From Gemmobacter lutimaris (GTDB lineage: Bacteria; Pseudomonadota; Alphaproteobacteria; Rhodobacterales; Rhodobacteraceae), in contig NZ_QXXQ01000005.1 in assembly GCF_003570715.1 (NCBI RefSeq), positions 62,001 through 126,000 of the forward strand: a stretch of 64,000 nucleotides of DNA, read 5' to 3'. Positions 1-64,000 of this stretch are shown piece by piece. The translations under genes were made by a program, and so were the position numbers. The notes below the pieces were generated by a model. It was not told the origin of the DNA, did no database searches, and saw only the letters and a program-made list of their open reading frames with translations. Numbering within the stretch: the first letter of the stretch is position 1; the number at the start of each line of letters is the position of its first letter.

Positions 1-371
1 CCTATACGCTGCTCGACGGGCTGGGCGCGCGGGTTTCGGGCGACGCGATCAGCTATGTCGCCTGGGTCTTCGTGGCGGACGGGCTGATCTTCACGCTGGG
101 CAGCCTTGCGCTGCGCGGCACCGCCGTTTTGCCCCGCGCCCCCCGCGCCTGGCTGGTGGGCAGCTTCGCCTCGCTGGCCTCCTACGGGTCATATGCCATC
201 TCGATCTGGGCCATGACTGTGGCGCCCATCGCCGTTGTGGCGGCGATGCGCGAAACCTCGATCCTGTTTGCAGTGCTGATTGGCTGGCTGGCCTTCGGCG
301 AGCGGATGACCCGCGACAAGGCCATTGCCGCGCTGATGATCGTGGCAGGGGTGATCGTCACCCGCCTTTAG
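1..371 (+). CDS. EamA/DMT-family transporter, C-terminal part
   Basis: Only the last ~123 codons lie in the window; the frame is open from base 3 and the start is off the left edge. The visible part carries four hydrophobic helices and ends in the typical EamA pattern: an APIAVVAAMRETSILFA helix, a FGERMTRDK loop (the conserved 'gE' of DMT exporters) and a final GVIV helix. This places it in the drug/metabolite transporter superfamily, inner-membrane exporters of small molecules or amino acids; the substrate cannot be read from sequence. Its stop overlaps by 4 bases the stop of the convergent phosphatidylcholine synthase gene. Confidence 0.8.
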   Translation, partial: YTLLDGLGARVSGDAISYVAWVFVADGLIFTLGSLALRGTAVLPRAPRAWLVGSFASLASYGSYAISIWAMTVAPIAVVAAMRETSILFAVLIGWLAFGERMTRDKAIAALMIVAGVIVTRL

Positions 372-1075
372 GAAATCCGGCGCGCGCTGCGTTCCGGGAT
401 GATCTGCTGCGCGATGCCAGCGAAGGTCAGGTAAAGCGAGGTCAGCACCAGCCCCCAATGCGCCCAGCTTGCCGGATGGAAATCGACCCAGGCCGCCCAG
501 CCGGCAAAGAAGGTCCAGGCCAGGGACATCGGCAGCGTGATCTCGCGCCAGCGCTGGGTGCGGGTGGGGTGAACGAATTTCAGATTGGTGAACATGGCGA
601 TGGTCAGCGCGATCACGAAGGCGAGGATGATCCCCTCGCCCGGTTTCAGCGCGAACATCACCAGCACGACCATGTTCCAGCAGGCCGGAAAGCCTGCGAA
701 GGAATAATCCTTCGTCTTCATCCGCGTATCGACGAAATAGACGACCGAGCCATAGGTGATGACGATGATCGCGAGCCACCCGGTCCAGCCCGGCAACAGC
801 CCGGATTTGAACAGGGCGAATGCAGGAATGAACACATAGGTCAGATAGTCGATGATCAGGTCCAGCAGCACCCCGTCATAGGTGGGCCAGTTCTGTTTCA
901 CGTCATAGCGGCGCGCCAGCGGGCCATCGAGCCCATCGACGAACAGCGCCACCACCAGCCAGAGGAACATCATGTCCCATTTGCCATCGACAGCGGCCAG
1001 CATGGCCAGCATGGCCAGCACGGCGCCGGTGGCTGTGAACAGGTGAACGAGAAGGGCTTGGATACGCAAAGACAT
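368..1075 (-). CDS. pcs: Phosphatidylcholine synthase (CDP-diacylglycerol-choline O-phosphatidyltransferase)
   Basis: 235 residues, an integral inner-membrane enzyme that joins CDP-diacylglycerol and choline directly to phosphatidylcholine, releasing CMP. The CDP-alcohol phosphatidyltransferase signature is visible near residues 48-76: DGLDGPLARR followed by DGVLLDLIIDY, giving the DG-x2-AR-x(n)-G-x3-D-x3-D spacing. At least six hydrophobic helices follow. The VKQNWPTYDG and FAGFPACWN stretches are typical of bacterial Pcs rather than PgsA or PssA. Pcs is found in host-associated and photosynthetic alphaproteobacteria. It is a single gene, convergent with the DMT transporter; the start at 1075 is the only good in-frame ATG before the hydrophobic N-terminus. 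Confidence 0.93.
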   Translation of the reverse strand: MSLRIQALLVHLFTATGAVLAMLAMLAAVDGKWDMMFLWLVVALFVDGLDGPLARRYDVKQNWPTYDGVLLDLIIDYLTYVFIPAFALFKSGLLPGWTGWLAIIVITYGSVVYFVDTRMKTKDYSFAGFPACWNMVVLVMFALKPGEGIILAFVIALTIAMFTNLKFVHPTRTQRWREITLPMSLAWTFFAGWAAWVDFHPASWAHWGLVLTSLYLTFAGIAQQIIPERSARRIS

Positions 1076-1179
1076 TCGACCATTTCACCCATCGGGCGAC
1101 GAAAAGCAACCGCAACTGCGGACCTGCCCCGTTGCACGCCATGTTCCGCCGGTTCATGCGGCAACGACAGGAGGCACGC

Positions 1180-1535
1180 ATGGCTTTGCAATCCTTCGCC
1201 GAAGGGCTCTGGCTGGCGGATGGCCCGGTCTTGCAGATCGCGGGTTTCGGCTACCCGACACGCATGGCGGTGATGTCGCTGCCGGCTGGGGGCCGGTTCG
1301 TCTGGTCGCCGGTTGCGCTGACGCCTGCGCTGCGGCAAGCGGTCGGGGCGTTGGGGCCGGTCCGGCCGTTCCGTGCAAGTTTCGTCTGGCCTTCACCGGG
1401 CCGACGGCGGCGGGTAAGGCGCTGCGCCGCATCCGCGACTGGCCGGTGGAGCGGGTGGTGATGGCGCATGGCGCGCCGGTTACCTCGGATGGCGGGGTCT
1501 TCCTGCGGCGGGCCTTCGGCTGGCTGAAGGTCTGA
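1180..1535 (+). pseudogene. DUF4336 family protein, internally deleted and frameshifted
   Basis: A GACAGGAGG ribosome site precedes ATG 1180. The first ~65 codons read as a normal DUF4336 N-terminus (GLWLADGPVLQIAGFGYPTR, then FVWSPVALTP and ALGPVR). The frame then becomes Arg-rich nonsense. In another frame, from about base 1392 to the TGA at 1533-1535, the family C-terminus appears (DWPVERVVMAHGAPVTSDGG then FLRRAFGWLKV). From memory, intact members are roughly 220-240 residues; here the two ends together give ~115, so about half the protein, the central metallo-hydrolase-like core, is missing. I infer one deletion that also shifted frame. The gene ends one base before the stop of the convergent xerC. 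Confidence 0.8.
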
Positions 1536-2474
1536 TTACGCGCGGCGCCGGGCATGCGGGTGCGCGGCGGCATAGACCTCCATCAACCGTGCCGCATCGA
1601 CGCCGGTATAGGCCTGTGTCGTGGACAGAGAGGCATGGCCAAGCAGTTCCTGAATGGCCCGCAGATCGCCGCCCGAGGCCAGAAGATGGGTGGCAAAGCT
1701 GTGGCGCAGCGCATGTGGCGTGGCGCTGGCGGGCAGGCCGAGGCGGTTGCGCGTGCGTTCCATCGCCGCCGCAATCAGGCGCGGGTTCAGTGCGCCGCCG
1801 CGCGTGCCGCGAAACAGCGGCTGATCGGCGGTCAGGTCATAGGGGCAAAGGTCGGCATAGCGTGCCACCGCCTCGCGCGCGGCGGGCAGCACCGGCACCA
1901 GCCGCTGCTTGTTGCCCTTGCCGGTGATGCGCAGCACCTCGGGCAGCGGATGGTCAGCGCCGGTCAGCCCCAGTGCCTCGGAAATCCGCAACCCGCAGCC
2001 GTAAAGCAACGTCACCACTGCGGTATCGCGCGCAGCAATCCACGGTTCGCGCGCGTCGTCGCCCACGCTGTCCAGCACATCGGCCGCACCATCGACGGAC
2101 AGCGGGCGGGGGAGCTTTTTCTGAAAGCGCGGCGCGCGGGCTTGCAGGATTGCGGTTGCATCCGCACCCTGCCGGTCGGCCAACCATGCGGTAAAACCCT
2201 TCACCGCCGAAAGGCTGCGTGCCAGCGACCGGGCCGAAACGCCGCGCCCGCGTTCGTGTGCCATCCAGGCGCGGAGGTCGCCCACCGGCACGGTGACCAG
2301 TGCCGCCAGTCCCTCGGTCCCGCCACGATGATGTGCAAGGAAGGACAGCCAGCCGCGCAGATCGGCCGCATAGGCGGCCATCGTCTTTTCCGACCGCCCG
2401 TCCAGCGCGCGCAGATGGGTCAACCACTCCTCCAGCGCCGCGCGGGCGGCCGGAGAGATGGCAAGCGTCGTCAC
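1536..2474 (-). CDS. xerC: Tyrosine recombinase XerC
   Basis: 312 residues. Site-specific recombinase that with XerD resolves chromosome dimers at dif. The N-terminal SAM-like core-binding domain covers about residues 10-95 (EEWLTHLRALDGRSEKTMAAY). The C-terminal catalytic domain shows the tyrosine-recombinase residues: Arg in GCGLRISEALGLT, Lys in ITGKGNKQR, the HALRHSFATHLL box, the second His in LLGHASLSTTQAYTG, and the Tyr nucleophile in that last stretch. I chose the GTG at 2474-2472 because it overlaps the DUF484 stop (GTGA) and begins at the family's usual N-terminus; a longer upstream reading lies antisense-like inside DUF484. XerC rather than XerD is inferred from the DUF484 neighbour, a pairing known from other proteobacteria. 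Confidence 0.93.
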   Translation of the reverse strand: MTTLAISPAARAALEEWLTHLRALDGRSEKTMAAYAADLRGWLSFLAHHRGGTEGLAALVTVPVGDLRAWMAHERGRGVSARSLARSLSAVKGFTAWLADRQGADATAILQARAPRFQKKLPRPLSVDGAADVLDSVGDDAREPWIAARDTAVVTLLYGCGLRISEALGLTGADHPLPEVLRITGKGNKQRLVPVLPAAREAVARYADLCPYDLTADQPLFRGTRGGALNPRLIAAAMERTRNRLGLPASATPHALRHSFATHLLASGGDLRAIQELLGHASLSTTQAYTGVDAARLMEVYAAAHPHARRRA

Positions 2475-3163
2475 GACAGCCAGCGGCGCATCGTCCGCTC
2501 GAACACGCCGGCGAAGAAGGCCAGCAGGTCGGTTCCATGTGTGGGCTTGAAATGGTGCGGGTCTTCGCAACCCATGACCAGAAGGCCCGGCAGCCGTCCC
2601 TTGCCGAAGTCGAGCCGCATAAGCGCCTCGGACCGGATCCAGCCGGCGGTTTCGCCATAAATCTGGTTGGAACTTGGGATGGTCTGCCGCAGCGTTACCG
2701 GACGCAGGCTGACGTTCCGCCCGCCCGAGACATATTCGGCGACAAAACCGGGTTCGGCTACGAACAGCACATCGCCCAGACGGCGCAGCGCCGGATCGTC
2801 GGCTTCCTGCACCGATTCCAGCACCAGCCGGATGCAATCGACACGCAGGGTCTGCGCGACCTCGCCCGCGAGGCTTTTCAGGAAATCCTCGAACGACAGC
2901 GGGTCGAGCATTTGCAGGATGGCGCGATGCACCTGATTGGTGCCTGCAAGGTTTTCATAGGCGGCGGCGATGACGGTGCGGTGCGTATCCTCCAGCCGCT
3001 CCAGCCGGTTTTCCAGCCGTTCCATGGCGATGCCACGCAGATCGACCACATTCGACCCCATTGCCCGATCCGTCGCCGCGATCAGGGCGCGCATCAGGTC
3101 GTGGTCTTCCAGAATGACTTCCGGTTTTTCCAGAATCCGGTCGCGGAGGTCCGGTTCGATCAT
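2471..3163 (-). CDS. DUF484 family protein, GAF-like, upstream of xerC
   Basis: 230 residues from ATG 3163 (MIEPDLRDRILEKPEVILED). The N-terminal helix with ILEKPEVILEDHDLMRAL is the DUF484 hallmark; a coiled-coil-like stretch (MERLENRLERLEDTHRTVI) follows at about 55-75, then a GAF-like domain to the end. DUF484 genes are commonly found just upstream of xerC in proteobacteria and are cytoplasmic; their biochemical role is not established. The stop overlaps the xerC GTG, so the two are co-translated. An upstream in-frame Met near 3259 exists but adds residues that look like untranslated leader. Confidence 0.85.
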   Translation of the reverse strand: MIEPDLRDRILEKPEVILEDHDLMRALIAATDRAMGSNVVDLRGIAMERLENRLERLEDTHRTVIAAAYENLAGTNQVHRAILQMLDPLSFEDFLKSLAGEVAQTLRVDCIRLVLESVQEADDPALRRLGDVLFVAEPGFVAEYVSGGRNVSLRPVTLRQTIPSSNQIYGETAGWIRSEALMRLDFGKGRLPGLLVMGCEDPHHFKPTHGTDLLAFFAGVFERTMRRWLS

Positions 3164-3249
3164 GCTTTGACTGCCCGTTTGTATGTTTTGCGCGACTTTA
3201 GCAAAAGCGAAGGGGCCTTGTCGCGGGAAAATGTGGCGAAAGGGAAAGC

Positions 3250-3291
3250 CCGGAAACAAAGATGCCGCCGTCCGGGCCGGGGCGGCGGCAT
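3250..3291 (-). terminator. Rho-independent terminator downstream of the transaldolase gene
   Basis: A perfect 9-base inverted repeat (ATGCCGCCG at 3262-3270, CGGCGGCAT at 3283-3291) with a GC-rich 12-base loop. Read on the minus strand it is followed by CTTTGTTT (3261-3254). It lies 25 bases after the fsa stop and ends that transcript before the DUF484-xerC pair. Confidence 0.75.
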
Positions 3292-3315
3292 CCTTTTCTG
3301 CTCAGGCCGCGCGGA

Positions 3316-3969
3316 TCAGAGGATCTTCTGCCCGGTCTTGGCCCAGTCCTTCACGAACTGGTCCAGCCCCTTGTCGGTCAGCACATGGCTGGCCAGCCCC
3401 TTGATGACGGCGGGCGGCGCGGTCATCACATCGGCACCGATCAGCGCGCATTGCGCGACGTGATTGGCGGTGCGGATCGAGGCGGCGAGGATCTGGGTCT
3501 CGAACCCGTAATTGTCATAGACATCACGGATGTCGGAAATCAGTTCCAGCCCGTCGAGGTTGATGTCGTCCAGACGGCCGATGAAGGGGCTGATGAAGGT
3601 GGCACCGGCCTTGGCGGCGACCAGCGCCTGATTGACGCTGAAGCACAGGGTCACGTTCACCATCTTGCCTTCGCCCGACAGAACCTTGCAGGCTTTCAGC
3701 CCGTCCCAGGTCAGCGGCACCTTGACGGTGATATTGGGTGCGATCTCGGCCAGCTTGCGGCCTTCGGCGATCATCTCGTCAGCGGTCAGCGACACGACTT
3801 CGGCCGAAACCGGGCCGGAGACGATGGAACAGATTTCCTTCGTCACTTCCATGATGTCGCGGCCGGACTTCAGGATGATCGAGGGGTTGGTGGTGACGCC
3901 ATCGACCATGCCAAGGTCGTTCAGCTCGGCAATGGCGGCCACGTCGGCGGAATCTACGAAGAATTTCAT
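3316..3969 (-). CDS. fsa: Fructose-6-phosphate aldolase / transaldolase-like protein
   Basis: 217 residues, the length of the short (type 3B) transaldolase family. The N-terminus [16 protein letters not shown] and [13 protein letters not shown] are diagnostic. The Schiff-base lysine is Lys83 in [31 protein letters not shown] and [10 protein letters not shown] complete the barrel active site. Members either cleave fructose 6-phosphate or act as transaldolase in the non-oxidative pentose phosphate pathway; sequence alone does not decide. Monocistronic: its own terminator follows, and divergent priA starts 82 bases upstream. Confidence 0.9.
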
Positions 3970-4050
3970 CCGGGATGTCCTCTCGGGGTTGCGGGCGCTC
4001 TCGCCGCCGTATTAGCCCAAAGGGACGGGCTGGGAAAGAGAGGCGACAGG

Positions 4051-6252
4051 GTGGATCGGGTCTTTGCGGCGGGGGAACGGGTCGGCGTGGCGCTGACCGA
4101 GCCTTTGGGCCGGGCCCTGACCGGCGTTCTGGACTATCGCGCCCCCGAAGGCGGCTGCGGCACCGGAGATTTCGTCGAGGTGCCGCTGGGCCCGCGCCGG
4201 ATGTTGGGCGTGGTCTGGGGGCCGGGGACCGGTGATTTCGACGCGGCGAAACTGCGCCCGGTGTCGCGGGTTCTGGATGCGCGGCCGATGCGGGCCGAAT
4301 TGCGCGGCTTTCTGAACCGCGCCGCAGATTACACGCTGACCCCCTTGCCCGCGATGCTGCGCCTTGCCACCCGCGCGCCGGGGCTGGGCGAGCCGCCGGG
4401 CCTGCGCCGGGTTTACCGCCTTGTCGGCCCCGCGCCCAACAAGCTGACCGATGCGCGGCTGCGCGTGATCGAGGCGCTGCGCGATTTCGGCGGCGCGGCG
4501 GTGACGCTGGGCGAATTGTGCGAGGCGGCGGCCTGTTCCTCGTCGGTTGTCAAGGGGCTGGTGAAGGCGGGCGTGGTGTCCGAGGACGAGGCGCCGCGCG
4601 ATCTGCCCTTTCCCGACCTGAACCCCGCCGATGGTGTGACGCTTCAGGGCGATCAGGTCGCCGCCGCCGATGCGCTGGTCGCGGCGCTGGCGCAGGGTGG
4701 CTATGGCACGACGCTGCTGAAGGGCGTCACCGGATCGGGCAAGACCGAGGTCTATCTTGAGGCCGTGGCCGAATGTCTGCGGCAGGGGCGGCAGGCGCTG
4801 GTGCTGCTGCCCGAAATCGCGCTGACGGCGGAATTTCTGACGCGGGTCGAGGCGCGGTTTGGCGCGCGACCCGCCGAATGGCACTCTGGCGTGACGCAGA
4901 CCGAACGCCGCCGGGTGTGGAAGATGGTGTCGGAAGGCCGGGCGCAGATGGTGGTCGGCGCGCGCTCGGCGCTGTTCCTGCCGTTCCAGCATCTTGGTCT
5001 GATCGTTGTCGATGAAGAGCACGATACCTCGTATAAACAAGAGGATGGCGTGCTTTACAACGCGCGCGACATGGCGGTGCTGCGCGCCTCGATCTGCGGG
5101 GCGCAGGTGGTGCTGGCCTCGGCCACGCCCAGCCTTGAAAGCTGGGTGAATGCCGAACAGGGCAAATATACGCGGCTCGATCTGGGCTCGCGCTACGGCA
5201 CGGCGGAACTGCCCGAGATGCGGGCGGTCGACATGCGGGGCGAGCGGCTGGCCTCTAACCGTTGGATTTCCGGCCCGCTGGCGCAGGCGGTGGAGGCGCG
5301 GCGCGCGGCGGGGGAACAGTCGCTTCTGTTCCTCAACCGGCGTGGCTATGCGCCGGTCACCATCTGCCGCGCCTGCGGGCATCAGGTGGGCTGCGATCAT
5401 TGCGACGCGCGGATGGTGGAACACCGCTTCCTGAAACGGCTGGTCTGTCACCAATGCGGCGCGACCAAGCCGGTGCCCGAAGCATGCCCCTCTTGCGGGG
5501 TAGAGGGGCGCATGGCCCCGGTGGGGCCGGGGGTGGAACGGCTGGCCGAGGAGGTCGCCGAACGCTTCCCCGAGGCGAAGCTCGCGATCCTGTCGTCAGA
5601 CCTGTTCGGTTCGGCGCGCGCGCTGAAACAGCGGATCGAGGAAATCGCACGGGGCGAGGCCGAAATCGTCATCGGCACGCAGATCGTGGCCAAGGGGCAC
5701 AACTTCCCACTGCTGACGCTGGTCGGCGTGATTGACGCCGATCTGGGCTTGCAGGGGTCCGACCTGCGTGCGGCGGAACGGACGTTTCAACTCATGCGGC
5801 AGGTCGCCGGGCGGGCGGGGCGGTCGGGCGACCGGCAGGGGCTGGCGCTCCTTCAGACCCATCAGCCCGAACATCCGGTGATCCGGTCGATTCTCGGTGG
5901 CGATGAAGAGGCGTTCTGGCGGGCCGAAAGTGCCGAACGCCGCGCCTCGGGTGTTCCGCCTTGGGGCCGGATGGCCGGGATCATCCTCTCCGGCCCGGAT
6001 GTGGCGCAGGTCTTTGATTTTGGGGCTGAACTTGCCCGCCGTGACGGCCCGCTGCGCCGGATCGGGGCGCAGCTGTTCGGCCCGGCACCCGCGCCCATCG
6101 CCAGAGTGCGCGGCCGCCACCGGGTGCGGCTGCTGATCAAGGCCGACAAACAGGCGCCGATCCAGGCCGCCGTTTCCGAATGGCTGGCGCAGCTTAAGCC
6201 GCCGAACAACCTGCGGATTGCCGTCGATATCGACCCGCAAAGCTTTTACTGA
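4051..6252 (+). CDS. priA: Primosomal protein N' (replication restart helicase PriA)
   Basis: 733 residues. 3'-to-5' DNA helicase that reloads the replisome at stalled forks. Visible: N-terminal 3'-binding domain; Walker A LLKGVTGSGKTEVYLEAV around residues 225-240; DEEHD box (LIVVDEEHDTSYKQ); eight zinc-binding cysteines in CRACGHQVGCDHCDARM and CHQCGA..CPSCG; helicase motifs QIVAKGHNFP and QVAGRAGRSG. I chose GTG 4051 because GAGAGG lies 8-14 bases upstream and the protein then has the family's ~730-residue length; the frame stays open far upstream, but that part is antisense to fsa. Single gene, divergent from fsa. Confidence 0.95.
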   Translation: MDRVFAAGERVGVALTEPLGRALTGVLDYRAPEGGCGTGDFVEVPLGPRRMLGVVWGPGTGDFDAAKLRPVSRVLDARPMRAELRGFLNRAADYTLTPLPAMLRLATRAPGLGEPPGLRRVYRLVGPAPNKLTDARLRVIEALRDFGGAAVTLGELCEAAACSSSVVKGLVKAGVVSEDEAPRDLPFPDLNPADGVTLQGDQVAAADALVAALAQGGYGTTLLKGVTGSGKTEVYLEAVAECLRQGRQALVLLPEIALTAEFLTRVEARFGARPAEWHSGVTQTERRRVWKMVSEGRAQMVVGARSALFLPFQHLGLIVVDEEHDTSYKQEDGVLYNARDMAVLRASICGAQVVLASATPSLESWVNAEQGKYTRLDLGSRYGTAELPEMRAVDMRGERLASNRWISGPLAQAVEARRAAGEQSLLFLNRRGYAPVTICRACGHQVGCDHCDARMVEHRFLKRLVCHQCGATKPVPEACPSCGVEGRMAPVGPGVERLAEEVAERFPEAKLAILSSDLFGSARALKQRIEEIARGEAEIVIGTQIVAKGHNFPLLTLVGVIDADLGLQGSDLRAAERTFQLMRQVAGRAGRSGDRQGLALLQTHQPEHPVIRSILGGDEEAFWRAESAERRASGVPPWGRMAGIILSGPDVAQVFDFGAELARRDGPLRRIGAQLFGPAPAPIARVRGRHRVRLLIKADKQAPIQAAVSEWLAQLKPPNNLRIAVDIDPQSFY

Positions 6253-6267
6253 GGTGGGGGCGGCGCA

Positions 6268-6288
6268 GAATTGTGCGGGCCACAATTC
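6268..6288. promoter_or_regulatory. Perfect 8-base palindrome before the MFS gene
   Basis: GAATTGTG (6268-6275) and CACAATTC (6281-6288) flank CGGGC. It lies between the priA stop and the MFS start with no T-run on either side, so it resembles an operator more than a terminator. No known regulator is implied. Confidence 0.35.
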
Positions 6289-6329
6289 CGCTCTCGCGCG
6301 ATGCCCGGCACGGGCGTAGAACGGATGCC

Positions 6330-7571
6330 ATGATAACGCGCATCCTGCCCCTTGCCGAAACCGGACATCTGCCGCGCTGGCGGCAACCCGTTTCGCTGCT
6401 GTTCCTGATGGCCGTCGCCATGCCGCTGGCCTTTTCCACATGGTCGGCGTTGCTGAACAACTTTGTCATCGAACGCGCGGGGTTCACGGGCGTCGAAATC
6501 GGCTGGCTGCATACCGTGCGTGAAATCCCCGGCCTGCTGGCTGTTGCCGTGCTGGCGATCCTGCTGCTGTTCCGCGAACAATCGGTCGCGGGCTGGATGC
6601 TGGTGCTGCTGGGTGTCTCGACTGCCGTCACCGCATGGTTCCCGACACTGGGCGGCATCATGATGATCACCTTTCTGTCCTCGGTGGGCTTCCACTATTT
6701 CGAGACAGTGAACCAGTCGCTGCAATTGCAATGGATCGACAAGGCCCGCGCGCCCAAGGTGCTGGGCTGGATCGTGGCCACCGGCTCGGCCGCCTCGCTG
6801 GTCGCCTATGCGGCGATCATGCTGACGTGGAAGACGCTGGGCCTGTCCTACAACAGCGTCTACCTTGCCTCGGGCGGGCTTTGCGCGCTGATCGCGGTGT
6901 TCTGCCTGATCGCCTATCCGCGCTTCGAGGCACCGCATCCGCAGCGTAAATCCATCGTGCTGCGCCGCCGCTACTGGCTGTATTACGCGCTGCAACTGAT
7001 GGCAGGCGCGCGACGGCAGATCTTCGTCGTCTTCGCGGCCTTCATGATGGTCGAGAAATTCGGTTTCGGGGTCGAGAAGATCACCGCGCTGATGCTGATC
7101 AACTTCATCGCCAATATGGCGCTGGCGCCGCTGATCGGCCGCTTCATCGCGCGCTTCGGCGAACAGAAATCCATGCTGGTCGAATATGGCGGGCTGTTCT
7201 GCGTGTTCCTCCTTTACGGCGGGCTTTACTGGTTCGACTGGGGGCTTTGGCTGGCCGCGGTGCTGTATGTCGTCGATCACCTGTTCTTCGCCATGTCCTT
7301 CGCGCAGAAGACCTATTTCCAGAAGATCGGCGATCCGGCGGATATGGCGCCCACGGCGGCGGTGGCCTTCACCATCAACCATATCGCGGCGGTCTTCCTG
7401 CCAGCGCTGCTGGGCTATCTCTGGGTCACTTCGCCCGGAGCGGTCTTCGGGCTGGCGGCAGGCATGGCCGCGACCTCCTTCCTTCTGTCGCTGCTGGTGC
7501 CGCGCCATCCGTCACCGGGGAACGAGACCCGGCTGGGTGGCGGAACAGGCTGGGAACCCGCGGCTGCATGA
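6330..7571 (+). CDS. MFS transporter
   Basis: 413 residues with about twelve hydrophobic segments, for example VSLLFLMAVAMPLAF, ILLLFREQSVAGWMLVLLGV, ALMLINFIANMALAPLIGR and FLPALLGYLWV. A charged central loop (YPRFEAPHPQRKSIVLRRRYW, about 205-225) separates two six-helix halves, as in the major facilitator superfamily. The second half holds a motif-A-like loop (GRFIARFGEQKSMLVEYGG). No substrate can be named. ATG 6330 was chosen over an upstream in-frame start because translation before it crosses the palindrome and is not membrane-like. It follows priA by 77 bases and may have its own promoter. Confidence 0.85.
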   Translation: MITRILPLAETGHLPRWRQPVSLLFLMAVAMPLAFSTWSALLNNFVIERAGFTGVEIGWLHTVREIPGLLAVAVLAILLLFREQSVAGWMLVLLGVSTAVTAWFPTLGGIMMITFLSSVGFHYFETVNQSLQLQWIDKARAPKVLGWIVATGSAASLVAYAAIMLTWKTLGLSYNSVYLASGGLCALIAVFCLIAYPRFEAPHPQRKSIVLRRRYWLYYALQLMAGARRQIFVVFAAFMMVEKFGFGVEKITALMLINFIANMALAPLIGRFIARFGEQKSMLVEYGGLFCVFLLYGGLYWFDWGLWLAAVLYVVDHLFFAMSFAQKTYFQKIGDPADMAPTAAVAFTINHIAAVFLPALLGYLWVTSPGAVFGLAAGMAATSFLLSLLVPRHPSPGNETRLGGGTGWEPAAA

Positions 7572-7647
7572 TCCTTCACGCCCGCGCGACTGTGCTGGCG
7601 CCGCGGCGCGGCTTTCCTATATTGTAATGCAATGACAGGAGGCGCCC

Positions 7648-8307
7648 ATGCTGAACATGTTCAAGGCCGACAAGATGAAGATGGTGACCCCCGCCGATGC
7701 CCTGCCGGGGCGGGCGGAGCCGATCCCGACTGCCGAGACGCATTTCCTTAGTGGTCTGCCGCTCAATGCTGCCGTGCCCGAAGGCTTTGCCGAAGCGATG
7801 TTCGGCATGGGGTGCTTCTGGGGCGTGGAGCGCAAGTTCTGGCAAGTGCCGGGCGTCTGGCTGACCATGGTGGGTTATGCGGGCGGGTACACCCCGAATC
7901 CAACCTACAAGGAAACCTGCACGCAGTTGACCGGCCATAACGAGGTGGTGCGGCTGATCTACGATCCTGCTGTGGTCAGCTACGAGGATCTGCTGAAGCT
8001 GTTCTGGGAAAACCACGACCCGACGCAAGGCATGCGGCAGGGCAATGACATCGGCTCGACTTACCGTTCGGGGATCTACACCTATACCGAGGCGCAAACC
8101 GAGGCGGCGCAGGCATCGAAAGCGGCCTATCAACAGGCGCTGACCGCTGCGGGGCGCGGCCGGATCACCACCGAAATCCTGCCTGCGCCGACCTTCTTCT
8201 TTGCGGAAGATTACCACCAGCAATACCTGGCCAAGAACCCCGAGGGCTATTGCGGAATTGGCGGCACCGGCGTCAGCTGCCCCATCGGCCTCGGCGTCCG
8301 GGCCTGA
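7648..8307 (+). CDS. msrA: Peptide methionine sulfoxide reductase MsrA
   Basis: 219 residues. Reduces methionine-S-sulfoxide in proteins and free Met using thioredoxin. The catalytic Cys56 sits in [15 protein letters not shown]; the substrate-binding region [16 protein letters not shown] and [16 protein letters not shown] follow, with a C-terminal Cys (GTGVSCPIG) as likely resolving residue. The ~45 residues before the core resemble the longer MsrA subgroup typical of proteobacteria. No signal peptide, so cytoplasmic. ACAGGAGG lies just upstream of the ATG. Its own transcription unit; a 280-base gap with a repeat element follows. Confidence 0.95.
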
Positions 8308-8429
8308 TTTCAGCAAGGCGGCGCCCCGAGGGTTTGCCTGTGTCTGACCTGCACCCGCGCCGCCGCCCGGCCTTCCGCCTGTGGCTGTCTCGCCCTTGCC
8401 GGATCTGATCGGGGCCGGAAAGCGGCGAT

Positions 8430-8504
8430 GAGTATTTGGGCAAGAAGCAAAGTGCCGTTGCTTCTTGTCGGAAATACTCCGGGGGTCCGGGGGCTGGCCC
8501 CCGG
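8430..8504. repeat. Long imperfect inverted repeat plus GC hairpin (Rhodobacteraceae intergenic element)
   Basis: Left arm GAGTATTTGGGCAAGAAGCAA (8430-8450) pairs with right arm 8458-8479, whose reverse complement is GAGTATTTCCGACAAGAAGCAA-like, around a 7-base centre. A second hairpin follows at once: CCGGGGG (8487-8493), loop CTGG, CCCCCGG (8498-8504). A single-armed relative (GAGTATTTTTGCAAGAAGCAAAG) sits at 25921 and a further cousin at 40645-40679. It fills most of the msrA-prmA gap. I have seen such sequences between Rhodobacteraceae genes; whether they act as terminators, RNA-stabilising hairpins or REP-like elements is not known to me. Confidence 0.65.
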
Positions 8505-8589
8505 CGTGGCGGGCCGGGTGCAAGCGTGGCTTGACCCTTGCGCCGTCGGGGTCTATCGCGGCGGAAGCCTGCCTGAGAGGAACCGCAAG

Positions 8590-9462
8590 ATGCCGACTTA
8601 TTCTGCCCTGACGACCTTGATGGGAGAAGATGCCGCCGAGGCGCTGGCCGAGGCGGTGGAAAAGCTTGACCCGGCGCCCGTGGGCATTGGTGTTTTCGAG
8701 ATCGAGGATGACTCGGGGCTTTGGGAGGTCGGCGCCTATTTCACCGAAAAACCCAATGAGGTGATGCTGGAGGTTCTGGCGCTGGCGTTCGAGGCACGGC
8801 CTTTCGCGCTGTCGGAATTGCCAGAGATCGACTGGGTGGCCCATGTGCGGCGCGAACTGGCGCCGGTCGAGGCGGGGCGCTTCTTCGTTTACGGCAGCCA
8901 TGATGCTGACAAGGTGCCTGCGGATCGCATCGCCCTGCAAATCGAGGCGACCGTGGCCTTTGGCACCGGCCACCATGGCACCACGCTGGGCTGTCTGCGC
9001 GCCTTTGACCGGCTGTTCGATGCCGGGTTCAGGCCCGCCAAGGTGGCGGACATCGGTTGTGGCACGGCCGTTCTGGCACTGGCTGCGGCTTCGGTTCTGC
9101 CGGAAGCGGTGATCCTTGCATCGGACATTGACCGCGTGGCTGTGGATGTCGCCGAGGCGAATGTGGCGATCAATGGTCTGGAGGGGCGCGTCGACTGTCT
9201 GGAAGCGGCGGGGTTCGCCCATCCGCGTCTGGCCGAGGCCGCGCCCTTCGATCTGATCTTCGCCAATATCCTGAAAGGGCCGCTGATCGAACTGGCACCA
9301 GATATGTCGGCGCATGCGGCCGATGGTGGCATCGCGATTCTCTCGGGTCTGCTGGTGGTGCAGGCCGAGGCGGTGACCGCGGCCTATCAGGCCGCAGGTT
9401 TTACGCTGGAAGCCCGTGAGGACATCGGGGAGTGGTCTACGCTGGTGTTGAAAAAGGGCTGA
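8590..9462 (+). CDS. prmA: Ribosomal protein L11 methyltransferase PrmA
   Basis: 290 residues. Class I SAM-dependent methyltransferase that trimethylates ribosomal protein L11. After an N-terminal substrate-recognition domain (ALTTLMGEDAAEALAEAVE, residues ~5-60), the core shows IEATVAFGTGHHGTTLGCL, motif I VADIGCGTAVLALAA, acidic SDIDRVAVDVAEANV, and the motif IV loop FDLIFANILKGPL characteristic of PrmA. ATG 8590 follows a GAGAGGAACC ribosome site; an earlier in-frame Met at 8428 would read through the repeat element and is rejected. Confidence 0.93.
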   Translation: MPTYSALTTLMGEDAAEALAEAVEKLDPAPVGIGVFEIEDDSGLWEVGAYFTEKPNEVMLEVLALAFEARPFALSELPEIDWVAHVRRELAPVEAGRFFVYGSHDADKVPADRIALQIEATVAFGTGHHGTTLGCLRAFDRLFDAGFRPAKVADIGCGTAVLALAAASVLPEAVILASDIDRVAVDVAEANVAINGLEGRVDCLEAAGFAHPRLAEAAPFDLIFANILKGPLIELAPDMSAHAADGGIAILSGLLVVQAEAVTAAYQAAGFTLEAREDIGEWSTLVLKKG

Positions 9463-9466
9463 AACA

Positions 9467-9490
9467 GGGCGATCCCTTTCGGATTGCCCC
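9467..9490 (+). terminator. Hairpin after prmA
   Basis: GGGCGATCC (9467-9475) and GGATTGCCC (9481-9489) form a 9-base stem with one G-T pair and a 5-base loop, starting five bases after the prmA stop. There is no clean T-run after it (CAATATTG), so termination may be partial or the hairpin may protect the 3' end. Confidence 0.45.
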
Positions 9491-9556
9491 AATATTGCCA
9501 CATTTCGGCCTTAAGTGGGTCGCTCGGTGGGGGCCGTATCGTGGAGTATGTGTGGT

Positions 9557-9895
9557 ATGGCCGAACAGGATCTGAGCGAGTTTTACGCGCGTGTTGCGCG
9601 TGTCGAAAAAGCGCGTGTAAAAGGATATGGCTTTGAAGCGGATGGAACGCTTGGCCGCTCCTATTATTATCGCCCCCGGCAGCGTCGGCGCCGCATTCTC
9701 GGTCCATTGTTGATGCTTGGCCTGTGCTTCTTCGGTCTGAAAGGCGCAATGCACCACCAGATTGGCAGAGACTCCTTTCAGAACCGCGTTGTCGCAATGC
9801 AGGCCGCGCAGGGGTTTGAGCGTTTCGGCGGCTTCCTGATGCAGGCTGATCCGGTGACGCTCTGGATTTCCGAACAATTCGACAAATATCTCTGA
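9557..9895 (+). CDS. Small single-pass membrane protein, conserved hypothetical
   Basis: 112 residues (MAEQDLSEFYARVARVEKAR). A charged N-terminus with an Arg-rich stretch (YYYRPRQRRRRI, about 40-51) precedes one hydrophobic segment (LGPLLMLGLCFFGLKGAM, ~52-70); the C-terminal ~40 residues (FQNRVVAMQAAQGFERFGGF) would lie in the periplasm by the positive-inside rule. The pattern suggests a short type II membrane protein. I recall similar sequences in Rhodobacteraceae but no function. The base composition is lower in GC than its neighbours. An earlier in-frame start at 9515 would add 14 residues; MAEQ is preferred for its charged N-terminus. Confidence 0.6.
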   Translation: MAEQDLSEFYARVARVEKARVKGYGFEADGTLGRSYYYRPRQRRRRILGPLLMLGLCFFGLKGAMHHQIGRDSFQNRVVAMQAAQGFERFGGFLMQADPVTLWISEQFDKYL

Positions 9896-9960
9896 GCAGG
9901 GCCCTTCATCGGGGCCTGCAACCTGTCCGGAAATGCCGGGCATTGCTGATGCCGGATACC

Positions 9961-9990
9961 AAAAAGGCCGCGTCCGTGAGGAGCGGCCTT
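9961..9990 (-). terminator. Rho-independent terminator of the DUF1127 gene
   Basis: AAGGCCGC (9964-9971) and GCGGCCTT (9983-9990) form an 8-base perfect stem with an 11-base loop. Read on the minus strand the hairpin runs into TTTTT (9965-9961), a strong terminator 42 bases after the DUF1127 stop. Confidence 0.8.
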
Positions 9991-10031
9991 CGGCATAGCA
10001 GCGGGCGCGATGCGCCCGATCCGGCGACGGA

Positions 10032-10247
10032 TCAGTGGCTCAGCTTGGAGCCGATCTGGTCGATGTCGCCGCGGCACAGCCCGATATCGTCAAGCTCGCG
10101 GTCCGACAGCTTGCCCAGTGCGTTGCGGGTCACGCGCGCGTCGTTCCAATCGGCGACGGCGGCGAACAGGTTGCTCACGAACTGCACGAAGCGGTAGGTG
10201 GAGATGGCGCCAAAGGGCGCCGTACGGGTCGTCTCATAAGCGGCCAT
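10032..10247 (-). CDS. DUF1127 family small protein
   Basis: 71 residues. The C-terminal half carries the DUF1127 signature (RNALGKLSDRELDDIGLCRG, then DIDQIG), a small helix-turn unit rich in Arg/Asp common in alphaproteobacteria. Known relative: the R. sphaeroides DUF1127 protein CcaF1 (RSP_6037) acts on RNA and is stress-induced; whether this paralogue does the same is inference. A GAGGAAC ribosome site precedes the ATG, a strong terminator follows, and a palindrome lies 31 bases upstream. Monocistronic and divergent from ruvC. Confidence 0.88.
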   Translation of the reverse strand: MAAYETTRTAPFGAISTYRFVQFVSNLFAAVADWNDARVTRNALGKLSDRELDDIGLCRGDIDQIGSKLSH

Positions 10248-10277
10248 GGCGGTGTTCCTCGTTTCAAAACTGCCTAG

Positions 10278-10308
10278 ATCGAAGGCATCCGTGCCTTCGA
10301 TGCGTCAA
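10278..10308 (-). promoter_or_regulatory. Candidate promoter/operator of the DUF1127 gene
   Basis: A perfect 10-base palindrome ATCGAAGGCA..TGCCTTCGAT (10278-10287, 10292-10301, loop TCCG). On the minus strand a TTGACG -35-like hexamer (10308-10303) abuts it, so the palindrome would lie in the promoter spacer. The -10 is not clear. The remaining part of the 320-base DUF1127-ruvC gap shows only the SOS-like site near ruvC and no convincing ORF. Confidence 0.4.
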
Positions 10309-10518
10309 ATAATCTTGCTGCAGGTGCAAAGCAAGCGAGGCAAAGGCATGGCCCACATGCAGAAACCGCATGGCTCGGCCGCTGCGGTGGACAGGGTTAT
10401 GACAGTGCCTTGCGAGGGGCGCGGGCGATCGTCGCCTTCATCAGCCGGATAGTCGCAAATATGCGAAATTCATACCCCGGCCTGCGCGGGATGCAAGCCC
10501 GAATTGATCTTTGCGGAT

Positions 10519-10533
10519 GTTCTTCTTTCGTGC
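10519..10533 (+). promoter_or_regulatory. Imperfect alphaproteobacterial SOS (LexA) box before ruvC
   Basis: GTTC-N7-GTGC, 35 bases before the ruvC ATG. The alphaproteobacterial LexA box is GTTC-N7-GTTC, so this matches 7 of 8 fixed bases. ruv genes are frequent SOS targets, which makes the site plausible; a single mismatched hit can also arise by chance. Confidence 0.4.
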
Positions 10534-10568
10534 TAGTTTGGGGAAAATGCAGAACAAAAGGCGCGGGC

Positions 10569-11087
10569 ATGCGGGTATTGGGCATTGATCCGGGGTTGCG
10601 GAACCTCGGGTGGGGCGTGATCGAGGTTTCCGGCACGCGAATCGTCCATATCGCCAACGGCATCTGCCATTCCACACCCGGAACGGGTGACGGGGATCTG
10701 GCGCAGCGGCTGTGCAGTCTGCATAGCCAGTTGACCGAGGTGCTGCGCACCCATGCGCCTGATACGGCGGCGGTGGAACATACTTTCGTCAACAAGGATG
10801 CCGTGGCCACGCTGAAGCTGGGGCAGGCGCGGGGCATCGCGCTGCTGGTGCCGGCGCAATTCGGGCTGACAGTGGGGGAATATGCGCCCAATGCAGTGAA
10901 AAAGACTGTGGTGGGCGTGGGGCATGCCGCGAAGGTTCAGGTGGATCACATGGTGCGGCTGCATCTGCCGGGGGTGAAGATTGCCGGTCCCGACGCGGCG
11001 GATGCGCTTGCGATTGCCATTTGCCATGCGCATCACTGTCAGTCGAGCGGCCGGCTGGAGGCCGCATTGCGGAGGGCGGCAGGATGA
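10569..11087 (+). CDS. ruvC: Holliday junction resolvase RuvC
   Basis: 172 residues. Dimeric endonuclease cutting Holliday junctions. The four acidic catalytic residues are visible: Asp7 ([17 protein letters not shown]), Glu70 ([11 protein letters not shown]), and Asp142/Asp145 ([14 protein letters not shown]). ATG 10569 gives the canonical N-terminus; the frame is open upstream but carries no homology. Its TGA overlaps the ruvA ATG (ATGA at 11084-11087), so ruvC and ruvA are translationally coupled. Confidence 0.96.
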
Positions 11088-11767
11088 TCGGCAGGATTGC
11101 AGGCCGGATCGAGTGGCGCGGTGCCGATCATGTGCTGATCGACGTGCGCGGCGTTGGCTATATCGTCCATGTCAGCGACCGCACTTTGGCGGCGCTGCCC
11201 GGTGTGGGGGAGGCCTGCGCGCTTTATACCGAACTGCTGGTGCGCGAGGATCTGCTGCAACTCTTCGGTTTTCCGACCATGCTGGAAAAGGAATGGCATC
11301 GCCTGCTGACCACCGTGCAGGGGGTGGGTGCCAAGGCTGCCATGGCGATTCTGGGCACGCTGGGGGCCGAGGGCACGGCGCGGGCGATCACCTTGGGCGA
11401 TGCACGCGCCATTCAGGCAGCGCCCGGCATCGGGCCAAAGATCGCACAGCGTGTTGTGCTGGAGCTGAAATCCAAGGCCCCGGCGATCATGGCGCAGGGC
11501 AGCAGCCTGATGGCAGAGGCCGTGGTGACGGAAGAAGAGGCCGCACCCGCGCCTGCTGTCAAGGCAAAGCCCGCCCGCAGTGCACCGGCCCGGCCTGCGG
11601 TTGCCCGTGCGGCCTATAGTGCGGATGCGTTGTCGGCGTTGCTGAATCTCGGTTACGGTCAGGCCGATGCGGCGCAGGCCGTGGCCACGGTCTCGGGAGA
11701 GGCGCCCGAGGCCGATACGGCCGAACTGATCCGAAAGGCGCTGAAGCTGCTGATGCCGAAAACCTGA
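11084..11767 (+). CDS. ruvA: Holliday junction DNA helicase subunit RuvA
   Basis: 227 residues. Tetrameric junction-binding protein that loads the RuvB motor. Domain I OB fold ([20 protein letters not shown]), then two helix-hairpin-helix units ([17 protein letters not shown] and [19 protein letters not shown], residues ~75-135). An Ala/Pro-rich linker ([17 protein letters not shown]) leads to domain III ([18 protein letters not shown]), which contacts RuvB. Two genes (yceI-like, htpX) then separate it from ruvB. Confidence 0.95.
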
Positions 11768-11914
11768 GCCATTCAAGGGCTCTGACCTGCTTTTGATGTT
11801 CGGCAGCGAACAGACCCTGTTCGCAGGCAGCGAATTGTGCACAGAAGGCGCGCCGTGCCAGTTTCTGCGCATGCAGCATGTGCTGCCCGACCTTGCAAAC
11901 AGACGGAGTTTCTG

Positions 11915-12493
11915 ATGATCCGCCTTTCCACCCTGTCGCTTCTGGCCGCGCTGTCCGCTGCCCCCGCCATGGCCGCGCCCGAGGCCTATGTGCTTGACCC
12001 TTCGCACAGCCAGATCGTGTTCAGCTACAACCACCTTGGGTTCTCGACCACCACGGGCATGTTCTCGGGTTTCGACGGCAATATCAGCTTCGACGCCGAA
12101 GATCCGGCGGCCTCCAGCGTCGAAGTGTCCTTCCCCGTCCGCACCATGCTGACCGGCTGGCAGGAACGCTTTGACCATTTCATGTCGCCCGATTTCTTCA
12201 ATGCGGCTGACGACAGCGCGCTGGTCACCTTCAAATCGACCGGCATCGAGGTGACGGGCGAGAAAACCGCCAAGATCACCGGCGACCTGACGCTGAACGG
12301 TGTGACCAAATCGGTGGTTCTGGATGCGGCGCTGATCCAGGCGGGCGAGCATCCGATGGCGAAGAAGCCGTGGATGGGCTTCACCGGCACCACCACGCTG
12401 AAGCGCACCGATTTCAACCTCGGCATGTTCGCTCCCTATGTTGGGGACGATGTGACCGTGGAAATCTCGATCGAGGCGATGAAGGCGGAATGA
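11915..12493 (+). CDS. YceI family periplasmic protein
   Basis: 192 residues. Signal peptide MIRLSTLSLLAALSAAPAMA with cleavage before APEAYVLD. The mature part has the YceI lipocalin-like pattern: DPSHSQIVFSYNHLGFSTTTG, then DGNISFDAEDPAASSVEVSF, DHFMSPDFFNAADD and GVTKSVVLDA. YceI proteins bind polyisoprenoids or amphiphiles in an eight-stranded barrel; the physiological ligand is unknown for most. A GGAGTT ribosome site lies just upstream of ATG 11915. It sits inside the ruvCA-ruvB interval, 147 bases after ruvA, probably with its own promoter. Confidence 0.9.
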   Translation: MIRLSTLSLLAALSAAPAMAAPEAYVLDPSHSQIVFSYNHLGFSTTTGMFSGFDGNISFDAEDPAASSVEVSFPVRTMLTGWQERFDHFMSPDFFNAADDSALVTFKSTGIEVTGEKTAKITGDLTLNGVTKSVVLDAALIQAGEHPMAKKPWMGFTGTTTLKRTDFNLGMFAPYVGDDVTVEISIEAMKAE

Positions 12494-12593
12494 CGCCTGC
12501 GGGCAAAACGATTGAGGCCGGTTAACGGCCTTGGGGGGCGGGCCTTGTCCGCCCCTGTCCTTCGCCCCATATCGCTGGGCGCGGAGGTGTTCG

Positions 12594-13514
12594 ATGAACG
12601 GTTATTTCAAGACGGCCCTGTTGATGGCGGCGATGACCGCCTTGTTCATGGGCCTCGGTGGCCTGATCGGCGGATCGTCCGGCGCGCTGATCGCGCTGGT
12701 CTTTGCCGGCGGGATGAACCTGTTTACCTGGTGGAACAGCGACAAGGCGGTGCTGTCGATGACCGGCGCGCGCGAGGTCGACGCCCGCAGTGCGCCAGAT
12801 TTCGTGGCGCTGGTGCATGATCTGGCCGATGGCGCCGGGATGCCGCGCCCCAAGGTGTTCATCATCGACACAGATCAGCCCAATGCCTTCGCCACCGGCC
12901 GCAACCCGGAAAATGCCGCCGTGGCCGCGACCACGGGGCTGTTGCGGCGGCTCGACCGGCAGGAAATCGCGGCGGTGATGGCGCATGAACTGGCCCATAT
13001 CCGCAACCGCGACACGCTGATCATGACCGTAACCGCCACCATGGCCGGGGCCATTTCAATGCTGGCCAATTTCGCCTTCTTCTTTGGCGGCAGTCGGGAT
13101 CGTGAGGGCGGCGGCGGGTTGATCGGCGGAATTCTGGTGATGATCCTCGCGCCGCTGATGGCCGGTCTGGTGCAGATGGCGATTTCACGTTCGCGCGAGT
13201 ATGAGGCCGACCGGATCGGGGCCCAGATCTGCGGCCATCCGATATGGCTGGCCTCGGCCCTGCGCAAGATCGAGGCTTTTGCCAAGGGGATCGACAATCC
13301 CCGCGCCGAGGCGAACCCGGCGCTGGCGCATATGTTCATCATCAACCCGCTGCACGCCCATGCGCGCGACGCGCTGTTTTCCACCCATCCGAATACTGAA
13401 AACCGGGTGGCGGCGCTGATGGCGCTGGCGGGGCAGGGGGCGACGGCGGCCCCGGTGCAGGCGACCCGTGCCTCGTCGATCCCGCGCAGCGGGCGGCGCG
13501 GCCCCTGGGCCTGA
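12594..13514 (+). CDS. htpX: Membrane zinc metalloprotease HtpX (M48)
   Basis: 306 residues. Membrane-bound M48B protease of envelope quality control. Two N-terminal hydrophobic helices ([20 protein letters not shown] and [14 protein letters not shown]) precede the zinc motif HELAH ([18 protein letters not shown], about 137-154). Two further helices and the third zinc ligand in [13 protein letters not shown] follow. The C-terminus is Arg/Ser-rich and unusual only in its basic tail. GGAGG at 12582-12586 precedes ATG 12594. It may form a unit with the yceI-like gene, 100 bases upstream. Confidence 0.93.
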
Positions 13515-13565
13515 GGCGCGCCAATCCGCTTGCCAAATCACCGCCGTTCGGGGATTGTTCCGGGC

Positions 13566-14600
13566 ATGACCCAGCCCGATCCCGCCCTTCGCCCCGACCG
13601 CCTGCCCGAGGACGCCGACCGCGCCCTGCGCCCGCAGGTGCTGGATGATTTCGTGGGGCAAGCCGAGGCGCGGGCCAATCTGCGCATCTTCATCGAAAGC
13701 GCGCGGATGCGGGGCGAGGCGATGGATCATACGCTGTTCCATGGCCCGCCCGGCCTTGGCAAGACCACGCTGGCGCAGATCATGGCGCGCGAACTGGGGG
13801 TGGGGTTCCGCATGACCTCTGGCCCCGTGCTGGCGAAACCCGGCGATCTGGCGGCGATCCTGACCAATCTGGAACCGCGCGACGTGCTGTTCATCGACGA
13901 GATTCACCGCCTCTCCCCCGTGGTGGAGGAGGTGCTGTATCCGGCGATGGAGGATTTCGCGCTCGATCTGGTGATCGGCGAGGGGCCGGCGGCGCGGACG
14001 GTGCGGATTGACCTGCAACCCTTCACGCTGGTGGGGGCAACCACGCGGCTGGGTCTCTTGACCACACCGCTGCGCGACCGTTTCGGTATTCCGACCCGGC
14101 TGCAATTCTACACCGAAGACGAGCTGGACCATATCGTCACCCGCGGGGCCCGTCTGCTGGGGGTCGAGCCGCTGGCCGAGGGCACGCGCGAGATTGCACG
14201 TCGTGCGCGCGGCACCCCCCGGATCGCCGGGCGTCTGTTGCGCCGGGTGGTGGATTTCGTGACGGTCGAAGGCGACGGGCGGCTGACCCGCGCGATTGCC
14301 GACCGGGCGCTGACCCGGATGGGGGTTGATAACCTTGGCCTCGACGGCGCAGACCGGCGTTACATGCTGCTGCTGGCCGAGAACTACGGCGGCGGCCCCG
14401 TGGGGGTGGAGACCATTGCCGCCGCGCTGTCGGAAAGCCGTGATGCCATCGAGGAGGTCATCGAGCCTTACCTGCTGCAACAGGGGCTGATCCAGCGCAC
14501 ACCGCGCGGGCGGATGCTGGCGGCAAAGGCGTGGCGCCATATCGGCCTCGCCCCGCCGCAACCGCAGCAGACTGCGCAGGGCGGCTTGTTCGACCTTTAA
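13566..14600 (+). CDS. ruvB: Holliday junction DNA helicase RuvB
   Basis: 344 residues. AAA+ motor of branch migration. Walker [18 protein letters not shown] (~55-70), Walker [14 protein letters not shown], sensor 1 [12 protein letters not shown], arginine-finger region [15 protein letters not shown], and sensor 2 [17 protein letters not shown]. The C-terminal winged-helix domain includes [19 protein letters not shown] and [16 protein letters not shown] 13566 follows a 51-base gap after htpX. The stop overlaps by 4 bases that of the convergent HAD hydrolase gene. Confidence 0.96.
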
Positions 14601-15247
14601 TCCAGTCCCAGCAGAGTGGGCAGATCGGCCATGGTGCGGAAGATCACCGCGCCTTCGGCTGCAAGCGCGGCACCATCGCCCTGCGGCGCGAAGCCCATGC
14701 AGCGCATCCCCGCCGCGCGGGCGGCGCGGGCGCCGGTCGGGCTGTCCTCCACCACCACGCAAGCGGCGGGATCGGCCCCCAGCGCGCGGGCGGCATGCAG
14801 GTAAAGATCGGGCGCGGGCTTGATCATCTTCAGGTCGATGCCGGAAAACATCCGCCCCGCCAGCCGTGCGGCCAGCGCCGGATACTGGCCGATGGTCACG
14901 CCCATCTTGCGCCCGGTTCCGTTCGAGCCGATGGCATAGGGCACCCCCGCCGCATCCAGCCGGTCCAGCACGTCCAGAATGCCGGGGATCAGCTGCGTGC
15001 CCTCGGCCAGCCGGGCGTAAAGCCGCTCATAGAAGTCCGCCGCCCAGCCGTGTGGGATGTCGGCGCCAAGCTCGGCGGCGCGCAGGCCCACTTTTTCAAC
15101 TGTGCCGCCCAGAAACAGCCGCTCCATCTCGGCATGGGTCAGCGGCAGGCCACGCGCGGCCAGATCTTCGGCCAGCATGTCGAAGGTGGGGCCTTCGCTG
15201 TCCACCACCACGCCGTCGCAATCGAACAGAACCGCCGCCGGGATCAT
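14597..15247 (-). CDS. HAD-IA family hydrolase (phosphoglycolate phosphatase/beta-phosphoglucomutase type)
   Basis: 216 residues. Motif [11 protein letters not shown] (nucleophile Asp in [10 protein letters not shown]), motif II in [10 protein letters not shown], Lys of motif III in [14 protein letters not shown], and motif IV acidic pair [13 protein letters not shown]. An alpha-helical cap lies between motifs I and II (subclass IA). Substrate is not determinable; likely a sugar phosphate or phosphoglycolate. The ATG overlaps the rsmD stop (ATGA), so it is the last gene of the FAD reductase-rsmD-HAD operon. Confidence 0.85.
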
Positions 15248-15813
15248 ACTGCCCTCAGAAGTGTGATGACCGTATCGCCATAGGCACGCTGGTCGATCTG
15301 TTCGAACCCGATGGGGGGCAGGGGGGCGGCGCTTTCTTCCCAGACGACGACCGCGCCGGGCGCAAGCCAGCCGCCCGCCACGCAGGAGGCCAGTGCCTGT
15401 TCGCCCAGACCTTTGCCATAGGGCGGGTCAAGAAAGACCAGCGTATAGCCAGCGCCCCGGTTCGGCCCCATGCGCGTTGCATCGCGGCGCCAGATATCGG
15501 TCTGGCCCATGGCGCGCATCAGCTCGATATTCCGACGCAGCAACGCGCGCGCGGCGGTGCCGTCATCGACGAAGGCAACGCGGGCCGCCCCCCGGCTCAG
15601 CGCCTCAAGCCCCAGAGCGCCGGTTCCCGCGAACAGGTCCAACACCCGTGCGCCTGTCACAGGATCGCCCGTTTGCGCGATGCGGCCGTTGACCAGCAGG
15701 TTGAAGATGGATTCCCGCACGCGGTCGGTGGTGGGACGCAGATGCGCCGCCGCATCGCCCGCGCCCACCTCGGCCAGCTTCAGCCCCCGGAACGTGCCGC
15801 CGATGATCCTCAT
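15244..15813 (-). CDS. rsmD: 16S rRNA (guanine(966)-N(2))-methyltransferase RsmD
   Basis: 189 residues. Methylates G966 of 16S rRNA. N-terminal RIIGGTFRGLKL and RPTTDRVRESIFNLL are diagnostic; SAM motif I VLDLFAGTGALGLEALSRGA; catalytic loop LVFLDPPYGKGLGEQ (the NPPY-like DPPY). It overlaps both neighbours by 4 bases and is the middle gene of a three-gene operon. Confidence 0.93.
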   Translation of the reverse strand: MRIIGGTFRGLKLAEVGAGDAAAHLRPTTDRVRESIFNLLVNGRIAQTGDPVTGARVLDLFAGTGALGLEALSRGAARVAFVDDGTAARALLRRNIELMRAMGQTDIWRRDATRMGPNRGAGYTLVFLDPPYGKGLGEQALASCVAGGWLAPGAVVVWEESAAPLPPIGFEQIDQRAYGDTVITLLRAV

Positions 15814-17015
15814 GCCTTCAGCAGCGCCTTCAGGTCGGGCGTGTCCACCACCGCCTCGGGCGCGGGGCTGCGGCCCATCTCGATCAGCCGCTTGCCGACC
15901 ATATAGGCCCGCGCGTCGTTCATGGCATCCACGGCCAGCAGCCGGTCGCCCGCATAATACCAGAAGCTGACCGCAGCACCTTCGCCCTTGCGGGTGACGA
16001 TGTGGTCATAGCCGGTATTGAGCCCGGCAATTTGCAATTTGCAGTCATATTGATCCGACCAGAACCACGGCTTTGCAATGTAGGGTTGCCCAGCGCCCAG
16101 CATATTGGCGGCCACGGCCTCGGCCTGATCAATGGCATTGCCCACCGATTCCAGTCGCAGCCGCCCCGTTCCATGCGGGAAAGAGGCGCAATCGCCCGCC
16201 GACCAGATATGTGATTGGCTGGTCAGACCCGTGGCATCGGTGCGGATGCCGTTTTCGATGGCGCAGCCCGCCGCTTCGGCCAGTGCGGTGATCGGCTGGA
16301 TGCCGACGCCGACGATGACGAAGTCGCAGGGCAGCTCATTGCCATCGGCCAGATGTGCGGAGGTCACGCGGGTTTCGCCTGCCAGCCGCGCAAGGCCCAC
16401 GCCCTCGCGGATCGTGACGCCATGCGCGCCGTGCAGGGCGCGGAAATAATCTGCGGTTTCGGGCGCGGCGACACGTTGCAGGATGCGCGGCGCGGCCTCG
16501 ATCACCGTGACATGAAGCCCCAGCTTCGCGGCCACTGCCGCCGCCTCCAGCCCGATATAGCCGCCACCCACGATCACGACGCGGCGGCCGGGCTGAAACT
16601 CGGCCCGCATCGCATCGACATCGGCGAGCGTGCGCACGGTATAGACCCCCGCCAGATCGCCCCCGATGGCGGCAGGCAGGCGGCGCGGCACAGATCCGGT
16701 GGTCAGCGCGAGTTCATCATAGGTGAGGGTTTCGCCGCCGACGGTCAGGGTGCGGGCGCTTGCGTCGATGGCGGTCACGGCTTCGCCCAGCCGCAGGGTG
16801 ATGCGGTTGTCGGCATAGAAATCGGCGCTGCGCAGCCAGAGCCGTTCTTCCTCCATCTCGCCCAGCAGATAGGCCTTGGACAGCGGCGGGCGCTGGTAGG
16901 GCGGGGCGGGTTCCTCGCCGATCAGCGTGATGTCGCCCTGAAACCCCAGTGCACGCAGCTTTGCCACCAGCGCGGCCCCGGCCTGACCCGCCCCTACCAC
17001 CACGAAATGCGCCAT
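15810..17015 (-). CDS. FAD-dependent NAD(P)H:ferredoxin/rubredoxin reductase-like oxidoreductase
   Basis: 401 residues. N-terminal FAD fold MAHFVVVGAGQAGAALVAKL with YQRPPLSKAYLLG; a second dinucleotide fold for NAD(P)H RRVVIVGGGYIGLEAAAVA (~145-165); FAD motif IWSAGDCASFPHG; and the C-terminal reductase domain (VESVGNAIDQAEAVA, WFWSDQYDCKLQIAG). This is the pattern of class I oxygenase-coupled ferredoxin reductases. No ferredoxin or P450 is nearby, so the partner is unknown. ATG 17015 lies 6 bases after GAGGAAG. Divergent from the peroxiredoxin gene 90 bases away, first gene of the rsmD operon. Confidence 0.88.
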   Translation of the reverse strand: MAHFVVVGAGQAGAALVAKLRALGFQGDITLIGEEPAPPYQRPPLSKAYLLGEMEEERLWLRSADFYADNRITLRLGEAVTAIDASARTLTVGGETLTYDELALTTGSVPRRLPAAIGGDLAGVYTVRTLADVDAMRAEFQPGRRVVIVGGGYIGLEAAAVAAKLGLHVTVIEAAPRILQRVAAPETADYFRALHGAHGVTIREGVGLARLAGETRVTSAHLADGNELPCDFVIVGVGIQPITALAEAAGCAIENGIRTDATGLTSQSHIWSAGDCASFPHGTGRLRLESVGNAIDQAEAVAANMLGAGQPYIAKPWFWSDQYDCKLQIAGLNTGYDHIVTRKGEGAAVSFWYYAGDRLLAVDAMNDARAYMVGKRLIEMGRSPAPEAVVDTPDLKALLKA

Positions 17016-17105
17016 GCCATCTTCCTCCAACGCCGCCTCTGGCCCTGTCTTGCGGCGGACCCTATATCTGGCGCTATCGGTAACGCAACGCGCGAGGGAC
17101 GTGAA

Positions 17106-17594
17106 ATGACGATTTCTGAGGGAAGCCGCCTGCCGGATGCCACTTTGCTGGCCATGGGCGCCAACGGGCCGGAGGCGGTGGAGCTTGCGCCGAAGCTCAA
17201 GGGCCGCAAGGTTGTGATCTTCGGTCTGCCGGGGGCTTATACTGGCGTCTGCACCACGGCGCATGTGCCGAGCTTCATCCGCACCAAGGACAAGTTCGCC
17301 GGCAAGGGCGTGGATGAAATCATCTGCATCTCGGTCAACGATCCCTTCGTGATGAAGGCCTGGGCCGAGGCGACGGGCGCGGCCGAAGCCGGGCTGACCT
17401 TCCTTGGCGACGCGGATGCCAGCTTCACCAAGGCCATCGGTCTGAACTTTACTGCACCGCCGGCGGGTCTGATCGACCGGTCCAAACGCTATGCGCTCTA
17501 TGCCGAGGATGGCGTGGTCAAGGTGCTGCATCTGGAAGAAAGCCCCGGCGTCTGCGAAGCCTCGGGCGGTGAGTCGCTTCTGGCGGCGATCTGA
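17106..17594 (+). CDS. Peroxiredoxin, Prx5 (type II) family
   Basis: 162 residues. Thiol peroxidase for H2O2 and organic peroxides, reduced by glutaredoxin/thioredoxin or glutathione. The peroxidatic Cys49 sits in FGLPGAYTGVCTTAHVPSF, the Prx5-type PGAYT..C motif. LTFLGDADASFTKAIGL and APPAGLIDRSKRYALYAEDG follow. A second Cys near residue 149 (ESPGVCEASGGE) could resolve an intramolecular disulphide. No signal peptide. Divergent from the FAD-dependent reductase, hinting at a shared redox theme though not proof of it. Confidence 0.93.
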   Translation: MTISEGSRLPDATLLAMGANGPEAVELAPKLKGRKVVIFGLPGAYTGVCTTAHVPSFIRTKDKFAGKGVDEIICISVNDPFVMKAWAEATGAAEAGLTFLGDADASFTKAIGLNFTAPPAGLIDRSKRYALYAEDGVVKVLHLEESPGVCEASGGESLLAAI

Positions 17595-17614
17595 GCCTTT
17601 CGGTCCGGGCGGGG

Positions 17615-17983
17615 TCAGCCCTGTCCGGGCCGGGTTTCGCAAAGGCAGGCGGTGCGGCTGGCGTGATCGTGTTCCACGACGGCCGATCCCGCCAGCTTGT
17701 CCATCCGGTTGGCAAGCTTCACATCCAGATCGGACAGGCCGCCGCAATCATGCGTGGTCAGCGTCACATCCACGATGTTGAAGGCGTTGAACCATTCGGG
17801 GTGATGGTTCAGCCGTTCCGCCGCCAGCGCCGCCCGGGACATGAAGCCCCAGGCTTCGGAAAACCCCTTGAACCGCCAGATCTTGCGGATTGCATCGCGC
17901 CCTGGCACCGGCTGCCAGCCACTTTCCATCAGCAGGGGCAGGGCGGTGCTGCGGGCGTCATCGTGCAGCGGGGGCATTGTCAT
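17615..17983 (-). CDS. phhB: Pterin-4a-carbinolamine dehydratase
   Basis: 122 residues. Dehydrates 4a-hydroxytetrahydropterin, recycling pterin after aromatic amino acid hydroxylation; also annotated as the DCoH family. The active-site pattern [21 protein letters not shown] holds the paired His and the Asp of the conserved fold, followed by [21 protein letters not shown]. The ~20 residues beyond this ([20 protein letters not shown]) are longer than usual and Cys-containing. Its ATG overlaps the GST stop, so it is third in the GNAT-GST-phhB operon. It is convergent with the peroxiredoxin gene. Confidence 0.93.
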
Positions 17984-18591
17984 GCTTTTTGCTCCATCAA
18001 CGCATCATCTGCGGCCTGCGCCCGTGTCGCGGCCGGGCGGTCAGCGATCCGGGTCCAGTATTCACGGAAGGCCGGGCGGTCGGGCAGGGTGCCAAAGCGC
18101 AGGCCCCAGCCGATCTGCGAACCAAGATAGACATCCACCGCCGAAAAGCGGTCACCCGCGAAATAGGGTGCCTCGGTCAGCCGATGTTCAAGCGTGGCCA
18201 CGACATCTTCAAGCGAGCCATATCCGGCCGTGCGCTGACGTTCGGGTGGCACAACGAAGCCGAGCGCCGTGTTGGTGACGGCCTGTTCCACCGGGCCCGC
18301 GCCAAAGAACATCCAGCGATAGAAGGCCGCGTGATCTGTGGGCATCATTCCGGCATCGGGAAAGGCATCGGCCAGATAGGTGCAGATCGCCGCGCATTCG
18401 GTGACGATGCGACCATGATGGCGCAGCGCGGGCACCTTGCCCATCGGATTGATCGCCAGATAGTCAGGCGCCTTCATCGTGGTGCCATAGACCAGCAACT
18501 GCGCCTCGTAGGGTTCGCCGATCTCCTCCAGCATCCAGCGGGCAATGCGTCCGCGCGACATCGGGTTGGTATAAAGTGTCAGGGCGGTCAT
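17980..18591 (-). CDS. Glutathione S-transferase family protein
   Basis: 203 residues. N-terminal thioredoxin-like domain ([20 protein letters not shown], ~1-80) with the cis-Pro loop [11 protein letters not shown] and [14 protein letters not shown], then the all-helical C-terminal domain with [14 protein letters not shown] near residue 150. Ser or Asn near residue 9-12 may bind the thiol. The substrate is unknown. GAGGATACCGC precedes the ATG; the gene starts 15 bases after the GNAT stop and overlaps phhB. Confidence 0.9.
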
Positions 18592-18606
18592 GCGGTATCC
18601 TCGGGG

Positions 18607-19776
18607 TCAGTCGTCCTGTGCGGGGCCACGGCGGAAGGGGCCATAGGCTGTCAACACCTCGATTTCTTCATCCACAGCGGCGCGTTCGCGTTCAAGGTAG
18701 TCCGCCACGGCACGCGCGAAAGCGAGGTCGGCGATCCAGTGCAGGGAATGCGTTTCCACTGGCAGATAGCCGCGCGCCAGCTTGTGTTCGCCCTGTGCCC
18801 CGGCCTCCACCCGGCTCAGACCCTGCGCAATCGCCCAGTCGATCGCCCTATGGTAGCACAGTTCGAAATGCAGGAAGGGGTAATCTTCCACGCAGCCCCA
18901 GTAGCGGCCGTAAAGCGTGCTCCGTCCGATGAAATTCAGTGCCCCGGCCACGGGGCGGCTGCCGTCGAAAGCCAGCACCAGCAGCACGTCATCGCGCATG
19001 GTCTGCTGGATTCGATCAAAGAAGTCGCGGGTCAGATAGGGGCGCCCCCATTTGCGACTGCCGGTGTCCTGATAGAAGGTCCAGAATGCCTGCCAGTGTT
19101 CCGGGCGCAGTGCGTCGCCGGTCAGGTTTTCAATGCGTAACCCGTGGGAATTGGCCACGGCGCGTTCCTTGCGCAGGGCCTTGCGCTTGCGCGAGGCCAG
19201 GGTGGCCAGAAAATCCTCGTAGCTGGCGAACCCGTCGTTCTGCCAGTGGAATTGCTGGGTCAGGCGCGGCATCAGCCCCATGGCAGCGCCGGTTTCCGCC
19301 TCGGCTTCGGTGCAGAAGGTGGCATGCAGCGAGGACAGTCCGTTCTGTTGCGCCACCCGTGTCGCGCCCTCGATCAGCGCGGCCATGCCCGCGGCCTCCT
19401 CGCCCGGCAGGGTCAGGAAGCGCCGCCCGGTGGCGGGGGTGAAGGGCACCGCGATCTGGAGTTTGGGGTAATACCGCCCGCCCGCCCGCTCATAGGCTTC
19501 GGCCCAGCCATGATCGAAGATGTATTCGCCCTGGCTGTGGGATTTGACGTAAAGCGGGGCGCCAGCGATCAACTGCCCCCCACGATGCACCAGAAGCGGC
19601 CGGGCCAGCCAGCCGGTGCCGGGGCCGGTGGACCCCGATGCCTCCAGCGCCAGCAGGAAGCGATGTGTGGTGAACGGATCGTCCGGGCGCCCCGTGCCGG
19701 GCGCGGCCAGCGCGTCCCAGTCAGCGGCCGGGACGGCGGCGATGCTTTCGGCCAGAGTGACGGTCAGGTCGGACAC
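18607..19776 (-). CDS. GNAT-fold protein of the DUF482/COG3146 (peptidogalycan biosynthesis) family
   Basis: 389 residues. COG3146 signatures are visible: HRFLLALEASGSTGPGTGW, SQGEYIFDHGWAEAYERAGG with YYPKLQIAVPFTPATGRRFL, FASRKRKALRKER-like (LASRKRKALRKERAVA), and FHFELCYHRAIDWAIAQGL plus EAGAQGEHKLARGY near the C-terminus. The family has two GNAT-like domains like the FemX/Fem ligases; its true reaction is unknown. GTG 19776 was chosen: a GAGGGACC site lies just upstream. First gene of the GNAT-GST-phhB operon. Confidence 0.85.
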   Translation of the reverse strand: MSDLTVTLAESIAAVPAADWDALAAPGTGRPDDPFTTHRFLLALEASGSTGPGTGWLARPLLVHRGGQLIAGAPLYVKSHSQGEYIFDHGWAEAYERAGGRYYPKLQIAVPFTPATGRRFLTLPGEEAAGMAALIEGATRVAQQNGLSSLHATFCTEAEAETGAAMGLMPRLTQQFHWQNDGFASYEDFLATLASRKRKALRKERAVANSHGLRIENLTGDALRPEHWQAFWTFYQDTGSRKWGRPYLTRDFFDRIQQTMRDDVLLVLAFDGSRPVAGALNFIGRSTLYGRYWGCVEDYPFLHFELCYHRAIDWAIAQGLSRVEAGAQGEHKLARGYLPVETHSLHWIADLAFARAVADYLERERAAVDEEIEVLTAYGPFRRGPAQDD

Positions 19777-19828
19777 GCGGTCCCTCGATCATGGTTACGC
19801 ACAGCAGATGCGGCGCGGCGCGCGCCGG

Positions 19829-20599
19829 TCAAGCCTTCGCGGCCAGATATCCCTCGAAGGTGATGTTGTCGGCGATTTTGCGGGCTGTTGCCTCGGCTTC
19901 GGGCGACCGGATGGTCCAGCACAGGATCGCAGCGCCCTCGGCCTTCAGTTCCGCCACGCGCGGGCGGGACAGATCAGCAGCCTCGTGGCTGATGAAGCTG
20001 GCGCCGGTGCGGTCGTAATCGGGGATGCCGCGCAGCCGGTCGCACAGGGCTGGGGACAACGGTGCATAGGACACCGGGTCATAGCTGCCCGTCGTCAGCC
20101 CGCGCGGCAGATCGGGGCAGAGCCGGGCCATTTCGGCCACGCTGTCAGGGTTGAAGGACATCAGCGCCACTGGCCCGTCATAGCCCGCCAGCGCCGCAGC
20201 CGTCGCCTGTTCCAGCGGGCCGATGCGGCCTACGGGGGACAGCATCTGATCCTTGATCTCGATCAGCAGCGGCACCCGGCCCGCGACCAGAGCCAGAACC
20301 TCTGCCAGTGTCGGCACCGTTTCAGCGGTGCCAAGAAGGGTCATCGCACCCAGTTCTGCCGCCGTATGATCCGCGACCCAGCCCGCCTCCCCGGTCAGGC
20401 GCGGCAGATCCTCGTCATGGAATACCATGGCCACACCATCCGACGACAGTTGCAGGTCAATCTCGATGGCATAACCCGCGTCCATCGCGGCGCGAATGGC
20501 CGCGCGGCTGTTTTCCGGCCGCCCCGCCGTGCGGTCATGCAGGGCGCGATGGGCGACAGGCAGGCGCAGGAAGGCGGGGGGCAGCGGAATGCGACTCAT
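19829..20599 (-). CDS. Glycerophosphodiester phosphodiesterase
   Basis: 256 residues. Hydrolyses glycerophosphodiesters to glycerol 3-phosphate and an alcohol. The GDPD TIM-barrel motifs are present: AHRALHD (catalytic His), RPENSRAAIRAAMDAGYAIE with EIDLQLSSDG (metal Glu/Asp), VMVFHDEDLPRLTG (second His), and LLIEIKDQ. C-terminal GASFISHEAADLS and CWTIRSPEAEATARK complete the barrel. No signal peptide, so cytosolic. The ATG overlaps the stop of the RidA-like gene (ATGA), forming a two-gene operon. Confidence 0.92.
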   Translation of the reverse strand: MSRIPLPPAFLRLPVAHRALHDRTAGRPENSRAAIRAAMDAGYAIEIDLQLSSDGVAMVFHDEDLPRLTGEAGWVADHTAAELGAMTLLGTAETVPTLAEVLALVAGRVPLLIEIKDQMLSPVGRIGPLEQATAAALAGYDGPVALMSFNPDSVAEMARLCPDLPRGLTTGSYDPVSYAPLSPALCDRLRGIPDYDRTGASFISHEAADLSRPRVAELKAEGAAILCWTIRSPEAEATARKIADNITFEGYLAAKA

Positions 20600-21054
20600 T
20601 TCAGCTCAAAGATCGCGTCGATTTCAACGGCAACGCCCAGCGGCAGCGCGGGGGCCGAAACGGCGGCGCGGGCGTGGCGCCCGGCATCGCCCAGCACCGC
20701 GACCATGAAGTCAGAGGCGCCGTTGATGACCTTGGGCTGATCCGTGAAATCAGGGGTGGAATTGACGAAACCGCCCAGCTTCACCAGCCGTTTGATGCGC
20801 GACAGATCGCCGTCACAGGCTTTCTTGGCCTGTGCCAGCAGCGAGATGGCGCAGGCGCGCGCGGCGGCGGCGCCCTGTTCAACGGTGAAATCCGCACCCA
20901 GCTTGCCCTTGATCGGGCCATTCGCATCGGCGCTGACTTGGCCCGAAACATGCAGCAGGTTCCCGGCCAGCACGAAGCCGACGTAATTGGCAACCGGCGC
21001 GGGGGCGTCGGGCAGGGTGACGCCGAGTTCGGCAAGACGGGCTTCGATGGTCAT
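20596..21054 (-). CDS. RidA family protein (YjgF/YER057c/UK114)
   Basis: 152 residues. The ~150-residue subgroup with MTIEARLAELGVTLPDAPAP and NYVGFVLAGNLLHVSGQVS; C-terminal ALGDAGRHARAAV and LPLGVAVEIDAIFELK are typical. Classic RidA deaminates reactive enamine/imine intermediates and has an Arg in its C-terminal active site; this longer subgroup has an Arg in that region but a different pocket, so activity is uncertain. A perfect AGGAGG lies 6 bases before ATG 21054. First gene of the pair with GDPD. Confidence 0.88.
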   Translation of the reverse strand: MTIEARLAELGVTLPDAPAPVANYVGFVLAGNLLHVSGQVSADANGPIKGKLGADFTVEQGAAAARACAISLLAQAKKACDGDLSRIKRLVKLGGFVNSTPDFTDQPKVINGASDFMVAVLGDAGRHARAAVSAPALPLGVAVEIDAIFELK

Positions 21055-21098
21055 GGGAACCTCCTGTTCAGTCGCGCCGGAGGCTAGCGCCAAGCGAA

Positions 21099-21120
21099 AG
21101 GGGCGGCAAGTGCCGCCCCC
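21099..21120 (-). terminator. GC-rich hairpin upstream of ridA
   Basis: GGGGCGGCA (21100-21108), two bases, TGCCGCCCC (21111-21119). On the minus strand, TTTCGCTT follows. It lies after the HlyD-like stop (21146) and is the probable terminator of the exporter operon; the T-run is weak. Confidence 0.55.
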
Positions 21121-21145
21121 GTCCTGTTCCGGTGTTTCCGCGACT

Positions 21146-22576
21146 TCAGGTCTCGCGGAAGGCGCGGTTGAAATAGTCGGTGAAGGGTCTCAGCAGATAG
21201 GCCAGCGGGGTCTGGTCATGGGTACGGATGAAGGCTTCGACCGGCATGCCGGGCAGCAGCGTCAGCCCCTTCAGCTTTTCAATCTCGCCCGGCTCCAGCA
21301 CGATTTCGGCGCGGTAATAGCTGGCCTGACTGCGTTGATCGGTCAGGGCATCGGCCGAGACCAGTGCGATACGCCCGGTCAGTTCCGGTGTGGTGCGCGA
21401 GTTGAAGGCCGAGAAATGCAGCCGCGCCTCTTGCCCGGCATAAACCTGGTCGATGTGGATGGGCGAAACCTGCGCGGCGATGACCAGCGGGCGGTCCTGC
21501 GGGATCAGGTAAAGCACCGGATCGGCCGGACGGATGACCGAGCGCGGCGTGGTGACCTGAAGTCCCAGTACCACACCCGACACCGGCGCGCGAATCTCCA
21601 GCCGTGAAATCCGTTCGGTCAGTGCACGGCGGCGTTCCGCCAGTTCCAGTTCCTGATAGCCGATGTCCCGAAGCTGGGTATTGGCTTCTTCGCGGCGCGA
21701 GGCACCGAGGCGCAGGATTTCAAGCTCGATCTCTGACGCACTTTCACCGGCCTGTGCCTTCGACGCCTCAAGCTCGCCCACCTGACCGCGCAGCCGCGCC
21801 TCTTCGCGTTGCAGGGCCAGAACGCGGCTGGATTGCGCCAGACCCTTCTCCAACAGGGATTGCTGGTCGGCCAGTTCCTTCTGGATCAGGTCAAGCTGGG
21901 TGCCAAGCGCCTCGGCCTGCGCCTCGATGCCGGTCATCTGGCTGGTGATCTGGGCCCGGCGTTCTGCCAATTGGCCGATCTGCTTGGACAGTGTGTCGGC
22001 GCGGGCGTCGAACAGATGAACCTGCCCGTCCATCTGCTCCTGCACTTCGGGGCGGGTTTCGGCCGCGGTGACAAGCTCGGCGCTGAAAACGATCTTCGTC
22101 TCGTCATCCCGTTCGGCGGTCAGCCGGGCGCGGCGGGCCATGATCTCGTAAAGCTGGTTCTCGACGATGGTCAGTTCGGAACGCAGGACAGTGCCATCCA
22201 GCTTCAGAAGCAGATCGCCTGCTTTCACATTATCGCCGTCGGCAACGGCAATGGTTTCCACCACGCCGCCATCGGGATGTTGCACCACTTGCCGGTGGTT
22301 TTCGACCTCGATCTGGCCATGGGCCACCACGGCGCCTGCGATATTGGTCGTCACCGCCCAGACGCCGAAACCGCCGAAGAGGATGGCAAAGGCCGCGAAG
22401 CCCAGCATCACATAACGGCGGGGCGACCACGCGCGAGCGGTATCTTCCGCGCCAGCAGGTGCCGGGGCGGGGCGGGCGGCGGGGGCGGGGCGTGCCATCG
22501 CGGTCTGCGCCGCGGCGGCAGGAAGCGGCGCCTTGGCCTTGCCTGCGCCTTCGGGCGGGGTTTGGGGTTCGCTCAT
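21146..22576 (-). CDS. Type I secretion periplasmic adaptor, HlyD family (membrane fusion protein)
   Basis: 476 residues. Links the inner-membrane ABC exporter to an outer-membrane TolC channel. A Pro/Ala-rich cytosolic N-terminus (~1-50) leads into one membrane helix (YVMLGFAAFAILFGGFGVWA). The lipoyl/barrel half HPDGGVVETIAVADGDNVKAG follows, then a long coiled-coil hairpin (~140-320, e.g. RRAQITSQMTGIEAQAEALG), the returning lipoyl half (IRAPVSGVVLGLQV), and the C-terminal PGMPVEAFIRTHDQTPLAYL signature of HlyD. The ATG overlaps the ABC gene stop. No tolC or RTX substrate is in the window. Confidence 0.93.
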   Translation of the reverse strand: MSEPQTPPEGAGKAKAPLPAAAAQTAMARPAPAARPAPAPAGAEDTARAWSPRRYVMLGFAAFAILFGGFGVWAVTTNIAGAVVAHGQIEVENHRQVVQHPDGGVVETIAVADGDNVKAGDLLLKLDGTVLRSELTIVENQLYEIMARRARLTAERDDETKIVFSAELVTAAETRPEVQEQMDGQVHLFDARADTLSKQIGQLAERRAQITSQMTGIEAQAEALGTQLDLIQKELADQQSLLEKGLAQSSRVLALQREEARLRGQVGELEASKAQAGESASEIELEILRLGASRREEANTQLRDIGYQELELAERRRALTERISRLEIRAPVSGVVLGLQVTTPRSVIRPADPVLYLIPQDRPLVIAAQVSPIHIDQVYAGQEARLHFSAFNSRTTPELTGRIALVSADALTDQRSQASYYRAEIVLEPGEIEKLKGLTLLPGMPVEAFIRTHDQTPLAYLLRPFTDYFNRAFRET

Positions 22577-24321
22577 GTCACGCCTCCGGGGCCGGCATTC
22601 TTGACGATTTCAGTGTGGTTCTTCACCATGTCGCGCAGCACCTGATCGCGCGGCCCGAAGGCGCGGCGGGTGCCGTCTTCCATCACCAGCAGGAGTTCGC
22701 ATTCCTGAATGGCGGCAGGGCGGTGAGCCATGATGAGGATGGCGCAACCCGCGTCCTTCATCGACCGGATCGCCGCGTTCAGCGCCACCGACCCCTCGTT
22801 GTCGAGGTTGGAGTTCGGCTCGTCCAGCACCACGATGACCGGATCGCCATACATGGCGCGGGCAAGGCCAATGCGCTGGATCTGGCCGCCGGACAGTCGC
22901 CCGCCAAGGGCCGAAACCCGGGTGTCATATCCGTCGGGCAGCTTGACGATCATGTCATGGGCGGCGGCCTTGCGCGCTGCCTCCACCACTTTCAGCCCGT
23001 CGGGGTTGCCCTGAAGGCGGGCGATGTTTTCCGCAATCGTGCCGTCGAACAGCGTCACGCGCTGCGGTAGATAGCCGATGTAGCTGCCCAGTGTATCGGG
23101 GTCGTATTGATCCAGCGCCGCGCCATCCAGCCGCACCTTGCCGCCTGCGGGTTTCCATGCTCCGATCAGTGCGCGGGCCAGCGTGGACTTGCCCGAGCCG
23201 GATGGCCCGATGACACCCAGCGCCTGACCCGGCTGCAACTGGAAATTCACCATGCGCAGCGTGGCGAAGCTTTCGCCAGGCGGCACCACGGTCAGGTTCT
23301 GCGCCTCCAGATTGGCCTTCGGGCGCGGCAGTTGCGTGCGCGGCGGCTCCACCGGAACACGGGTGAACAGTTCGGCCAGACGGTTCCAGCCCTCTTGTGC
23401 ACGCTGCACCACGGCCCATTGGCCGATGGCCACCTCGATCGGTGACAGCGCGCGGCCCATCAGGATGGACCCGGCAATCATCGCCCCGGCCGACAACTCG
23501 CCCTTCAGCACCAGCCAGGCGCCAAGGCCCAGCATGGCCGATTGCAGGAACAGGCGGAACGTCTTGGTCAGAACCGAGAAGGTGCCGCCCAGATCGGCGG
23601 CGGCAATGGTTTGCGCCAAAGCGGTGGCGCGTGCCTTTTGCCAGCGGTCAAAGCCCGCTTTCTGCATCCCCAGGGCCTGCACAACCTCGGCCTCTGCCTT
23701 GAGGTTGTCGGCCATGCGCTCGGCCACGATGGTGGCGCTGTTGGCGCGGTTCAGCGGCACTTTGGTCATGCGCTGGTTCAGGATGGTCACGAAGACGAGG
23801 ATGATGCCGCCGATGATGGCCAGCCATCCCATGTAGGAATGAAAGACGAAGATCGCGGCGATGAACAGCGGCGTCCATGGAATGTCGAACACGGCCAGCA
23901 GCACTGGCGAGGTCCAGAGCCGCTGCACCGCCTCCAGATCGCGCTGGGCGGCGGTGGCGGTTGGGTCGTTCGGGGCCACCTGCGACCGGCGCAGCGCCGC
24001 TTCGAACACGCGGCGGTCCAGCCGGGCCTGAAAGGCCGCGCCGACCCGCGCCATGATGCGGCCGCGCGCGTGATCCAGCACGCCCATCATGATGAAGAGA
24101 AAGATCACCAGCGCCGAAAGCGCCACCAGCGTCGGTTCCGACCGGCTGCCCAGAACGCGGTCATAGACCTGAAGCATATACAGCGGTCCAGTCAGCATCA
24201 GCACGTTGACCACAACGCTGAACAGGAACACCGCAAGGATGACAGCATAGGATTCGCGTCGCGCTGCCCTGAGTTCGGCCAGACCGGGGGCGACGTTCAC
24301 CGAAAGCTCTGGTCGGCTCAT
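22573..24321 (-). CDS. Type I secretion ABC permease/ATPase, PrtD family
   Basis: 582 residues. Inner-membrane exporter half-transporter (six helices at ~20-320) fused to an ATPase domain. Walker A VIGPSGSGKSTLARAL, ABC signature LSGGQIQRIGLARAMYG, Walker B VIVVLDEPNSNLD, His switch IMAHRPAAI. The N-terminus (MSRPELSVNVAPGLAELRAA) goes straight to the membrane domain, with no C39 peptidase domain, as in the PrtD protease/lipase exporters rather than bacteriocin exporters. ATG 24321 is preceded by AAAGGAGC. Cotranscribed with the HlyD gene. Confidence 0.94.
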   Translation of the reverse strand: MSRPELSVNVAPGLAELRAARRESYAVILAVFLFSVVVNVLMLTGPLYMLQVYDRVLGSRSEPTLVALSALVIFLFIMMGVLDHARGRIMARVGAAFQARLDRRVFEAALRRSQVAPNDPTATAAQRDLEAVQRLWTSPVLLAVFDIPWTPLFIAAIFVFHSYMGWLAIIGGIILVFVTILNQRMTKVPLNRANSATIVAERMADNLKAEAEVVQALGMQKAGFDRWQKARATALAQTIAAADLGGTFSVLTKTFRLFLQSAMLGLGAWLVLKGELSAGAMIAGSILMGRALSPIEVAIGQWAVVQRAQEGWNRLAELFTRVPVEPPRTQLPRPKANLEAQNLTVVPPGESFATLRMVNFQLQPGQALGVIGPSGSGKSTLARALIGAWKPAGGKVRLDGAALDQYDPDTLGSYIGYLPQRVTLFDGTIAENIARLQGNPDGLKVVEAARKAAAHDMIVKLPDGYDTRVSALGGRLSGGQIQRIGLARAMYGDPVIVVLDEPNSNLDNEGSVALNAAIRSMKDAGCAILIMAHRPAAIQECELLLVMEDGTRRAFGPRDQVLRDMVKNHTEIVKNAGPGGVT

Positions 24322-24487
24322 AATTGCCTGCTCCTTTTGCATTGGCTGCGTTAGCCGCTGCCGAATTCTTTTACGTCACCTGCGCGCCGCGCTTTGCGGT
24401 TGTCAATGCCCGGCGTGCGGCTTATCCCTTGCGTTCTGGCCCTGAAGACTATCCGACAGGGCGCGGAATGGACGCGACACTAGGCTG

Positions 24488-25258
24488 ATGGTGATGGTTT
24501 TTCCATTGAATTCTTGTATCTGGAGCAAATCGGCGATCCGCATCTCGGTGGTTGGTCTGTCTGTGGCGATTCTTTCGGCCTGCGCCGCGCCGCCGCCGCC
24601 CACCGAGCCCTATGACCCCTATGAAAAGACCAACCGGGCCTTTCATTCGGTCAATCTGGGGCTCGACAAGGCGCTGGTGCGGCCGTCTTCCAAGGCTTAT
24701 GGCGCCATCATTCCGGGGCCGGTCAAGACCGGGGTATCGAATTTCGCCTCGAACCTCGATCTGCCGGGGGATGCGGTGAACGGTGCCCTTCAGGGCAACC
24801 CGGAACGCTTTGTAACCAATGTGTTGCGCTTCGCCGTCAACTCCACAATCGGCATCGGCGGACTGTTCGATCCGGCCGGAGCGATGGGCGTGCATCAAAG
24901 CAAGACCGATTTCGGCGAGACGCTGCATGTCTGGGGCGTGGGCGAGGGCGCCTATGTCGAACTGCCGGGCATCGGTCCCAGCACAGTGCGCGATACCGTC
25001 GGAACGGCGGTCGATGTGGTGGCCAATCCTGTGCGGCTGGTGCTGCCGACGCCCGAAAGCTATTACGCCACGGCGGCGAAGGTCGGTTCAAAACTTGGTG
25101 ATCGGGACCGCTATTCCGAAACCATCGACTCGGTCCTATATGACAGCGCTGACAGCTATGCCCAGGCACGGCTGCTTTATCTGCAGAACCGCCGGTTCGA
25201 GCTTGGACAGCAGGCCGACGCTGGCGGAGATGGTTTCATCGACCCCTACGAGGAGTGA
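24488..25258 (+). CDS. mlaA: MlaA (VacJ) family lipoprotein
   Basis: 256 residues. Outer-membrane lipoprotein that removes mislocalised phospholipid from the outer leaflet and passes it to MlaC. Signal peptide with lipobox LSAC (SVVGLSVAILSACAAP), then DPYEKTNRAFHSVNLGLDK, PGPVKTGVSNFASNLDLPG, RFAVNSTIGIGGLFDPA, LHVWGVGEGAYVELPGIGP and the C-terminal acidic tail DAGGDGFIDPYEE. The start at 24488 (MVMVFPLN) is the first ATG; another at 24494 is equally possible. The mlaC gene follows after one base, so they are co-translated. Confidence 0.92.
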   Translation: MVMVFPLNSCIWSKSAIRISVVGLSVAILSACAAPPPPTEPYDPYEKTNRAFHSVNLGLDKALVRPSSKAYGAIIPGPVKTGVSNFASNLDLPGDAVNGALQGNPERFVTNVLRFAVNSTIGIGGLFDPAGAMGVHQSKTDFGETLHVWGVGEGAYVELPGIGPSTVRDTVGTAVDVVANPVRLVLPTPESYYATAAKVGSKLGDRDRYSETIDSVLYDSADSYAQARLLYLQNRRFELGQQADAGGDGFIDPYEE

Positions 25259-25259
25259 C

Positions 25260-25889
25260 ATGGCTCATCCCGTTCTGAACCGCCGCGCCTTCGCTGCGAC
25301 CGCCCTTGCCGGTGCCGCCTTTGTTGCCATTCCCGGTGCCGCCTTTGTTGCCATTCCCGGTGCCGCACTGGCGCTGGACCTGAACTCGGCCCGCGCGCTG
25401 ATCGACCGGGCCATCGGCGATGTGAACAAGGTGATCAACTCGGGCAAGCCTGAAGCCGCCATGTTCAAGGATTTCGAGGCGATCTTCGCTCGTTATGCCG
25501 ATGTGAACGCCATCGCGCGTTCGGCTCTTGGTCCGGCGGCACGATCTGCCAGCCCGTCGCAGATGAAGAATTTCACCCGCGCCTATCAGAGCTATATCGG
25601 CCGCAAGTATGGCCGCCGCTTCCGCGAATTCATCGGTGGCACGATCGAAGTGGTGGATGCCAAGCCGCTGAAAAGCTATTTCGAGGTGATCTCGGTCGCG
25701 CGTCTTCGGGGCGAGGCGCCGTTCGACCTGCGTTGGCATGTGTCGAACAAATCCGGCAAGGATCTGTTCTTCAACATCATCATCGAAGGCGTAAACATGC
25801 TGGCCTCTGAACGCGAGGAGGTCGGCGCCATGCTGAAGAAGCGCAAGGGGGACATCGACGCGCTGATCGGCGATCTGCAATCGGCCTGA
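25260..25889 (+). CDS. mlaC: MlaC/Ttg2D family periplasmic phospholipid-binding protein
   Basis: 209 residues. Soluble shuttle carrying phospholipid between MlaA and the inner-membrane MlaFEDB complex. The signal peptide is unusual: GAAFVAIP occurs twice in a row (24-base duplication). The mature part has MFKDFEAIFARYADVNAIAR, RAYQSYIGRKYGRRFREFIG, VEVVDAKPLKSYFEV and LFFNIIIEGVNMLASEREE, the MlaC hallmarks. ATG 25260 has an AGGAG site within the end of mlaA. No mlaFED genes are in view. Confidence 0.92.
   Translation: MAHPVLNRRAFAATALAGAAFVAIPGAAFVAIPGAALALDLNSARALIDRAIGDVNKVINSGKPEAAMFKDFEAIFARYADVNAIARSALGPAARSASPSQMKNFTRAYQSYIGRKYGRRFREFIGGTIEVVDAKPLKSYFEVISVARLRGEAPFDLRWHVSNKSGKDLFFNIIIEGVNMLASEREEVGAMLKKRKGDIDALIGDLQSA
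25311..25366 (+). repeat. 24-base tandem duplication in the mlaC signal peptide
   Basis: A 24-base unit encoding GAAFVAIP is at 25311-25334 and repeated identically at 25335-25358, with the first eight bases again at 25359-25366. It lengthens the hydrophobic core of the signal peptide by eight residues and keeps the frame. The exact DNA identity points to a recent slippage or recombination event. Confidence 0.85.
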
Positions 25890-25917
25890 AACCTGCGCGG
25901 GGCCAGCAGCCTCGGAA

Positions 25918-25964
25918 TTTGAGTATTTTTGCAAGAAGCAAAGGGGGGCCGGTGGCGCCCCTTT
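25918..25964. repeat. GAGTATTTTT..GCAAGAAGCAAAG repeat with hairpin
   Basis: GAGTATTTTTGCAAGAAGC (25921-25939) matches one arm of the long inverted repeat at 8430. It continues into a hairpin AAAGGGG (25940-25946) / CCCCTTT (25958-25964), with one mismatch further in. The hairpin lies between the convergent mlaC and MnmC-like genes and may terminate both. Confidence 0.6.
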
Positions 25965-25970
25965 CGCATG

Positions 25971-27011
25971 TCAGAGGCTGTCTTCGACACGGAAGCCTTC
26001 GGGGATGCGGTCGCGGCTGTCGAGCAGCAGATCGGCCATGGTGGTGGCGACCTTGGGGGCCATGCCGAAGCCGATCTTGAAGCCGCCATTGGCGATGAAA
26101 TGGCCGGGGCGGCCGGGCCAGGGGCCAAGCATCGGCGCGCGGGATCGCGCGCGCGGGCGCAGGCCAGCCCAGCGTTCCAGCACAGGGGCACCTGTCAGGC
26201 AGGGCAGGGCGCCCAGCGCGCGGGAATGCAGGGCGTCCAGTTGCGCATCGGTGGTTGCGGGATCGTCGAAGCTGTTTTCCGAAGTGGAGCCGATGGCAAC
26301 CGTGCCGTCTGCATGCGGGATGATATGCAGACCGCTGGCATAGATCTGCGGCGCATCGGGGGCGGGGTAGCGGAGGCTCAACGCCTGGCCCTTCACCGCG
26401 CCGCCGATGGGCTTGCCAAGGGCCGCGCCGAGTTCCGTCAGACCTGCCACCCCGGTCGCGTGCAGGACGATGCCTTGTTCCGGGGCTTCACCGATGTGAA
26501 TCTCGCCGCCTTTCGCGGTGACGGCGGCGGCCAGTGCGGCGGCGGCCATGCGCGGGTGCAGGCGGGCCGAGAGCGTGTCGTGGATCAGCAGGCCCGTCGG
26601 GCTGACAGGCTCCCAAGCCGCGCCGGTGGCCTGGATAACCTGCCATGTGGCGCGGCCTTGCCAGAGGTCTGCCGCTGTTGCCTCGCGTGCCCGCGCCGTC
26701 TCGACCGCGCGGGCATCGGGCAGGGCTTGCAGACGCCCGACGCGGCCATAGCCGGTCGGCAGGCCGGAGGTTTCTGCAACCACGGTCCAGAAGCTTTCCG
26801 CCATCAGCAGGCTTTCCAGCTGGAACCGTTTCTTGGTGTTCCACTGGTCGGGCATATGCGGGCTGAGCGCGCCGACCAGCCCGCCCGAGGCGCCCGCCCC
26901 GATGCGTGCCGCCTCGATCAGACGGACCTTTGCGCCGCGCCGGGCCATTTCCCAGGCGCAGGCGAGGCCGAAGATGCCGCCGCCCCGCACCGTCACATCG
27001 CAGCTTGCCAT
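25971..27011 (-). CDS. FAD-dependent oxidoreductase, MnmC C-terminal domain-like
   Basis: 346 residues. D-amino-acid-oxidase (DAO) fold with FAD motif VRGGGIFGLACAWEMARRG, then GAGASGGLVGALSPHMPDQW, ATGVAGLTELG and C-terminal HFIANGGFKIGFGMAP. In E. coli the equivalent domain of MnmC oxidises cmnm5(s2)U34 of tRNA to nm5(s2)U34. The closest match in pattern is that domain (ALSPHMPDQWNTKKRFQLES, with Met-Pro at the usual place). It is divergent from mnmD, 51 bases apart, which supports the same modification pathway. A generic glycine/D-amino acid oxidase role remains possible. Confidence 0.75.
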   Translation of the reverse strand: MASCDVTVRGGGIFGLACAWEMARRGAKVRLIEAARIGAGASGGLVGALSPHMPDQWNTKKRFQLESLLMAESFWTVVAETSGLPTGYGRVGRLQALPDARAVETARAREATAADLWQGRATWQVIQATGAAWEPVSPTGLLIHDTLSARLHPRMAAAALAAAVTAKGGEIHIGEAPEQGIVLHATGVAGLTELGAALGKPIGGAVKGQALSLRYPAPDAPQIYASGLHIIPHADGTVAIGSTSENSFDDPATTDAQLDALHSRALGALPCLTGAPVLERWAGLRPRARSRAPMLGPWPGRPGHFIANGGFKIGFGMAPKVATTMADLLLDSRDRIPEGFRVEDSL

Positions 27012-27062
27012 TCGCCGCTCCTTTCCGCAGTGTCGCGCCGATCTGCCATAGGACAAACCGCC

Positions 27063-27743
27063 ATGCCGGACCAGAGCCCCGAGGCCCCGACCCTTGACTG
27101 GCGCGATGGGGTCATCCCCGTTTCGACCCGGTTCGATGACCCGTATTTCAGCCTGAACGACGGGCTGGCCGAGACGCGGCATGTGTTCCTGCACGGCAAC
27201 CGTCTGGAGGCGCGGCTGTGCGATGGCTTTCATATCGCCGAACTGGGCTTCGGCACCGGGCTGAACCTGTTGGCGGTGCAAATTCTCTGGGGCGCGATGG
27301 GCGCGCCGGGTGTCCTGCACTTCACCAGTTTCGAGGCGTTCCCGATGGAGGCCGAGGACATTGCCCGCGCGCTGGCACATTTCCCCGAGGCGCGGGCGGT
27401 GGCGGGGCCGTTTCTGGACCAATGGGCCGAGGGGCGGCGGGTGCTCGATCTGCCGGGCATTCGCGCCCAAATCATTACGGGCGATGCCCGCCAGACCCTG
27501 CCGGCATGGCAGGGCGCGGCGGATGCCTGGTTCCTCGACGGTTTTTCCCCGGCGAAGAACCCCGAACTGTGGTCCGACGCCCTGATGCAGGCGGTGGCCG
27601 ATCATACGAAACCGCAGGGCAGCTTTGCCACCTATACGGCGGCCGGGCATGTGCGCAGGGCCTTGCAGGCGGCGGGGTTTCAGGTAGAGCGGCAGCCGGG
27701 GCATGGCCGCAAGCGGCATATGACCGCAGGCTGGCGGGTCTGA
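27063..27743 (+). CDS. mnmD: tRNA 5-aminomethyl-2-thiouridine methyltransferase MnmD
   Basis: 226 residues. SAM-dependent methylation of nm5s2U34 to mnm5s2U34, the reaction of the MnmC N-terminal domain. Visible: GVIPVSTRFDDPYFSLNDGL, ETRHVFLHGNRL, SAM motif HIAELGFGTGLNLLAV, FTSFEAFPME and the catalytic WFLDGFSPAKNPELWSD. The protein stops after the methyltransferase domain (AGFQVERQPGHGRKRHM), so the second domain is a separate gene on the other strand. The downstream DMT gene follows by 36 bases. Confidence 0.92.
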   Translation: MPDQSPEAPTLDWRDGVIPVSTRFDDPYFSLNDGLAETRHVFLHGNRLEARLCDGFHIAELGFGTGLNLLAVQILWGAMGAPGVLHFTSFEAFPMEAEDIARALAHFPEARAVAGPFLDQWAEGRRVLDLPGIRAQIITGDARQTLPAWQGAADAWFLDGFSPAKNPELWSDALMQAVADHTKPQGSFATYTAAGHVRRALQAAGFQVERQPGHGRKRHMTAGWRV

Positions 27744-27779
27744 GGCCACGTCACCTTCCCTTGGGAAAAGGATCATCCG

Positions 27780-28673
27780 ATGGCCGCCGCCTTTCGTGCG
27801 CAGCAGAATACCCGGCTTGGCATCCTGCTGATGTCGGCGACATCGTTCGTCTTTGCGCTTCAGGACGGGATTTCCACCCATCTTGCCGGGCAATACAATG
27901 TCTGGATGGTGGTGATGATCCGCTTCTGGTTCTTCGCGGCCTTTGCCATGGCGCTGTCGTCGCGGCGGCCGGGGGGCATTGGCGGGCAGTTGCGCTCGCA
28001 TCACCCCTGGCTTCAGGCGCTGCGCGGCACGCTGCTGGTGGCCGAGGTCTGCATCATGGTCGTCGCCTTCATCAAGCTGGGGCTGATCGCCACCCATGCG
28101 GTTTTTGTCTGTTATCCGCTGCTGGTGGCGGCGCTGTCCGGCCCGGTCTTGGGCGAGAGTGTCGGCTGGCGACGGTGGACGGCGATCGGTGTGGGCTTCA
28201 TCGGCGTGCTGATCATTCTTGAGCCCGGCGTTGCGGTCTTCAGCCCCTGGGCGCTGGTGCCACTGCTTTCCGCCTTCATGTTCGCGCTTTACGGGTTGCT
28301 CACGCGCTATGTGGCGCGGGGCGACAGTGCGGGCACCAGCTTCCTTTGGACCGGGATCATGGCCGCGGTGCTGATCACGCCGCTGGGCCTGTGGTTCTGG
28401 CAGCCGATGGCGCCGGAGGACTGGATCTGGATGGGCCTGCTGTGTCTGACCGGGGCAGGGGCGCATTTCATGATGATCAAGGCTTACGAGGTGGCCGAGG
28501 CCAGCGACATCCAGCCCTTCGCGCTGCTGCAACTGGTGTTCATCGCCATTCTGGGTCTGACTGTGTTCGACGAGGAGTTGCGGCGTAATGTGGTGGTCGG
28601 CGCGGCACTGGTCATTGCGGCAGCGCTGTTCACCCTGCTGCGGGCGCGGGCGGTGGCGAAACAGGCGGGCTGA
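27780..28673 (+). CDS. EamA/DMT-family transporter (RhaT-like)
   Basis: 297 residues with ten predicted helices in two EamA repeats: MSATSFVFALQDGIST, VVMIRFWFFAAFAMALS, VFVCYPLLVAALSGPVLGE, then a second set ending in LLQLVFIAILGLTVFDEELR (second gE motif). Drug/metabolite exporter of unknown substrate. ATG 27780 follows a short AAAAGGATC site. Convergent with uvrC. Confidence 0.88.
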   Translation: MAAAFRAQQNTRLGILLMSATSFVFALQDGISTHLAGQYNVWMVVMIRFWFFAAFAMALSSRRPGGIGGQLRSHHPWLQALRGTLLVAEVCIMVVAFIKLGLIATHAVFVCYPLLVAALSGPVLGESVGWRRWTAIGVGFIGVLIILEPGVAVFSPWALVPLLSAFMFALYGLLTRYVARGDSAGTSFLWTGIMAAVLITPLGLWFWQPMAPEDWIWMGLLCLTGAGAHFMMIKAYEVAEASDIQPFALLQLVFIAILGLTVFDEELRRNVVVGAALVIAAALFTLLRARAVAKQAG

Positions 28674-28682
28674 GCGCGCGGC

Positions 28683-30566
28683 TCAGCCCTTTTCGTGAAA
28701 GAAGTCGTGGATCTGCTGCGCCAGCGCCTCGGAAATGCCGGGCACGGCTGTCAGATCCTCCACCGCCGCGCGGGTCACGGCCTTGGCGCTGCCGAAATGC
28801 GCCAGAAGCGCCCGCTTGCGGGTGGCGCCGACCCCCGGCACCTCGTCCAGCGGGGTCGAGGTGGTGGCCTTGGCGCGTTTCGCGCGATGGGCGCCGATGG
28901 CCCAGCGGTGCGCCTCGTCGCGCAGGCGCTGGATGAAATACAGCACCGGATCGTTCATGCGGAGCGCGAAGGGTTGCTCGCCGGGGCGGTGGAATTCCTC
29001 CTTGCCGTGGTCACGGTCGATGCCCTTGGCGACACCGATGAAGGGCAGGTCGTCGATGCCCAGTTCGGCCATGATCTCGGCCACCGCCGAAACCTGCCCC
29101 GCGCCGCCGTCGATCAGCAGAAGGTCGGGCCATGCGTCGGTCTTGCGTTCCGGGTCTTCCTTCAGTAGGCGTTCGAACCGGCGGGTCAGCACCTCTTTCA
29201 TCATGCCGAAATCGTCGCCCTGCGCGCCGGCCTCGCCCTTGATGTTGAACTTGCGATACTGGCTTTTCAGAAACCCTTCGGCTCCCGCGACGATCATGCC
29301 GCCGACGGCATGGGCGCCCTGAATATGCGAGTTGTCATAGACCTCGATCCGCTTGGGCGGGGCTTCAAGGTCAAACGCCTCGGCCAGCCCTTGCAGAAGC
29401 CGGTTCTGCGTCGTGCTTTCCGCCATGCGCCGCGCGAGGCTTTCGCGGGCGTTGCGATGGGCGTTTTCCACCAGTTCGGCCTTCTCGCCCCGCTGCGGCA
29501 CGGCGAGCTCCACCTTGCGGCCCGCACGATCAGACAGAAGTTGCGTCACCAGATCGGGGTTTTCGACCGCATGGCTGAGCAGGATCAGCCGCGGCGGTTC
29601 CTTGTCGTCGTAGAACTGGCTTAGGAACGCCTCCAGAATTTCCGGCTCCTCGGCGCCCGCGCCGGTTTTCGGGTAGAAATCCTTGTTGCCCCAGCTTTGG
29701 TTGCCCCGGATGAAGAATACCTGAACGCAGGCCTGCCCGCCCTCCAGATGCAGGGCGACCACATCCGCCTCGGCCACGCCACGCGGGTTGATGCCCTGCG
29801 TCGTCTGCACGGCTGTCAGCGCCTTGATCCGGTCGCGCAGGGCTGCGGCGCGTTCGAATTCCATCGCCTCCGATGCCTCGGCCATGGCCTTGGCCAGATC
29901 GGCCTGAACGCTGGTGGATTTGCCATCCAGAAACCGCGTGGCATCGTCGATCAGCGCGGCATAATCGGCCTCGCTGATACGCCCCACGCAAGGTCCCGCG
30001 CAGCGTTTGATCTGGTAAAGCAGGCAGGGCCGGGTCCGGCCGGAAAACATTACGTCCGAGCAAGTGCGCAACAGGAACACGCGCTGCAACTGGTTCAGCG
30101 TGCGGTTCACCGCGCCCGCGCTTGCGAAGGGGCCGAAGTAGCGGCCCTTGTCGCTGCGCTTGCCGCGATGCTTGCGGATCATCGGGAAAGGGTGGTCGGT
30201 CGGAATCAGGATGTTCGGGAAAGACTTGTCGTCCCGCATCAGCACGTTGTAGCGCGGCTTCAACTGCTTGATGAGGTTCTGTTCCAGCAGCAGCGCCTCA
30301 ACTTCGGTCCGCGTGGTCAGGAACATCATTGACGCGGTTTCCGAGATCATCCGCGCGATCCGCCCGGAATGCCCCGAGGGCCGCGCATAATTCGACACCC
30401 GTGCCCGCAGGTTGCGGGCCTTTCCGACATAAAGAACCTCGTTCTGGGCGTTCAGCATCCGGTAGACGCCGGGCGAACCGTCCAGCGTTTTCAGATGGTC
30501 CTGAATGACCTCATGCCCGGTTTTTACCGGCGCGGTTTGCCTGTCGTCCTGCACGGAAAACCCCAT
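28683..30566 (-). CDS. uvrC: Excinuclease ABC subunit UvrC
   Basis: 627 residues. Makes both incisions in nucleotide excision repair. GIY-YIG domain ([20 protein letters not shown], ~30-90), Cys-rich region ([13 protein letters not shown]), UVR motif ([14 protein letters not shown]), RNase H-like endonuclease ([32 protein letters not shown]) and two helix-hairpin-helix units ([16 protein letters not shown] and [12 protein letters not shown]). ATG 30566 is preferred; a TTG at 30602 in frame has a poor ribosome site. It is preceded by an AT-rich gap and has no pgsA downstream, unlike the frequent uvrC-pgsA order. Confidence 0.95.
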
Positions 30567-30644
30567 ATTGTGGATGTGCCGATTCCCCGCCTCTCGCTGC
30601 AATGATAGCGGAGCGGGGGCAAGGGGAAAGCTGTCCCCAGTTTC

Positions 30645-30835
30645 TGTGGATAAGTTTGCGGAGAAAATCCCGAACCATCCGATTTTCCCTTGTATTCAGG
30701 CGGCTTCCTTGGGTTGCCCAAAAAATAGGCATGTTTTCAAGCTATTGTTATTAAATGAAATAAAATTATCCGCTTGGCAAATATCTGAAAAATCAGGGTT
30801 TTCTTGACGGGTGTGTAAACGGATTGTGAAAAGTG
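30645..30835. promoter_or_regulatory. AT-rich intergenic region with a DnaA box
   Basis: TGTGGATAA (30645-30653) is a perfect match to the consensus DnaA box (TTATCCACA on the other strand). About 50-150 bases further is a strikingly AT-rich tract (30720-30800; for example GTTATTAAATGAAATAAAA) in a GC-rich genome, with a 7/9 box TTATCCGCT at 30766. The gap (30567-30865) must also hold the uvrC promoter and the end of the folM transcript. No ORF is convincing here. Whether DnaA binds, or this is simply an AT-rich promoter, is open. Confidence 0.45.
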
Positions 30836-30865
30836 GACAAGTCGTCGCAGCAGTTTGCCGTAGGG

Positions 30866-31660
30866 TCACTCAACCCCAAGGATGTCGGGGGTTTTCCAGC
30901 CCAGATGCTGCCCGCCGTCAACGCAGATCAACTGCCCTGTCACCGCCTCGGCATCCAGCAGATATCCCAGCGCGGCGGTAATGTCGGCGGGGTTCGCGCC
31001 ACGCCCCAGCACGGTGTTCGCACGCTGCCGGGTGAAGTGGTCAAGGCTTTGCCTCGCGCCCTGCATTGTCGGACCGGGGCCGATGGCATTGACCCGGATG
31101 CGCGGCGCCAGCGCCTGCGCCGCGGTCTGCGTCAGTGTCCAGAGCGCAGATTTCGCCAGCGTATAGGTCATGAATTCGGGGGTCAGCTTGCGAACCCGCT
31201 GGTCGATCATGTTGACGACCAGCCCGGTCGCCAGCGGCTCGCCCGCTGCGTCATGCGCGGCCTCGGGCGCCTGTGCGGTGAAGCCCTGCATCAGCACGAA
31301 TGGCGCGCGCAGGTTGCTTTCCATATGCCGGTCCCAGCTTGTGCGGCTGGCGCTTTGCAGCGTGTCATACTCGAAGATTGAGGCATTGTTGACCAGAACA
31401 CCCAACTGTCCGCCCAGCCCCTCGGTCGCGCGCGCGACCAGCGTTTCTGTCTGCGCCTCATCCAGCAGATCGGCTTGAAGGGCGATGGCCTGCCGACCCA
31501 GTGCCTCGATCTGTCGCACGGTTTCGGCGGCACCATCGGCGCTGCCCGCGTAATGCACGGCAACATCATAGCCGCGCCCGGCCAGATACAGCGCCATGGC
31601 CTGACCCAGCCGCTTGCCCGCACCGGTAACCAGCGCCCGTTTGATCTGTGGCCCCGTCAT
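30866..31660 (-). CDS. folM: SDR oxidoreductase, FolM/pteridine reductase-like
   Basis: 264 residues. Rossmann motif VTGAGKRLGQAMALYL: the Arg in TGAGKRLG is the pteridine-reductase variant of TGxxxGxG. NASIFEY, VVNMIDQRVRKLTPEF and the catalytic YTLAK (MTYTLAKSALWTL) match FolM, which reduces dihydromonapterin/dihydrofolate with NADPH. RVNAIGPGPTMQG and GQLICVDGGQHLGW finish the fold. Its ATG overlaps the antiporter stop, making it the last gene of the S49 peptidase operon. Confidence 0.82.
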   Translation of the reverse strand: MTGPQIKRALVTGAGKRLGQAMALYLAGRGYDVAVHYAGSADGAAETVRQIEALGRQAIALQADLLDEAQTETLVARATEGLGGQLGVLVNNASIFEYDTLQSASRTSWDRHMESNLRAPFVLMQGFTAQAPEAAHDAAGEPLATGLVVNMIDQRVRKLTPEFMTYTLAKSALWTLTQTAAQALAPRIRVNAIGPGPTMQGARQSLDHFTRQRANTVLGRGANPADITAALGYLLDAEAVTGQLICVDGGQHLGWKTPDILGVE

Positions 31661-32595
31661 GCGATCAGCACCGTCATGTAGGCGATATAGGCGCCGGTCA
31701 GCAGCACGCCCGCCAGCTTGCCAATGTCACGCCGGAAATAGATGAAAGGCACCAGCAGCAGCGACACCGCCAGCATGACCCACAGATCGAACCCGAGGAT
31801 CTGCGCGGGCACCTGCATCGGGGCAATCACGGCGGTGACGCCAAGGATCGACAACAGGTTGAAGGTGTTCGAGCCGATCACATTGCCGATCGCGACATCC
31901 GCCTGTTTGCGGAAGGCCGCCATGACCGAGGTGACCAGTTCGGGCAGCGAGGTGCCGATGGCGACAAGCGTGAGGCCGATGACTGTCTCGCTGACCCCCA
32001 GCGCGCGGGCGATGTTCACCGCGCCCTCGACCAGCAGGTTGGCGCCGACCGCCAGTCCGACGAGGCCCAGCAGGATGAAAGCCGCGATTTTCCAGAACGG
32101 CATGTGGTCATCGGCGCCCAGCAGATCGACCTCGGCGGCGGCGCGATGGGCGCGGGCCTGACGGATGTTGTCCCATATCGACAGGGCAAGACCGGCCAGA
32201 AGGATCAGCCCGTGCCACCATGTCAACGGCCCGACAAAGCACAGCGCCGCGAACAGCAGCGAGGCGGCCATCATCACCAGATAGCCGCGCCGGGTGTCGA
32301 TCTGGCTGGTGTGGATGGTGGTGATCAGCGCAGGCAGGCCGAGAATCAGCAGGATATTGGCGATGTTGGAGCCGACGACATTGCCAAGGGCAATCCCGGC
32401 CTGCCCCTTCAGCGCCGCCTGGATCGACACCAGCAGTTCCGGCGCAGATGTGCCGAAAGCAACGACGGTCAGGCCGACGATCAGCGCCGGAATACCCAGA
32501 CGCAGCGCCAGCGCCACGGCGCCCTTTACAAGGCCATCGCCACCGAAGACCAGCAGCGCGAGGCCTCCGGCCACATAAAGCAGATCCATCCCCAC
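31657..32595 (-). CDS. Calcium/sodium antiporter (CaCA family, YrbG-like)
   Basis: 312 residues. Two repeats of five helices, each with the acidic alpha-repeat: VVAFGTSAPELLVSIQAAL (~47-65) and LVAIGTSLPELVTSVMAAF, plus GNVVGSNIANILLILG and GNVIGSNTFNLLSILG. These Gly-Thr-Ser-x-Pro-Glu cores bind Ca2+/Na+ in CaCA exchangers. Exchanges cytosolic Ca2+ for Na+ or H+ at the inner membrane. The stop overlaps the folM start; it begins 3 bases after the small zinc-ribbon gene. Confidence 0.92.
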   Translation of the reverse strand: MGMDLLYVAGGLALLVFGGDGLVKGAVALALRLGIPALIVGLTVVAFGTSAPELLVSIQAALKGQAGIALGNVVGSNIANILLILGLPALITTIHTSQIDTRRGYLVMMAASLLFAALCFVGPLTWWHGLILLAGLALSIWDNIRQARAHRAAAEVDLLGADDHMPFWKIAAFILLGLVGLAVGANLLVEGAVNIARALGVSETVIGLTLVAIGTSLPELVTSVMAAFRKQADVAIGNVIGSNTFNLLSILGVTAVIAPMQVPAQILGFDLWVMLAVSLLLVPFIYFRRDIGKLAGVLLTGAYIAYMTVLIA

Positions 32596-32598
32596 GTC

Positions 32599-32772
32599 TT
32601 ACCCCTTGTTCCGCGCCGTGCCGCAGGGGCAGGGGCCATTGCCGATCCGGTGCCGCCCGCAGCGCGGGCAGGTTACAGGTTTTGACAGCCGCTTGCGGCC
32701 GCCCAGTTGCTTGAACACCATGGCCAGTGCCGCCATGCCCAGAAGGAAGAGAAGAACAACCTTCACCAGCAT
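32599..32772 (-). CDS. 57-residue membrane-anchored zinc-ribbon protein
   Basis: A short gene not easily caught by length cut-offs: MLVKVVLLFLLGMAALAMVF (a membrane helix), a basic linker KQLGGRKRLSK, then a zinc ribbon CPRC..CPC (Cys35, 38, 48, 50). It fits exactly between the S49 peptidase stop (one base away) and the antiporter start (3 bases), with no other coding claim on the DNA, and all flanking genes are in the same operon. I recall similar short 'zinc-ribbon' ORFs beside SppA-like peptidases in Rhodobacteraceae but know of no function. Confidence is good that it is a gene, low on role. Confidence 0.75.
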   Translation of the reverse strand: MLVKVVLLFLLGMAALAMVFKQLGGRKRLSKPVTCPRCGRHRIGNGPCPCGTARNKG

Positions 32773-32773
32773 G

Positions 32774-33583
32774 TCACAGCCCGAACCGTGCGAAAGCCGC
32801 GCGGTCCTCCACTTCGGCCAGTGCGGCGGCGGCGGCGCGGCCGGTCAGCCGCGAAAGCAGCCCGCGTTTCTGGCCCAGCGGCACAAGCCGCACCTTGTCG
32901 CCGTAAAGCGCCTTCATCTTCGGCACCAGATGCGCCACGCCATCGGCAAGGCCCAGATCGACGGCCTGCTGCCCGACCCAGACATCGGCGTTGAACAGAT
33001 CGGCGCCGTCGGCGAGCCGGGGGCCACGCCGGGCCTTCACATGGGCGATGAAGGCCCGATGGATCGGCTCTTGCAGGGCGCGCAGCCGCGCCACATCCTC
33101 GGGCTTCGAGGGCTGGAACGGATCGGCCAGCGATTTCGAGGTGCCGGCGGTGACAACGCGCCGCTCGATCCCGTGGCGGGACAGGAAGTCGGGGAAGCCG
33201 AAACCCGCGAAGATCACGCCGATGGAACCGAGGATGGAGCTGTCATCCACCCAGATCTCATCCGCAGCGCAGGCCAGCCAGTAACCACCCGATGCCGCCA
33301 CATCCTCGACGAAGGCGTGGACATGCACACCCTTTTCGGCGGCCAGCCGTCGGATGCGGGCGGCGATCAGGCTTGATTGCACTGCCGAGCCGCCAGGCGA
33401 ATTGATGGCCAGCGCGACGGCGGCGGGTTTCATGCGAAAGGCACGCTCGATCAGCGGCGCCAGCGCGGCATCGGAGAGGCCGGGCGAGAACCGGCTGCCC
33501 GCGCCAATGGCGCCTTGCAGGCGGATTACCGGAACGACCGGCGGTTTCTGGGTGAAGGGCAAGCGCAACATCATGTCCCGCAT
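32774..33583 (-). CDS. S49 family peptidase (SohB/SppA-like)
   Basis: 269 residues. Signal peptide peptidase family with Ser-Lys dyad. Core motifs: INSPGGSAVQSSLIAARI, VEDVAASGGYWLACAAD (catalytic Ser in the SGGY), and DDSSILGSIGVIFAGFGFPDFL; the Lys is expected in the TAGTSKSLADPFQPSKPED stretch. No clear N-terminal membrane helix after MRDMMLRLPFTQKPPVVPV, which is the SohB-like short form. MRDMM (33583) or MMLR (33574) could start it; neither has a strong ribosome site. Upstream in-frame sequence crosses the twin palindromes and is rejected. First gene of the operon. Confidence 0.85.
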   Translation of the reverse strand: MRDMMLRLPFTQKPPVVPVIRLQGAIGAGSRFSPGLSDAALAPLIERAFRMKPAAVALAINSPGGSAVQSSLIAARIRRLAAEKGVHVHAFVEDVAASGGYWLACAADEIWVDDSSILGSIGVIFAGFGFPDFLSRHGIERRVVTAGTSKSLADPFQPSKPEDVARLRALQEPIHRAFIAHVKARRGPRLADGADLFNADVWVGQQAVDLGLADGVAHLVPKMKALYGDKVRLVPLGQKRGLLSRLTGRAAAAALAEVEDRAAFARFGL

Positions 33584-33625
33584 GTAGGCGGCCCGGTCCG
33601 ATGCGGCAAGGCTTCCGCAGCGCGG

Positions 33626-33673
33626 GCAAATTTCTTCTGCAAGAAATTTGCAAATCTTTTGGAAAAGATTTGC
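33626..33673. repeat. Two perfect, abutting 11-base palindromes
   Basis: GCAAATTTCTT (33626-33636) with AAGAAATTTGC (33641-33651), loop CTGC; then GCAAATCTTTT (33650-33660) with AAAAGATTTGC (33663-33673), loop GG. They share two bases and sit in the 121-base gap between the divergent S49 peptidase and LysR genes, with the LysR start 31 bases beyond. They could be an operator pair, RNA hairpins, or a mobile palindromic repeat. Confidence 0.75.
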
Positions 33674-33704
33674 GCCCGACCCGTCGGTTCGGCAACAAGT
33701 CGGC

Positions 33705-34595
33705 ATGATCGACAAGCTGGAAATGTTCATCGCTCTGGCCAACGAGGGCCATTTTGGTCGCGCGGCCGAGGTCTGCGGTGTGACGCAGCCAACGCTCTCC
33801 TCGGCCATCAAGCAGCTTGAGGATCATCTGGGGGTACAGCTTGTCTATCGCGGCTCGCGCTTTCAGGGGTTGACGCCCGAGGGCCAGCGGGTGCTGGACC
33901 GCGCGCGGCGGATCGTGGGTGACGCACGGGCGCTGCGCGAGGAAATGCGGTCGGTCCGGTCCGGTCTGGCGGGAAATCTGCGGATCGGGGTCATTCCGAC
34001 CGCGCTGTCGATGGTCGCCGATCTGACGACCCCTTTTACCAAGCGGCATCCGAATGTGCGCGTCACCATCCTGTCCCGCACCAGCGCCGAGATTCTGACC
34101 GGGATCGAGCGGCTCGATCTGGATGCGGGCATCACCTATCTGGACAATGAGCCCTTGGGTCGTGTGACCCAGGTGCCGCTCTATTCCGAATTCTACCGCC
34201 TGCTCTGCGCGCCGGGGTCCGAGCTTGCGGGGCGCGACCGGGTGACCTGGGCCGAGCTTGCCGGGCTTCCGCTGTGCCTGCTGACCTCGGACATGCAGAA
34301 CCGGCGCATCGTCAACCTGCATCTGGCCGAGGCGGGGGTGATGGCGGCGCCGAGCATAGAGTCGAATTCCACCATCACGCTGCTGACCCATGTGATGAGC
34401 GGCAACTGGGCCTCTGTCCTGCCCAAGAAACTGGCGGATCTGTTTGCGCAGTCGGGGCAGTTGCGGGCCATCCCCATCGTCGCGCCGGAGGCAGAACATC
34501 TGGTGGGTCTGATCGCGGCGCATCGTGATCCGCCCACGCCGCTGATCGCGGCCCTGATCGACAGTGCGCGACGCATGGGTGGCCGGAAGGTTTGA
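33705..34595 (+). CDS. fdsR: LysR-type regulator of formate dehydrogenase (FdsR-like)
   Basis: 296 residues. N-terminal winged helix-turn-helix MIDKLEMFIALANEGHFGRA with VTQPTLSSAIKQLEDHLG and RFQGLTPEGQRVL (residues 1-62), then the LysR effector domain (GNLRIGVIPTALSMVADLTT onwards, EFYRLLCAPGSEL, SIESNSTITLLTHVMSGNW). It precedes fdsG by 89 bases in the same direction. LysR regulators of fds operons are known in other bacteria, so regulation by formate or a related signal is likely inference. ATG 33705 starts the canonical LysR N-terminus. Confidence 0.88.
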   Translation: MIDKLEMFIALANEGHFGRAAEVCGVTQPTLSSAIKQLEDHLGVQLVYRGSRFQGLTPEGQRVLDRARRIVGDARALREEMRSVRSGLAGNLRIGVIPTALSMVADLTTPFTKRHPNVRVTILSRTSAEILTGIERLDLDAGITYLDNEPLGRVTQVPLYSEFYRLLCAPGSELAGRDRVTWAELAGLPLCLLTSDMQNRRIVNLHLAEAGVMAAPSIESNSTITLLTHVMSGNWASVLPKKLADLFAQSGQLRAIPIVAPEAEHLVGLIAAHRDPPTPLIAALIDSARRMGGRKV

Positions 34596-34666
34596 TAGAT
34601 AATTTCTATCGAACAACGGTATTTCACGATTGATCCGTCTATCGTTTTGCCGGATTTTGGCGCCAA
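34594..34666 (+). promoter_or_regulatory. LysR-type binding sites and promoter region of the fds operon
   Basis: GATAGA (34594-34599)-TAATT-TCTATC (34605-34610) is a 6-base perfect inverted repeat overlapping the fdsR stop, of the T-N11-A kind bound by LysR proteins. The half-site TCTATCG recurs 33 bases on (34605-34611 and 34638-34644), three helical turns apart. A TTGGCGCCAA palindrome (34657-34666) lies before the ribosome site. Consistent with activation from two half-sites; not proven. Confidence 0.55.
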
Positions 34667-34684
34667 GCCAACCGGAGGTCAGCC

Positions 34685-35155
34685 ATGCCCCTTGACGAAT
34701 CCGCCGTCCTGTCGCGGGTCAACGAGATCCTCGCAGAACATAACGGAATGGAAGGGCCGCTGCTGCCGATCCTTCATGCCATTCAGGAAAGCTTCGGCCA
34801 TGTGCCGCAGGCCGCTTTGCCGGTGATTGCGCAGCACCTGACGCTGAGCCGGGCCGAAGTGCATGGCGTGATGAGCTTCTACCACGATTTCCGCGAACAG
34901 CCCGCCGGGCGCCATGTGCTGAAGCTCTGCCGGGCCGAGGCCTGTCAGTCGATGGGCGCCGACCGGATGGCCGAACATGCACAGCGCCGGTTCGGGATCG
35001 AATGGCATGAAACCACAAAAGATGGCGCCGTGACGCTGGAACCTGTATTCTGTCTGGGTCTCTGTGCCTGCGCCCCGGCGGCGATGGTCGATGGCCGCCT
35101 GGTGGGTCGTCTGGACGAGGCGCGCCTCGATGCCCTGGCTGAGGAGCTGCGCTGA
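34685..35155 (+). CDS. fdsG: NAD-dependent formate dehydrogenase gamma subunit FdsG (NuoE-like)
   Basis: 156 residues. Complex-I 24-kDa-like subunit holding a [2Fe-2S] cluster with Cys in LCRAEACQSMG and VFCLGLCACAP (~85-90 and ~125-130). N-terminal helices LLPILHAIQESFGHVP are family-typical. With FdsB it forms the NADH-side electron module. GGAGG lies 7 bases before the ATG. Its TGA overlaps the fdsB ATG (TGATG). Confidence 0.95.
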   Translation: MPLDESAVLSRVNEILAEHNGMEGPLLPILHAIQESFGHVPQAALPVIAQHLTLSRAEVHGVMSFYHDFREQPAGRHVLKLCRAEACQSMGADRMAEHAQRRFGIEWHETTKDGAVTLEPVFCLGLCACAPAAMVDGRLVGRLDEARLDALAEELR

Positions 35156-36684
35156 TGAAGATTTACGTTCCCGGAGATGCGGCCGCCAAGGCACTGGGTG
35201 CCGATGATGTGGCGCGCGCTGTCGTGACCGAGGCCGCCGCGCGTGGCGTCGAGGTGACGGTTGTTCGCAATGGCTCGCGCGGGATGATCTGGCTGGAGCC
35301 GCTGGTCGAGATCGTGACCGATCAGGGCCGCATGGGCTTTGGTCCGATGTTGGTGGCGGATGTGCCGGCGCTGTTCGGTGATGCCGAGGCCCACCCAAAG
35401 GCGCTGGGGCTGGTTGAGGAACTGCCGTGGATGAAGCGGCAGACCCGGCTGACCTTCGCCCGCGTCGGCGTGATCGACCCGTTGAGCCTTGCGGAATACG
35501 AATTGCACCACGGGCTGAAGGGGCTGCGTCGCGCGATTGCGATGGAGCCTGCGGCCATCGTGCAGGAAGTGACCGACTCGGGCCTGCGCGGCCGGGGCGG
35601 CGCCGGGTTCCCGACCGGCATCAAGTGGAAGACCGTGCATGATGCACAGGCGCCGCAGAAATACATCGTCTGCAACGCCGACGAGGGCGACAGCGCCACT
35701 TTTGCCGACCGCATGTTGATGGAAGGCGACCCCTTCACACTGGTCGAGGGCATGGCGATTGCCGGTCTCGCCGTGGGCGCGACCAAGGGCTACATCTACA
35801 CCCGGTCGGAATATCCCGATGCGGTGTCGCAGATGCAGAAAGCCATCGAGATCGCACGGGCGGCGGGTGTGCTGGGGGCCTCGGTCCTTGGCTCGGGCCG
35901 GGCCTTTGATATGGAAGTGCGCGTCGGTGCGGGTGCTTATGTCTGCGGCGAGGAAACCAGCCTGCTGAACAGCCTTGAAGGCAAGCGCGGCGTGGTGCGG
36001 GCCAAGCCGCCGCTGCCGGCGCTGGAAGGCTTCATGGGCCGTCCGACCGTGGTGAACAACGTGATCTCGCTGGCCTCGGTGCCGGTGATCATGGATCGCG
36101 GCGCGGCCTTCTACAAGCATTTCGGCATGGGCCGTTCGCATGGCACCATGGCCCTGCAAATCGCCGGGAACGTCAGGTTCGGCGGTCTGTTCGAAACCGC
36201 CTTCGGCCTGTCGCTGGGCGAGATCGTTGATGACATCGGTGGCGGCACCGCCAGCGGCCGCCCGGTCAAGGCGGTGCAGGTCGGCGGTCCGCTGGGCGCA
36301 TGGTTCCCGCGCGAACTGTTCGATACCCCCTTCACCTACGAGGATTTCGCGGCAAAGGGCGGCCTGATCGGCCACGCCGGTCTGACCATCGCCGACGATA
36401 CGGTGGACATGCTGAAAATGGCGCGCTTCGCCATGGAGTTCTGCGCCATCGAAAGCTGCGGCAAATGCACCCCCTGCCGCATAGGCGCCGTGCGCGGCGT
36501 GGAAACGCTGGACCGGATCGGGGGTGGCGATGCCTCGGGCATCCCGTTGCTGACCGATCTGTGCGAGACGATGAAATCCGGCTCGCTGTGCGCGTTGGGC
36601 GGCTTCACGCCCTATCCGGTCATGTCCGCTCTCACCCATTTCCCCGATGATTTCACCGCGACCCACAAGGAGGCCGCCGAATGA
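35155..36684 (+). CDS. fdsB: NAD-dependent formate dehydrogenase beta subunit FdsB (NuoF-like)
   Basis: 509 residues. FMN and NAD-binding subunit with a [4Fe-4S] cluster. N-terminal ~110 residues are thioredoxin-like; the NuoF core has SGLRGRGGAGFPTGIKWK (FMN/NAD glycine-rich), NADEGDSATFADRMLMEGDP, AGAYVCGEETSLLNSLEGK and GRPTVVNNV. The C-terminal cluster ligands are in CGKCTPCRIG with a further Cys in MKSGSLCALGG. Transfers formate electrons to NAD+. The stop overlaps the fdsA ATG. Confidence 0.96.
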   Translation: MKIYVPGDAAAKALGADDVARAVVTEAAARGVEVTVVRNGSRGMIWLEPLVEIVTDQGRMGFGPMLVADVPALFGDAEAHPKALGLVEELPWMKRQTRLTFARVGVIDPLSLAEYELHHGLKGLRRAIAMEPAAIVQEVTDSGLRGRGGAGFPTGIKWKTVHDAQAPQKYIVCNADEGDSATFADRMLMEGDPFTLVEGMAIAGLAVGATKGYIYTRSEYPDAVSQMQKAIEIARAAGVLGASVLGSGRAFDMEVRVGAGAYVCGEETSLLNSLEGKRGVVRAKPPLPALEGFMGRPTVVNNVISLASVPVIMDRGAAFYKHFGMGRSHGTMALQIAGNVRFGGLFETAFGLSLGEIVDDIGGGTASGRPVKAVQVGGPLGAWFPRELFDTPFTYEDFAAKGGLIGHAGLTIADDTVDMLKMARFAMEFCAIESCGKCTPCRIGAVRGVETLDRIGGGDASGIPLLTDLCETMKSGSLCALGGFTPYPVMSALTHFPDDFTATHKEAAE

Positions 36685-39560
36685 AAGACTTCATCATCCC
36701 CGATGACCGCGATTTCGGCACGCCTGCCTCGAAATCGAAAACCATGGTGACCCTGTCGATCGACGGGTTCGAGGTGACGGTGCCGGAAGGCACGTCGATC
36801 ATGCGTGCCGCGGCCGAGATCGGCATTTCCGTGCCGAAGCTCTGCGCCACCGACAGCATCGATGCTTTCGGTTCCTGCCGTCTGTGTCTGGTGGAGATCG
36901 AGGGCCGCAACGGCACCCCGGCCTCCTGCACCACGCCGGTGGCGGCGGGCATCAAGGTCCACACCCAGACCGGCAAGCTGAAACAGCTTCGTCGCGGCGT
37001 GATGGAGCTTTACATCTCGGACCACCCGCTGGACTGTCTGACCTGCGCCGCCAACGGCGATTGCGAATTGCAGGACATGGCGGGCGCCGTCGGCCTGCGC
37101 GATGTGCGTTACGATGCGGTGGACACCCACTTCCGCACCAAGAACACCAGCGGCGAGGCCAATCCGCAATGGCTGCCGAAGGACGACAGCAACCCCTATT
37201 TCAGCTACGACCCCAGCAAATGCATCGTCTGCAACCGCTGTGTCCGTGCCTGTGAGGAAGTGCAGGGCACTTTCGCGCTGACGATCTCGGGCCGGGGCTG
37301 GGACAGCCGCGTGCATGCCGGTCTGAAGGACGATACCTTCCTGTCGTCGGATTGCGTGTCCTGCGGCGCCTGCGTGCAGGCCTGCCCGACCGCGACGCTG
37401 ACCGAAAAGTCGGTCATCGACATCGGCACCCCCGACCGCAGCATCATCACGACCTGCGCCTATTGCGGTGTCGGCTGTTCGTTCAAGGCGGAAATGCGCG
37501 GTGATGAACTGGTGCGCATGGTGCCCTACAAGCACGGCAAGGCCAACCGTGGCCATAGCTGCGTCAAGGGCCGCTTCGCCTATGGCTATGCCACCCATCA
37601 GGACCGCATCCTGAACCCGATGATCCGCGACACGATCAACGATCCTTGGCGTGAAGTGTCCTGGGCCGAGGCGATGGAATTCGCCGCGACCCGCATGAAG
37701 GCCATTCAGGAAAAATACGGCCGCCAGTCGGTCGGTGTGATCACCTCCAGCCGCTGCACCAACGAGGAAACCTACCTCGTGCAGAAGCTGACCCGCGCGG
37801 TGTTCCGCAACAATAACACCGACACCTGCGCCCGCGTCTGTCATTCGCCCACCGGCTATGGCCTTGGCCAGACCTACGGCACCTCGGCGGGCACGCAGGA
37901 TTTCGACTCGGTCGAGGAATGCGATGTGGCGCTGGTCATCGGCGCCAATCCGGCCTCGGCCCACCCGGTCTTTGCCAGCCGCCTGAAAAAGCGGCTGCGG
38001 CAGGGGGCGAAGCTGATCCTCGTCGATCCGCGCCGCACCGAAATGGCGGAAGGCGCACATTACCGTGCGGCGCATCACCTTGCGCTGAAGCCCGGCACCA
38101 ACGTCGCAATCGTCACCGCGCTGGCGCATGTGATCGTGACCGAGAAGCTTTACAACGAAGAGTTCATCCGCACCCGCTGCGACTGGGATGAGTTCCAGGA
38201 TTACATGGAATTCGTCGCGGACCCGAAACATTCGCCCGAGGCGGTCGAGATGCTGACCGGCGTTCCGGCGGCCGAGGTGCGCGGCGCCGCGCGGCTGTAT
38301 GCCACCGGTGGCAATGCGGCGATCTACTATGGTCTGGGCGTGACCGAGCACAGCCAGGGTTCGACCACCGTCATCGGCATCGCCAACCTCGCCATGCTGA
38401 CCGGCAATATCGGCCGGCGCGGCGTGGGCGTGAACCCGCTGCGCGGCCAGAACAACGTGCAGGGGTCCTGCGACATGGGGTCGTTCCCGCATGAACTGCC
38501 GGGCTACCGCCATGTGAAACTGCCCGAGGTGCGCGCGATCTTCGAAAAGGCCTGGGGTGTGGAAATCGACCCGGAGCCGGGCCTGCGCATCCCGAACATG
38601 CTGGATGCGGCGGTGGATGGCAGCTTCAAGGGCCTTTACTGTCAGGGCGAGGACATCCTGCAATCCGACCCCGACACCAAGCATGTGGCGGCGGGCCTTG
38701 CGGCGATGGAATGCGTGATCGTCCATGACCTGTTCCTGAACGAAACCGCGAATTACGCGCATGTGTTCTTCCCCGGTTCGTCCTTCCTCGAAAAGGATGG
38801 CACCTTCACCAATGCCGAGCGTCGCATCAATATGGTGCGCAAGGTGATGGCGCCGAAGCAGGGCTATGCCGACTGGGAAGTGACCCAGATGTTCGCCAAT
38901 GCCATGGGCGCGGGCTGGACCTACACGCATCCGTCGCAGATCATGGAAGAAATCGCCATGACCACGCCCAGCTTCGCGGGTGTGACCTATGACAAGATCG
39001 AGGAAATGGGCTCGGTCCAGTGGCCGTGCAATGAAAAGGCGCCGGAAGGCACGCCGCTGATGCATGTTGACGGCTTCGTGCGCGGCAAGGGCAAGTTCAT
39101 CCGCACCGAATATGTGGCGACGGATGAAAAGACCGGCCCGCGCTTCCCGCTGCTGCTGACCACCGGCCGTATCCTCAGCCAGTATAACGTGGGCGCCCAG
39201 ACCCGGCGCACCCACAATACCGTCTGGCACGATCAGGATATCCTGGAGATCCACCCGCATGACGCAGAAACCCGTGGCATCCGCGATGGTGACTGGGTGC
39301 GGCTGGCCAGTCGCTCGGGCGAGACGACGCTGAAGGCCGAGATCACCGATCGCGTGTCGCCCGGCGTGGTCTATACCACCTTCCACCACCCGGAAACGCA
39401 GGCCAACGTTGTCACCACCGATTTCTCGGACTGGGCGACCAACTGCCCGGAATACAAGGTGACGGCGGTGCAGATCATGCCCTCCAACGGCCCGTCCGAG
39501 TGGCAGGAGGAGTATCAGGCGCAGGCCACGCTCGCGCGCCGGATCGCGGCGGCCGAGTGA
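36681..39560 (+). CDS. fdsA: NAD-dependent formate dehydrogenase alpha (catalytic) subunit FdsA
   Basis: 959 residues. Molybdenum bis-MGD subunit oxidising formate to CO2. N-terminal [2Fe-2S] ligands Cys55, 66, 69, 83; His115/Cys119-122-128 [4Fe-4S]; two ferredoxin-type clusters (Cys181-191, Cys225-235); and the catalytic-domain cluster (Cys259, 262, 266, 294). The Mo ligand is a cysteine, Cys387 in CARVCHSPTGYG, next to His388; it is not selenocysteine. QNNVQGSCDMGS and LPLLLTTGR-like stretches complete the cofactor pocket. No Tat signal, so cytoplasmic. The stop overlaps the fdhD start. Confidence 0.97.
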   Translation: MKDFIIPDDRDFGTPASKSKTMVTLSIDGFEVTVPEGTSIMRAAAEIGISVPKLCATDSIDAFGSCRLCLVEIEGRNGTPASCTTPVAAGIKVHTQTGKLKQLRRGVMELYISDHPLDCLTCAANGDCELQDMAGAVGLRDVRYDAVDTHFRTKNTSGEANPQWLPKDDSNPYFSYDPSKCIVCNRCVRACEEVQGTFALTISGRGWDSRVHAGLKDDTFLSSDCVSCGACVQACPTATLTEKSVIDIGTPDRSIITTCAYCGVGCSFKAEMRGDELVRMVPYKHGKANRGHSCVKGRFAYGYATHQDRILNPMIRDTINDPWREVSWAEAMEFAATRMKAIQEKYGRQSVGVITSSRCTNEETYLVQKLTRAVFRNNNTDTCARVCHSPTGYGLGQTYGTSAGTQDFDSVEECDVALVIGANPASAHPVFASRLKKRLRQGAKLILVDPRRTEMAEGAHYRAAHHLALKPGTNVAIVTALAHVIVTEKLYNEEFIRTRCDWDEFQDYMEFVADPKHSPEAVEMLTGVPAAEVRGAARLYATGGNAAIYYGLGVTEHSQGSTTVIGIANLAMLTGNIGRRGVGVNPLRGQNNVQGSCDMGSFPHELPGYRHVKLPEVRAIFEKAWGVEIDPEPGLRIPNMLDAAVDGSFKGLYCQGEDILQSDPDTKHVAAGLAAMECVIVHDLFLNETANYAHVFFPGSSFLEKDGTFTNAERRINMVRKVMAPKQGYADWEVTQMFANAMGAGWTYTHPSQIMEEIAMTTPSFAGVTYDKIEEMGSVQWPCNEKAPEGTPLMHVDGFVRGKGKFIRTEYVATDEKTGPRFPLLLTTGRILSQYNVGAQTRRTHNTVWHDQDILEIHPHDAETRGIRDGDWVRLASRSGETTLKAEITDRVSPGVVYTTFHHPETQANVVTTDFSDWATNCPEYKVTAVQIMPSNGPSEWQEEYQAQATLARRIAAAE

Positions 39561-40369
39561 TGCACAGCCACCGCCCCCTTCCGCGCCTTGCCTTCCGGGC
39601 AGGCGCGGCGCGCGACGGCAGCCGCGAGCTGCCGTCGGAGGTGGCGGTTGCGCTGAGCTATAACGGATCGACCCATGCCGTAATGATGGCCACGCCAGCT
39701 GATCTGGAAGATTTCGCCCGTGGTTTCACGCTGACCGAAGGGATCGCCAGCCTCGACGAGATCGAAAGCATCGAGCCGGTGGAAACCCCCCGCGGTATCG
39801 ATCTGCAAATCTGGTTGATGCAGGCAGCCGCGGATCGGCAGGCAAAGCGGCGCCGGACCATGGCCGGGCCGGTGGGCTGCGGGTTGTGCGGCATCGACAG
39901 CCTTGAAGAGGCGGTTCGCGTGCCTCGCCCGGTGCCTGCCAGCGATTTCGCCATGACGCCGGAACAGGTGATGGAAGCGATTGCCGCGCTTGAGGCGCAT
40001 CAGCCGCTGCATGACATCACCCGCGCCGCCCATGGCGCGGCCTTCTGGGCGGAAGGCGGCATTGTCCTCGCGCGCGAGGACGTCGGCCGCCACAATGCGC
40101 TGGACAAGCTGATCGGCGCGCTGGCCGGTCGGCGGCCGGCGGGGCAGGGCGCGCTGATCCTGACCTGCCGCACCTCGGTCGATATGGTGCAGAAAGCCTG
40201 TGCCGCGGGCTTTCCGCTGTTGATCGCCGTTTCGGCCCCGACTGCCGCTGCCGTGGCCATGGCCGAGGCGGCGGGCCTGACCCTCGTCGCGCTGGCCCGG
40301 CCCGACGGTTTTGAATGTTTCACCCATCCGCAACGCATCACGCTGCAAGAGGCCGCCCATGTCGCATGA
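39560..40369 (+). CDS. fdhD: Formate dehydrogenase accessory sulfurtransferase FdhD (FdsC)
   Basis: 269 residues. Moves sulfur from a cysteine desulfurase to the Mo-cofactor before insertion into FdsA. The sulfur-relay Cys107 and Cys110 are in GPVGCGLCGIDSL; EEGIASLDEIE, LAREDVGRHNALDKLIG, LTCRTSVDMVQKACAAG and LARPDGFECFTHPQRI are family signatures. In the R. capsulatus fds operon this gene is called fdsC. ATG 39560 overlaps the fdsA stop. Its end overlaps fdsD by 11 bases. Confidence 0.95.
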   Translation: MHSHRPLPRLAFRAGAARDGSRELPSEVAVALSYNGSTHAVMMATPADLEDFARGFTLTEGIASLDEIESIEPVETPRGIDLQIWLMQAAADRQAKRRRTMAGPVGCGLCGIDSLEEAVRVPRPVPASDFAMTPEQVMEAIAALEAHQPLHDITRAAHGAAFWAEGGIVLAREDVGRHNALDKLIGALAGRRPAGQGALILTCRTSVDMVQKACAAGFPLLIAVSAPTAAAVAMAEAAGLTLVALARPDGFECFTHPQRITLQEAAHVA

Positions 40370-40580
40370 CAAACTGATCACCATGGCCAACCAGATCGCC
40401 CGTTTCATGGAAAGCAAGCCCCATGCCGAGGGCGTGACGGGCCTTGCCAATCATATCAATGATTTCTGGGAACCCCGGATGCGGCGGCAGTTGTTCGAAC
40501 TGCTGGACAATGGTGGCGACGGGTTCCGCCCTCTGGTGCTGGAAGCCGCTACCCAGATCCGCCGCCCCGCCGCCGCCTGA
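40359..40580 (+). CDS. fdsD: Formate dehydrogenase delta subunit FdsD
   Basis: 73 residues. Small soluble protein needed for an active fds-type enzyme: MSHDKLITMANQIARFMESK, DHINDFWEPRMRRQL-like (IDFWEPRM) and the Pro/Ala-rich tail. It carries no cofactor ligands. The start at 40359 overlaps fdhD by 11 bases. Last gene of the fdsGBACD operon; a hairpin/repeat region follows. Confidence 0.9.
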   Translation: MSHDKLITMANQIARFMESKPHAEGVTGLANHINDFWEPRMRRQLFELLDNGGDGFRPLVLEAATQIRRPAAA

Positions 40581-40619
40581 GCTTTTCAAGTGGAGCGCCT
40601 GTGGCGCAGGTCTTTTGTT

Positions 40620-40679
40620 CCGTCCGCGCATGGCGCGGACGGCGTGCCTCCGGCGGGGATATTTTTGCCAAGATAAAGG
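40620..40679 (+). terminator. Perfect 10-base hairpin and repeat element after fdsD
   Basis: CCGTCCGCGC (40620-40629), loop ATG, GCGCGGACGG (40633-40642). It is followed by a TGCCTCCGGCGGGGATATTT..GCCAAGATAAAGG stretch (40645-40679), a common Rhodobacteraceae intergenic sequence related to the elements at 8430 and 25921. ATTTTT lies about 15 bases after the stem. Likely ends the fds transcript and, on the other strand, the Hsp70-like one. Confidence 0.55.
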
Positions 40680-40683
40680 CGGA

Positions 40684-41919
40684 TCAGGCGTAGCGGTGGC
40701 GGGCTTCCAGTGCGAGGCCAAGGCCGACAGCGCCAAAGTCGTCGCCGCTGTGCAGTTGCGCTTGCGGCAGCATATCCTGCACAAGACGACGCAGGAGTGG
40801 CAGGCGGCTGGAGCCGCCGGTCACGAAGACCGTGCCGACCTCCGCCGGGGTGACACCGCCTTGCGCCAGAACGCGGGTGATCAGGTCACGCAAACGGGTG
40901 AGGGCGGGGGCGAGCGTCTGTTCGAAAGCCTCGCGCCGCACCACCGGATTGGGCGCGCCGCAGAGCGGGCGCAGCAGCAGTCGTTCCGCCTCGGCATCGC
41001 TGAGAGCGATCTTGACCCGTTCGACCTCCATCGCAAGTGCATGGCCCTGCCGGGCGTCGATCAGGCGGATCAGCCGGTCGATGAGTTCGGGGTTGTCGAT
41101 CTCGTGCCGCAGGGCCTTGAGGTCGGTCATGGTGCTGCGGGAATAAAGCTGGTTGATCCGGTGCCAGGTGGCGAGGTCAAGGAAGTAATGCCGGGGCATG
41201 GTGCCGGCGCCGCCCTTGGTGGCGGCCCCGAAGCCCAGATGCGGCAGGGCTTCGGCGAGGCTCAGCATGCGGTCAAAATCAGTGCCGCCAAGGCGGATAC
41301 CGTCATTGCCGAGGATGTCGTCGGCGCGCTCGGCGCGGCGGGCGCGGTCGGGGCCAACACGAACCAGCGACACGTCGGAGGTGCCGCCGCCGATGTCGAA
41401 GATCAGCACCAGTTCTTCGGCCGTGCAGCGGCTTTCGTGATCGCGGGCGGCGGCGATGGGTTCGAACTGGAACGAGACCTCGCGGAACCCCAGATCGCGC
41501 GCGATCTCGCCCAACGTCGCCTCGGCCTGTGCGTCGAGGCCCGCGTCGTCATCGACGAAATGCACCGGGCGGCCCATGACCACGGCCTCGGGGCCGTCAG
41601 GCAGGCGGGCGGTGAGATGAGCGAGGAAGCGCCCCAGAACCTCGCGGAAGGCAACGGTGCGGTTGCCGACGCGGGTGCGTTCGTGGATCAGCCCGGAGCC
41701 GAGCGTGGATTTCAGCGCTCGCATCAGGCGGCCTTCCTCATGGTCCAGATAGGCAGCGATGGCAGCCTGGCCGAATTGTGGCGGGCCGTCCTCGGCCCAG
41801 AACACGGCAGAGGGCAGGGTGGGGCTGTCGCCCTCCAGCGGCAGGAGGCGCGCGCCTGTGGCGTCTGCAAGCCCGAGAGTGGAATTCGACGTGCCGAAAT
41901 CGATCCCGCAATGTTGCAT
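40684..41919 (-). CDS. Hsp70-family protein lacking the substrate-binding domain (YegD-like)
   Basis: 411 residues. The ATPase half of Hsp70: phosphate 1 CGIDFGTSNSTLGL, connect region, phosphate 2 LIFDIGGGTSDVSLVRVG, adenosine motif VFVTGGSSRLPLLRRLV. It ends there; the peptide-binding and lid domains of DnaK are absent, as in YegD-type proteins, whose role is poorly defined. Monocistronic, divergent from pgsA (107 bases). Confidence 0.88.
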   Translation of the reverse strand: MQHCGIDFGTSNSTLGLADATGARLLPLEGDSPTLPSAVFWAEDGPPQFGQAAIAAYLDHEEGRLMRALKSTLGSGLIHERTRVGNRTVAFREVLGRFLAHLTARLPDGPEAVVMGRPVHFVDDDAGLDAQAEATLGEIARDLGFREVSFQFEPIAAARDHESRCTAEELVLIFDIGGGTSDVSLVRVGPDRARRAERADDILGNDGIRLGGTDFDRMLSLAEALPHLGFGAATKGGAGTMPRHYFLDLATWHRINQLYSRSTMTDLKALRHEIDNPELIDRLIRLIDARQGHALAMEVERVKIALSDAEAERLLLRPLCGAPNPVVRREAFEQTLAPALTRLRDLITRVLAQGGVTPAEVGTVFVTGGSSRLPLLRRLVQDMLPQAQLHSGDDFGAVGLGLALEARHRYA

Positions 41920-42026
41920 GTCTTGCCCCTGTCCGTCTGGAAAGCGGCTTGCCTATCGCGCGCGCGCAAGGGTGTAAAGGCCGCACCCCCTTCCATGCGC
42001 GCGAGGCTTCGGCTACGACTTGCGGC

Positions 42027-42689
42027 ATGACTTGGAACATCCCGAACGTCCTCACCCTTCTGCGTCTGCTGGCCGCGCCTGGTGTTGCGGTGATGTTCCT
42101 GTATTTCCAGCGCCCCTGGGCCGACTGGTTCGCGCTGACGCTGTTCATCGGGGCGGCGATCACCGACTGGTTCGACGGCTATCTGGCGCGGCTTTGGAAG
42201 CAGGAGTCGAAATTCGGCGCCATGCTGGACCCGATAGCCGACAAGGCGATGGTGGTCATCGCCATCATGGTGATCACCGGTTATTCCGGCATGAACCCCT
42301 GGCTGATCCTGCCCGCGACGGCGATCCTGTTCCGCGAGGTCTTTGTCTCTGGCCTGCGGGAATATCTGGGACACAAGGCCGGGCTGCTGCGGGTGACAAA
42401 GCTGGCGAAGTGGAAGACCACGGCGCAAATGGTGGCGATTGCGGTGCTGTTTCTTGGCACCGGGCTGGAATATCTGGAAGGGATCGCGCTGCGCGGCATG
42501 ACGCCCGAGCAATATGCGCTGGCAGTGGAGGCGGGCACGGCTGATCCGATCCGCACCTGCGGCGGGCGCGATTGCGCGGCCTATGCCACCAATGTGGGGC
42601 TGGTGCTGATCTGGGTGGCGGCGATGCTGACCCTTGTGACCGGCTGGGATTACTTCCGCAAATCCCTGCCCTATCTGCGGGACAAGTGA
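42027..42689 (+). CDS. pgsA: CDP-diacylglycerol-glycerol-3-phosphate 3-phosphatidyltransferase PgsA
   Basis: 220 residues. First step of phosphatidylglycerol synthesis at the inner membrane. N-terminal NIPNVLTLLRLLAAPGVAV and the CDP-alcohol motif FDGYLARLWKQESKFGAMLDPIADK (DG-x2-AR-x8-G-x3-D-x3-D). It is longer than the ~180-residue norm: a ~40-residue insert (TPEQYALAVEAGTADPIRTC GGRDCAAYATN region, two Cys) lies before the last helix. ATG 42027; its TGA overlaps the moaD ATG, so pgsA-moaD-moaE is one operon. Confidence 0.92.
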   Translation: MTWNIPNVLTLLRLLAAPGVAVMFLYFQRPWADWFALTLFIGAAITDWFDGYLARLWKQESKFGAMLDPIADKAMVVIAIMVITGYSGMNPWLILPATAILFREVFVSGLREYLGHKAGLLRVTKLAKWKTTAQMVAIAVLFLGTGLEYLEGIALRGMTPEQYALAVEAGTADPIRTCGGRDCAAYATNVGLVLIWVAAMLTLVTGWDYFRKSLPYLRDK

Positions 42690-42943
42690 TGCAACGGATC
42701 GACGTGCTGTATTTCGCCTGGGTGCGTGAACGGATCGGCCTGCCGCGCGAGCGGGTTGAGACCGATGCTGCAACGGTGGCGGGGCTGGTGGCCGAGCTTG
42801 CGGCGCGGGAAGAACGCTATGCGCTGGCTTTTGCCGATCTGGCGAGCCTGCGGGTGGCGCTGGATCAGGAGCTTGCCGATTTCGATGCGCCGCTGGAAGG
42901 GGTGCGCGAGGTGGCCTTCTTCCCGCCGATGACGGGGGGCTGA
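42689..42943 (+). CDS. moaD: Molybdopterin synthase sulfur carrier subunit MoaD
   Basis: 84 residues. Ubiquitin-like sulfur carrier whose C-terminal Gly-Gly (MTGG) is thiocarboxylated. MQRIDVLYFAWVRERIGLPR and AFFPPMTGG are diagnostic. Delivers sulfur to MoaE. Coupled to pgsA (TGATG at 42687-42691), one base before moaE. Confidence 0.95.
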   Translation: MQRIDVLYFAWVRERIGLPRERVETDAATVAGLVAELAAREERYALAFADLASLRVALDQELADFDAPLEGVREVAFFPPMTGG

Positions 42944-42944
42944 G

Positions 42945-43385
42945 ATGCGGATTTCGGTGCAGGAGGCCGCCTTCGATGCCGGAGCGGAAGCCAATGCCTT
43001 TACCGCGGGTCTGACGGGGGCGGGGGCTGTGGTCACCTTCACAGGCATCGTGCGCGACAATGGCGGCAGGTTGGCTGCCATGGAGATCGAGCATTATCCT
43101 GGCATGACCGAGCGCGCCATCGGCGCCATGGTGGACGAGGCCACGCAACGTTGGGCCTTGGCCGATGCGCTGGTGATCCATCGCCATGGGCGGCTGGAGG
43201 CCAATGCACCGATCATGATGGTGGCGACTGCGTCGGCCCATCGGGCGGATGCCTTTGCGGCGGCGGAGTTCCTGATGGATTACCTCAAATCCCGCGCGCC
43301 GTTCTGGAAGAAGGAAATCGGGGCCGACGGTGCCGAATGGGTGGCGGCGAAGGACGAGGATGAGGCGGCGCTGGGTCGCTGGTAG
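42945..43385 (+). CDS. moaE: Molybdopterin synthase catalytic subunit MoaE
   Basis: 146 residues. Converts precursor Z to molybdopterin with MoaD. GAVVTFTGIVRDNGGRL, EHYPGMTERAI, IHRHGRLEANAPIMMVATAS, and KSRAPFWKKEI (catalytic Lys) are the family hallmarks. Supplies cofactor needed by FdsA nearby. Last gene of the operon; a strong two-tier hairpin follows. Confidence 0.96.
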   Translation: MRISVQEAAFDAGAEANAFTAGLTGAGAVVTFTGIVRDNGGRLAAMEIEHYPGMTERAIGAMVDEATQRWALADALVIHRHGRLEANAPIMMVATASAHRADAFAAAEFLMDYLKSRAPFWKKEIGADGAEWVAAKDEDEAALGRW

Positions 43386-43402
43386 TCTTCTTGCAACGGG
43401 GG

Positions 43403-43436
43403 CGCCTCATCGGGGCATCGAGCCCCCTCTGAGGCG
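43403..43436. terminator. Two-tier hairpin between convergent moaE and P1 peptidase
   Basis: CGCCTCA (43403-43409) pairs with TGAGGCG (43430-43436); within it GGGGC (43412-43416) pairs with GCCCC (43422-43426) around ATCGA. Strong stem on both strands but no T-run, so probable bidirectional terminator or 3' end protector. Confidence 0.55.
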
Positions 43437-43451
43437 GCTGCCGCGGAAGGC

Positions 43452-44441
43452 TCAGCCGTAAAGCGCCCGCCAGCAAGGTTGCAGATCGCCCGGTTCGGGC
43501 CGGGCCGCATGGATGCCGCGCGCGATGGCGCGGGCGAGACAGCAGGCGGCGGCATGACCGATCTGATAGAGGTCACGCAGGGGTTCGGCCATGTCGCGGG
43601 TGCCGGTGGCGGCGGCAAAGACCAGATCGCCGTCCAGCAGCGTATGCGAGGGCACCAGCGCGCGGGCCATGCCGTCATGCGCGGCAACGGCCATGCGTTG
43701 CGCCTCGGCCTGGGTCAGCCGTGCGTCGGTGGCGACGATGGCGATGGTGGTGGCCTCGCCCTGCCGTTTCATCGGTAGCGGATCATCGGGCGCCGGAAAG
43801 CTGGAGGGCAGGCCAAGGCCGCCGAATTCGGCGTCTATTTCCCACGGGGAGGCCCAGAACTGCGGGCCGTCGCCGATCGTGGCCGACCCCAGCGCATTGA
43901 CGGCGACCAGCGCCCCTACGGTGATGCCGGAGTCGAGCACCGCGCTTGCGGTGCCAAGCCCACCCTTCAGTCGGCCGGTCGCTGCGCCATAGCCTGCGCC
44001 GATGGTGCCAAGCGCGACCTCCGGCCCCGCCGCGGCCAGAGCCGCTTGGCCAAGCGCGCCATATGGGTTCTGCGCCCAAGCCTTGTCGCCGCCGTTCAGC
44101 AGGTCGAACAGGATGGCGCCGGGCACGATGGGAACCCGCTGATCGCCGACGGCAAAGCCGCGGCCTATTGCGCGCAGGCCCTCGGCCACGCCCGAGGCCG
44201 CATCCAGACCGAAGGCCGAACCGCCCGAAAGCGTGATCGCATCTACCTGCTGCACCAGCCGGTCGGGGGCGAGAAGGTCGGTCTCGCGCGTGCCGGGCGC
44301 ACCGCCCATCACACTGACGGCCGCGGTGAAGGGCGCGGTGCCCAGCAGCACGGTGGCCCCTGAACGCAGGCGTGCATCCTGTGCGTGGCCGACGTGCAGC
44401 CCTGCCACATCGGTGATCGCATTGCGTGGCCCCTGTCGCAT
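43452..44441 (-). CDS. P1/S58 (NylC/DmpA) family N-terminal nucleophile hydrolase
   Basis: 329 residues. Self-cleaving aminopeptidase/amidase family. ITDVAGLHVGHAQDARLRSG, ATVLLGTAPFTAAVSVMGGA, AITLSGGSAFGLDAASGVA and AQNPYGALGQAALAA are family signatures. Autocleavage in the NylC group occurs before a Thr in an NTTI-like motif; here the corresponding stretch is EATTIAIVATDARLT, with Ala where Asn is usual. Substrate unknown. AAGGAGAAGG precedes ATG 44441. Divergent from creatinase (248 bases). Confidence 0.85.
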   Translation of the reverse strand: MRQGPRNAITDVAGLHVGHAQDARLRSGATVLLGTAPFTAAVSVMGGAPGTRETDLLAPDRLVQQVDAITLSGGSAFGLDAASGVAEGLRAIGRGFAVGDQRVPIVPGAILFDLLNGGDKAWAQNPYGALGQAALAAAGPEVALGTIGAGYGAATGRLKGGLGTASAVLDSGITVGALVAVNALGSATIGDGPQFWASPWEIDAEFGGLGLPSSFPAPDDPLPMKRQGEATTIAIVATDARLTQAEAQRMAVAAHDGMARALVPSHTLLDGDLVFAAATGTRDMAEPLRDLYQIGHAAACCLARAIARGIHAARPEPGDLQPCWRALYG

Positions 44442-44689
44442 CGCCTTCTCCTTGCCTCTCGGCGCAGATTTGCCCGCTTTGTCGCGGCGGACAAGTCGAA
44501 AGCCGGGCCATGCAGGCGCTCTTGCGGGGCGAGCCGGTTTCGGGCATGATGTTCGCCGAGCCGTGGCGATGGCGTCGCCGCAGGGGCCGATGGCCCCGCC
44601 GCTTGCAGGGCAACCTGCCTCAGTCCTGTACGCCGGGACCTTTCGGGGTCTCGCCGCACATATGCCGGACCCCATGAATGAGGTCTGAC

Positions 44690-45895
44690 ATGACGGAACG
44701 TCCGCAAATGTATCGCTTCCACCAAGGGGACCGCGTGCTTCCCTTTGCCGCGTCGGAATATGACGCGCGGCTGGCGGGGCTGCGCCGGATCATGCAAGCC
44801 GAGGGGGTGGACGCCTGTGTCTTCACCTCTATGCACAATATCGCCTATTACTCGGGTTTCCTGTATTGTTCGTTCGGGCGCCCCTATGGGCTGGTGGTCA
44901 CCGCTGCCGAAAGTGTGACGATCAGCGCGGGCATTGATGCAGGCCAACCCTGGCGGCGCTGCCATGGCGACAACATCACCTATACCGACTGGCAGCGCGA
45001 CAATTACTGGCGCGCGATCCTGTCGGTTTCTGGGCCGGGCCGTGTGATCGGCTATGAGGGCGATCACCTGACGCTGATGCAATCCGAAAAGCTCCGGTCC
45101 TTCCTGTCGCCGTCGAAGCTGGTGGACATCGCCCCCGCCACCATGCGCCAGCGCCTGATGAAATCGGCGGCGGAGCTGGAGATCATCCGCAATGGCGCCG
45201 CCGTGGCGGATGTGGGTGGCTTTGCCATCCGCGACGCAGTGAAGGAAGGCGCGCGCGAGATCGACGTGGCCATGGCGGGCCGCGACGCGATGGAGCTGGA
45301 AATCGCCCGCCGCTTCCCCGAGGCCGAGTATCGTGACACATGGGTCTGGTTCCAGTCAGGTATCAATACCGACGGCGCGCATAACCCGGTGACGGCGCGG
45401 CAGTTGCGGCGGGGGGACATCCTGAGCCTGAACACCTTCCCCATGATCTCGGGCTATTACACCGCGCTGGAACGCACGATGTTCGTGGGCGAGGTGGATG
45501 CCGCCAGCCTGAAGATCTGGGAGGCGAATGTGGCCGCCCATGAATATGGCATGAGCCTGCTGAAGCCCGGCGCTTCCTGCGCCGAGGTGACGGCGAAGAT
45601 CAACGCCTTCTTCGAGGAACGCCAGCTTCTGCAATACCGGACCTTCGGCTATGGCCACAGCTTCGGCGTGCTGTCGCATTACTATGGCCGCGAGGCGGGG
45701 CTGGAACTGCGCGAGGATATCGACACGGTTCTGGAACCGGGCATGGTCATCAGCATGGAGCCGATGCTGACGATCCCCGAGGGCCAACCCGGTGCCGGTG
45801 GCTACCGCGAGCATGACATCCTGATCATTACCGAGGATGGCAACGAGGATATCACCAAATACCCCTATGGACCGGGGTTCAACGTCGTCGGCTGA
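44690..45895 (+). CDS. Creatinase (creatine amidinohydrolase)
   Basis: 401 residues. Cleaves creatine to sarcosine and urea. It follows the Pseudomonas putida creatinase pattern along its length: HNIAYYSGFLYCSFGRPYGL, GDNITYTDWQRDNYWRAI, WVWFQSGINTDGAHNPVT with His231 matching the catalytic His232, and GYGHSFGVLSHYYGREAGLE through GYREHDILIITE. It has the M24 fold but is metal-independent. GAGG lies 6 bases before ATG 44690; an ATG at 44678 is also in frame. No creatininase or sarcosine oxidase is nearby, so the full pathway is not visible. Confidence 0.92.
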   Translation: MTERPQMYRFHQGDRVLPFAASEYDARLAGLRRIMQAEGVDACVFTSMHNIAYYSGFLYCSFGRPYGLVVTAAESVTISAGIDAGQPWRRCHGDNITYTDWQRDNYWRAILSVSGPGRVIGYEGDHLTLMQSEKLRSFLSPSKLVDIAPATMRQRLMKSAAELEIIRNGAAVADVGGFAIRDAVKEGAREIDVAMAGRDAMELEIARRFPEAEYRDTWVWFQSGINTDGAHNPVTARQLRRGDILSLNTFPMISGYYTALERTMFVGEVDAASLKIWEANVAAHEYGMSLLKPGASCAEVTAKINAFFEERQLLQYRTFGYGHSFGVLSHYYGREAGLELREDIDTVLEPGMVISMEPMLTIPEGQPGAGGYREHDILIITEDGNEDITKYPYGPGFNVVG

Positions 45896-45915
45896 GGCAA
45901 ACGCCCACAGCAGGG

Positions 45916-45941
45916 GGGCAGCGCGGTGGCGCTGCCCTTTT
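45916..45941 (+). terminator. Rho-independent terminator after creatinase
   Basis: GGGCAGCGC (45916-45924), loop GGTG, GCGCTGCCC (45929-45937), then TTTT (45938-45941): a textbook terminator 20 bases after the stop, between convergent genes. Confidence 0.85.
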
Positions 45942-45946
45942 GCCAT

Positions 45947-46807
45947 TCAGCGCAGCAGCAGGACGGGCACCTTGCAGGCGCGGATCAGCGCGGTGGTGGT
46001 AGATCCGATGATCAGCGCACGGATGCGCGAATGGCCATAGGCACCCATGATCAGCATATCGAAGCCATCGGTCTCGATCATCCCGGCAAGGGCGGTTTCG
46101 GGATGCGCGCTATCGGGCAGCAGCGCGGTTTCCGTGGCGATGCCGACACCGGCAAGACGGAGCTGTGCCTCTGCCAGCCAGCCGCGTGTCTCGGCGGTAT
46201 CGGTGCCGACCGTGACCAGACGCACCGAGACATCCCGGAACAGCGGGCTTTGCGCCACATGCTCCACTGCCTTGCGTGCCGACGTGCCACCGTCATGGGC
46301 CAGAAGGGCGCGGCGGATCGGGCGGAAGGCGCGCGAGGCTACCAGCACAGGCCGGTGGCTGGCGCGCAGGACGCGTTCAAGGTTCGAGCCCAGATGGCCA
46401 CTGGCAAAATCGGCAGCGGCGCCGCGCTTGCCGATCGTAATGGCGGCTGCGCCGCGCTCCGCCTCGGCCACCGCCTCCAGCAGGTCACCGTGGCGCAGGC
46501 GGGTGGCCGTCTCGGCTACGCCCGCCGCTGCAATCCGCTGACGCGAATCTTCCAGCAGCACGCGACCCTGTTCCGTCATCAGCCGCGCGCGCTGGGCATC
46601 CAGTGCGGCGAGTTCCTCCAGCAAGGCGGTGCGGGCCCCCAGTGCGATGGCACCGGACAGATCCTGTTGCCCCTCGGCCTCGCGGCGGCCCAGCACATGC
46701 AGAAGCTCCACCCCTGCGCCGGAGCCTTTGGCCATCCATGCAGCATGGTCGCAGACCGAGGCCGCATAGCCCGAGCCATCCACCAGCGCGATGATCCGTT
46801 CCGTCAT
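45947..46807 (-). CDS. Universal stress protein, tandem UspA domains
   Basis: 286 residues. Two UspA domains. The first starts MTERIIALVDGSGYAASVCD (~1-145); the second (ALLAHDGGTSARKAVEHVA onwards) ends with the ATP-binding G-x2-G-x9-G(S/T) motif MGAYGHSRIRALIIGSTTTALI, so at least the second may bind ATP. AGGAG precedes ATG 46807. Its start is 14 bases after the SulP stop, so it is cotranscribed; a SulP-Usp pairing suggests stress-linked anion transport. Confidence 0.88.
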   Translation of the reverse strand: MTERIIALVDGSGYAASVCDHAAWMAKGSGAGVELLHVLGRREAEGQQDLSGAIALGARTALLEELAALDAQRARLMTEQGRVLLEDSRQRIAAAGVAETATRLRHGDLLEAVAEAERGAAAITIGKRGAAADFASGHLGSNLERVLRASHRPVLVASRAFRPIRRALLAHDGGTSARKAVEHVAQSPLFRDVSVRLVTVGTDTAETRGWLAEAQLRLAGVGIATETALLPDSAHPETALAGMIETDGFDMLIMGAYGHSRIRALIIGSTTTALIRACKVPVLLLR

Positions 46808-46821
46808 GGGTTTCTCCTCCC

Positions 46822-48312
46822 TCAATGCGCCATCAGCTTGTCCATGCCGCCCGGCTTGTCATGCAGGGCCAGCCGGTCAACGATGGTTTCGGATGCGGCA
46901 TTCATACCGGTGATTTCGACCTCGGCGCCCTCGCGGCGGAACTTCAGCACCGCCATATCCAGCGCCTGAACCGACGAGATGTCCCAGATATGGGCGGCTG
47001 ACACGTCGATCACCACGCGGTCCAGTGCTTCGCGGAAGTCGAAGGCTGCCATGAAATCCTCGACCGAACCATAGAACAACTGCCCCTCGACGCGGTAGGT
47101 GCGGCTGCGGCCATCGGGGCTCGCCTCAGACGTGATGCGGAAAAGCTGCGCGATCTTGGCGGCGAAGAAGATACCCGAAAGCAGCACGCCGACCAGCACG
47201 CCGATGGCGAGGTTATGGCTCCAGACCACCACGGCCACGGTGGCCAGCATCACCACCGAAGACGACCGGGGATGCGTGCGCAGCGCCTTGATGGACGACC
47301 ACGAGAAGGTGCCGACCGAAACCATGATCATGATGGCGACCAGCGCAGCCATGGGAATCTGGCTGACCCATGGCCCCAGCACCACGCAGAAGATCAGCAG
47401 CATCACCCCGGCGAAACCACAGCTCAGCCGCCCGCGGCCGCCGGATTTCACGTTGATCATGCTTTGCCCGATCATGGCGCAGCCCGCCATGCCGCCGATG
47501 AAGCCGGTGCAGGCATTGGCAAGACCCTGCCCGATGCACTCCTGATTGCGATCCGAGCGGGTGTCGGTCAGTTCGTCCACAAGGTTCTGCGTCATCAGGC
47601 TTTCCAGCAGGCCCACCACGGCCACGGCCAAGGCATAGGGAAAGATGATGCGCAGGGTTTCAAGGTTCAGCGGCACGTCGGGCAGCAGGAACACCGGCAG
47701 CGTATCGGGCAGCGCGCCCATGTCGCCCACGGTCCGCACCTCCAGCCCCAGGCCAAGGGTCACAGCCGTCAGCACCACAATCGCCACCAGAGGCGACGGC
47801 ACGGCGCGGGTGAGGCGCGGGAACAGATAGATGATGGCAAGGGCAGCGGCCAGCAGCACAAAGGTCAAAGGCGGCACGCGGCGCGGGTCCAGTTCGGGCA
47901 ATTGCGCCAGAAAGATCAGGATGGCCAGCGCGTTCACGAAACCCGTCATCACGGATTTCGACACATAGCGCATGACGAAGCCCAGACGCATCAGCCCCAT
48001 GCCGATTTGCAGAAGGCCCGCCAGAACCGTGGCCGCCAGCAGGTATTGCAGCCCGTGGTCCTTCACCAGTGTCACCATCAACACGGCGGTTGCGGCGGTT
48101 GCGGCGGAAATCATGCCGGGCCGCCCGCCCGCGATGGCGGTGATGACGGCAATCGAGAAGCTGGCGTAAAGCCCGACCTTCGGGTCCACGCCTGCGATGA
48201 TGGAAAAGGCGATGGCCTCGGGGATCAGCGCCAGCGCGACGACAAGGCCCGACAGAAGGTCGCGCCGAATATTGCCGAGCCACTGGTCGCGGTAGGTATC
48301 GAAAGAAAACAT
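46822..48312 (-). CDS. SulP family inorganic anion transporter
   Basis: 496 residues. SLC26/Sul[61 protein letters not shown] and [20 protein letters not shown] in the gate domain; a C-terminal STAS domain ([20 protein letters not shown], then [10 protein letters not shown], residues ~395-490). Likely a sulfate or bicarbonate carrier; BicA-like Na+/HCO3- symport is possible. It heads the operon with the universal stress protein. Confidence 0.92.
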
Positions 48313-48480
48313 GGCAAATCCGTTCCCGGCTGTGCGGCTGCATCGGGCCGCACATCTGTTCGCATCCGGGTTTGTTCAGGTTGTCCGGCGGATCGGCGGC
48401 CGGAAGAGCCACTCGGGGCTTGCACCCAAGTCCATGGTGATGATGGGGGTCTGATACGCAGCCCCGGCCCTTATGGCAAG

Positions 48481-48511
48481 CCGGAGCGGCGCCCTGAAAG
48501 CGCCGCCCCGG
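48481..48511 (-). terminator. Hairpin after the first L,D-transpeptidase
   Basis: A 12-pair stem with one mismatch: CCGG-A-GCGGCGC (48481-48492), loop CCTGAAA, GCGCCGC-C-CCGG (48500-48511). It lies 8 bases after the stop of the 48520-49215 gene on the minus strand. No T-run. The rest of the 48313-48480 gap, upstream of sulP, shows a weak TGCGGC/GCCGCA palindrome and no ORF. Confidence 0.5.
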
Positions 48512-48519
48512 CGATTTCC

Positions 48520-49215
48520 TCAGTAGATGCCCAAAAGTTCGGCGGGCATTTCGGCATGCAGGACACGGACCGTGGCGCCATGGGGCGCACGGTCGTAAAG
48601 GTCGATGACATCCTGATCCAGCAGACGGATGCAGCCGGAAGACACCGCCTTGCCAAGGTATTTCGGCTCGCAGGCGCCATGGATGCGGTAAAGTGTGTCC
48701 ACCCCGTTCTGGAACAGGTAGAGCGCGCGGGCCCCCAGAGGATTGTCCGGTCCGGGCGGCATGCCGCCATTGGCCACGGAATAGGGCTCCAGCTCCGGTC
48801 TGCGGGCGATCATCGCGGCGGGGGGTTTCCAGACCGGCCATTTGCGGCCGAACTGCAAGCGGGCATTTCCCGACCATGCGAATGCCGCGGCGCCGGTGCC
48901 CGCGCCATAGCGCAGGGCGCTTTCCGGGGATTCGACCAGATAGAGGAAGCCCGCCGAGGGGTTGATGACGATGGTGCCCGGCTTGTCACCGGGGAAGGGA
49001 TTGGCGACGGTCTGGCGCCAGAGTTCGGGCGGGACGATGCCCTCCGGCACGGCGGGCACCGGAAAGGGCTCGTCGGTGATTGCGCCATAGCGGGCGGGCA
49101 ACGGCGGCCAGTCGGGCTTTTCCGGCTCGGGTGGCGGTGGGGCGACGGCGGGTTTGACGCAGGCGGACAAGGTGGCCGCCGCGCCGGCGGCGGTAAACAG
49201 ACGTCGTGTAAGCAT
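48520..49215 (-). CDS. L,D-transpeptidase (YkuD) lipoprotein
   Basis: 231 residues. Forms 3-3 cross-links in peptidoglycan or attaches lipoprotein. N-terminus MLTRRLFTAAGAAATLSACV has a lipobox (LSAC) with an RR-like Tat-ish pair. The YkuD domain ends with the catalytic YRIHGACEPKYLGKAVSSGC (His, then Ser-x-Gly-Cys with IRLLDQD after it). IDLYDRAPHGATVRVLHAE closes it. Faces away from the phytase-like gene; paralogous to the gene at 52087. Confidence 0.92.
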   Translation of the reverse strand: MLTRRLFTAAGAAATLSACVKPAVAPPPPEPEKPDWPPLPARYGAITDEPFPVPAVPEGIVPPELWRQTVANPFPGDKPGTIVINPSAGFLYLVESPESALRYGAGTGAAAFAWSGNARLQFGRKWPVWKPPAAMIARRPELEPYSVANGGMPPGPDNPLGARALYLFQNGVDTLYRIHGACEPKYLGKAVSSGCIRLLDQDVIDLYDRAPHGATVRVLHAEMPAELLGIY

Positions 49216-49291
49216 GGCGAGATGATCCTTGGCAGGCTGAAACGGGCCCTTGCAGGCTGAAACGAAGGCGCCTCTGGCGCGGTCAGGCGTT

Positions 49292-49624
49292 TCAGCAGGA
49301 TCTGGGCGGCCGTACCGGCGGGCGGGGCAGGGGATTGTTGTGCCAGCCCGCGCGCGCGGCCGCTGTGGCGCTTTGCCGTTTTACGGCTGCAAGCCCGGTT
49401 TCGGGCGGGGGCGGCGCCAGATCGGTGCCGCAGGGCGATCCCGGCAGGGTGGCCGTGCGGCAGGTGTGGCGGGGCCGCTCGAGTCCCGGCTGCATCGGGG
49501 CGGCGGCTGCGGCAGGGCCGTGGCCATGCAGATGCGCCCAGGATCCGCCCACACCGGCATAGGCCCCCCAGGGCAGGACCATGAGAACCATCAACATCAG
49601 GAAAAGGGCACGCAACGCGGACAT
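49292..49624 (-). CDS. Small secreted protein, hypothetical
   Basis: 110 residues. Signal peptide MSALRALFLMLMVLMVLPWG with AYA, then a His/Pro/Ala-rich low-complexity mature part. CRTATLPGSPCGTDLAPPPP has two Cys. I recall similar 'CRTATLPGSPCGPD' stretches in Rhodobacteraceae small proteins but no function. It starts 156 bases from the phytase-like ATG on the other strand. Confidence 0.55.
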   Translation of the reverse strand: MSALRALFLMLMVLMVLPWGAYAGVGGSWAHLHGHGPAAAAAPMQPGLERPRHTCRTATLPGSPCGTDLAPPPPETGLAAVKRQSATAAARAGWHNNPLPRPPVRPPRSC

Positions 49625-49708
49625 GGCAGACAGCTAGCAATGTGGCCCGCGTCTGTCGATGCACCCCTGAACACATCGGCGCGAGCGGCGGGCGGCGATT
49701 TCGTCAAA

Positions 49709-49726
49709 CCGTCATGTCGTCGTCAC
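49709..49726 (+). promoter_or_regulatory. Candidate Pho box
   Basis: CCGTCAT (49709-49715)-GTCG-TCGTCAC (49720-49726): two direct 7-mers 11 bases apart, the geometry of the PhoB box (CTGTCAT-N4-CTGTCAC). It is 55 bases before the phytase-like ATG at the position of a PhoB-activated -35. Two of the CTG bases differ, so it is a weak match. Confidence 0.45.
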
Positions 49727-49780
49727 GGTCGCGTTACGCGCTGGCCGCATGGCTCGGCCATCATTGATCGAGGATTGCCC

Positions 49781-51937
49781 ATGCGTTTTCTGACCTTCAC
49801 CTCGGCGCTTGCTCTGGTCGCCGCGACCCCGGCCCTGTCCGAGCCCGTGTTCAACCGTATCGCCAGCTTTGCCACCCCGCAGAACATGGCGGAAGGCGAG
49901 GATCACGCCCGTCCGACCAGCGCGGAAATCATCACCGCGACCGAAGACGGCATGATGCTGGTCTATTCTGACAGCCCGCTGGGGGTGATCGGTCTGGTGG
50001 ATATCGCCGACCCGAAGGCCCCGAAGCCCATGGGCAATATCGACATGGGTGGCGAGCCGACCACGGCGCAGGTGATCGGCGGCATGGCCTTCGTCGGCGT
50101 GAATACCTCGGAAAGCTATGTCGCGCCCTCGGGCAAGCTGGTTTCTGTCGATCTGGCCTCGAAATCGGTGGTGGCCGAATGCGATCTGGGCGGCCAGCCG
50201 GATTCGGTGGCGCGCGCCAAGGATGGCAGCTTCATCGCCGTGGCGATCGAGAACGAGCGTGACGAGGAACTGAATGACGGTGACCTGCCGCAGATGCCCG
50301 CGGGTTATGTGGTCAAGCTGCCGGTGAAGGATGGCGCGGTGGATTGCGCCAATACGCAGAAGATCGACATGACCGGCCTTGCCGAGGTCGCGCCGGAAGA
50401 CCCGGAGCCGGAATTCATCGACGTGAATGCCGCCGGTGACATCGTGGTGACCCTGCAAGAGAACAACCACATCGTCGTCATCGGTGCCGATGGCAAGGTG
50501 GCCAGCCACTTCAGCGCCGGAACGGTCGATCTGGCGGGCATCGACACCAAGAAGGACGGCAAGCTGGATTTCACCGGCAAGAAAGACGGCGTTCTGCGGG
50601 AACCCGACGGGGTGAAATGGCTGGATAACGACCACCTGATCACCGCCAACGAAGGTGACTGGAAGGGCGGTTCGCGCGGCTGGACGATCTGGAACCGCGA
50701 TGGCTCGGTCGTTTACGAGGACGGCGCGCGGTTTGAACAGGCGATTGCTGCCATCGGCCATTACCCCGAGCACCGCAACAAGAAGGGTGTCGAGACGGAA
50801 TCGGTGGAGATCGCCAGCTTCGACGGCACGCCCATGGCCTTCGTCGTGTCGGAACGCGCTTCCGTCGTCGGCGTCTATGACCTGACCGACCCGGCCGCGC
50901 CGGTGCTAAAGCAGCTTCTCCCCTCGGGGATCAGCCCGGAAGGCGCTGTTGCGATCCCCTCGCGCAACCTGTTCGTCACCGCGAATGAGGTCGATCTGGT
51001 CGAGGACGGCGGCGTGCGCGCCCATGTCATGATCTACGAACGCGCCGAGGGCATGCCTGCCTATCCGACGCTGACGGCCGAGGGCACCGGCATTGGCTGG
51101 GGTGCGCTGTCGGCGCTGGCCGCCGATCCGGCGACGCCGGGCAAGCTTTATGCGGTGTCCGACAGCGTCTATCGCGCAGCGCCCACCATCTACACCATCG
51201 ACGCGACGCAAACCCCGGCCCGCATCACCGGCGCCGTGGTGGTGACGCGCGACGGCGATCCGGCGCAGAAGCTGGATCTGGAAGGTATTGCCACCGATGG
51301 CGAGGGCGGCTTCTGGCTGGCCTCGGAAGGGCGCGCCGACAAGCTGGTGCCGCATGCGATCTACCACGTCGACGCCGAAGGCGCGATCGACAAGGAAATC
51401 GCGCTGCCGGACGAGTTGCTGGCGCAACAGACCCGTTTCGGCGCCGAAGGCATCGCCGTGCAGGGTGACCGGCTGTGGCTGGCCATGCAGCGCGAATGGG
51501 GGGACGATCCGAAGGGCATGGTCAAGCTGCTGGCCTATGACATGAAGGAAAAGACCTGGGGCGCCGTGCACTATCCGCTGGAGACCCCGGCCAAAGGCCG
51601 CTGGATGGGTCTTTCGGAAATCCAGATCGACGGCGACTGGGCCTATTTCATCGAACGTGACAACGGCACGGGCGATGCCGCACAGGTGAAGCACCTGACC
51701 CGTGTGCCGCTGGCGCAACTGCAACCCGCCCCGCTGGACGGTGAACTGCCGGTTGTCACCAAGGAAGTGGTGCGCGACCTCAAGCCCGATCTGGCCCGCT
51801 GGAATGGCTACACCGCCGAAAAGGTCGAGGGCTTCGCCATCGACGCGGCCGGCAATGGCTGGCTGGTGACCGACAATGACGGCGTGGACGACAGCTCGGG
51901 CGAAACCTTCCTGTGGTCTGTCGGCGCAATGCGCTGA
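49781..51937 (+). CDS. Secreted phytase-like / esterase-like beta-propeller protein
   Basis: 718 residues. Signal peptide MRFLTFTSALALVAATPALS. The first ~370 residues form a beta-propeller/choice-of-anchor-I-like part (PLGVIGLVDIADPKAPKPMG, TSESYVAPSGKLVSVDL); the second half has the esterase-like phytase family pattern (DLEGIATDGEGGFWLASEGR, FGAEGIAVQGDRLWLAMQRE, WMGLSEIQIDGDWAYFIERD, VEGFAIDAAGNGWLVTDNDG). Probably a periplasmic phosphatase or phytase-like enzyme for organic phosphate. A Pho-box-like site precedes it; ATG 49781 opens the signal peptide. Ends in a strong terminator. Confidence 0.85.
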   Translation: MRFLTFTSALALVAATPALSEPVFNRIASFATPQNMAEGEDHARPTSAEIITATEDGMMLVYSDSPLGVIGLVDIADPKAPKPMGNIDMGGEPTTAQVIGGMAFVGVNTSESYVAPSGKLVSVDLASKSVVAECDLGGQPDSVARAKDGSFIAVAIENERDEELNDGDLPQMPAGYVVKLPVKDGAVDCANTQKIDMTGLAEVAPEDPEPEFIDVNAAGDIVVTLQENNHIVVIGADGKVASHFSAGTVDLAGIDTKKDGKLDFTGKKDGVLREPDGVKWLDNDHLITANEGDWKGGSRGWTIWNRDGSVVYEDGARFEQAIAAIGHYPEHRNKKGVETESVEIASFDGTPMAFVVSERASVVGVYDLTDPAAPVLKQLLPSGISPEGAVAIPSRNLFVTANEVDLVEDGGVRAHVMIYERAEGMPAYPTLTAEGTGIGWGALSALAADPATPGKLYAVSDSVYRAAPTIYTIDATQTPARITGAVVVTRDGDPAQKLDLEGIATDGEGGFWLASEGRADKLVPHAIYHVDAEGAIDKEIALPDELLAQQTRFGAEGIAVQGDRLWLAMQREWGDDPKGMVKLLAYDMKEKTWGAVHYPLETPAKGRWMGLSEIQIDGDWAYFIERDNGTGDAAQVKHLTRVPLAQLQPAPLDGELPVVTKEVVRDLKPDLARWNGYTAEKVEGFAIDAAGNGWLVTDNDGVDDSSGETFLWSVGAMR

Positions 51938-51962
51938 TCGCGCAACAATCCGGATGACTTTG

Positions 51963-51993
51963 CCCCCGGCTCGACGGCCGGGGGTATTCTTTT
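51963..51993 (+). terminator. Rho-independent terminator after the phytase-like gene
   Basis: CCCCCGGC (51963-51970), loop TCGACG, GCCGGGGG (51977-51984), then TATTCTTTT: a strong terminator 25 bases after the stop. Confidence 0.85.
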
Positions 51994-52086
51994 ACGGCCG
52001 AACAGTTTTGAGGGCTTGACCTGAGGCGCGTGCTCGGTGCTGATCCGAAAGATCGCACCCGAAAAGAATCTCTGCCGAAAGATAGT

Positions 52087-52920
52087 ATGCGAATCGTTCC
52101 CAGCCTCCGCTCCCGTCTCATCGCCCTGATCATGCTGCCGCTGCTGGCCGCCTGTGCCGCCCCGGCTGCCCAGAAGGCGCCGCCCCAGGAAGCCCCGCCC
52201 GGATATGGCGAGATGGTGGATGAGGGCATCACCATTCCGGCGGTGAAACCGAACCAGTTCATCGGTTCCCCCCCCCGCGAGGATGTGGCCTATAACGGCC
52301 CCGAGGCGCCGGGAACCATCGTGGTCGATGCTTTCGCCCGCAAGCTGTATCTGGTTGAACAGGGCGGCATGGCGCGGCGCTATTCCATCGCGGTCGGCCG
52401 GGCCGGTCTGGGGTTCCGGGGCAATGCCACGGTGAACCGCAAGCAGAAATGGCCATCCTGGACTCCGACTGCGAACATGATCCGCACCATGCCGGAGTTC
52501 TATGCCGAATATGCGGGCGGTCTGCCGGGTGGGCTGGAAAACCCGCTGGGGTCGAGGGCGCTTTATCTCTACCGCGGCGGGCGGGACACCTATTTCCGCA
52601 TCCACGGCACCATTGATAACCGCTCCATCGGGCGGGCCACCTCGGCGGGCTGCATCCGGCTGTTCAATCAGGACATCATCGACCTGTATGACCGCATTCC
52701 GCTGGGCACCACCGTCAAGTCGCGTTCGCGCGAGGAATCCGAGCGGCTTGAAGGCAAGTTCATGGAAGATGAATGGGGTCTTCTGATTCCCTATGACGCC
52801 AGCCGCCTTGAGGAAATCGCTGCCAAGCGCGCGATTAACGAGAAGAAGCTGGAAGAACAGATCGCCCGCGAGGCCGCAGAGGCCGCAGCCGAACATCAGG
52901 CCGGCACGCTGGGTCAGTAA
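52087..52920 (+). CDS. L,D-transpeptidase (YkuD) lipoprotein with C-terminal helix
   Basis: 277 residues. Second L,D-transpeptidase of the region. Lipobox LAAC (LPLLAACAAP). YkuD domain with the catalytic FRIHGTIDNRSIGRATSAGC (followed by IRLFNQD). About 40 residues beyond the domain form a helix rich in Glu/Lys (EKKLEEQIAREAAEAAAEHQ), absent in the 48520 paralogue. A strong terminator with TTTT follows. Upstream in-frame starts exist back to 52030 but lack a signal sequence. Confidence 0.92.
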   Translation: MRIVPSLRSRLIALIMLPLLAACAAPAAQKAPPQEAPPGYGEMVDEGITIPAVKPNQFIGSPPREDVAYNGPEAPGTIVVDAFARKLYLVEQGGMARRYSIAVGRAGLGFRGNATVNRKQKWPSWTPTANMIRTMPEFYAEYAGGLPGGLENPLGSRALYLYRGGRDTYFRIHGTIDNRSIGRATSAGCIRLFNQDIIDLYDRIPLGTTVKSRSREESERLEGKFMEDEWGLLIPYDASRLEEIAAKRAINEKKLEEQIAREAAEAAAEHQAGTLGQ

Positions 52921-52956
52921 TTTGGGGCCAGCAAGCTGGGCGACACGCATTGGAAC

Positions 52957-52982
52957 GGGCGGTCTGAAAGGGCCGCCCTTTT
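52957..52982 (+). terminator. Rho-independent terminator after the second L,D-transpeptidase
   Basis: GGGCGGTC (52957-52964), loop TGAAAG, GGCCGCCC (52971-52978), then TTTT. Immediately precedes the ABC-ATPase pseudogene. Confidence 0.85.
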
Positions 52983-52991
52983 GATTGCGGT

Positions 52992-53374
52992 GTTGCGACA
53001 GGGCGCGCGATGAACCGGCAGTCCAGGGTCGTTCTGTTCTAGGGCGGCGGAAGGCACGGTGATGATCTACATCACCCACGGTCAGGTGAAGCGATGACGC
53101 GGGCCATGCCGAACAGGTGGTCAGCCCACTGGAACTGTATGAATGCCCGGCGCCGCAATTCGCGGCCTGCTTCCTCGGAAGCCAGCGGAGGCATTTTGTC
53201 GAGGGCGCAGAGGCGCCGGCGCCTGGTGCGGCAACCTTCGGTATCCGCCCGGAATATGTTATGACCGAACAGTCGGGCACGCCGGTCGCAGGTTCGGGAC
53301 ACGAACGCCATGACAAGGGTGAGACGGTGTTCCTGACCTTTGAATCCGGCGCTTCGGACGAGGTGCTGCGCTAG
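52992..53374 (+). pseudogene. Shattered sugar ABC transporter ATP-binding subunit (UgpC/MalK type)
   Basis: Four conserved pieces of a UgpC/MalK-type ATPase appear in order but in three different frames: VATGRAMNRQSRVVLF (frame of 52992; equivalent to the segment between ABC signature and Walker B) ending in a stop at 53040; GTVMIYITHGQVK (from 53053, the His switch VTHDQ with a Gly for Asp); MTRAM (53094); then EQVVSPLELYECPAPQFAAC and FLGSQRRHFVEG, TFGIRPEYV and GETVFLTFES (frame of 53117) to the stop at 53374. The large deletions of Walker B and part of the TOBE domain and two frameshifts make it non-functional. Confidence 0.85.
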
Positions 53375-54027
53375 CGCTCTTCGGGTGAACGATCAGCCTC
53401 GCCCTGCCGCATCGTCAGGGAATGGCCGTTTGACTGTGCGCTGGCGCTTGTCCGCGGGGTCTTTGTCACACCCGGATTTATGGCGAGGCAGGAGTCAAGT
53501 TGGCGATAGATCCGGGCTGGCCGGGCGCGGGTTGAACAGAGGCCTTATGCCTGGTGGGCGCTGCGCGCTTTCCTGTTGGTTGTCAAATGCGGGGCAGAGC
53601 CGTAGCAGGCACTGGCCACCGAAGCGCGCGTCGCCTCGGGGGGATTGCCCATTTTCCGCGCCGTGACGGTCCGCTTGAATTAGCGGTGCCATGCCATGCC
53701 GCGTAGCGTCCTGCCGATGACCTTGGCCGCATGACCGGCAGGTATGGCGATCCGTAATCCGCACGCCGCATATTGATGCGCTTGCGGGGCGCGGCACACG
53801 TTTCGACATGGCCTTCATCTCGACCGCCTGCTGCTTGGCCAGTCGCCCGGTTCGCCGTTCGCCTGACATGCAGAAAGCAACCACAGTCACGGGCGACCAA
53901 CTGCGCGCGCCGGTCCTGATTGGGTCTTCGGCGAACAGAATTTTGCAGGTGGCGTGGAAAGCGGCTGTTTTGCGCGCTTTCCGCTCTTTACCCGAACAGG
54001 GGGGCCTTGTGGCCCGCCCCTCATGCC
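53375..54027. other. Decayed gene-free stretch
   Basis: About 650 bases with no ORF that carries recognisable homology; short open frames here are broken by frequent stops unlike the rest of the window. Several inverted repeats occur (e.g. GGAAAGCG 53956-53963 / CGCTTTCC 53975-53982; a bulged GC stem at 53999-54020, which may terminate the cupin gene). Together with the pseudogene before it this looks like DNA in the process of erosion after gene loss. I cannot identify the ancestor of this part. Confidence 0.6.
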
Positions 54028-54378
54028 TCAGGGCATAACGATCACATAATCCTTCAGCGTGGTTTCCACGCATTCCCATGTGCCCTCGAACCCCGGACGG
54101 ATCAGCCAGCGGTCACCGGCACGCAGCGTGATGGCCTTGCCCTCTGTATCGGTAAGGATCGAGACGCCCTCGTGGATGTAGACATATTCCCATTCCACAT
54201 AAGAGACTTTCCACTTGCCCGGCGTGGTCTGCCACATGCCGCTGTAGATGCCTTCCTCCTCACGCTCCTCCATGCTCCAGGTCGTGTGGACGGGATCGCC
54301 CGCCAGCAGCCTGTCAGCCTCGGGGCTTTCGGTTTCGGGGGTGATGCCGGTGCGGTCGAATTTGAACAGATGGTTCAT
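54028..54378 (-). CDS. Cupin-domain protein (DUF861/EutQ-like)
   Basis: 116 residues. Small barrel: [59 protein letters not shown] and [20 protein letters not shown] match the DUF861 cupins. Several Glu/His residues line the barrel but no standard metal trio is complete. Function unknown, often sugar or ureidoglycolate-like. AGAGGAC precedes ATG 54378. Divergent from panB. Confidence 0.82.
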
Positions 54379-54543
54379 GGCAGTCCTCTGATGGGATTTG
54401 TGGCCCCGCCATTGGCCCCGCGCCATGCGCCTTGGTCAAGCCGGATTTCCGCTGCGACGCGGCGGGCATGTTTCGCTGGCGCGGCACAGGGGCGGCGGCT
54501 ATACAGGGGGTCAACGTTCCTCTTGAGGGAGAGCAAGAGAGAC

Positions 54544-55383
54544 ATGAGCGCATCCAGCCCTCTGCGCCCGGTGTTGCCTGCCGACATCCAGTCCCGCAAG
54601 GGCGGCACGCCCTTGGTGGTGCTGACCGCCTATACGACGCCCATGGCACGAATCGTCGATCGTCATTGTGATGTGGCGTTGGTGGGGGATTCGCTCGGCA
54701 TGGTGCTGCACGGTCTGCCCTCGACCATCGGCGTGACGATGGAGATGATGATCCTTCACGGCCGGGCGGTAGTGCGCGGGCTGACGAAGGCCATGGCGGT
54801 GATCGACATGCCCTTCGGATCGTATGAGGAAAGCCCGCAGCAGGCGTTTCGCAATGCCGCGCGGCTGATCGCGGAAACCGGCGCCCCGGCGGTGAAGCTG
54901 GAGGGCGGGCTGCATATGGCGGAAACCATCGCCTTCCTGACGTCGCGCGGTGTGCCGGTGATGGCGCATATCGGGCTGACACCGCAGGCGGTGAATACGC
55001 TGGGCGGCTACAAGGTGGTGGGCCGCGACGCCGAGGCCGACAAGGTGATGGCCGACGCGGTGGCGGTGCAGGAGGCCGGCGCCTTCTCGGTGGTGCTGGA
55101 AAAGGTGCCCGAGGGGCTGGCGTCGCGCATCACCCAGCGGCTGACCATCCCGACCATTGGTATCGGTGCCGGTGTGCGTTGTGACGGGCAGGTTCTGGTG
55201 GTGGATGACATGCTGGGCATGTTCACCGATTTCCGCCCGAAATTCGTAAAGCGTTTTGCCAATTTCGGTGAAACCGCCGATGAGGCGGTTGCCGCCTATG
55301 CCGCCGAGGTGCGCGACCGGGCCTTTCCGGGTCCGGAGCACGCCTTCGCCGATGTTCTGCCGGCCAAGGGGGCGCAAGGCTGA
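54544..55383 (+). CDS. panB: 3-methyl-2-oxobutanoate hydroxymethyltransferase PanB
   Basis: 279 residues. First step of pantothenate synthesis (ketoisovalerate plus methylene-THF). [40 protein letters not shown] (metal Asp), [24 protein letters not shown] and [20 protein letters not shown], then [20 protein letters not shown] are all present. GAGGGAGAGCAAGAGAG precedes the ATG. The TGA overlaps the panC ATG. Confidence 0.95.
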
Positions 55384-56219
55384 TGCAAATTCTCAGGACT
55401 GTCGCCGAGTTGCGGACACGGGTGCGCGGCTGGAAGGCCGATGGGCGTCAGGTCGGCGTGGTGCCGACCATGGGCGCGCTGCATGAGGGGCATCTGAGCC
55501 TTGTGCGGGCTGCGAAGCGCGGTTGCGACCGGGTGATCGTCACGGTTTTCGTGAATCCGGCCCAATTCAACAACCCCGAGGATCTGGCGAAATACCCGCG
55601 GACCGAGGCTGCCGACGCCGCCCTTCTGGCCGAGGAAGGTGTGGACGTGTTGTTCGCGCCCGGCCCGGACGAGGTGTATCCGGCGGGTTTTGCCTCGCAG
55701 GTCATCGTCAGTGGCGTCAGTGCGCCTTTGGAAGGAGAGCGCCGCCCCGGCCATTTCGAGGGGGTGGCGACTGTTGTCACCAAGCTTTTCGGCATGACGC
55801 AGGCGGACCGCGCCTATTTCGGCCAGAAGGATTGGCAGCAGTTGCAGGTGGTCAAGCGGCTGGTGGCCGATCTGAACATCCCGGTCGAAGTGGTGGGTTG
55901 CGAAACCATCCGCGAGCCTGACGGTCTGGCCATGTCGTCGCGCAATGTGCGGCTTGATCCGCTGAGCCGGGCGCAGGCGCCTGCGCTGCATCGTATCCTT
56001 CAGAAGGCGGCACAGGCCCTGCGGGGTGGGGCCGAAGTCGCGCCTGTGCTGGCGCAGGCCGTGGCCGAGGTGAAGCAGGCCGGGTTTTCCGAGGTGGATT
56101 ATCTGGAACTGCGCACGGCGGCGATGCTGGAGCCTGCCACCTCGGTTGCGCAACCCGCGCGCCTTCTGGCTGCGGCGACGATCGGTGACGTGCGGCTGAT
56201 CGACAATATCCCGGTCTGA
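55383..56219 (+). CDS. panC: Pantothenate synthetase PanC
   Basis: 278 residues. Joins pantoate and beta-alanine with [23 protein letters not shown] (HIGH), [39 protein letters not shown], and the KMSKS-like MSSRNVRL are present. Together with panB it makes pantothenate, the CoA precursor; no panD is in the window. Confidence 0.96.
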
Positions 56220-56308
56220 CGGCACTCGGATCTGCGCGCGGCACCCTGCCGCGCTTGACTTCGCCTGCATGCCGGGCAAGTCAGGGGCAACTGGAAAGGA
56301 CGCCCGAG

Positions 56309-57352
56309 ATGACCGAAGCAAAGACCGACAAGCTGATCCTGCGGGCCCTGCGCGGCGAGGTGCTGCCAGTGCCGCCGGTGTGGATGATGCGGCAGGCCGG
56401 GCGCTATCTGCCGGAATATCGTGCAACACGGGCTGAGGCGGGGGATTTCCTGTCGCTGTGCTATAACCCGGAACTCGCTACCGAGGTCACGCTGCAACCC
56501 ATTCGCCGCTACGGCTTTGACGCGGCGATCCTGTTCGCCGACATCCTGCTGATCTGTCAGGCACTGGGCGCCGATCTGTGGTTTGAAACCGGCGAGGGGC
56601 CACGCCTGTCCACCGTTACCACGGGGGCAGAGCTTGCGGCGCTGAAACCCGCATCGGCCATCCATGACCGGCTGGCGCCCGTCTACGAAACCGTGCGGCG
56701 TCTGTCGCGCGACCTGCCGCGCGAAACCACGCTGATCGGCTTTGCCGGTGCACCGTGGACGGTGGCGACCTACATGATTGCCGGGCGTGGCACCAAGGAT
56801 CAGGGACCGGCGCACGCGCTGAAGGCGGCGGATCGCGCGACCTTTCAGGGCCTGATCGACCTGATCACCGAAGCGACCATCGACTATCTGTCGGAACAGG
56901 TGAAGGCCGGGGCCGAAGTGGTGAAGCTGTTCGATAGCTGGGCGGGCAGTCTGAAGGGCGACGATTTCACCGATTTCGCGGTGAAACCCGCCGCCCGCAT
57001 CATTACGGAACTGAAATCCCGCCACCCCGGCTTGCCGATCATCGCCTTCCCGCGCGAGGCGGGGGAGGGCTATATCGGTTTTGCCCGCGCCACCGGCGCC
57101 GATTGCGTGGCGCTGGACAATTCCGTCACCCCGGAATGGGGGGCCGCTCATGTGCAGGTCGATGGCTGTGTGCAGGGCAACCTCGCCCCCGGCCATATGG
57201 TGACCGGCGGCGAGGCGCTGGTGCGCGAAACCCGCCATGTGGTCGAGGCCTTCCGCAACGGCCCGCATATCTTCAACCTCGGCCATGGCATCACCCCCGA
57301 TGCCGACCCCGAGAATGTGCGGCTGATGATCGACACCATTCGCGGGGCCTAA
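56309..57352 (+). CDS. hemE: Uroporphyrinogen decarboxylase HemE
   Basis: 347 residues. Removes four carboxyls from uroporphyrinogen [43 protein letters not shown] (catalytic Asp), [29 protein letters not shown], and [17 protein letters not shown] are diagnostic. AAAGGA lies ~10 bases before ATG 56309. Starts 89 bases after panC; a DMT gene follows after 4 bases. Confidence 0.96.
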
Positions 57353-57356
57353 GGCG

Positions 57357-58259
57357 ATGGCGCTGCCGCTCTGGGCCTGGGCCGGGTTGGCGGCGGCGCT
57401 GGCGCAGACCGGGCGCAATGCGGCGCAATCGGGGCTGACTGCGCGTCTGGGCACTCTGGGCGCCACCAATGTCCGCTTCCTGTTCGGCCTGCCCTTCGCG
57501 GCGCTGTTTTTGTGGCTCGCGCTCCTGTGGACGGGCGAGCCGCTGCCCATGCTGACCCTGCGCGCCATCGGCTTTACGGCGATGGGATCGCTGGCACAGA
57601 TCGCGGCAACCGCACTGATGTTGCAGGTGATGCGCACCCAGGGGTTCGGCATCACAACCGCCTGGCTGAAGGTGGAGCCCGTTCTGGTGGCGCTGGTCGG
57701 CTGGGTCGTGCTGGGCGACCCGCTGACCCTGCCTATGCTGGGCGCCATCGGCGTCGCCGTGGCGGGGGTGCTCGTTCTGACGCTGAAACCGGGCACGGGC
57801 CGTGCCATGCTGACGGGCCTTGGACCGGCTGGCATGGGGCTGCTGGCGGGTCTTGCCTTCGGATTGGCCGCCATCGGCTTTCGCGGCGGCATCACTGCGC
57901 TGCCCGAGGGTGGCTTTCTGATCCGCTCGCTGACCGCGCTGCTGCTGTCGCTGGCGATTCAGACCGGGGTTCTGGGCCTGTGGCTGGCGCTGCGCGACCC
58001 TCCGGCGCTGGTGGGCAGCCTGCGCCAATGGCGGCCCTCGCTGGCTGCGGGGTTTCTGGGCGCGCTGGCCTCGGCTTTCTGGTTCATCGCCTTCTCGCTG
58101 ACCTCGGCCGCCAATGTGCGGACGCTGGCGCTGGCCGAGGTGGTCTTTGCGCTGGCCGTGTCACGCTTCGCCTTCCGTCAGCACGTTACCCTGCGTCAGT
58201 TGATGGGCATTGGCATCCTGCTGCTTGGTGTGGCGTTGCTGATGCGTGTGGTGCCCTGA
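57357..58259 (+). CDS. EamA/DMT-family transporter
   Basis: 300 residues, ten helices in two EamA halves: AAALAQTGRNAAQSGLTARL, FLFGLPFAALFLWLALLW, FGITTAWLKVEPVLVALVGW, then the second half with FWFIAFSLTSAANVRTLALA and VVFALAVSRFAFRQHVTLRQ. Likely small-molecule exporter, substrate unknown. ATG 57357 is 4 bases after hemE, so it may be cotranscribed; a heme-precursor exporter role would be guesswork. Confidence 0.85.
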   Translation: MALPLWAWAGLAAALAQTGRNAAQSGLTARLGTLGATNVRFLFGLPFAALFLWLALLWTGEPLPMLTLRAIGFTAMGSLAQIAATALMLQVMRTQGFGITTAWLKVEPVLVALVGWVVLGDPLTLPMLGAIGVAVAGVLVLTLKPGTGRAMLTGLGPAGMGLLAGLAFGLAAIGFRGGITALPEGGFLIRSLTALLLSLAIQTGVLGLWLALRDPPALVGSLRQWRPSLAAGFLGALASAFWFIAFSLTSAANVRTLALAEVVFALAVSRFAFRQHVTLRQLMGIGILLLGVALLMRVVP

Positions 58260-58359
58260 AACACGATCACAATTCAGGTCAGCCTTGTTGACTTGTTTCG
58301 CGCCCCGGCGCAACCTCCGCCCCGATTTGCGTCTGGCGAGTCGCATCAGGGAGGATGCT

Positions 58360-59565
58360 ATGCAGTGGCAAGATGTGCTGGCGACCCGCAGCACAAGAAT
58401 GAAGGCGTCGGAAATCCGGGAACTGCTGAAGTTGCTGGACCAGCCCGACATCATTTCCTTCGCCGGCGGGATTCCCGATCCGGCCCTGTTCCCGGCCGAT
58501 GCCTTCGCCCGCGCCTTTGCCGATGTCATGGCGGACAGTCAGGCCTCGGCGGCGCTGCAATACTCGGTTTCGGAAGGCTACAAGCCGCTGCGCGACTGGA
58601 TCGCGGCCGAGATGGGCAAGATCGGTGTGCCCTGCACGGCCGAGAACATCCTTATCACCTCGGGCTCGCAACAGGCGCTGGATTATCTGGGCAAGCTGAT
58701 GCTGTCACCCGGCGATACCGCTATGGTGACCTGGCCCACCTATCTGGGGGCGCTGGGGGCATTCAACGCCTATGAGCCGCGCTACATCCGCCTTGATCCC
58801 GGCTCGAATGCCGACCCCGAGACGCTGAAGGCTGAGGCAAAGGCTGCGGGCGGGGCGCTGAAATTTGCCTATCTTTCCGCCGATTTCTGCAACCCTACGG
58901 GCGAGACGTTGACCCGGGCCGCGCGCGAGGCACTGCTGGATCAGGCGGCGGCGCTGGGCGTCGCGGTGATCGAGGACGGCGCCTATCAGTTCCTGCGCTA
59001 TGACGGCGAACCGATCCCGCCGATCCTTGCACTGGATATCGAGCGCTCCGGCGGGATCGAGAACACCCGCACGCTCTACTGCGGTTCCTTCTCCAAGACG
59101 CTGGCGCCGGGGCTGCGCGTGGGCTGGGTCTGTGGCGCGCGCGAGGTGATCTCGCGGCTGGTGCTGATGAAGCAGGCGGCCGACCTGCATTCGGCAACGA
59201 TGAGCCAGATCGTCACCGACCGCGTGGCGCGCGAGCTGTTCGACGCCCATGTGGCGAAGCTGCGCGCCACCTATGGCGCGCGCCGCGACCGGATGCTGGC
59301 AGCGCTGGATCGCGAGATGCCGGAAGGTGTGCGCTTCACCCGGCCCGAAGGCGGCATGTTCATCTGGCTGACGCTGCCTGAAGGCATGGACGGCGCCGAC
59401 CTTCTGGCCCGCGCCATTGCGGAAGAGCGGGTGGCTTTCGTGCCAGGTGGCGCCTTTCATGCAGACGGATCAAACCGCAATACGCTGCGGCTGTCGTTTT
59501 CTTGCGCGACGGAAGAGAAAATCGACGAGGGCATCGCCCGCCTCGGCCGTCTCTTGCGCAGCTGA
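58360..59565 (+). CDS. PLP-dependent aminotransferase, fold I (2-aminoadipate/AspC-like)
   Basis: 401 residues. FAGGIPDPALFPADAFARAF, LQYSVSEGYKPLRDWIAAEM, ITSGSQQALDYLGKLMLSPG, SADFCNPTGETLTRAAR and the PLP-lysine motif CGSFSKTLAPGLRVGWV (Lys in SFSKTL), then GVRFTRPEGGMFIWLTLP. Pattern fits class I/II aminotransferases of the LysN/2-aminoadipate or AlaA/valine-pyruvate subgroup. Amino donor not determinable. GAGG just before ATG 58360; a GC-rich terminator pair follows. Confidence 0.88.
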   Translation: MQWQDVLATRSTRMKASEIRELLKLLDQPDIISFAGGIPDPALFPADAFARAFADVMADSQASAALQYSVSEGYKPLRDWIAAEMGKIGVPCTAENILITSGSQQALDYLGKLMLSPGDTAMVTWPTYLGALGAFNAYEPRYIRLDPGSNADPETLKAEAKAAGGALKFAYLSADFCNPTGETLTRAAREALLDQAAALGVAVIEDGAYQFLRYDGEPIPPILALDIERSGGIENTRTLYCGSFSKTLAPGLRVGWVCGAREVISRLVLMKQAADLHSATMSQIVTDRVARELFDAHVAKLRATYGARRDRMLAALDREMPEGVRFTRPEGGMFIWLTLPEGMDGADLLARAIAEERVAFVPGGAFHADGSNRNTLRLSFSCATEEKIDEGIARLGRLLRS

Positions 59566-59573
59566 CGGGGCGC

Positions 59574-59655
59574 GGGGGGCTGTCTGCCCCCCACGGCTTT
59601 CGGCCTCCTCGGGGGTGAATTGCCGTAGGCAAGAGGGGGCGGAAAGCCCCCTTTT
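59574..59655 (+). terminator. Two hairpins ending the aminotransferase transcript
   Basis: GGGGGGC-TGTCT-GCCCCCC (59574-59592), and GGGGGC (59635-59640)-GGAAA-GCCCCC (59646-59651) followed by TTTT (59652-59655). The second is a textbook terminator; the first resembles the GC hairpin of the repeat at 8487. The DUF gene stop on the minus strand lies 4 bases beyond. Confidence 0.8.
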
Positions 59656-59658
59656 CGG

Positions 59659-59997
59659 TCACACCCCGGGAAGCCCCATGCCACGCAGCCGGGTCAGCGC
59701 CGGTTCGGTGTCTTCGCAGTTTTTCAGCCGGATCGCCACGCTGCTGGCGTAGCCGAAGCGCCCGGCGCATGTCGGGCGCAGGATCAGTGTCAGGCCATCG
59801 GGGCCGAGGCTGGCGGATTCGATGGCGTCTTCGGCGCCAAAATCCTCGTCATTGACCTCGAACCAGAGCGCGCCGCCAGCCTTGGGCTGGCGGAACAGCG
59901 CATAGCTTTCGTCGCGCGCATCGACGAAGCCGACGAAGATCTGTCCGTCCTCTTCGGCCACCGTCGCATAGGCGGCTTTCACCACGATTCCGGTCAT
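59659..59997 (-). CDS. Small conserved protein downstream of hemF
   Basis: 112 residues. MTGIVVKAAYATVAEEDGQI, GFVDARDESYALFRQPKAGG, LWFEVNDEDFGAEDAIESAS and a C-terminal Cys/Arg segment. No motif tells its function; it looks like a small alpha/beta or beta-sheet protein. Starts 2 bases after the hemF stop (alternative M at 60009 overlaps it), so it is coupled to hemF. I recall it as a co-conserved hypothetical in Rhodobacteraceae. Confidence 0.65.
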   Translation of the reverse strand: MTGIVVKAAYATVAEEDGQIFVGFVDARDESYALFRQPKAGGALWFEVNDEDFGAEDAIESASLGPDGLTLILRPTCAGRFGYASSVAIRLKNCEDTEPALTRLRGMGLPGV

Positions 59998-59999
59998 GT

Positions 60000-60860
60000 T
60001 CAATACCACTTGGCGACGGGGGGCAGGCTCATCAGCACGGCATCGGCGTTATGGCCGGTCTCCAGCCCGAATTTGGTGCCGCGATCATAGACGAGGTTGT
60101 ATTCGGCATAGAGGCCGCGATGGCGGAGCTGGGTTTCTCGGTCCTCCTCGGTTGCGGGAGTGCCGAGGCGGCGTTCGGTCACCGGCAGGAAGGCGGGCAG
60201 GAAGGCGCTGCCGACGGCGCGGGTGAAGGCGAAATCAGCCTCCCAGTCGCCGGTGTTCAGATCGTCATAGAAAATGCCGCCGACGCCGCGCGCCCGGCCC
60301 CGGTGGGGGATGAAGAAATACTCGTCGGCCCAGGCCCTGAAGCGCGGGTAATAGCCCGCGTCATGCGCGTCGCAGGCGGCTTGCAGGGCGACGTGAAAGT
60401 GCGCGGTATCTTCGGCATATTCGATGCAGGGGTTCAGATCGGCACCACCGCCAAACCACCAGGCATGGGGCGTCCAGAACATGCGGGTGTTCATGTGGAC
60501 GGCGGGTGTATGCGGGTTCTGCATATGGGCCACGAGGCTGATGCCGCTGGCCCAGAAGCGCGGATCTTCCGCCATGCCGGGCACACCGCGTGCCGCCATC
60601 GCCTTTTGCGCGCGCTCGCCAAGGCTTCCATGGACGGTGGAGATATTGACGCCGACCTTTTCAAAGACCGTGCCGCCGCGCATCACGCTCATCAACCCGC
60701 CGCCGCCGCTGTCGCGGGTGGTGGGGGTGACCTCGAACCGGCCGGCCGCAGCGCCGCCGAAACGGGTTTCCAGCGCCTCGAAGGCGGTCACGATCTCATC
60801 GCGCAGGCTGCGGAACCAGTCTGCCGCGCGGGTCTTGCGGGTTTCGAAATCCTCGGTCAT
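60000..60860 (-). CDS. hemF: Oxygen-dependent coproporphyrinogen III oxidase HemF
   Basis: 286 residues. Aerobic oxidative decarboxylation of coproporphyrinogen. RDSGGGGLMSVMRGGTVFEK, HMNTRMFWTPHAWWFGGGAD, IPHRGRARGVGGIFYDDLNT, and YAEYNLVYDRGTKFGLETGH are family blocks. ATG 60860; first of the hemF-DUF pair. Together with hemE it belongs to the heme pathway though in a different operon. Confidence 0.96.
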   Translation of the reverse strand: MTEDFETRKTRAADWFRSLRDEIVTAFEALETRFGGAAAGRFEVTPTTRDSGGGGLMSVMRGGTVFEKVGVNISTVHGSLGERAQKAMAARGVPGMAEDPRFWASGISLVAHMQNPHTPAVHMNTRMFWTPHAWWFGGGADLNPCIEYAEDTAHFHVALQAACDAHDAGYYPRFRAWADEYFFIPHRGRARGVGGIFYDDLNTGDWEADFAFTRAVGSAFLPAFLPVTERRLGTPATEEDRETQLRHRGLYAEYNLVYDRGTKFGLETGHNADAVLMSLPPVAKWY

Positions 60861-60974
60861 CGGCTGTTCTCCGCTGCAATCAGCCCTTCCTAACAACTTC
60901 GGCAGGGGCGTGCCAGAAACGGATTTCCCGTGGTGGCGGGGGCTGATAGGCTGGTGAAAAGAGTGGAGGGCGTG

Positions 60975-61364
60975 ATGAAACGTCTGTTGATCCTGCTGCC
61001 GGTCCTGGCAGCCTGCGGCACACCGCAAGAGCAATGTATCCGTCAGGTGACCCGCGATCAGCGTGTGGTGGAAAAGCTGATTGTCGAGACGCAAGAGAAC
61101 CTGCGTCGCGGCTATGCCATTGAAACCTATGAAACCACGGTTACACGCTGGCGGCCATGCGGACCGCGCGGGGTTGACAAGAAGGGCAAGCCCGTCCCGC
61201 CGCAGATGTGTCTGGACGATATAGACGTGACGCGCACGCGGCCAAAGGCCATTGATCTGGATGCGGAGGCCGTGAAGCTGCGGCAGCTTCGGCTGAAGCG
61301 GGATGCGCTGATCAGGCAAAGCAGCACTTCGGTCGCCGCCTGCAAGGCCCAGTATCCCGAATAA
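60975..61364 (+). CDS. Putative lipoprotein, conserved hypothetical
   Basis: 129 residues. Signal MKRLLILLPVLAACGTP with lipobox LAAC. Mature part has Cys in EQCIRQVTRDQRVVEKLIVE, RPCGPRGVDKKGKP, PQMCLDDIDVTRTRP and VAACKAQYPE: four Cys besides the lipid Cys, possibly two disulphides. A helix with charged residues at the end. GTGGAGGG precedes ATG 60975. Its stop is 3 bases before the convergent SDR stop. Confidence 0.7.
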   Translation: MKRLLILLPVLAACGTPQEQCIRQVTRDQRVVEKLIVETQENLRRGYAIETYETTVTRWRPCGPRGVDKKGKPVPPQMCLDDIDVTRTRPKAIDLDAEAVKLRQLRLKRDALIRQSSTSVAACKAQYPE

Positions 61365-61367
61365 GGA

Positions 61368-62171
61368 TCAGTGGGCAGGTGCCGCCACCGCATCGATCAG
61401 GCTGCGCCCGCCATCCACTGTCAGCACCTGCCCGGTCATGAAGCCGGAGGCATCGGAAGCAAGGTATTGCACGGTTTCCGCCAGTTCGCTGGCAGCGGCG
61501 ATGCGGCCCAGTGGCGTGCCTCTGGCGATCGCCTCACGGTAATCCGGGGTTTCCTTCAGGGCGGCCTGAAGGCTTGCACTCATGACCGAGCCGAAGGCCA
61601 CGGCATTTACCCGGATGCCCTTTGGGGCGAGGGCCACGGCCATGGAGCGGGTCATCTGGTCCAGTGCGGCACAGGCGACGGAATAGCCCAGCAACTCGGG
61701 CCGTGTGTGATGCGCGGCGATGGAGGAGATATTGATGATTGATCCGGCCGGACCGCCGCCGTTGCGCTCGGCCTGAAGGATCATCCGCTTGGCAGTCAGC
61801 TGCGTCAGGCGCAGGCTGGGAAAGAGGTTCTGTTCCAGCATCGGTTCCACCGCGTCATCGTCGATGCAAAGCGGGTCCGACAGGCTGATCTGGCGGCTTG
61901 CATTCACGAGGATGTCCACCCGCTCGAAGGCGTCCATCGTGGCTGACAGCAGGTTGGTAATGGCCAGCTTCTGCCGCAGGTCGCCCGCGAACATGCGCAC
62001 CGGGCCTTCGCCGCGCGCCTCGTCGCCGATTTCGGCATCAAGCCGGGCTTCGTCCATGTCGGCGAACATGACATTGGCACCCTTGTCAACGAAATGGCGC
62101 GCGATGGCGCGGCCGATGCCATTGGCGGCGCCGGTGACGATGGCGGTTTTTCCCTGAATGGAAAGCGACAT
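61368..62171 (-). CDS. SDR-family protein with altered active site
   Basis: 267 residues. Cofactor motif TGAANGIGRAIARHFVDKG (classic TGxxxGxG) and ADMDEARLD are normal, and the Ser block IINISSIAAHHTRPELLG is present. The catalytic YxxxK is YSVAC here (Tyr then Cys in place of Lys), and NNAG reads VNASR. The rest of the fold (RVNAVAFGSVMSASLQAAL, GQVLTVDGGRSLID) is intact, so it may bind NAD(P) without standard catalysis. GGAGG just before ATG 62171. Downstream of the RsmC-like gene by 19 bases, probably cotranscribed. Confidence 0.85.
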   Translation of the reverse strand: MSLSIQGKTAIVTGAANGIGRAIARHFVDKGANVMFADMDEARLDAEIGDEARGEGPVRMFAGDLRQKLAITNLLSATMDAFERVDILVNASRQISLSDPLCIDDDAVEPMLEQNLFPSLRLTQLTAKRMILQAERNGGGPAGSIINISSIAAHHTRPELLGYSVACAALDQMTRSMAVALAPKGIRVNAVAFGSVMSASLQAALKETPDYREAIARGTPLGRIAAASELAETVQYLASDASGFMTGQVLTVDGGRSLIDAVAAPAH

Positions 62172-62190
62172 GAGGAGGAGCCCTTTCTGC

Positions 62191-63174
62191 CTAGCGGCGG
62201 CTGGGGTAGGAGGCACGGACAAGCCGGAACGCGCCATCGCCGCCGATCTCCTCCACTTCCCGGAACGCTGCGCGCAGGGCGGGATCATAGGGGAGATGGC
62301 GGTTGGCGACCAGCCAAAGCGTGCCGTCGGGCGCAAGCATCTTTGCCGCAGCCCGGAGGAAGGCGAGGCCGAGGCCGGGATCGGCCTCGCGTCCGGTGTG
62401 GAAGGGCGGGTTGCAGACCACGGCGCCCGCCAGATGCGGCACCTGCCAGAGCCGCGCATCGGCCCAGTGGAAATGCGCGCGCGGGTCGGCGATGTTCAGC
62501 CGCGCGCAGTCCAGCGCGGCGTGGTCGGCCTCGACCAGATGCAATTCCTTTACCCCGTCACGGGCAAGGATGGCGCGGGACAGGTAGCCCCAGCCAGCAC
62601 CCAGATCGACCACGCGCGAAGGGAATTTGGCGGGCAATACTTCGGCCAGCAGGATCGAACCACGATCCGGCCCGTCGGCGGAAAACACGCCGGGCAGGGT
62701 GGTGAAGCCGTCAACCTGCTGCGGGCGGGCGGACCAGTCCGACAGATCCGGGCCGGAAGGGAAGGCGGCGATCTTGCCATGGGCCTTGGCCAGCGCCTCG
62801 CCCAGATCCACGCGGGCGCGCAGGTCTTTCAGCAGCGTGTCAATGCCATCGGTCTTTTGCCCGTCAAGGATGACTGGGGCGCCGGGCGGCAGATGGGCGC
62901 AGGCAGTGGCGACCAGCGCGCGGGCTTCGGCCCGCACGCGTGGCACGCAGATCAGGGCTGCGGCATAGCTGCCCTCCGGCGCGGTGGTGCAGGCATAACC
63001 CAGCCCCGCGAAATGATCGTGATCGGGGCGGAAGCCGGTGATGACCTGCACCTGCGCCTTGGGCAGGGCTGACAGGTCGTCGCCCGCGCGTGGGCGGAAA
63101 ACGGCAATGCGCCCCTCGGGCGGCAGGGCAATCGCGCCGGTATCCAGCGCAAGCTCAAGACGGGTGGAACGCAT
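62191..63174 (-). CDS. rsmC: Class I methyltransferase, RsmC/RlmG-like rRNA guanine N2-methyltransferase
   Basis: 327 residues. An N-terminal degenerate methyltransferase domain (~1-155), then the active one: SAM motif SRVVDLGAGWGYLSRAILAR and catalytic AVVCNPPFHTG (NPPF). HLVEADHAALDCARLNI is the acidic loop. The two-domain layout matches RsmC (G1207 of 16S rRNA) and RlmG; which one is uncertain. ATG 63174; 28 bases after clpS. Confidence 0.85.
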   Translation of the reverse strand: MRSTRLELALDTGAIALPPEGRIAVFRPRAGDDLSALPKAQVQVITGFRPDHDHFAGLGYACTTAPEGSYAAALICVPRVRAEARALVATACAHLPPGAPVILDGQKTDGIDTLLKDLRARVDLGEALAKAHGKIAAFPSGPDLSDWSARPQQVDGFTTLPGVFSADGPDRGSILLAEVLPAKFPSRVVDLGAGWGYLSRAILARDGVKELHLVEADHAALDCARLNIADPRAHFHWADARLWQVPHLAGAVVCNPPFHTGREADPGLGLAFLRAAAKMLAPDGTLWLVANRHLPYDPALRAAFREVEEIGGDGAFRLVRASYPSRR

Positions 63175-63202
63175 GGGCGGCCCCTCGGGGCCTTGTCCTC
63201 TC

Positions 63203-63523
63203 TTATTCCTTCTCCATCGTGCATTGCAGCGGATGCTGATGCCGACGCGAGAAATCCATCACCTGCGCGACCTTGGTTTCGGCCACCTCGAACGAGAACA
63301 CACCGACAACGGCGAGGCCCTTCTTGTGGACCGTCAACATGATCTCGAACGCCTGTGCATGATTGAGGCCGAAGAAGCGTTCAAGGATGTGCACCACGAA
63401 TTCCATCGGCGTGTAATCGTCGTTCAGCAGCAGCACCTTGTACATGGGCGGCCGCTGGGTGCGGGTCTTGGCCTTCGTCAGGATCGAGGCTTCGGATCCG
63501 GGCCCGTCGTCTTTGTCGGACAT
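63203..63523 (-). CDS. clpS: ATP-dependent Clp protease adaptor ClpS
   Basis: 106 residues. Delivers N-degron substrates to ClpAP. The core [20 protein letters not shown] with [20 protein letters not shown] (the hydrophobic pocket Asp/Asp, His) and [20 protein letters not shown] are diagnostic. The N-terminal tail is long and charged. MSDKDD at 63523 chosen over an upstream Met at 63544. No clpA in the window. Divergent from the HAD gene. Confidence 0.95.
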
Positions 63524-63652
63524 GAGAAAGGGGCGCAGGGTCAAGGGTCGCTCCGGCAGGTTCGGCGGATTCGTGATGGAAAGAGATTATAGCGCAAAGC
63601 AGCGGCGCGAAAAGGGGCTGGCGAATCCGGGGGGCGGCGTTACCTTCGTCGG

Positions 63653-64000
63653 ATGGAAAAACTGACGCTGATCGGCTTCGATGCCGATGACACGCTTTGG
63701 CAAAACGAGACCTTCTTTCGCCTGACGCAGGACAGGTTCGAGACGCTTCTGGCCGATCATGCCGCCGCCGATCATCTGCATGAACGGCTGCTGGCGGCAG
63801 AGCGGCGCAATGTCGGTCAGTATGGTTTCGGGGTGAAAGGCTTCACGCTTTCGATGATCGAAACCGCCATCGAGGTGACCGAAGGCCGTGTGCCCGCCAC
63901 CGTCATTGCCGAACTGATCGCGGCCGGGCGTGAGATGCTGTCGCATCCGATCGAGCTTTTACCTCATGCGCGCGAAGCGGTGACGGCTGCGGCTGATGCC
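63653..64000 (+). CDS. HAD family hydrolase, N-terminal part
   Basis: 116 codons visible; runs off the right edge. MEKLTLIGFDADDTLWQNET is HAD motif I (DxD, nucleophile in FDADDTLW) of the class I phosphatases. FFRLTQDRFETLLADHAAAD and GVKGFTLSMIETAIEVTEGR are cap-region helices. Substrate not determinable; the missing part should hold motifs II-IV. ATG 63653 follows a CGTCGG context; divergent from clpS. Confidence 0.85.
   Translation, partial: MEKLTLIGFDADDTLWQNETFFRLTQDRFETLLADHAAADHLHERLLAAERRNVGQYGFGVKGFTLSMIETAIEVTEGRVPATVIAELIAAGREMLSHPIELLPHAREAVTAAADA

Follow-up and report, generated by a model that had tools for sequence, protein, structure and literature searches.

The gene at positions 61368–62171 (minus strand) of the window, the whole 64,000-nucleotide stretch of Gemmobacter lutimaris DNA analysed here, is annotated as an ordinary short-chain dehydrogenase/reductase (SDR), yet it is without the Lys that these enzymes normally need. 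In SDRs, this Lys binds the nicotinamide ribose and lowers the pKa of the catalytic Tyr. Judging from comparisons with its relatives, the protein is probably a conserved SDR pseudoenzyme that has kept its NAD pocket together with a role that does not involve canonical hydride transfer. Of 394 genomes sampled from the Rhodobacteraceae, a large bacterial family, 369 have a match to this annotated oxidoreductase that is without a residue central to its chemistry (key residues being read in 177 loci). The case provides a natural experiment in how SDRs can change or lose catalysis while selection holds the fold and the cofactor pocket, and is a warning against the transfer of enzyme function by annotation.

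Sequence and predicted structure of the SDR

Translation of 61368–62171 gave a protein of 267 aa with 0 internal stops that matched Pfam adh_short_C2 with an E-value of 1.1e-47. The coordinates, strand and intact frame given in an earlier note on this DNA were confirmed, as were the motifs it had singled out: YSVAC (residues 163–167, with Y163 and C167; 61671–61685, minus strand) in place of YxxxK, VNASR (residues 89–93) at the site of NNAG, and an intact cofactor Gly motif, TGAANGIG (residues 13–20; 62112–62135, minus strand). Within the altered NNAG (NASR, residues 90–93; 61893–61904, minus strand) the Gly is replaced by Arg93, the most distinctive clade-specific residue of the protein, and FG stands where SDRs have PG. 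Asn115 (61827–61829, minus strand) and Ser150 (61722–61724, minus strand), which we take to be the counterparts of the catalytic Asn and Ser of SDRs, are both present, as is Tyr163. On the cofactor side, G14, G18 and G20 were found in 102 of 102 aligned sequences (alignment A1, obtained by dropping the partial member L136 from a set of 103 rows), with D38 in 97 and D64 in 98 of them.

AlphaFold gave a confident prediction of an ordinary SDR (mean pLDDT 93.1, pTM 0.92), in line with the normal fold that the earlier note had assumed. Both the TGxxxGxG motif and the Rossmann fold of the SDRs are found in the protein. The top Foldseek match was BacC (5itv; E 1.6e-22, TM 0.88 by query length), which was also the best in a second-look alignment, VIA, with a Z of 35.6; chain B of BbsCD (7pcs_B) reached 34.2, many rows being tied within 1. 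A common fold shows no function. The near-whole-chain fold, the Gly motif and the Asn/Ser/Tyr positions are shared with classical SDRs such as the glucose 1-dehydrogenase-like proteins of PRK07231, the Brucella 7alpha-hydroxysteroid dehydrogenase (3gaf/8hdi) and BacC. Unlike these, the window protein has no catalytic Lys, carries NASR for NNAG and FG for PG, and falls under the PRK07231 cut-off (198.5 bits vs 215); this was the best-scoring NCBIfam model, and no cut-off was reached among the best 25 of 229 matched models.

The sequence upstream of the ATG on the coding strand, AGAAAGGGCTCCTCCTC-ATG, offers no more than a partial ribosome site, AAAGGG. A GAGGAGG also adjoins the start but belongs to the other strand, the wrong one for serving the SDR gene. 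The ribosome site, one of two grounds on which the earlier note had argued against a pseudogene, is therefore a weak one; the other, the intact frame, stands and makes the better argument together with the low dN/dS described below. The conserved M1 provides no independent evidence, since gene starts were chosen by script to match the query. The gene is single copy in its own genome, which gave 32 SDR matches including the protein itself, the next one being 36% identical. The nearest of the other matches, a second SDR in the window about 30 kb away at 30902–31648 (minus strand), shares 30% identity and has an ordinary YxxxK (YTLAK).

Conserved absence of Lys

Residues at the Lys site were read in 177 homologous loci, drawn from two genome collections that may overlap and therefore not all from different species, giving C 81, S 41, T 32, N 10, A 8, M 4, G 1 and K 0. 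A set of 120 non-redundant rows (<85% identity), which corrects for this, gave C 59, S 28, T 16, N 7, A 5, M 4, G 1 and again no Lys, and a count over 160 loci gave C 75, S 36, T 31, N 8, A 7 and M 3. By comparison, Lys was present in 34 of 36 outgroup SDRs. The counts leave out nine paralogue loci from the Gemmobacter genome itself (L002–L010), 17 loci from other families (L174–L190) and L204–L214; one of the latter, L210, seems to be the shorter portion of a split gene, the longer portion (L199) being counted.

The Lys-less proteins formed one side of a branch with an SH-aLRT value of 99 (68 ingroup and 23 outgroup rows) in a quick tree built, like the others used here, with no mixture model. 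At least 25 changes at the Lys site were required within these 68 rows, among uncharged residues, so that no new catalytic residue has been fixed at this position. The conserved trait is the absence of Lys and not the Cys, on which the earlier note had placed its emphasis; asked whether the Cys is conserved in a clade, the alignment with homologues showed conservation of Lys absence and of Arg93. A Cys-specific function was rejected because Cys occupies this position in less than half of the loci. A sequencing error, for which the note had proposed homologues as a check, is excluded because the gene is also present in Gemmobacter caeni DSM 21823 (L011; 96% identical) and none of the 177 loci has Lys.

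Occurrence and selection

Matches were found in 369 of 394 genomes of the family (E ≤ 1e-60), in 192 of 196 genomes in the order search (E ≤ 1e-50) and in 22 of 385 in the class search (E ≤ 1e-38), five of the latter belonging to the same family and 17 to other families (36–41% identity). The 17 matches from other families had Lys (15) or Gln (2) at the Lys site and none had Arg93; rsmC, clpS and hemF were all missing from their short loci. The two with Gln (L176 and L179, from alphaproteobacterial family f123) read FSVSQ and YSISQ, apparently an independent loss of the Lys. Lowering the threshold to 1e-30 in the 25 family genomes without a match recovered four divergent Lys-less proteins (L200–L203) and, in five genomes, Lys-bearing SDRs only (L204–L208), which look like paralogues; the remaining 16 had none. 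In three of the divergent proteins (L200, L201 and L203; 41% identity), the Tyr has become H, F or L and no NNAG can be recognised.

A copy with 59% identity is found on a 326-kb plasmid of Paracoccus sp. SMMA_5_TC (NZ_CP102356.1, 284746–285540), where the match also touches a gene for a class I SAM-dependent methyltransferase. The gene is also present in a metagenome-assembled genome titled Exiguobacterium profundum (CP059262.1; L062), where it groups in the Rhodobacteraceae clade, the assembly being probably mislabelled.

The SDR gene is under purifying selection, with dN/dS values of 0.018–0.16 (median 0.07) in 32 close pairs (NG86). The missing key residue might be taken as the mark of a decaying gene or an error, a reading to which we give almost no weight and which is refuted for the family by dN/dS values of 0.16 or less in 32/32 pairs and by the lack of Lys in all 177 loci from many genomes; there was also no internal stop among the matches listed, and a match is kept across most of the family at E ≤ 1e-60. 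In a clade in which the Tyr is replaced by Leu (the Leu163 clade), dN/dS was 0.075–0.099 in 4/4 pairs, inside the range of all pairs, so that over these four pairs the replacement did not visibly relax selection. This provides the strongest single argument that, at least in the Leu163 clade, the kept function would not be canonical hydride transfer.

Tyr163, Arg93 and the probable retained role

The catalytic Tyr is itself not fixed. Across 160 loci, position 163 was Y in 141, L in nine, F in nine and W in one (Tyr gone in 19), and Tyr was kept in 99 of 120 non-redundant rows. At least nine changes, to L, F, W, H or A, were required at this site on the 68-row ingroup tree and 11 on a 120-row tree, with loss and regain not distinguishable. 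Asn115 (159/160) and Ser150 (154/160) were kept more widely.

The pseudoenzyme reading is favoured because Lys is absent from all 177 loci vs its presence in nearly all outgroup SDRs, the Lys site has changed at least 25 times, the Tyr has changed repeatedly, selection is not visibly relaxed in the Leu163 clade, the cofactor side is kept and the predicted structure is that of a normal SDR. The ancestor would have been an SDR related to the glucose-1-dehydrogenase-like group, with loss of the catalytic Lys and gain of Arg93 dating to the base of the Rhodobacteraceae or close to it. The fold and dinucleotide pocket would then have been kept, in most members within a clpS-rsmC-SDR-hemF block. NAD(H) or a related ligand is most likely still bound, canonical Tyr/Lys hydride transfer would no longer be performed, and the protein may be a subunit that responds to a ligand or to NAD, or a structural partner of another protein. 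Of the two options offered in the earlier note, loss of activity with retained binding of NAD(P) and a ligand or compensation by another residue, both are thus still live, now for a trait that is conserved and under selection.

Some observations count against a pseudoenzyme. Asn115, Ser150 and Tyr163 are kept in most members, more than might be expected of a pseudoenzyme free of catalytic constraint, the cofactor-side loop has gained a near-invariant Arg, and the analysis of selection after Tyr loss covers the Leu163 clade only. SDRs without the usual triad can also be active, as in the case of SimC7, described in PMC5039031 as an active SDR in which the whole triad, with its Tyr, is missing and which acts as a polyketide ketoreductase in antibiotic biosynthesis. 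The window protein resembles SimC7, going by that description, in being an SDR whose catalytic triad differs from the conserved one.

The near-invariant Arg may substitute for the charge of the Lys or hold a ligand. Position 93 was R in 155 of 160 loci (T 2, L 2, P 1), and Arg was present in 111 of 120 non-redundant rows vs 0 of the 32 outgroup rows that have a residue at this position, which makes it the clearest charge-adding residue specific to the clade; five changes at position 93 were needed within the ingroup on the quick tree. The main alternative, possible if doubtful, is that the protein is still an oxidoreductase in which Arg93 does the job of the Lys, both in ribose binding and in lowering the pKa of the Tyr, while Asn115, Ser150 and Tyr163 are kept. 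Besides the retained Ser and Asn, such a migration of charge is suggested by the link between Arg93 and the Tyr, which was retained in 151 of 168 loci with Arg93 and in one of nine without it; position 93 was the most strongly associated with the presence of Tyr163 among 91 similarly conserved positions (Fisher p 2e-6, 120 non-redundant rows). However, the association was not independent of ancestry, with two independent pairs on supported branches and no significance, and rows without Arg93 are mostly divergent overall, so that general decay might produce this association as well. Moreover, the Leu163 clade keeps Arg93 though it has no Tyr to activate. A rather unlikely course is one in which the active site was rewired, Lys loss accompanying Arg gain in the NNAG loop to give an Asn-Ser-Tyr-Arg catalytic set whose base-activating residue sits on a different loop, and some descendants later went without the Tyr and became true pseudoenzymes.

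Returning to a pseudoenzyme with a partner, BbsCD (7pcs) is described, in a title cited by PMC10818641, as a heterotetramer that includes inactive pseudoenzyme subunits. The window protein shares the SDR fold with 7pcs_B, which may be either subunit, the likeness being one of fold. Unlike BbsCD, no active SDR gene adjoins it, its neighbours being rsmC-type, clpS, lipoprotein-like and hemF genes, and the 31 other SDR matches of the genome are encoded elsewhere. Going by these sources, SDR pseudoenzyme subunits and active SDRs without the triad are already known kinds, and the Lys-less SDR is a variant rather than a new category. Literature searches returned nothing specific to the Lys-less SDR of the window.

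Gene neighbourhood

The SDR gene is preceded directly, after a gap of 19 bp, by a gene for an RsmC-type MTS methyltransferase (62191–63174, minus strand; 75.8 bits, below the RsmC equivalog cut-off of 295) and, further upstream, by clpS (63203–63544, minus strand; Pfam ClpS, E 3.2e-35), read as an ORF from a TTG whose true start may be internal. The next same-strand gene downstream is hemF, for oxygen-dependent coproporphyrinogen oxidase (60000–60860, minus strand, start placed by eye; NCBIfam NF003727, 368 bits vs a cut-off of 297). Between the SDR gene and hemF lies a small lipoprotein-like gene on the plus strand (60975–61364), recognised by sequence reading, with lipobox and start placed by eye and no Pfam match.

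The rsmC gene was upstream on the same strand in all 66 fully flanked named loci, with clpS in 64, hemF downstream in 55 and the lipoprotein-like gene in 30, and the rsmC-SDR gap had a median of 26.5 bp over all 80 named loci, which are the closest relatives. Many of the 177 loci are short; rsmC was matched in 156 of them and none of rsmC, clpS and hemF in 18. This adjacency raises the idea, by analogy with HSD10, itself an SDR and part of the tRNA methyltransferase complex TRMT10C-HSD10 of humans, that the window SDR might be a scaffold of the upstream methyltransferase, an idea we consider very unlikely. TRMT10C is presumably of a different methyltransferase type from the RsmC-type neighbour, and the likeness, an SDR gene adjoining an RNA-methyltransferase-type gene, is known here from gene adjacency. 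According to PMC5372732, methylation by TRMT10C requires that it be complexed with HSD10, whose role there is described as unclear and likely independent of its own catalysis.

Seventeen genomes without a Lys-less SDR were checked. Four of them have no rsmC match either, as a scaffold would predict, but the other 13 keep rsmC, and in eight of these 13 the clpS-rsmC-lipoprotein-hemF block is present with no SDR gene in its usual place. The adjacency to rsmC is thus part of a generally conserved block in which clpS and hemF are conserved too, and the gene, which is absent from a few lineages, is dispensable over evolutionary time. In two loci (L120 and L126), the SDR gene comes straight after clpS with no rsmC between, and rsmC was not seen in the short loci of the divergent Lys-less L200–L203 (clpS and hemF being also missing near L200, L201 and L203). 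Co-evolution, assessed by partial distance correlation over 78 loci, revealed no special tie to rsmC, the value for rsmC being 0.07 given clpS and hemF, compared with 0.11 for clpS and 0.46 for hemF. The lipoprotein-like gene persists where the SDR is missing.
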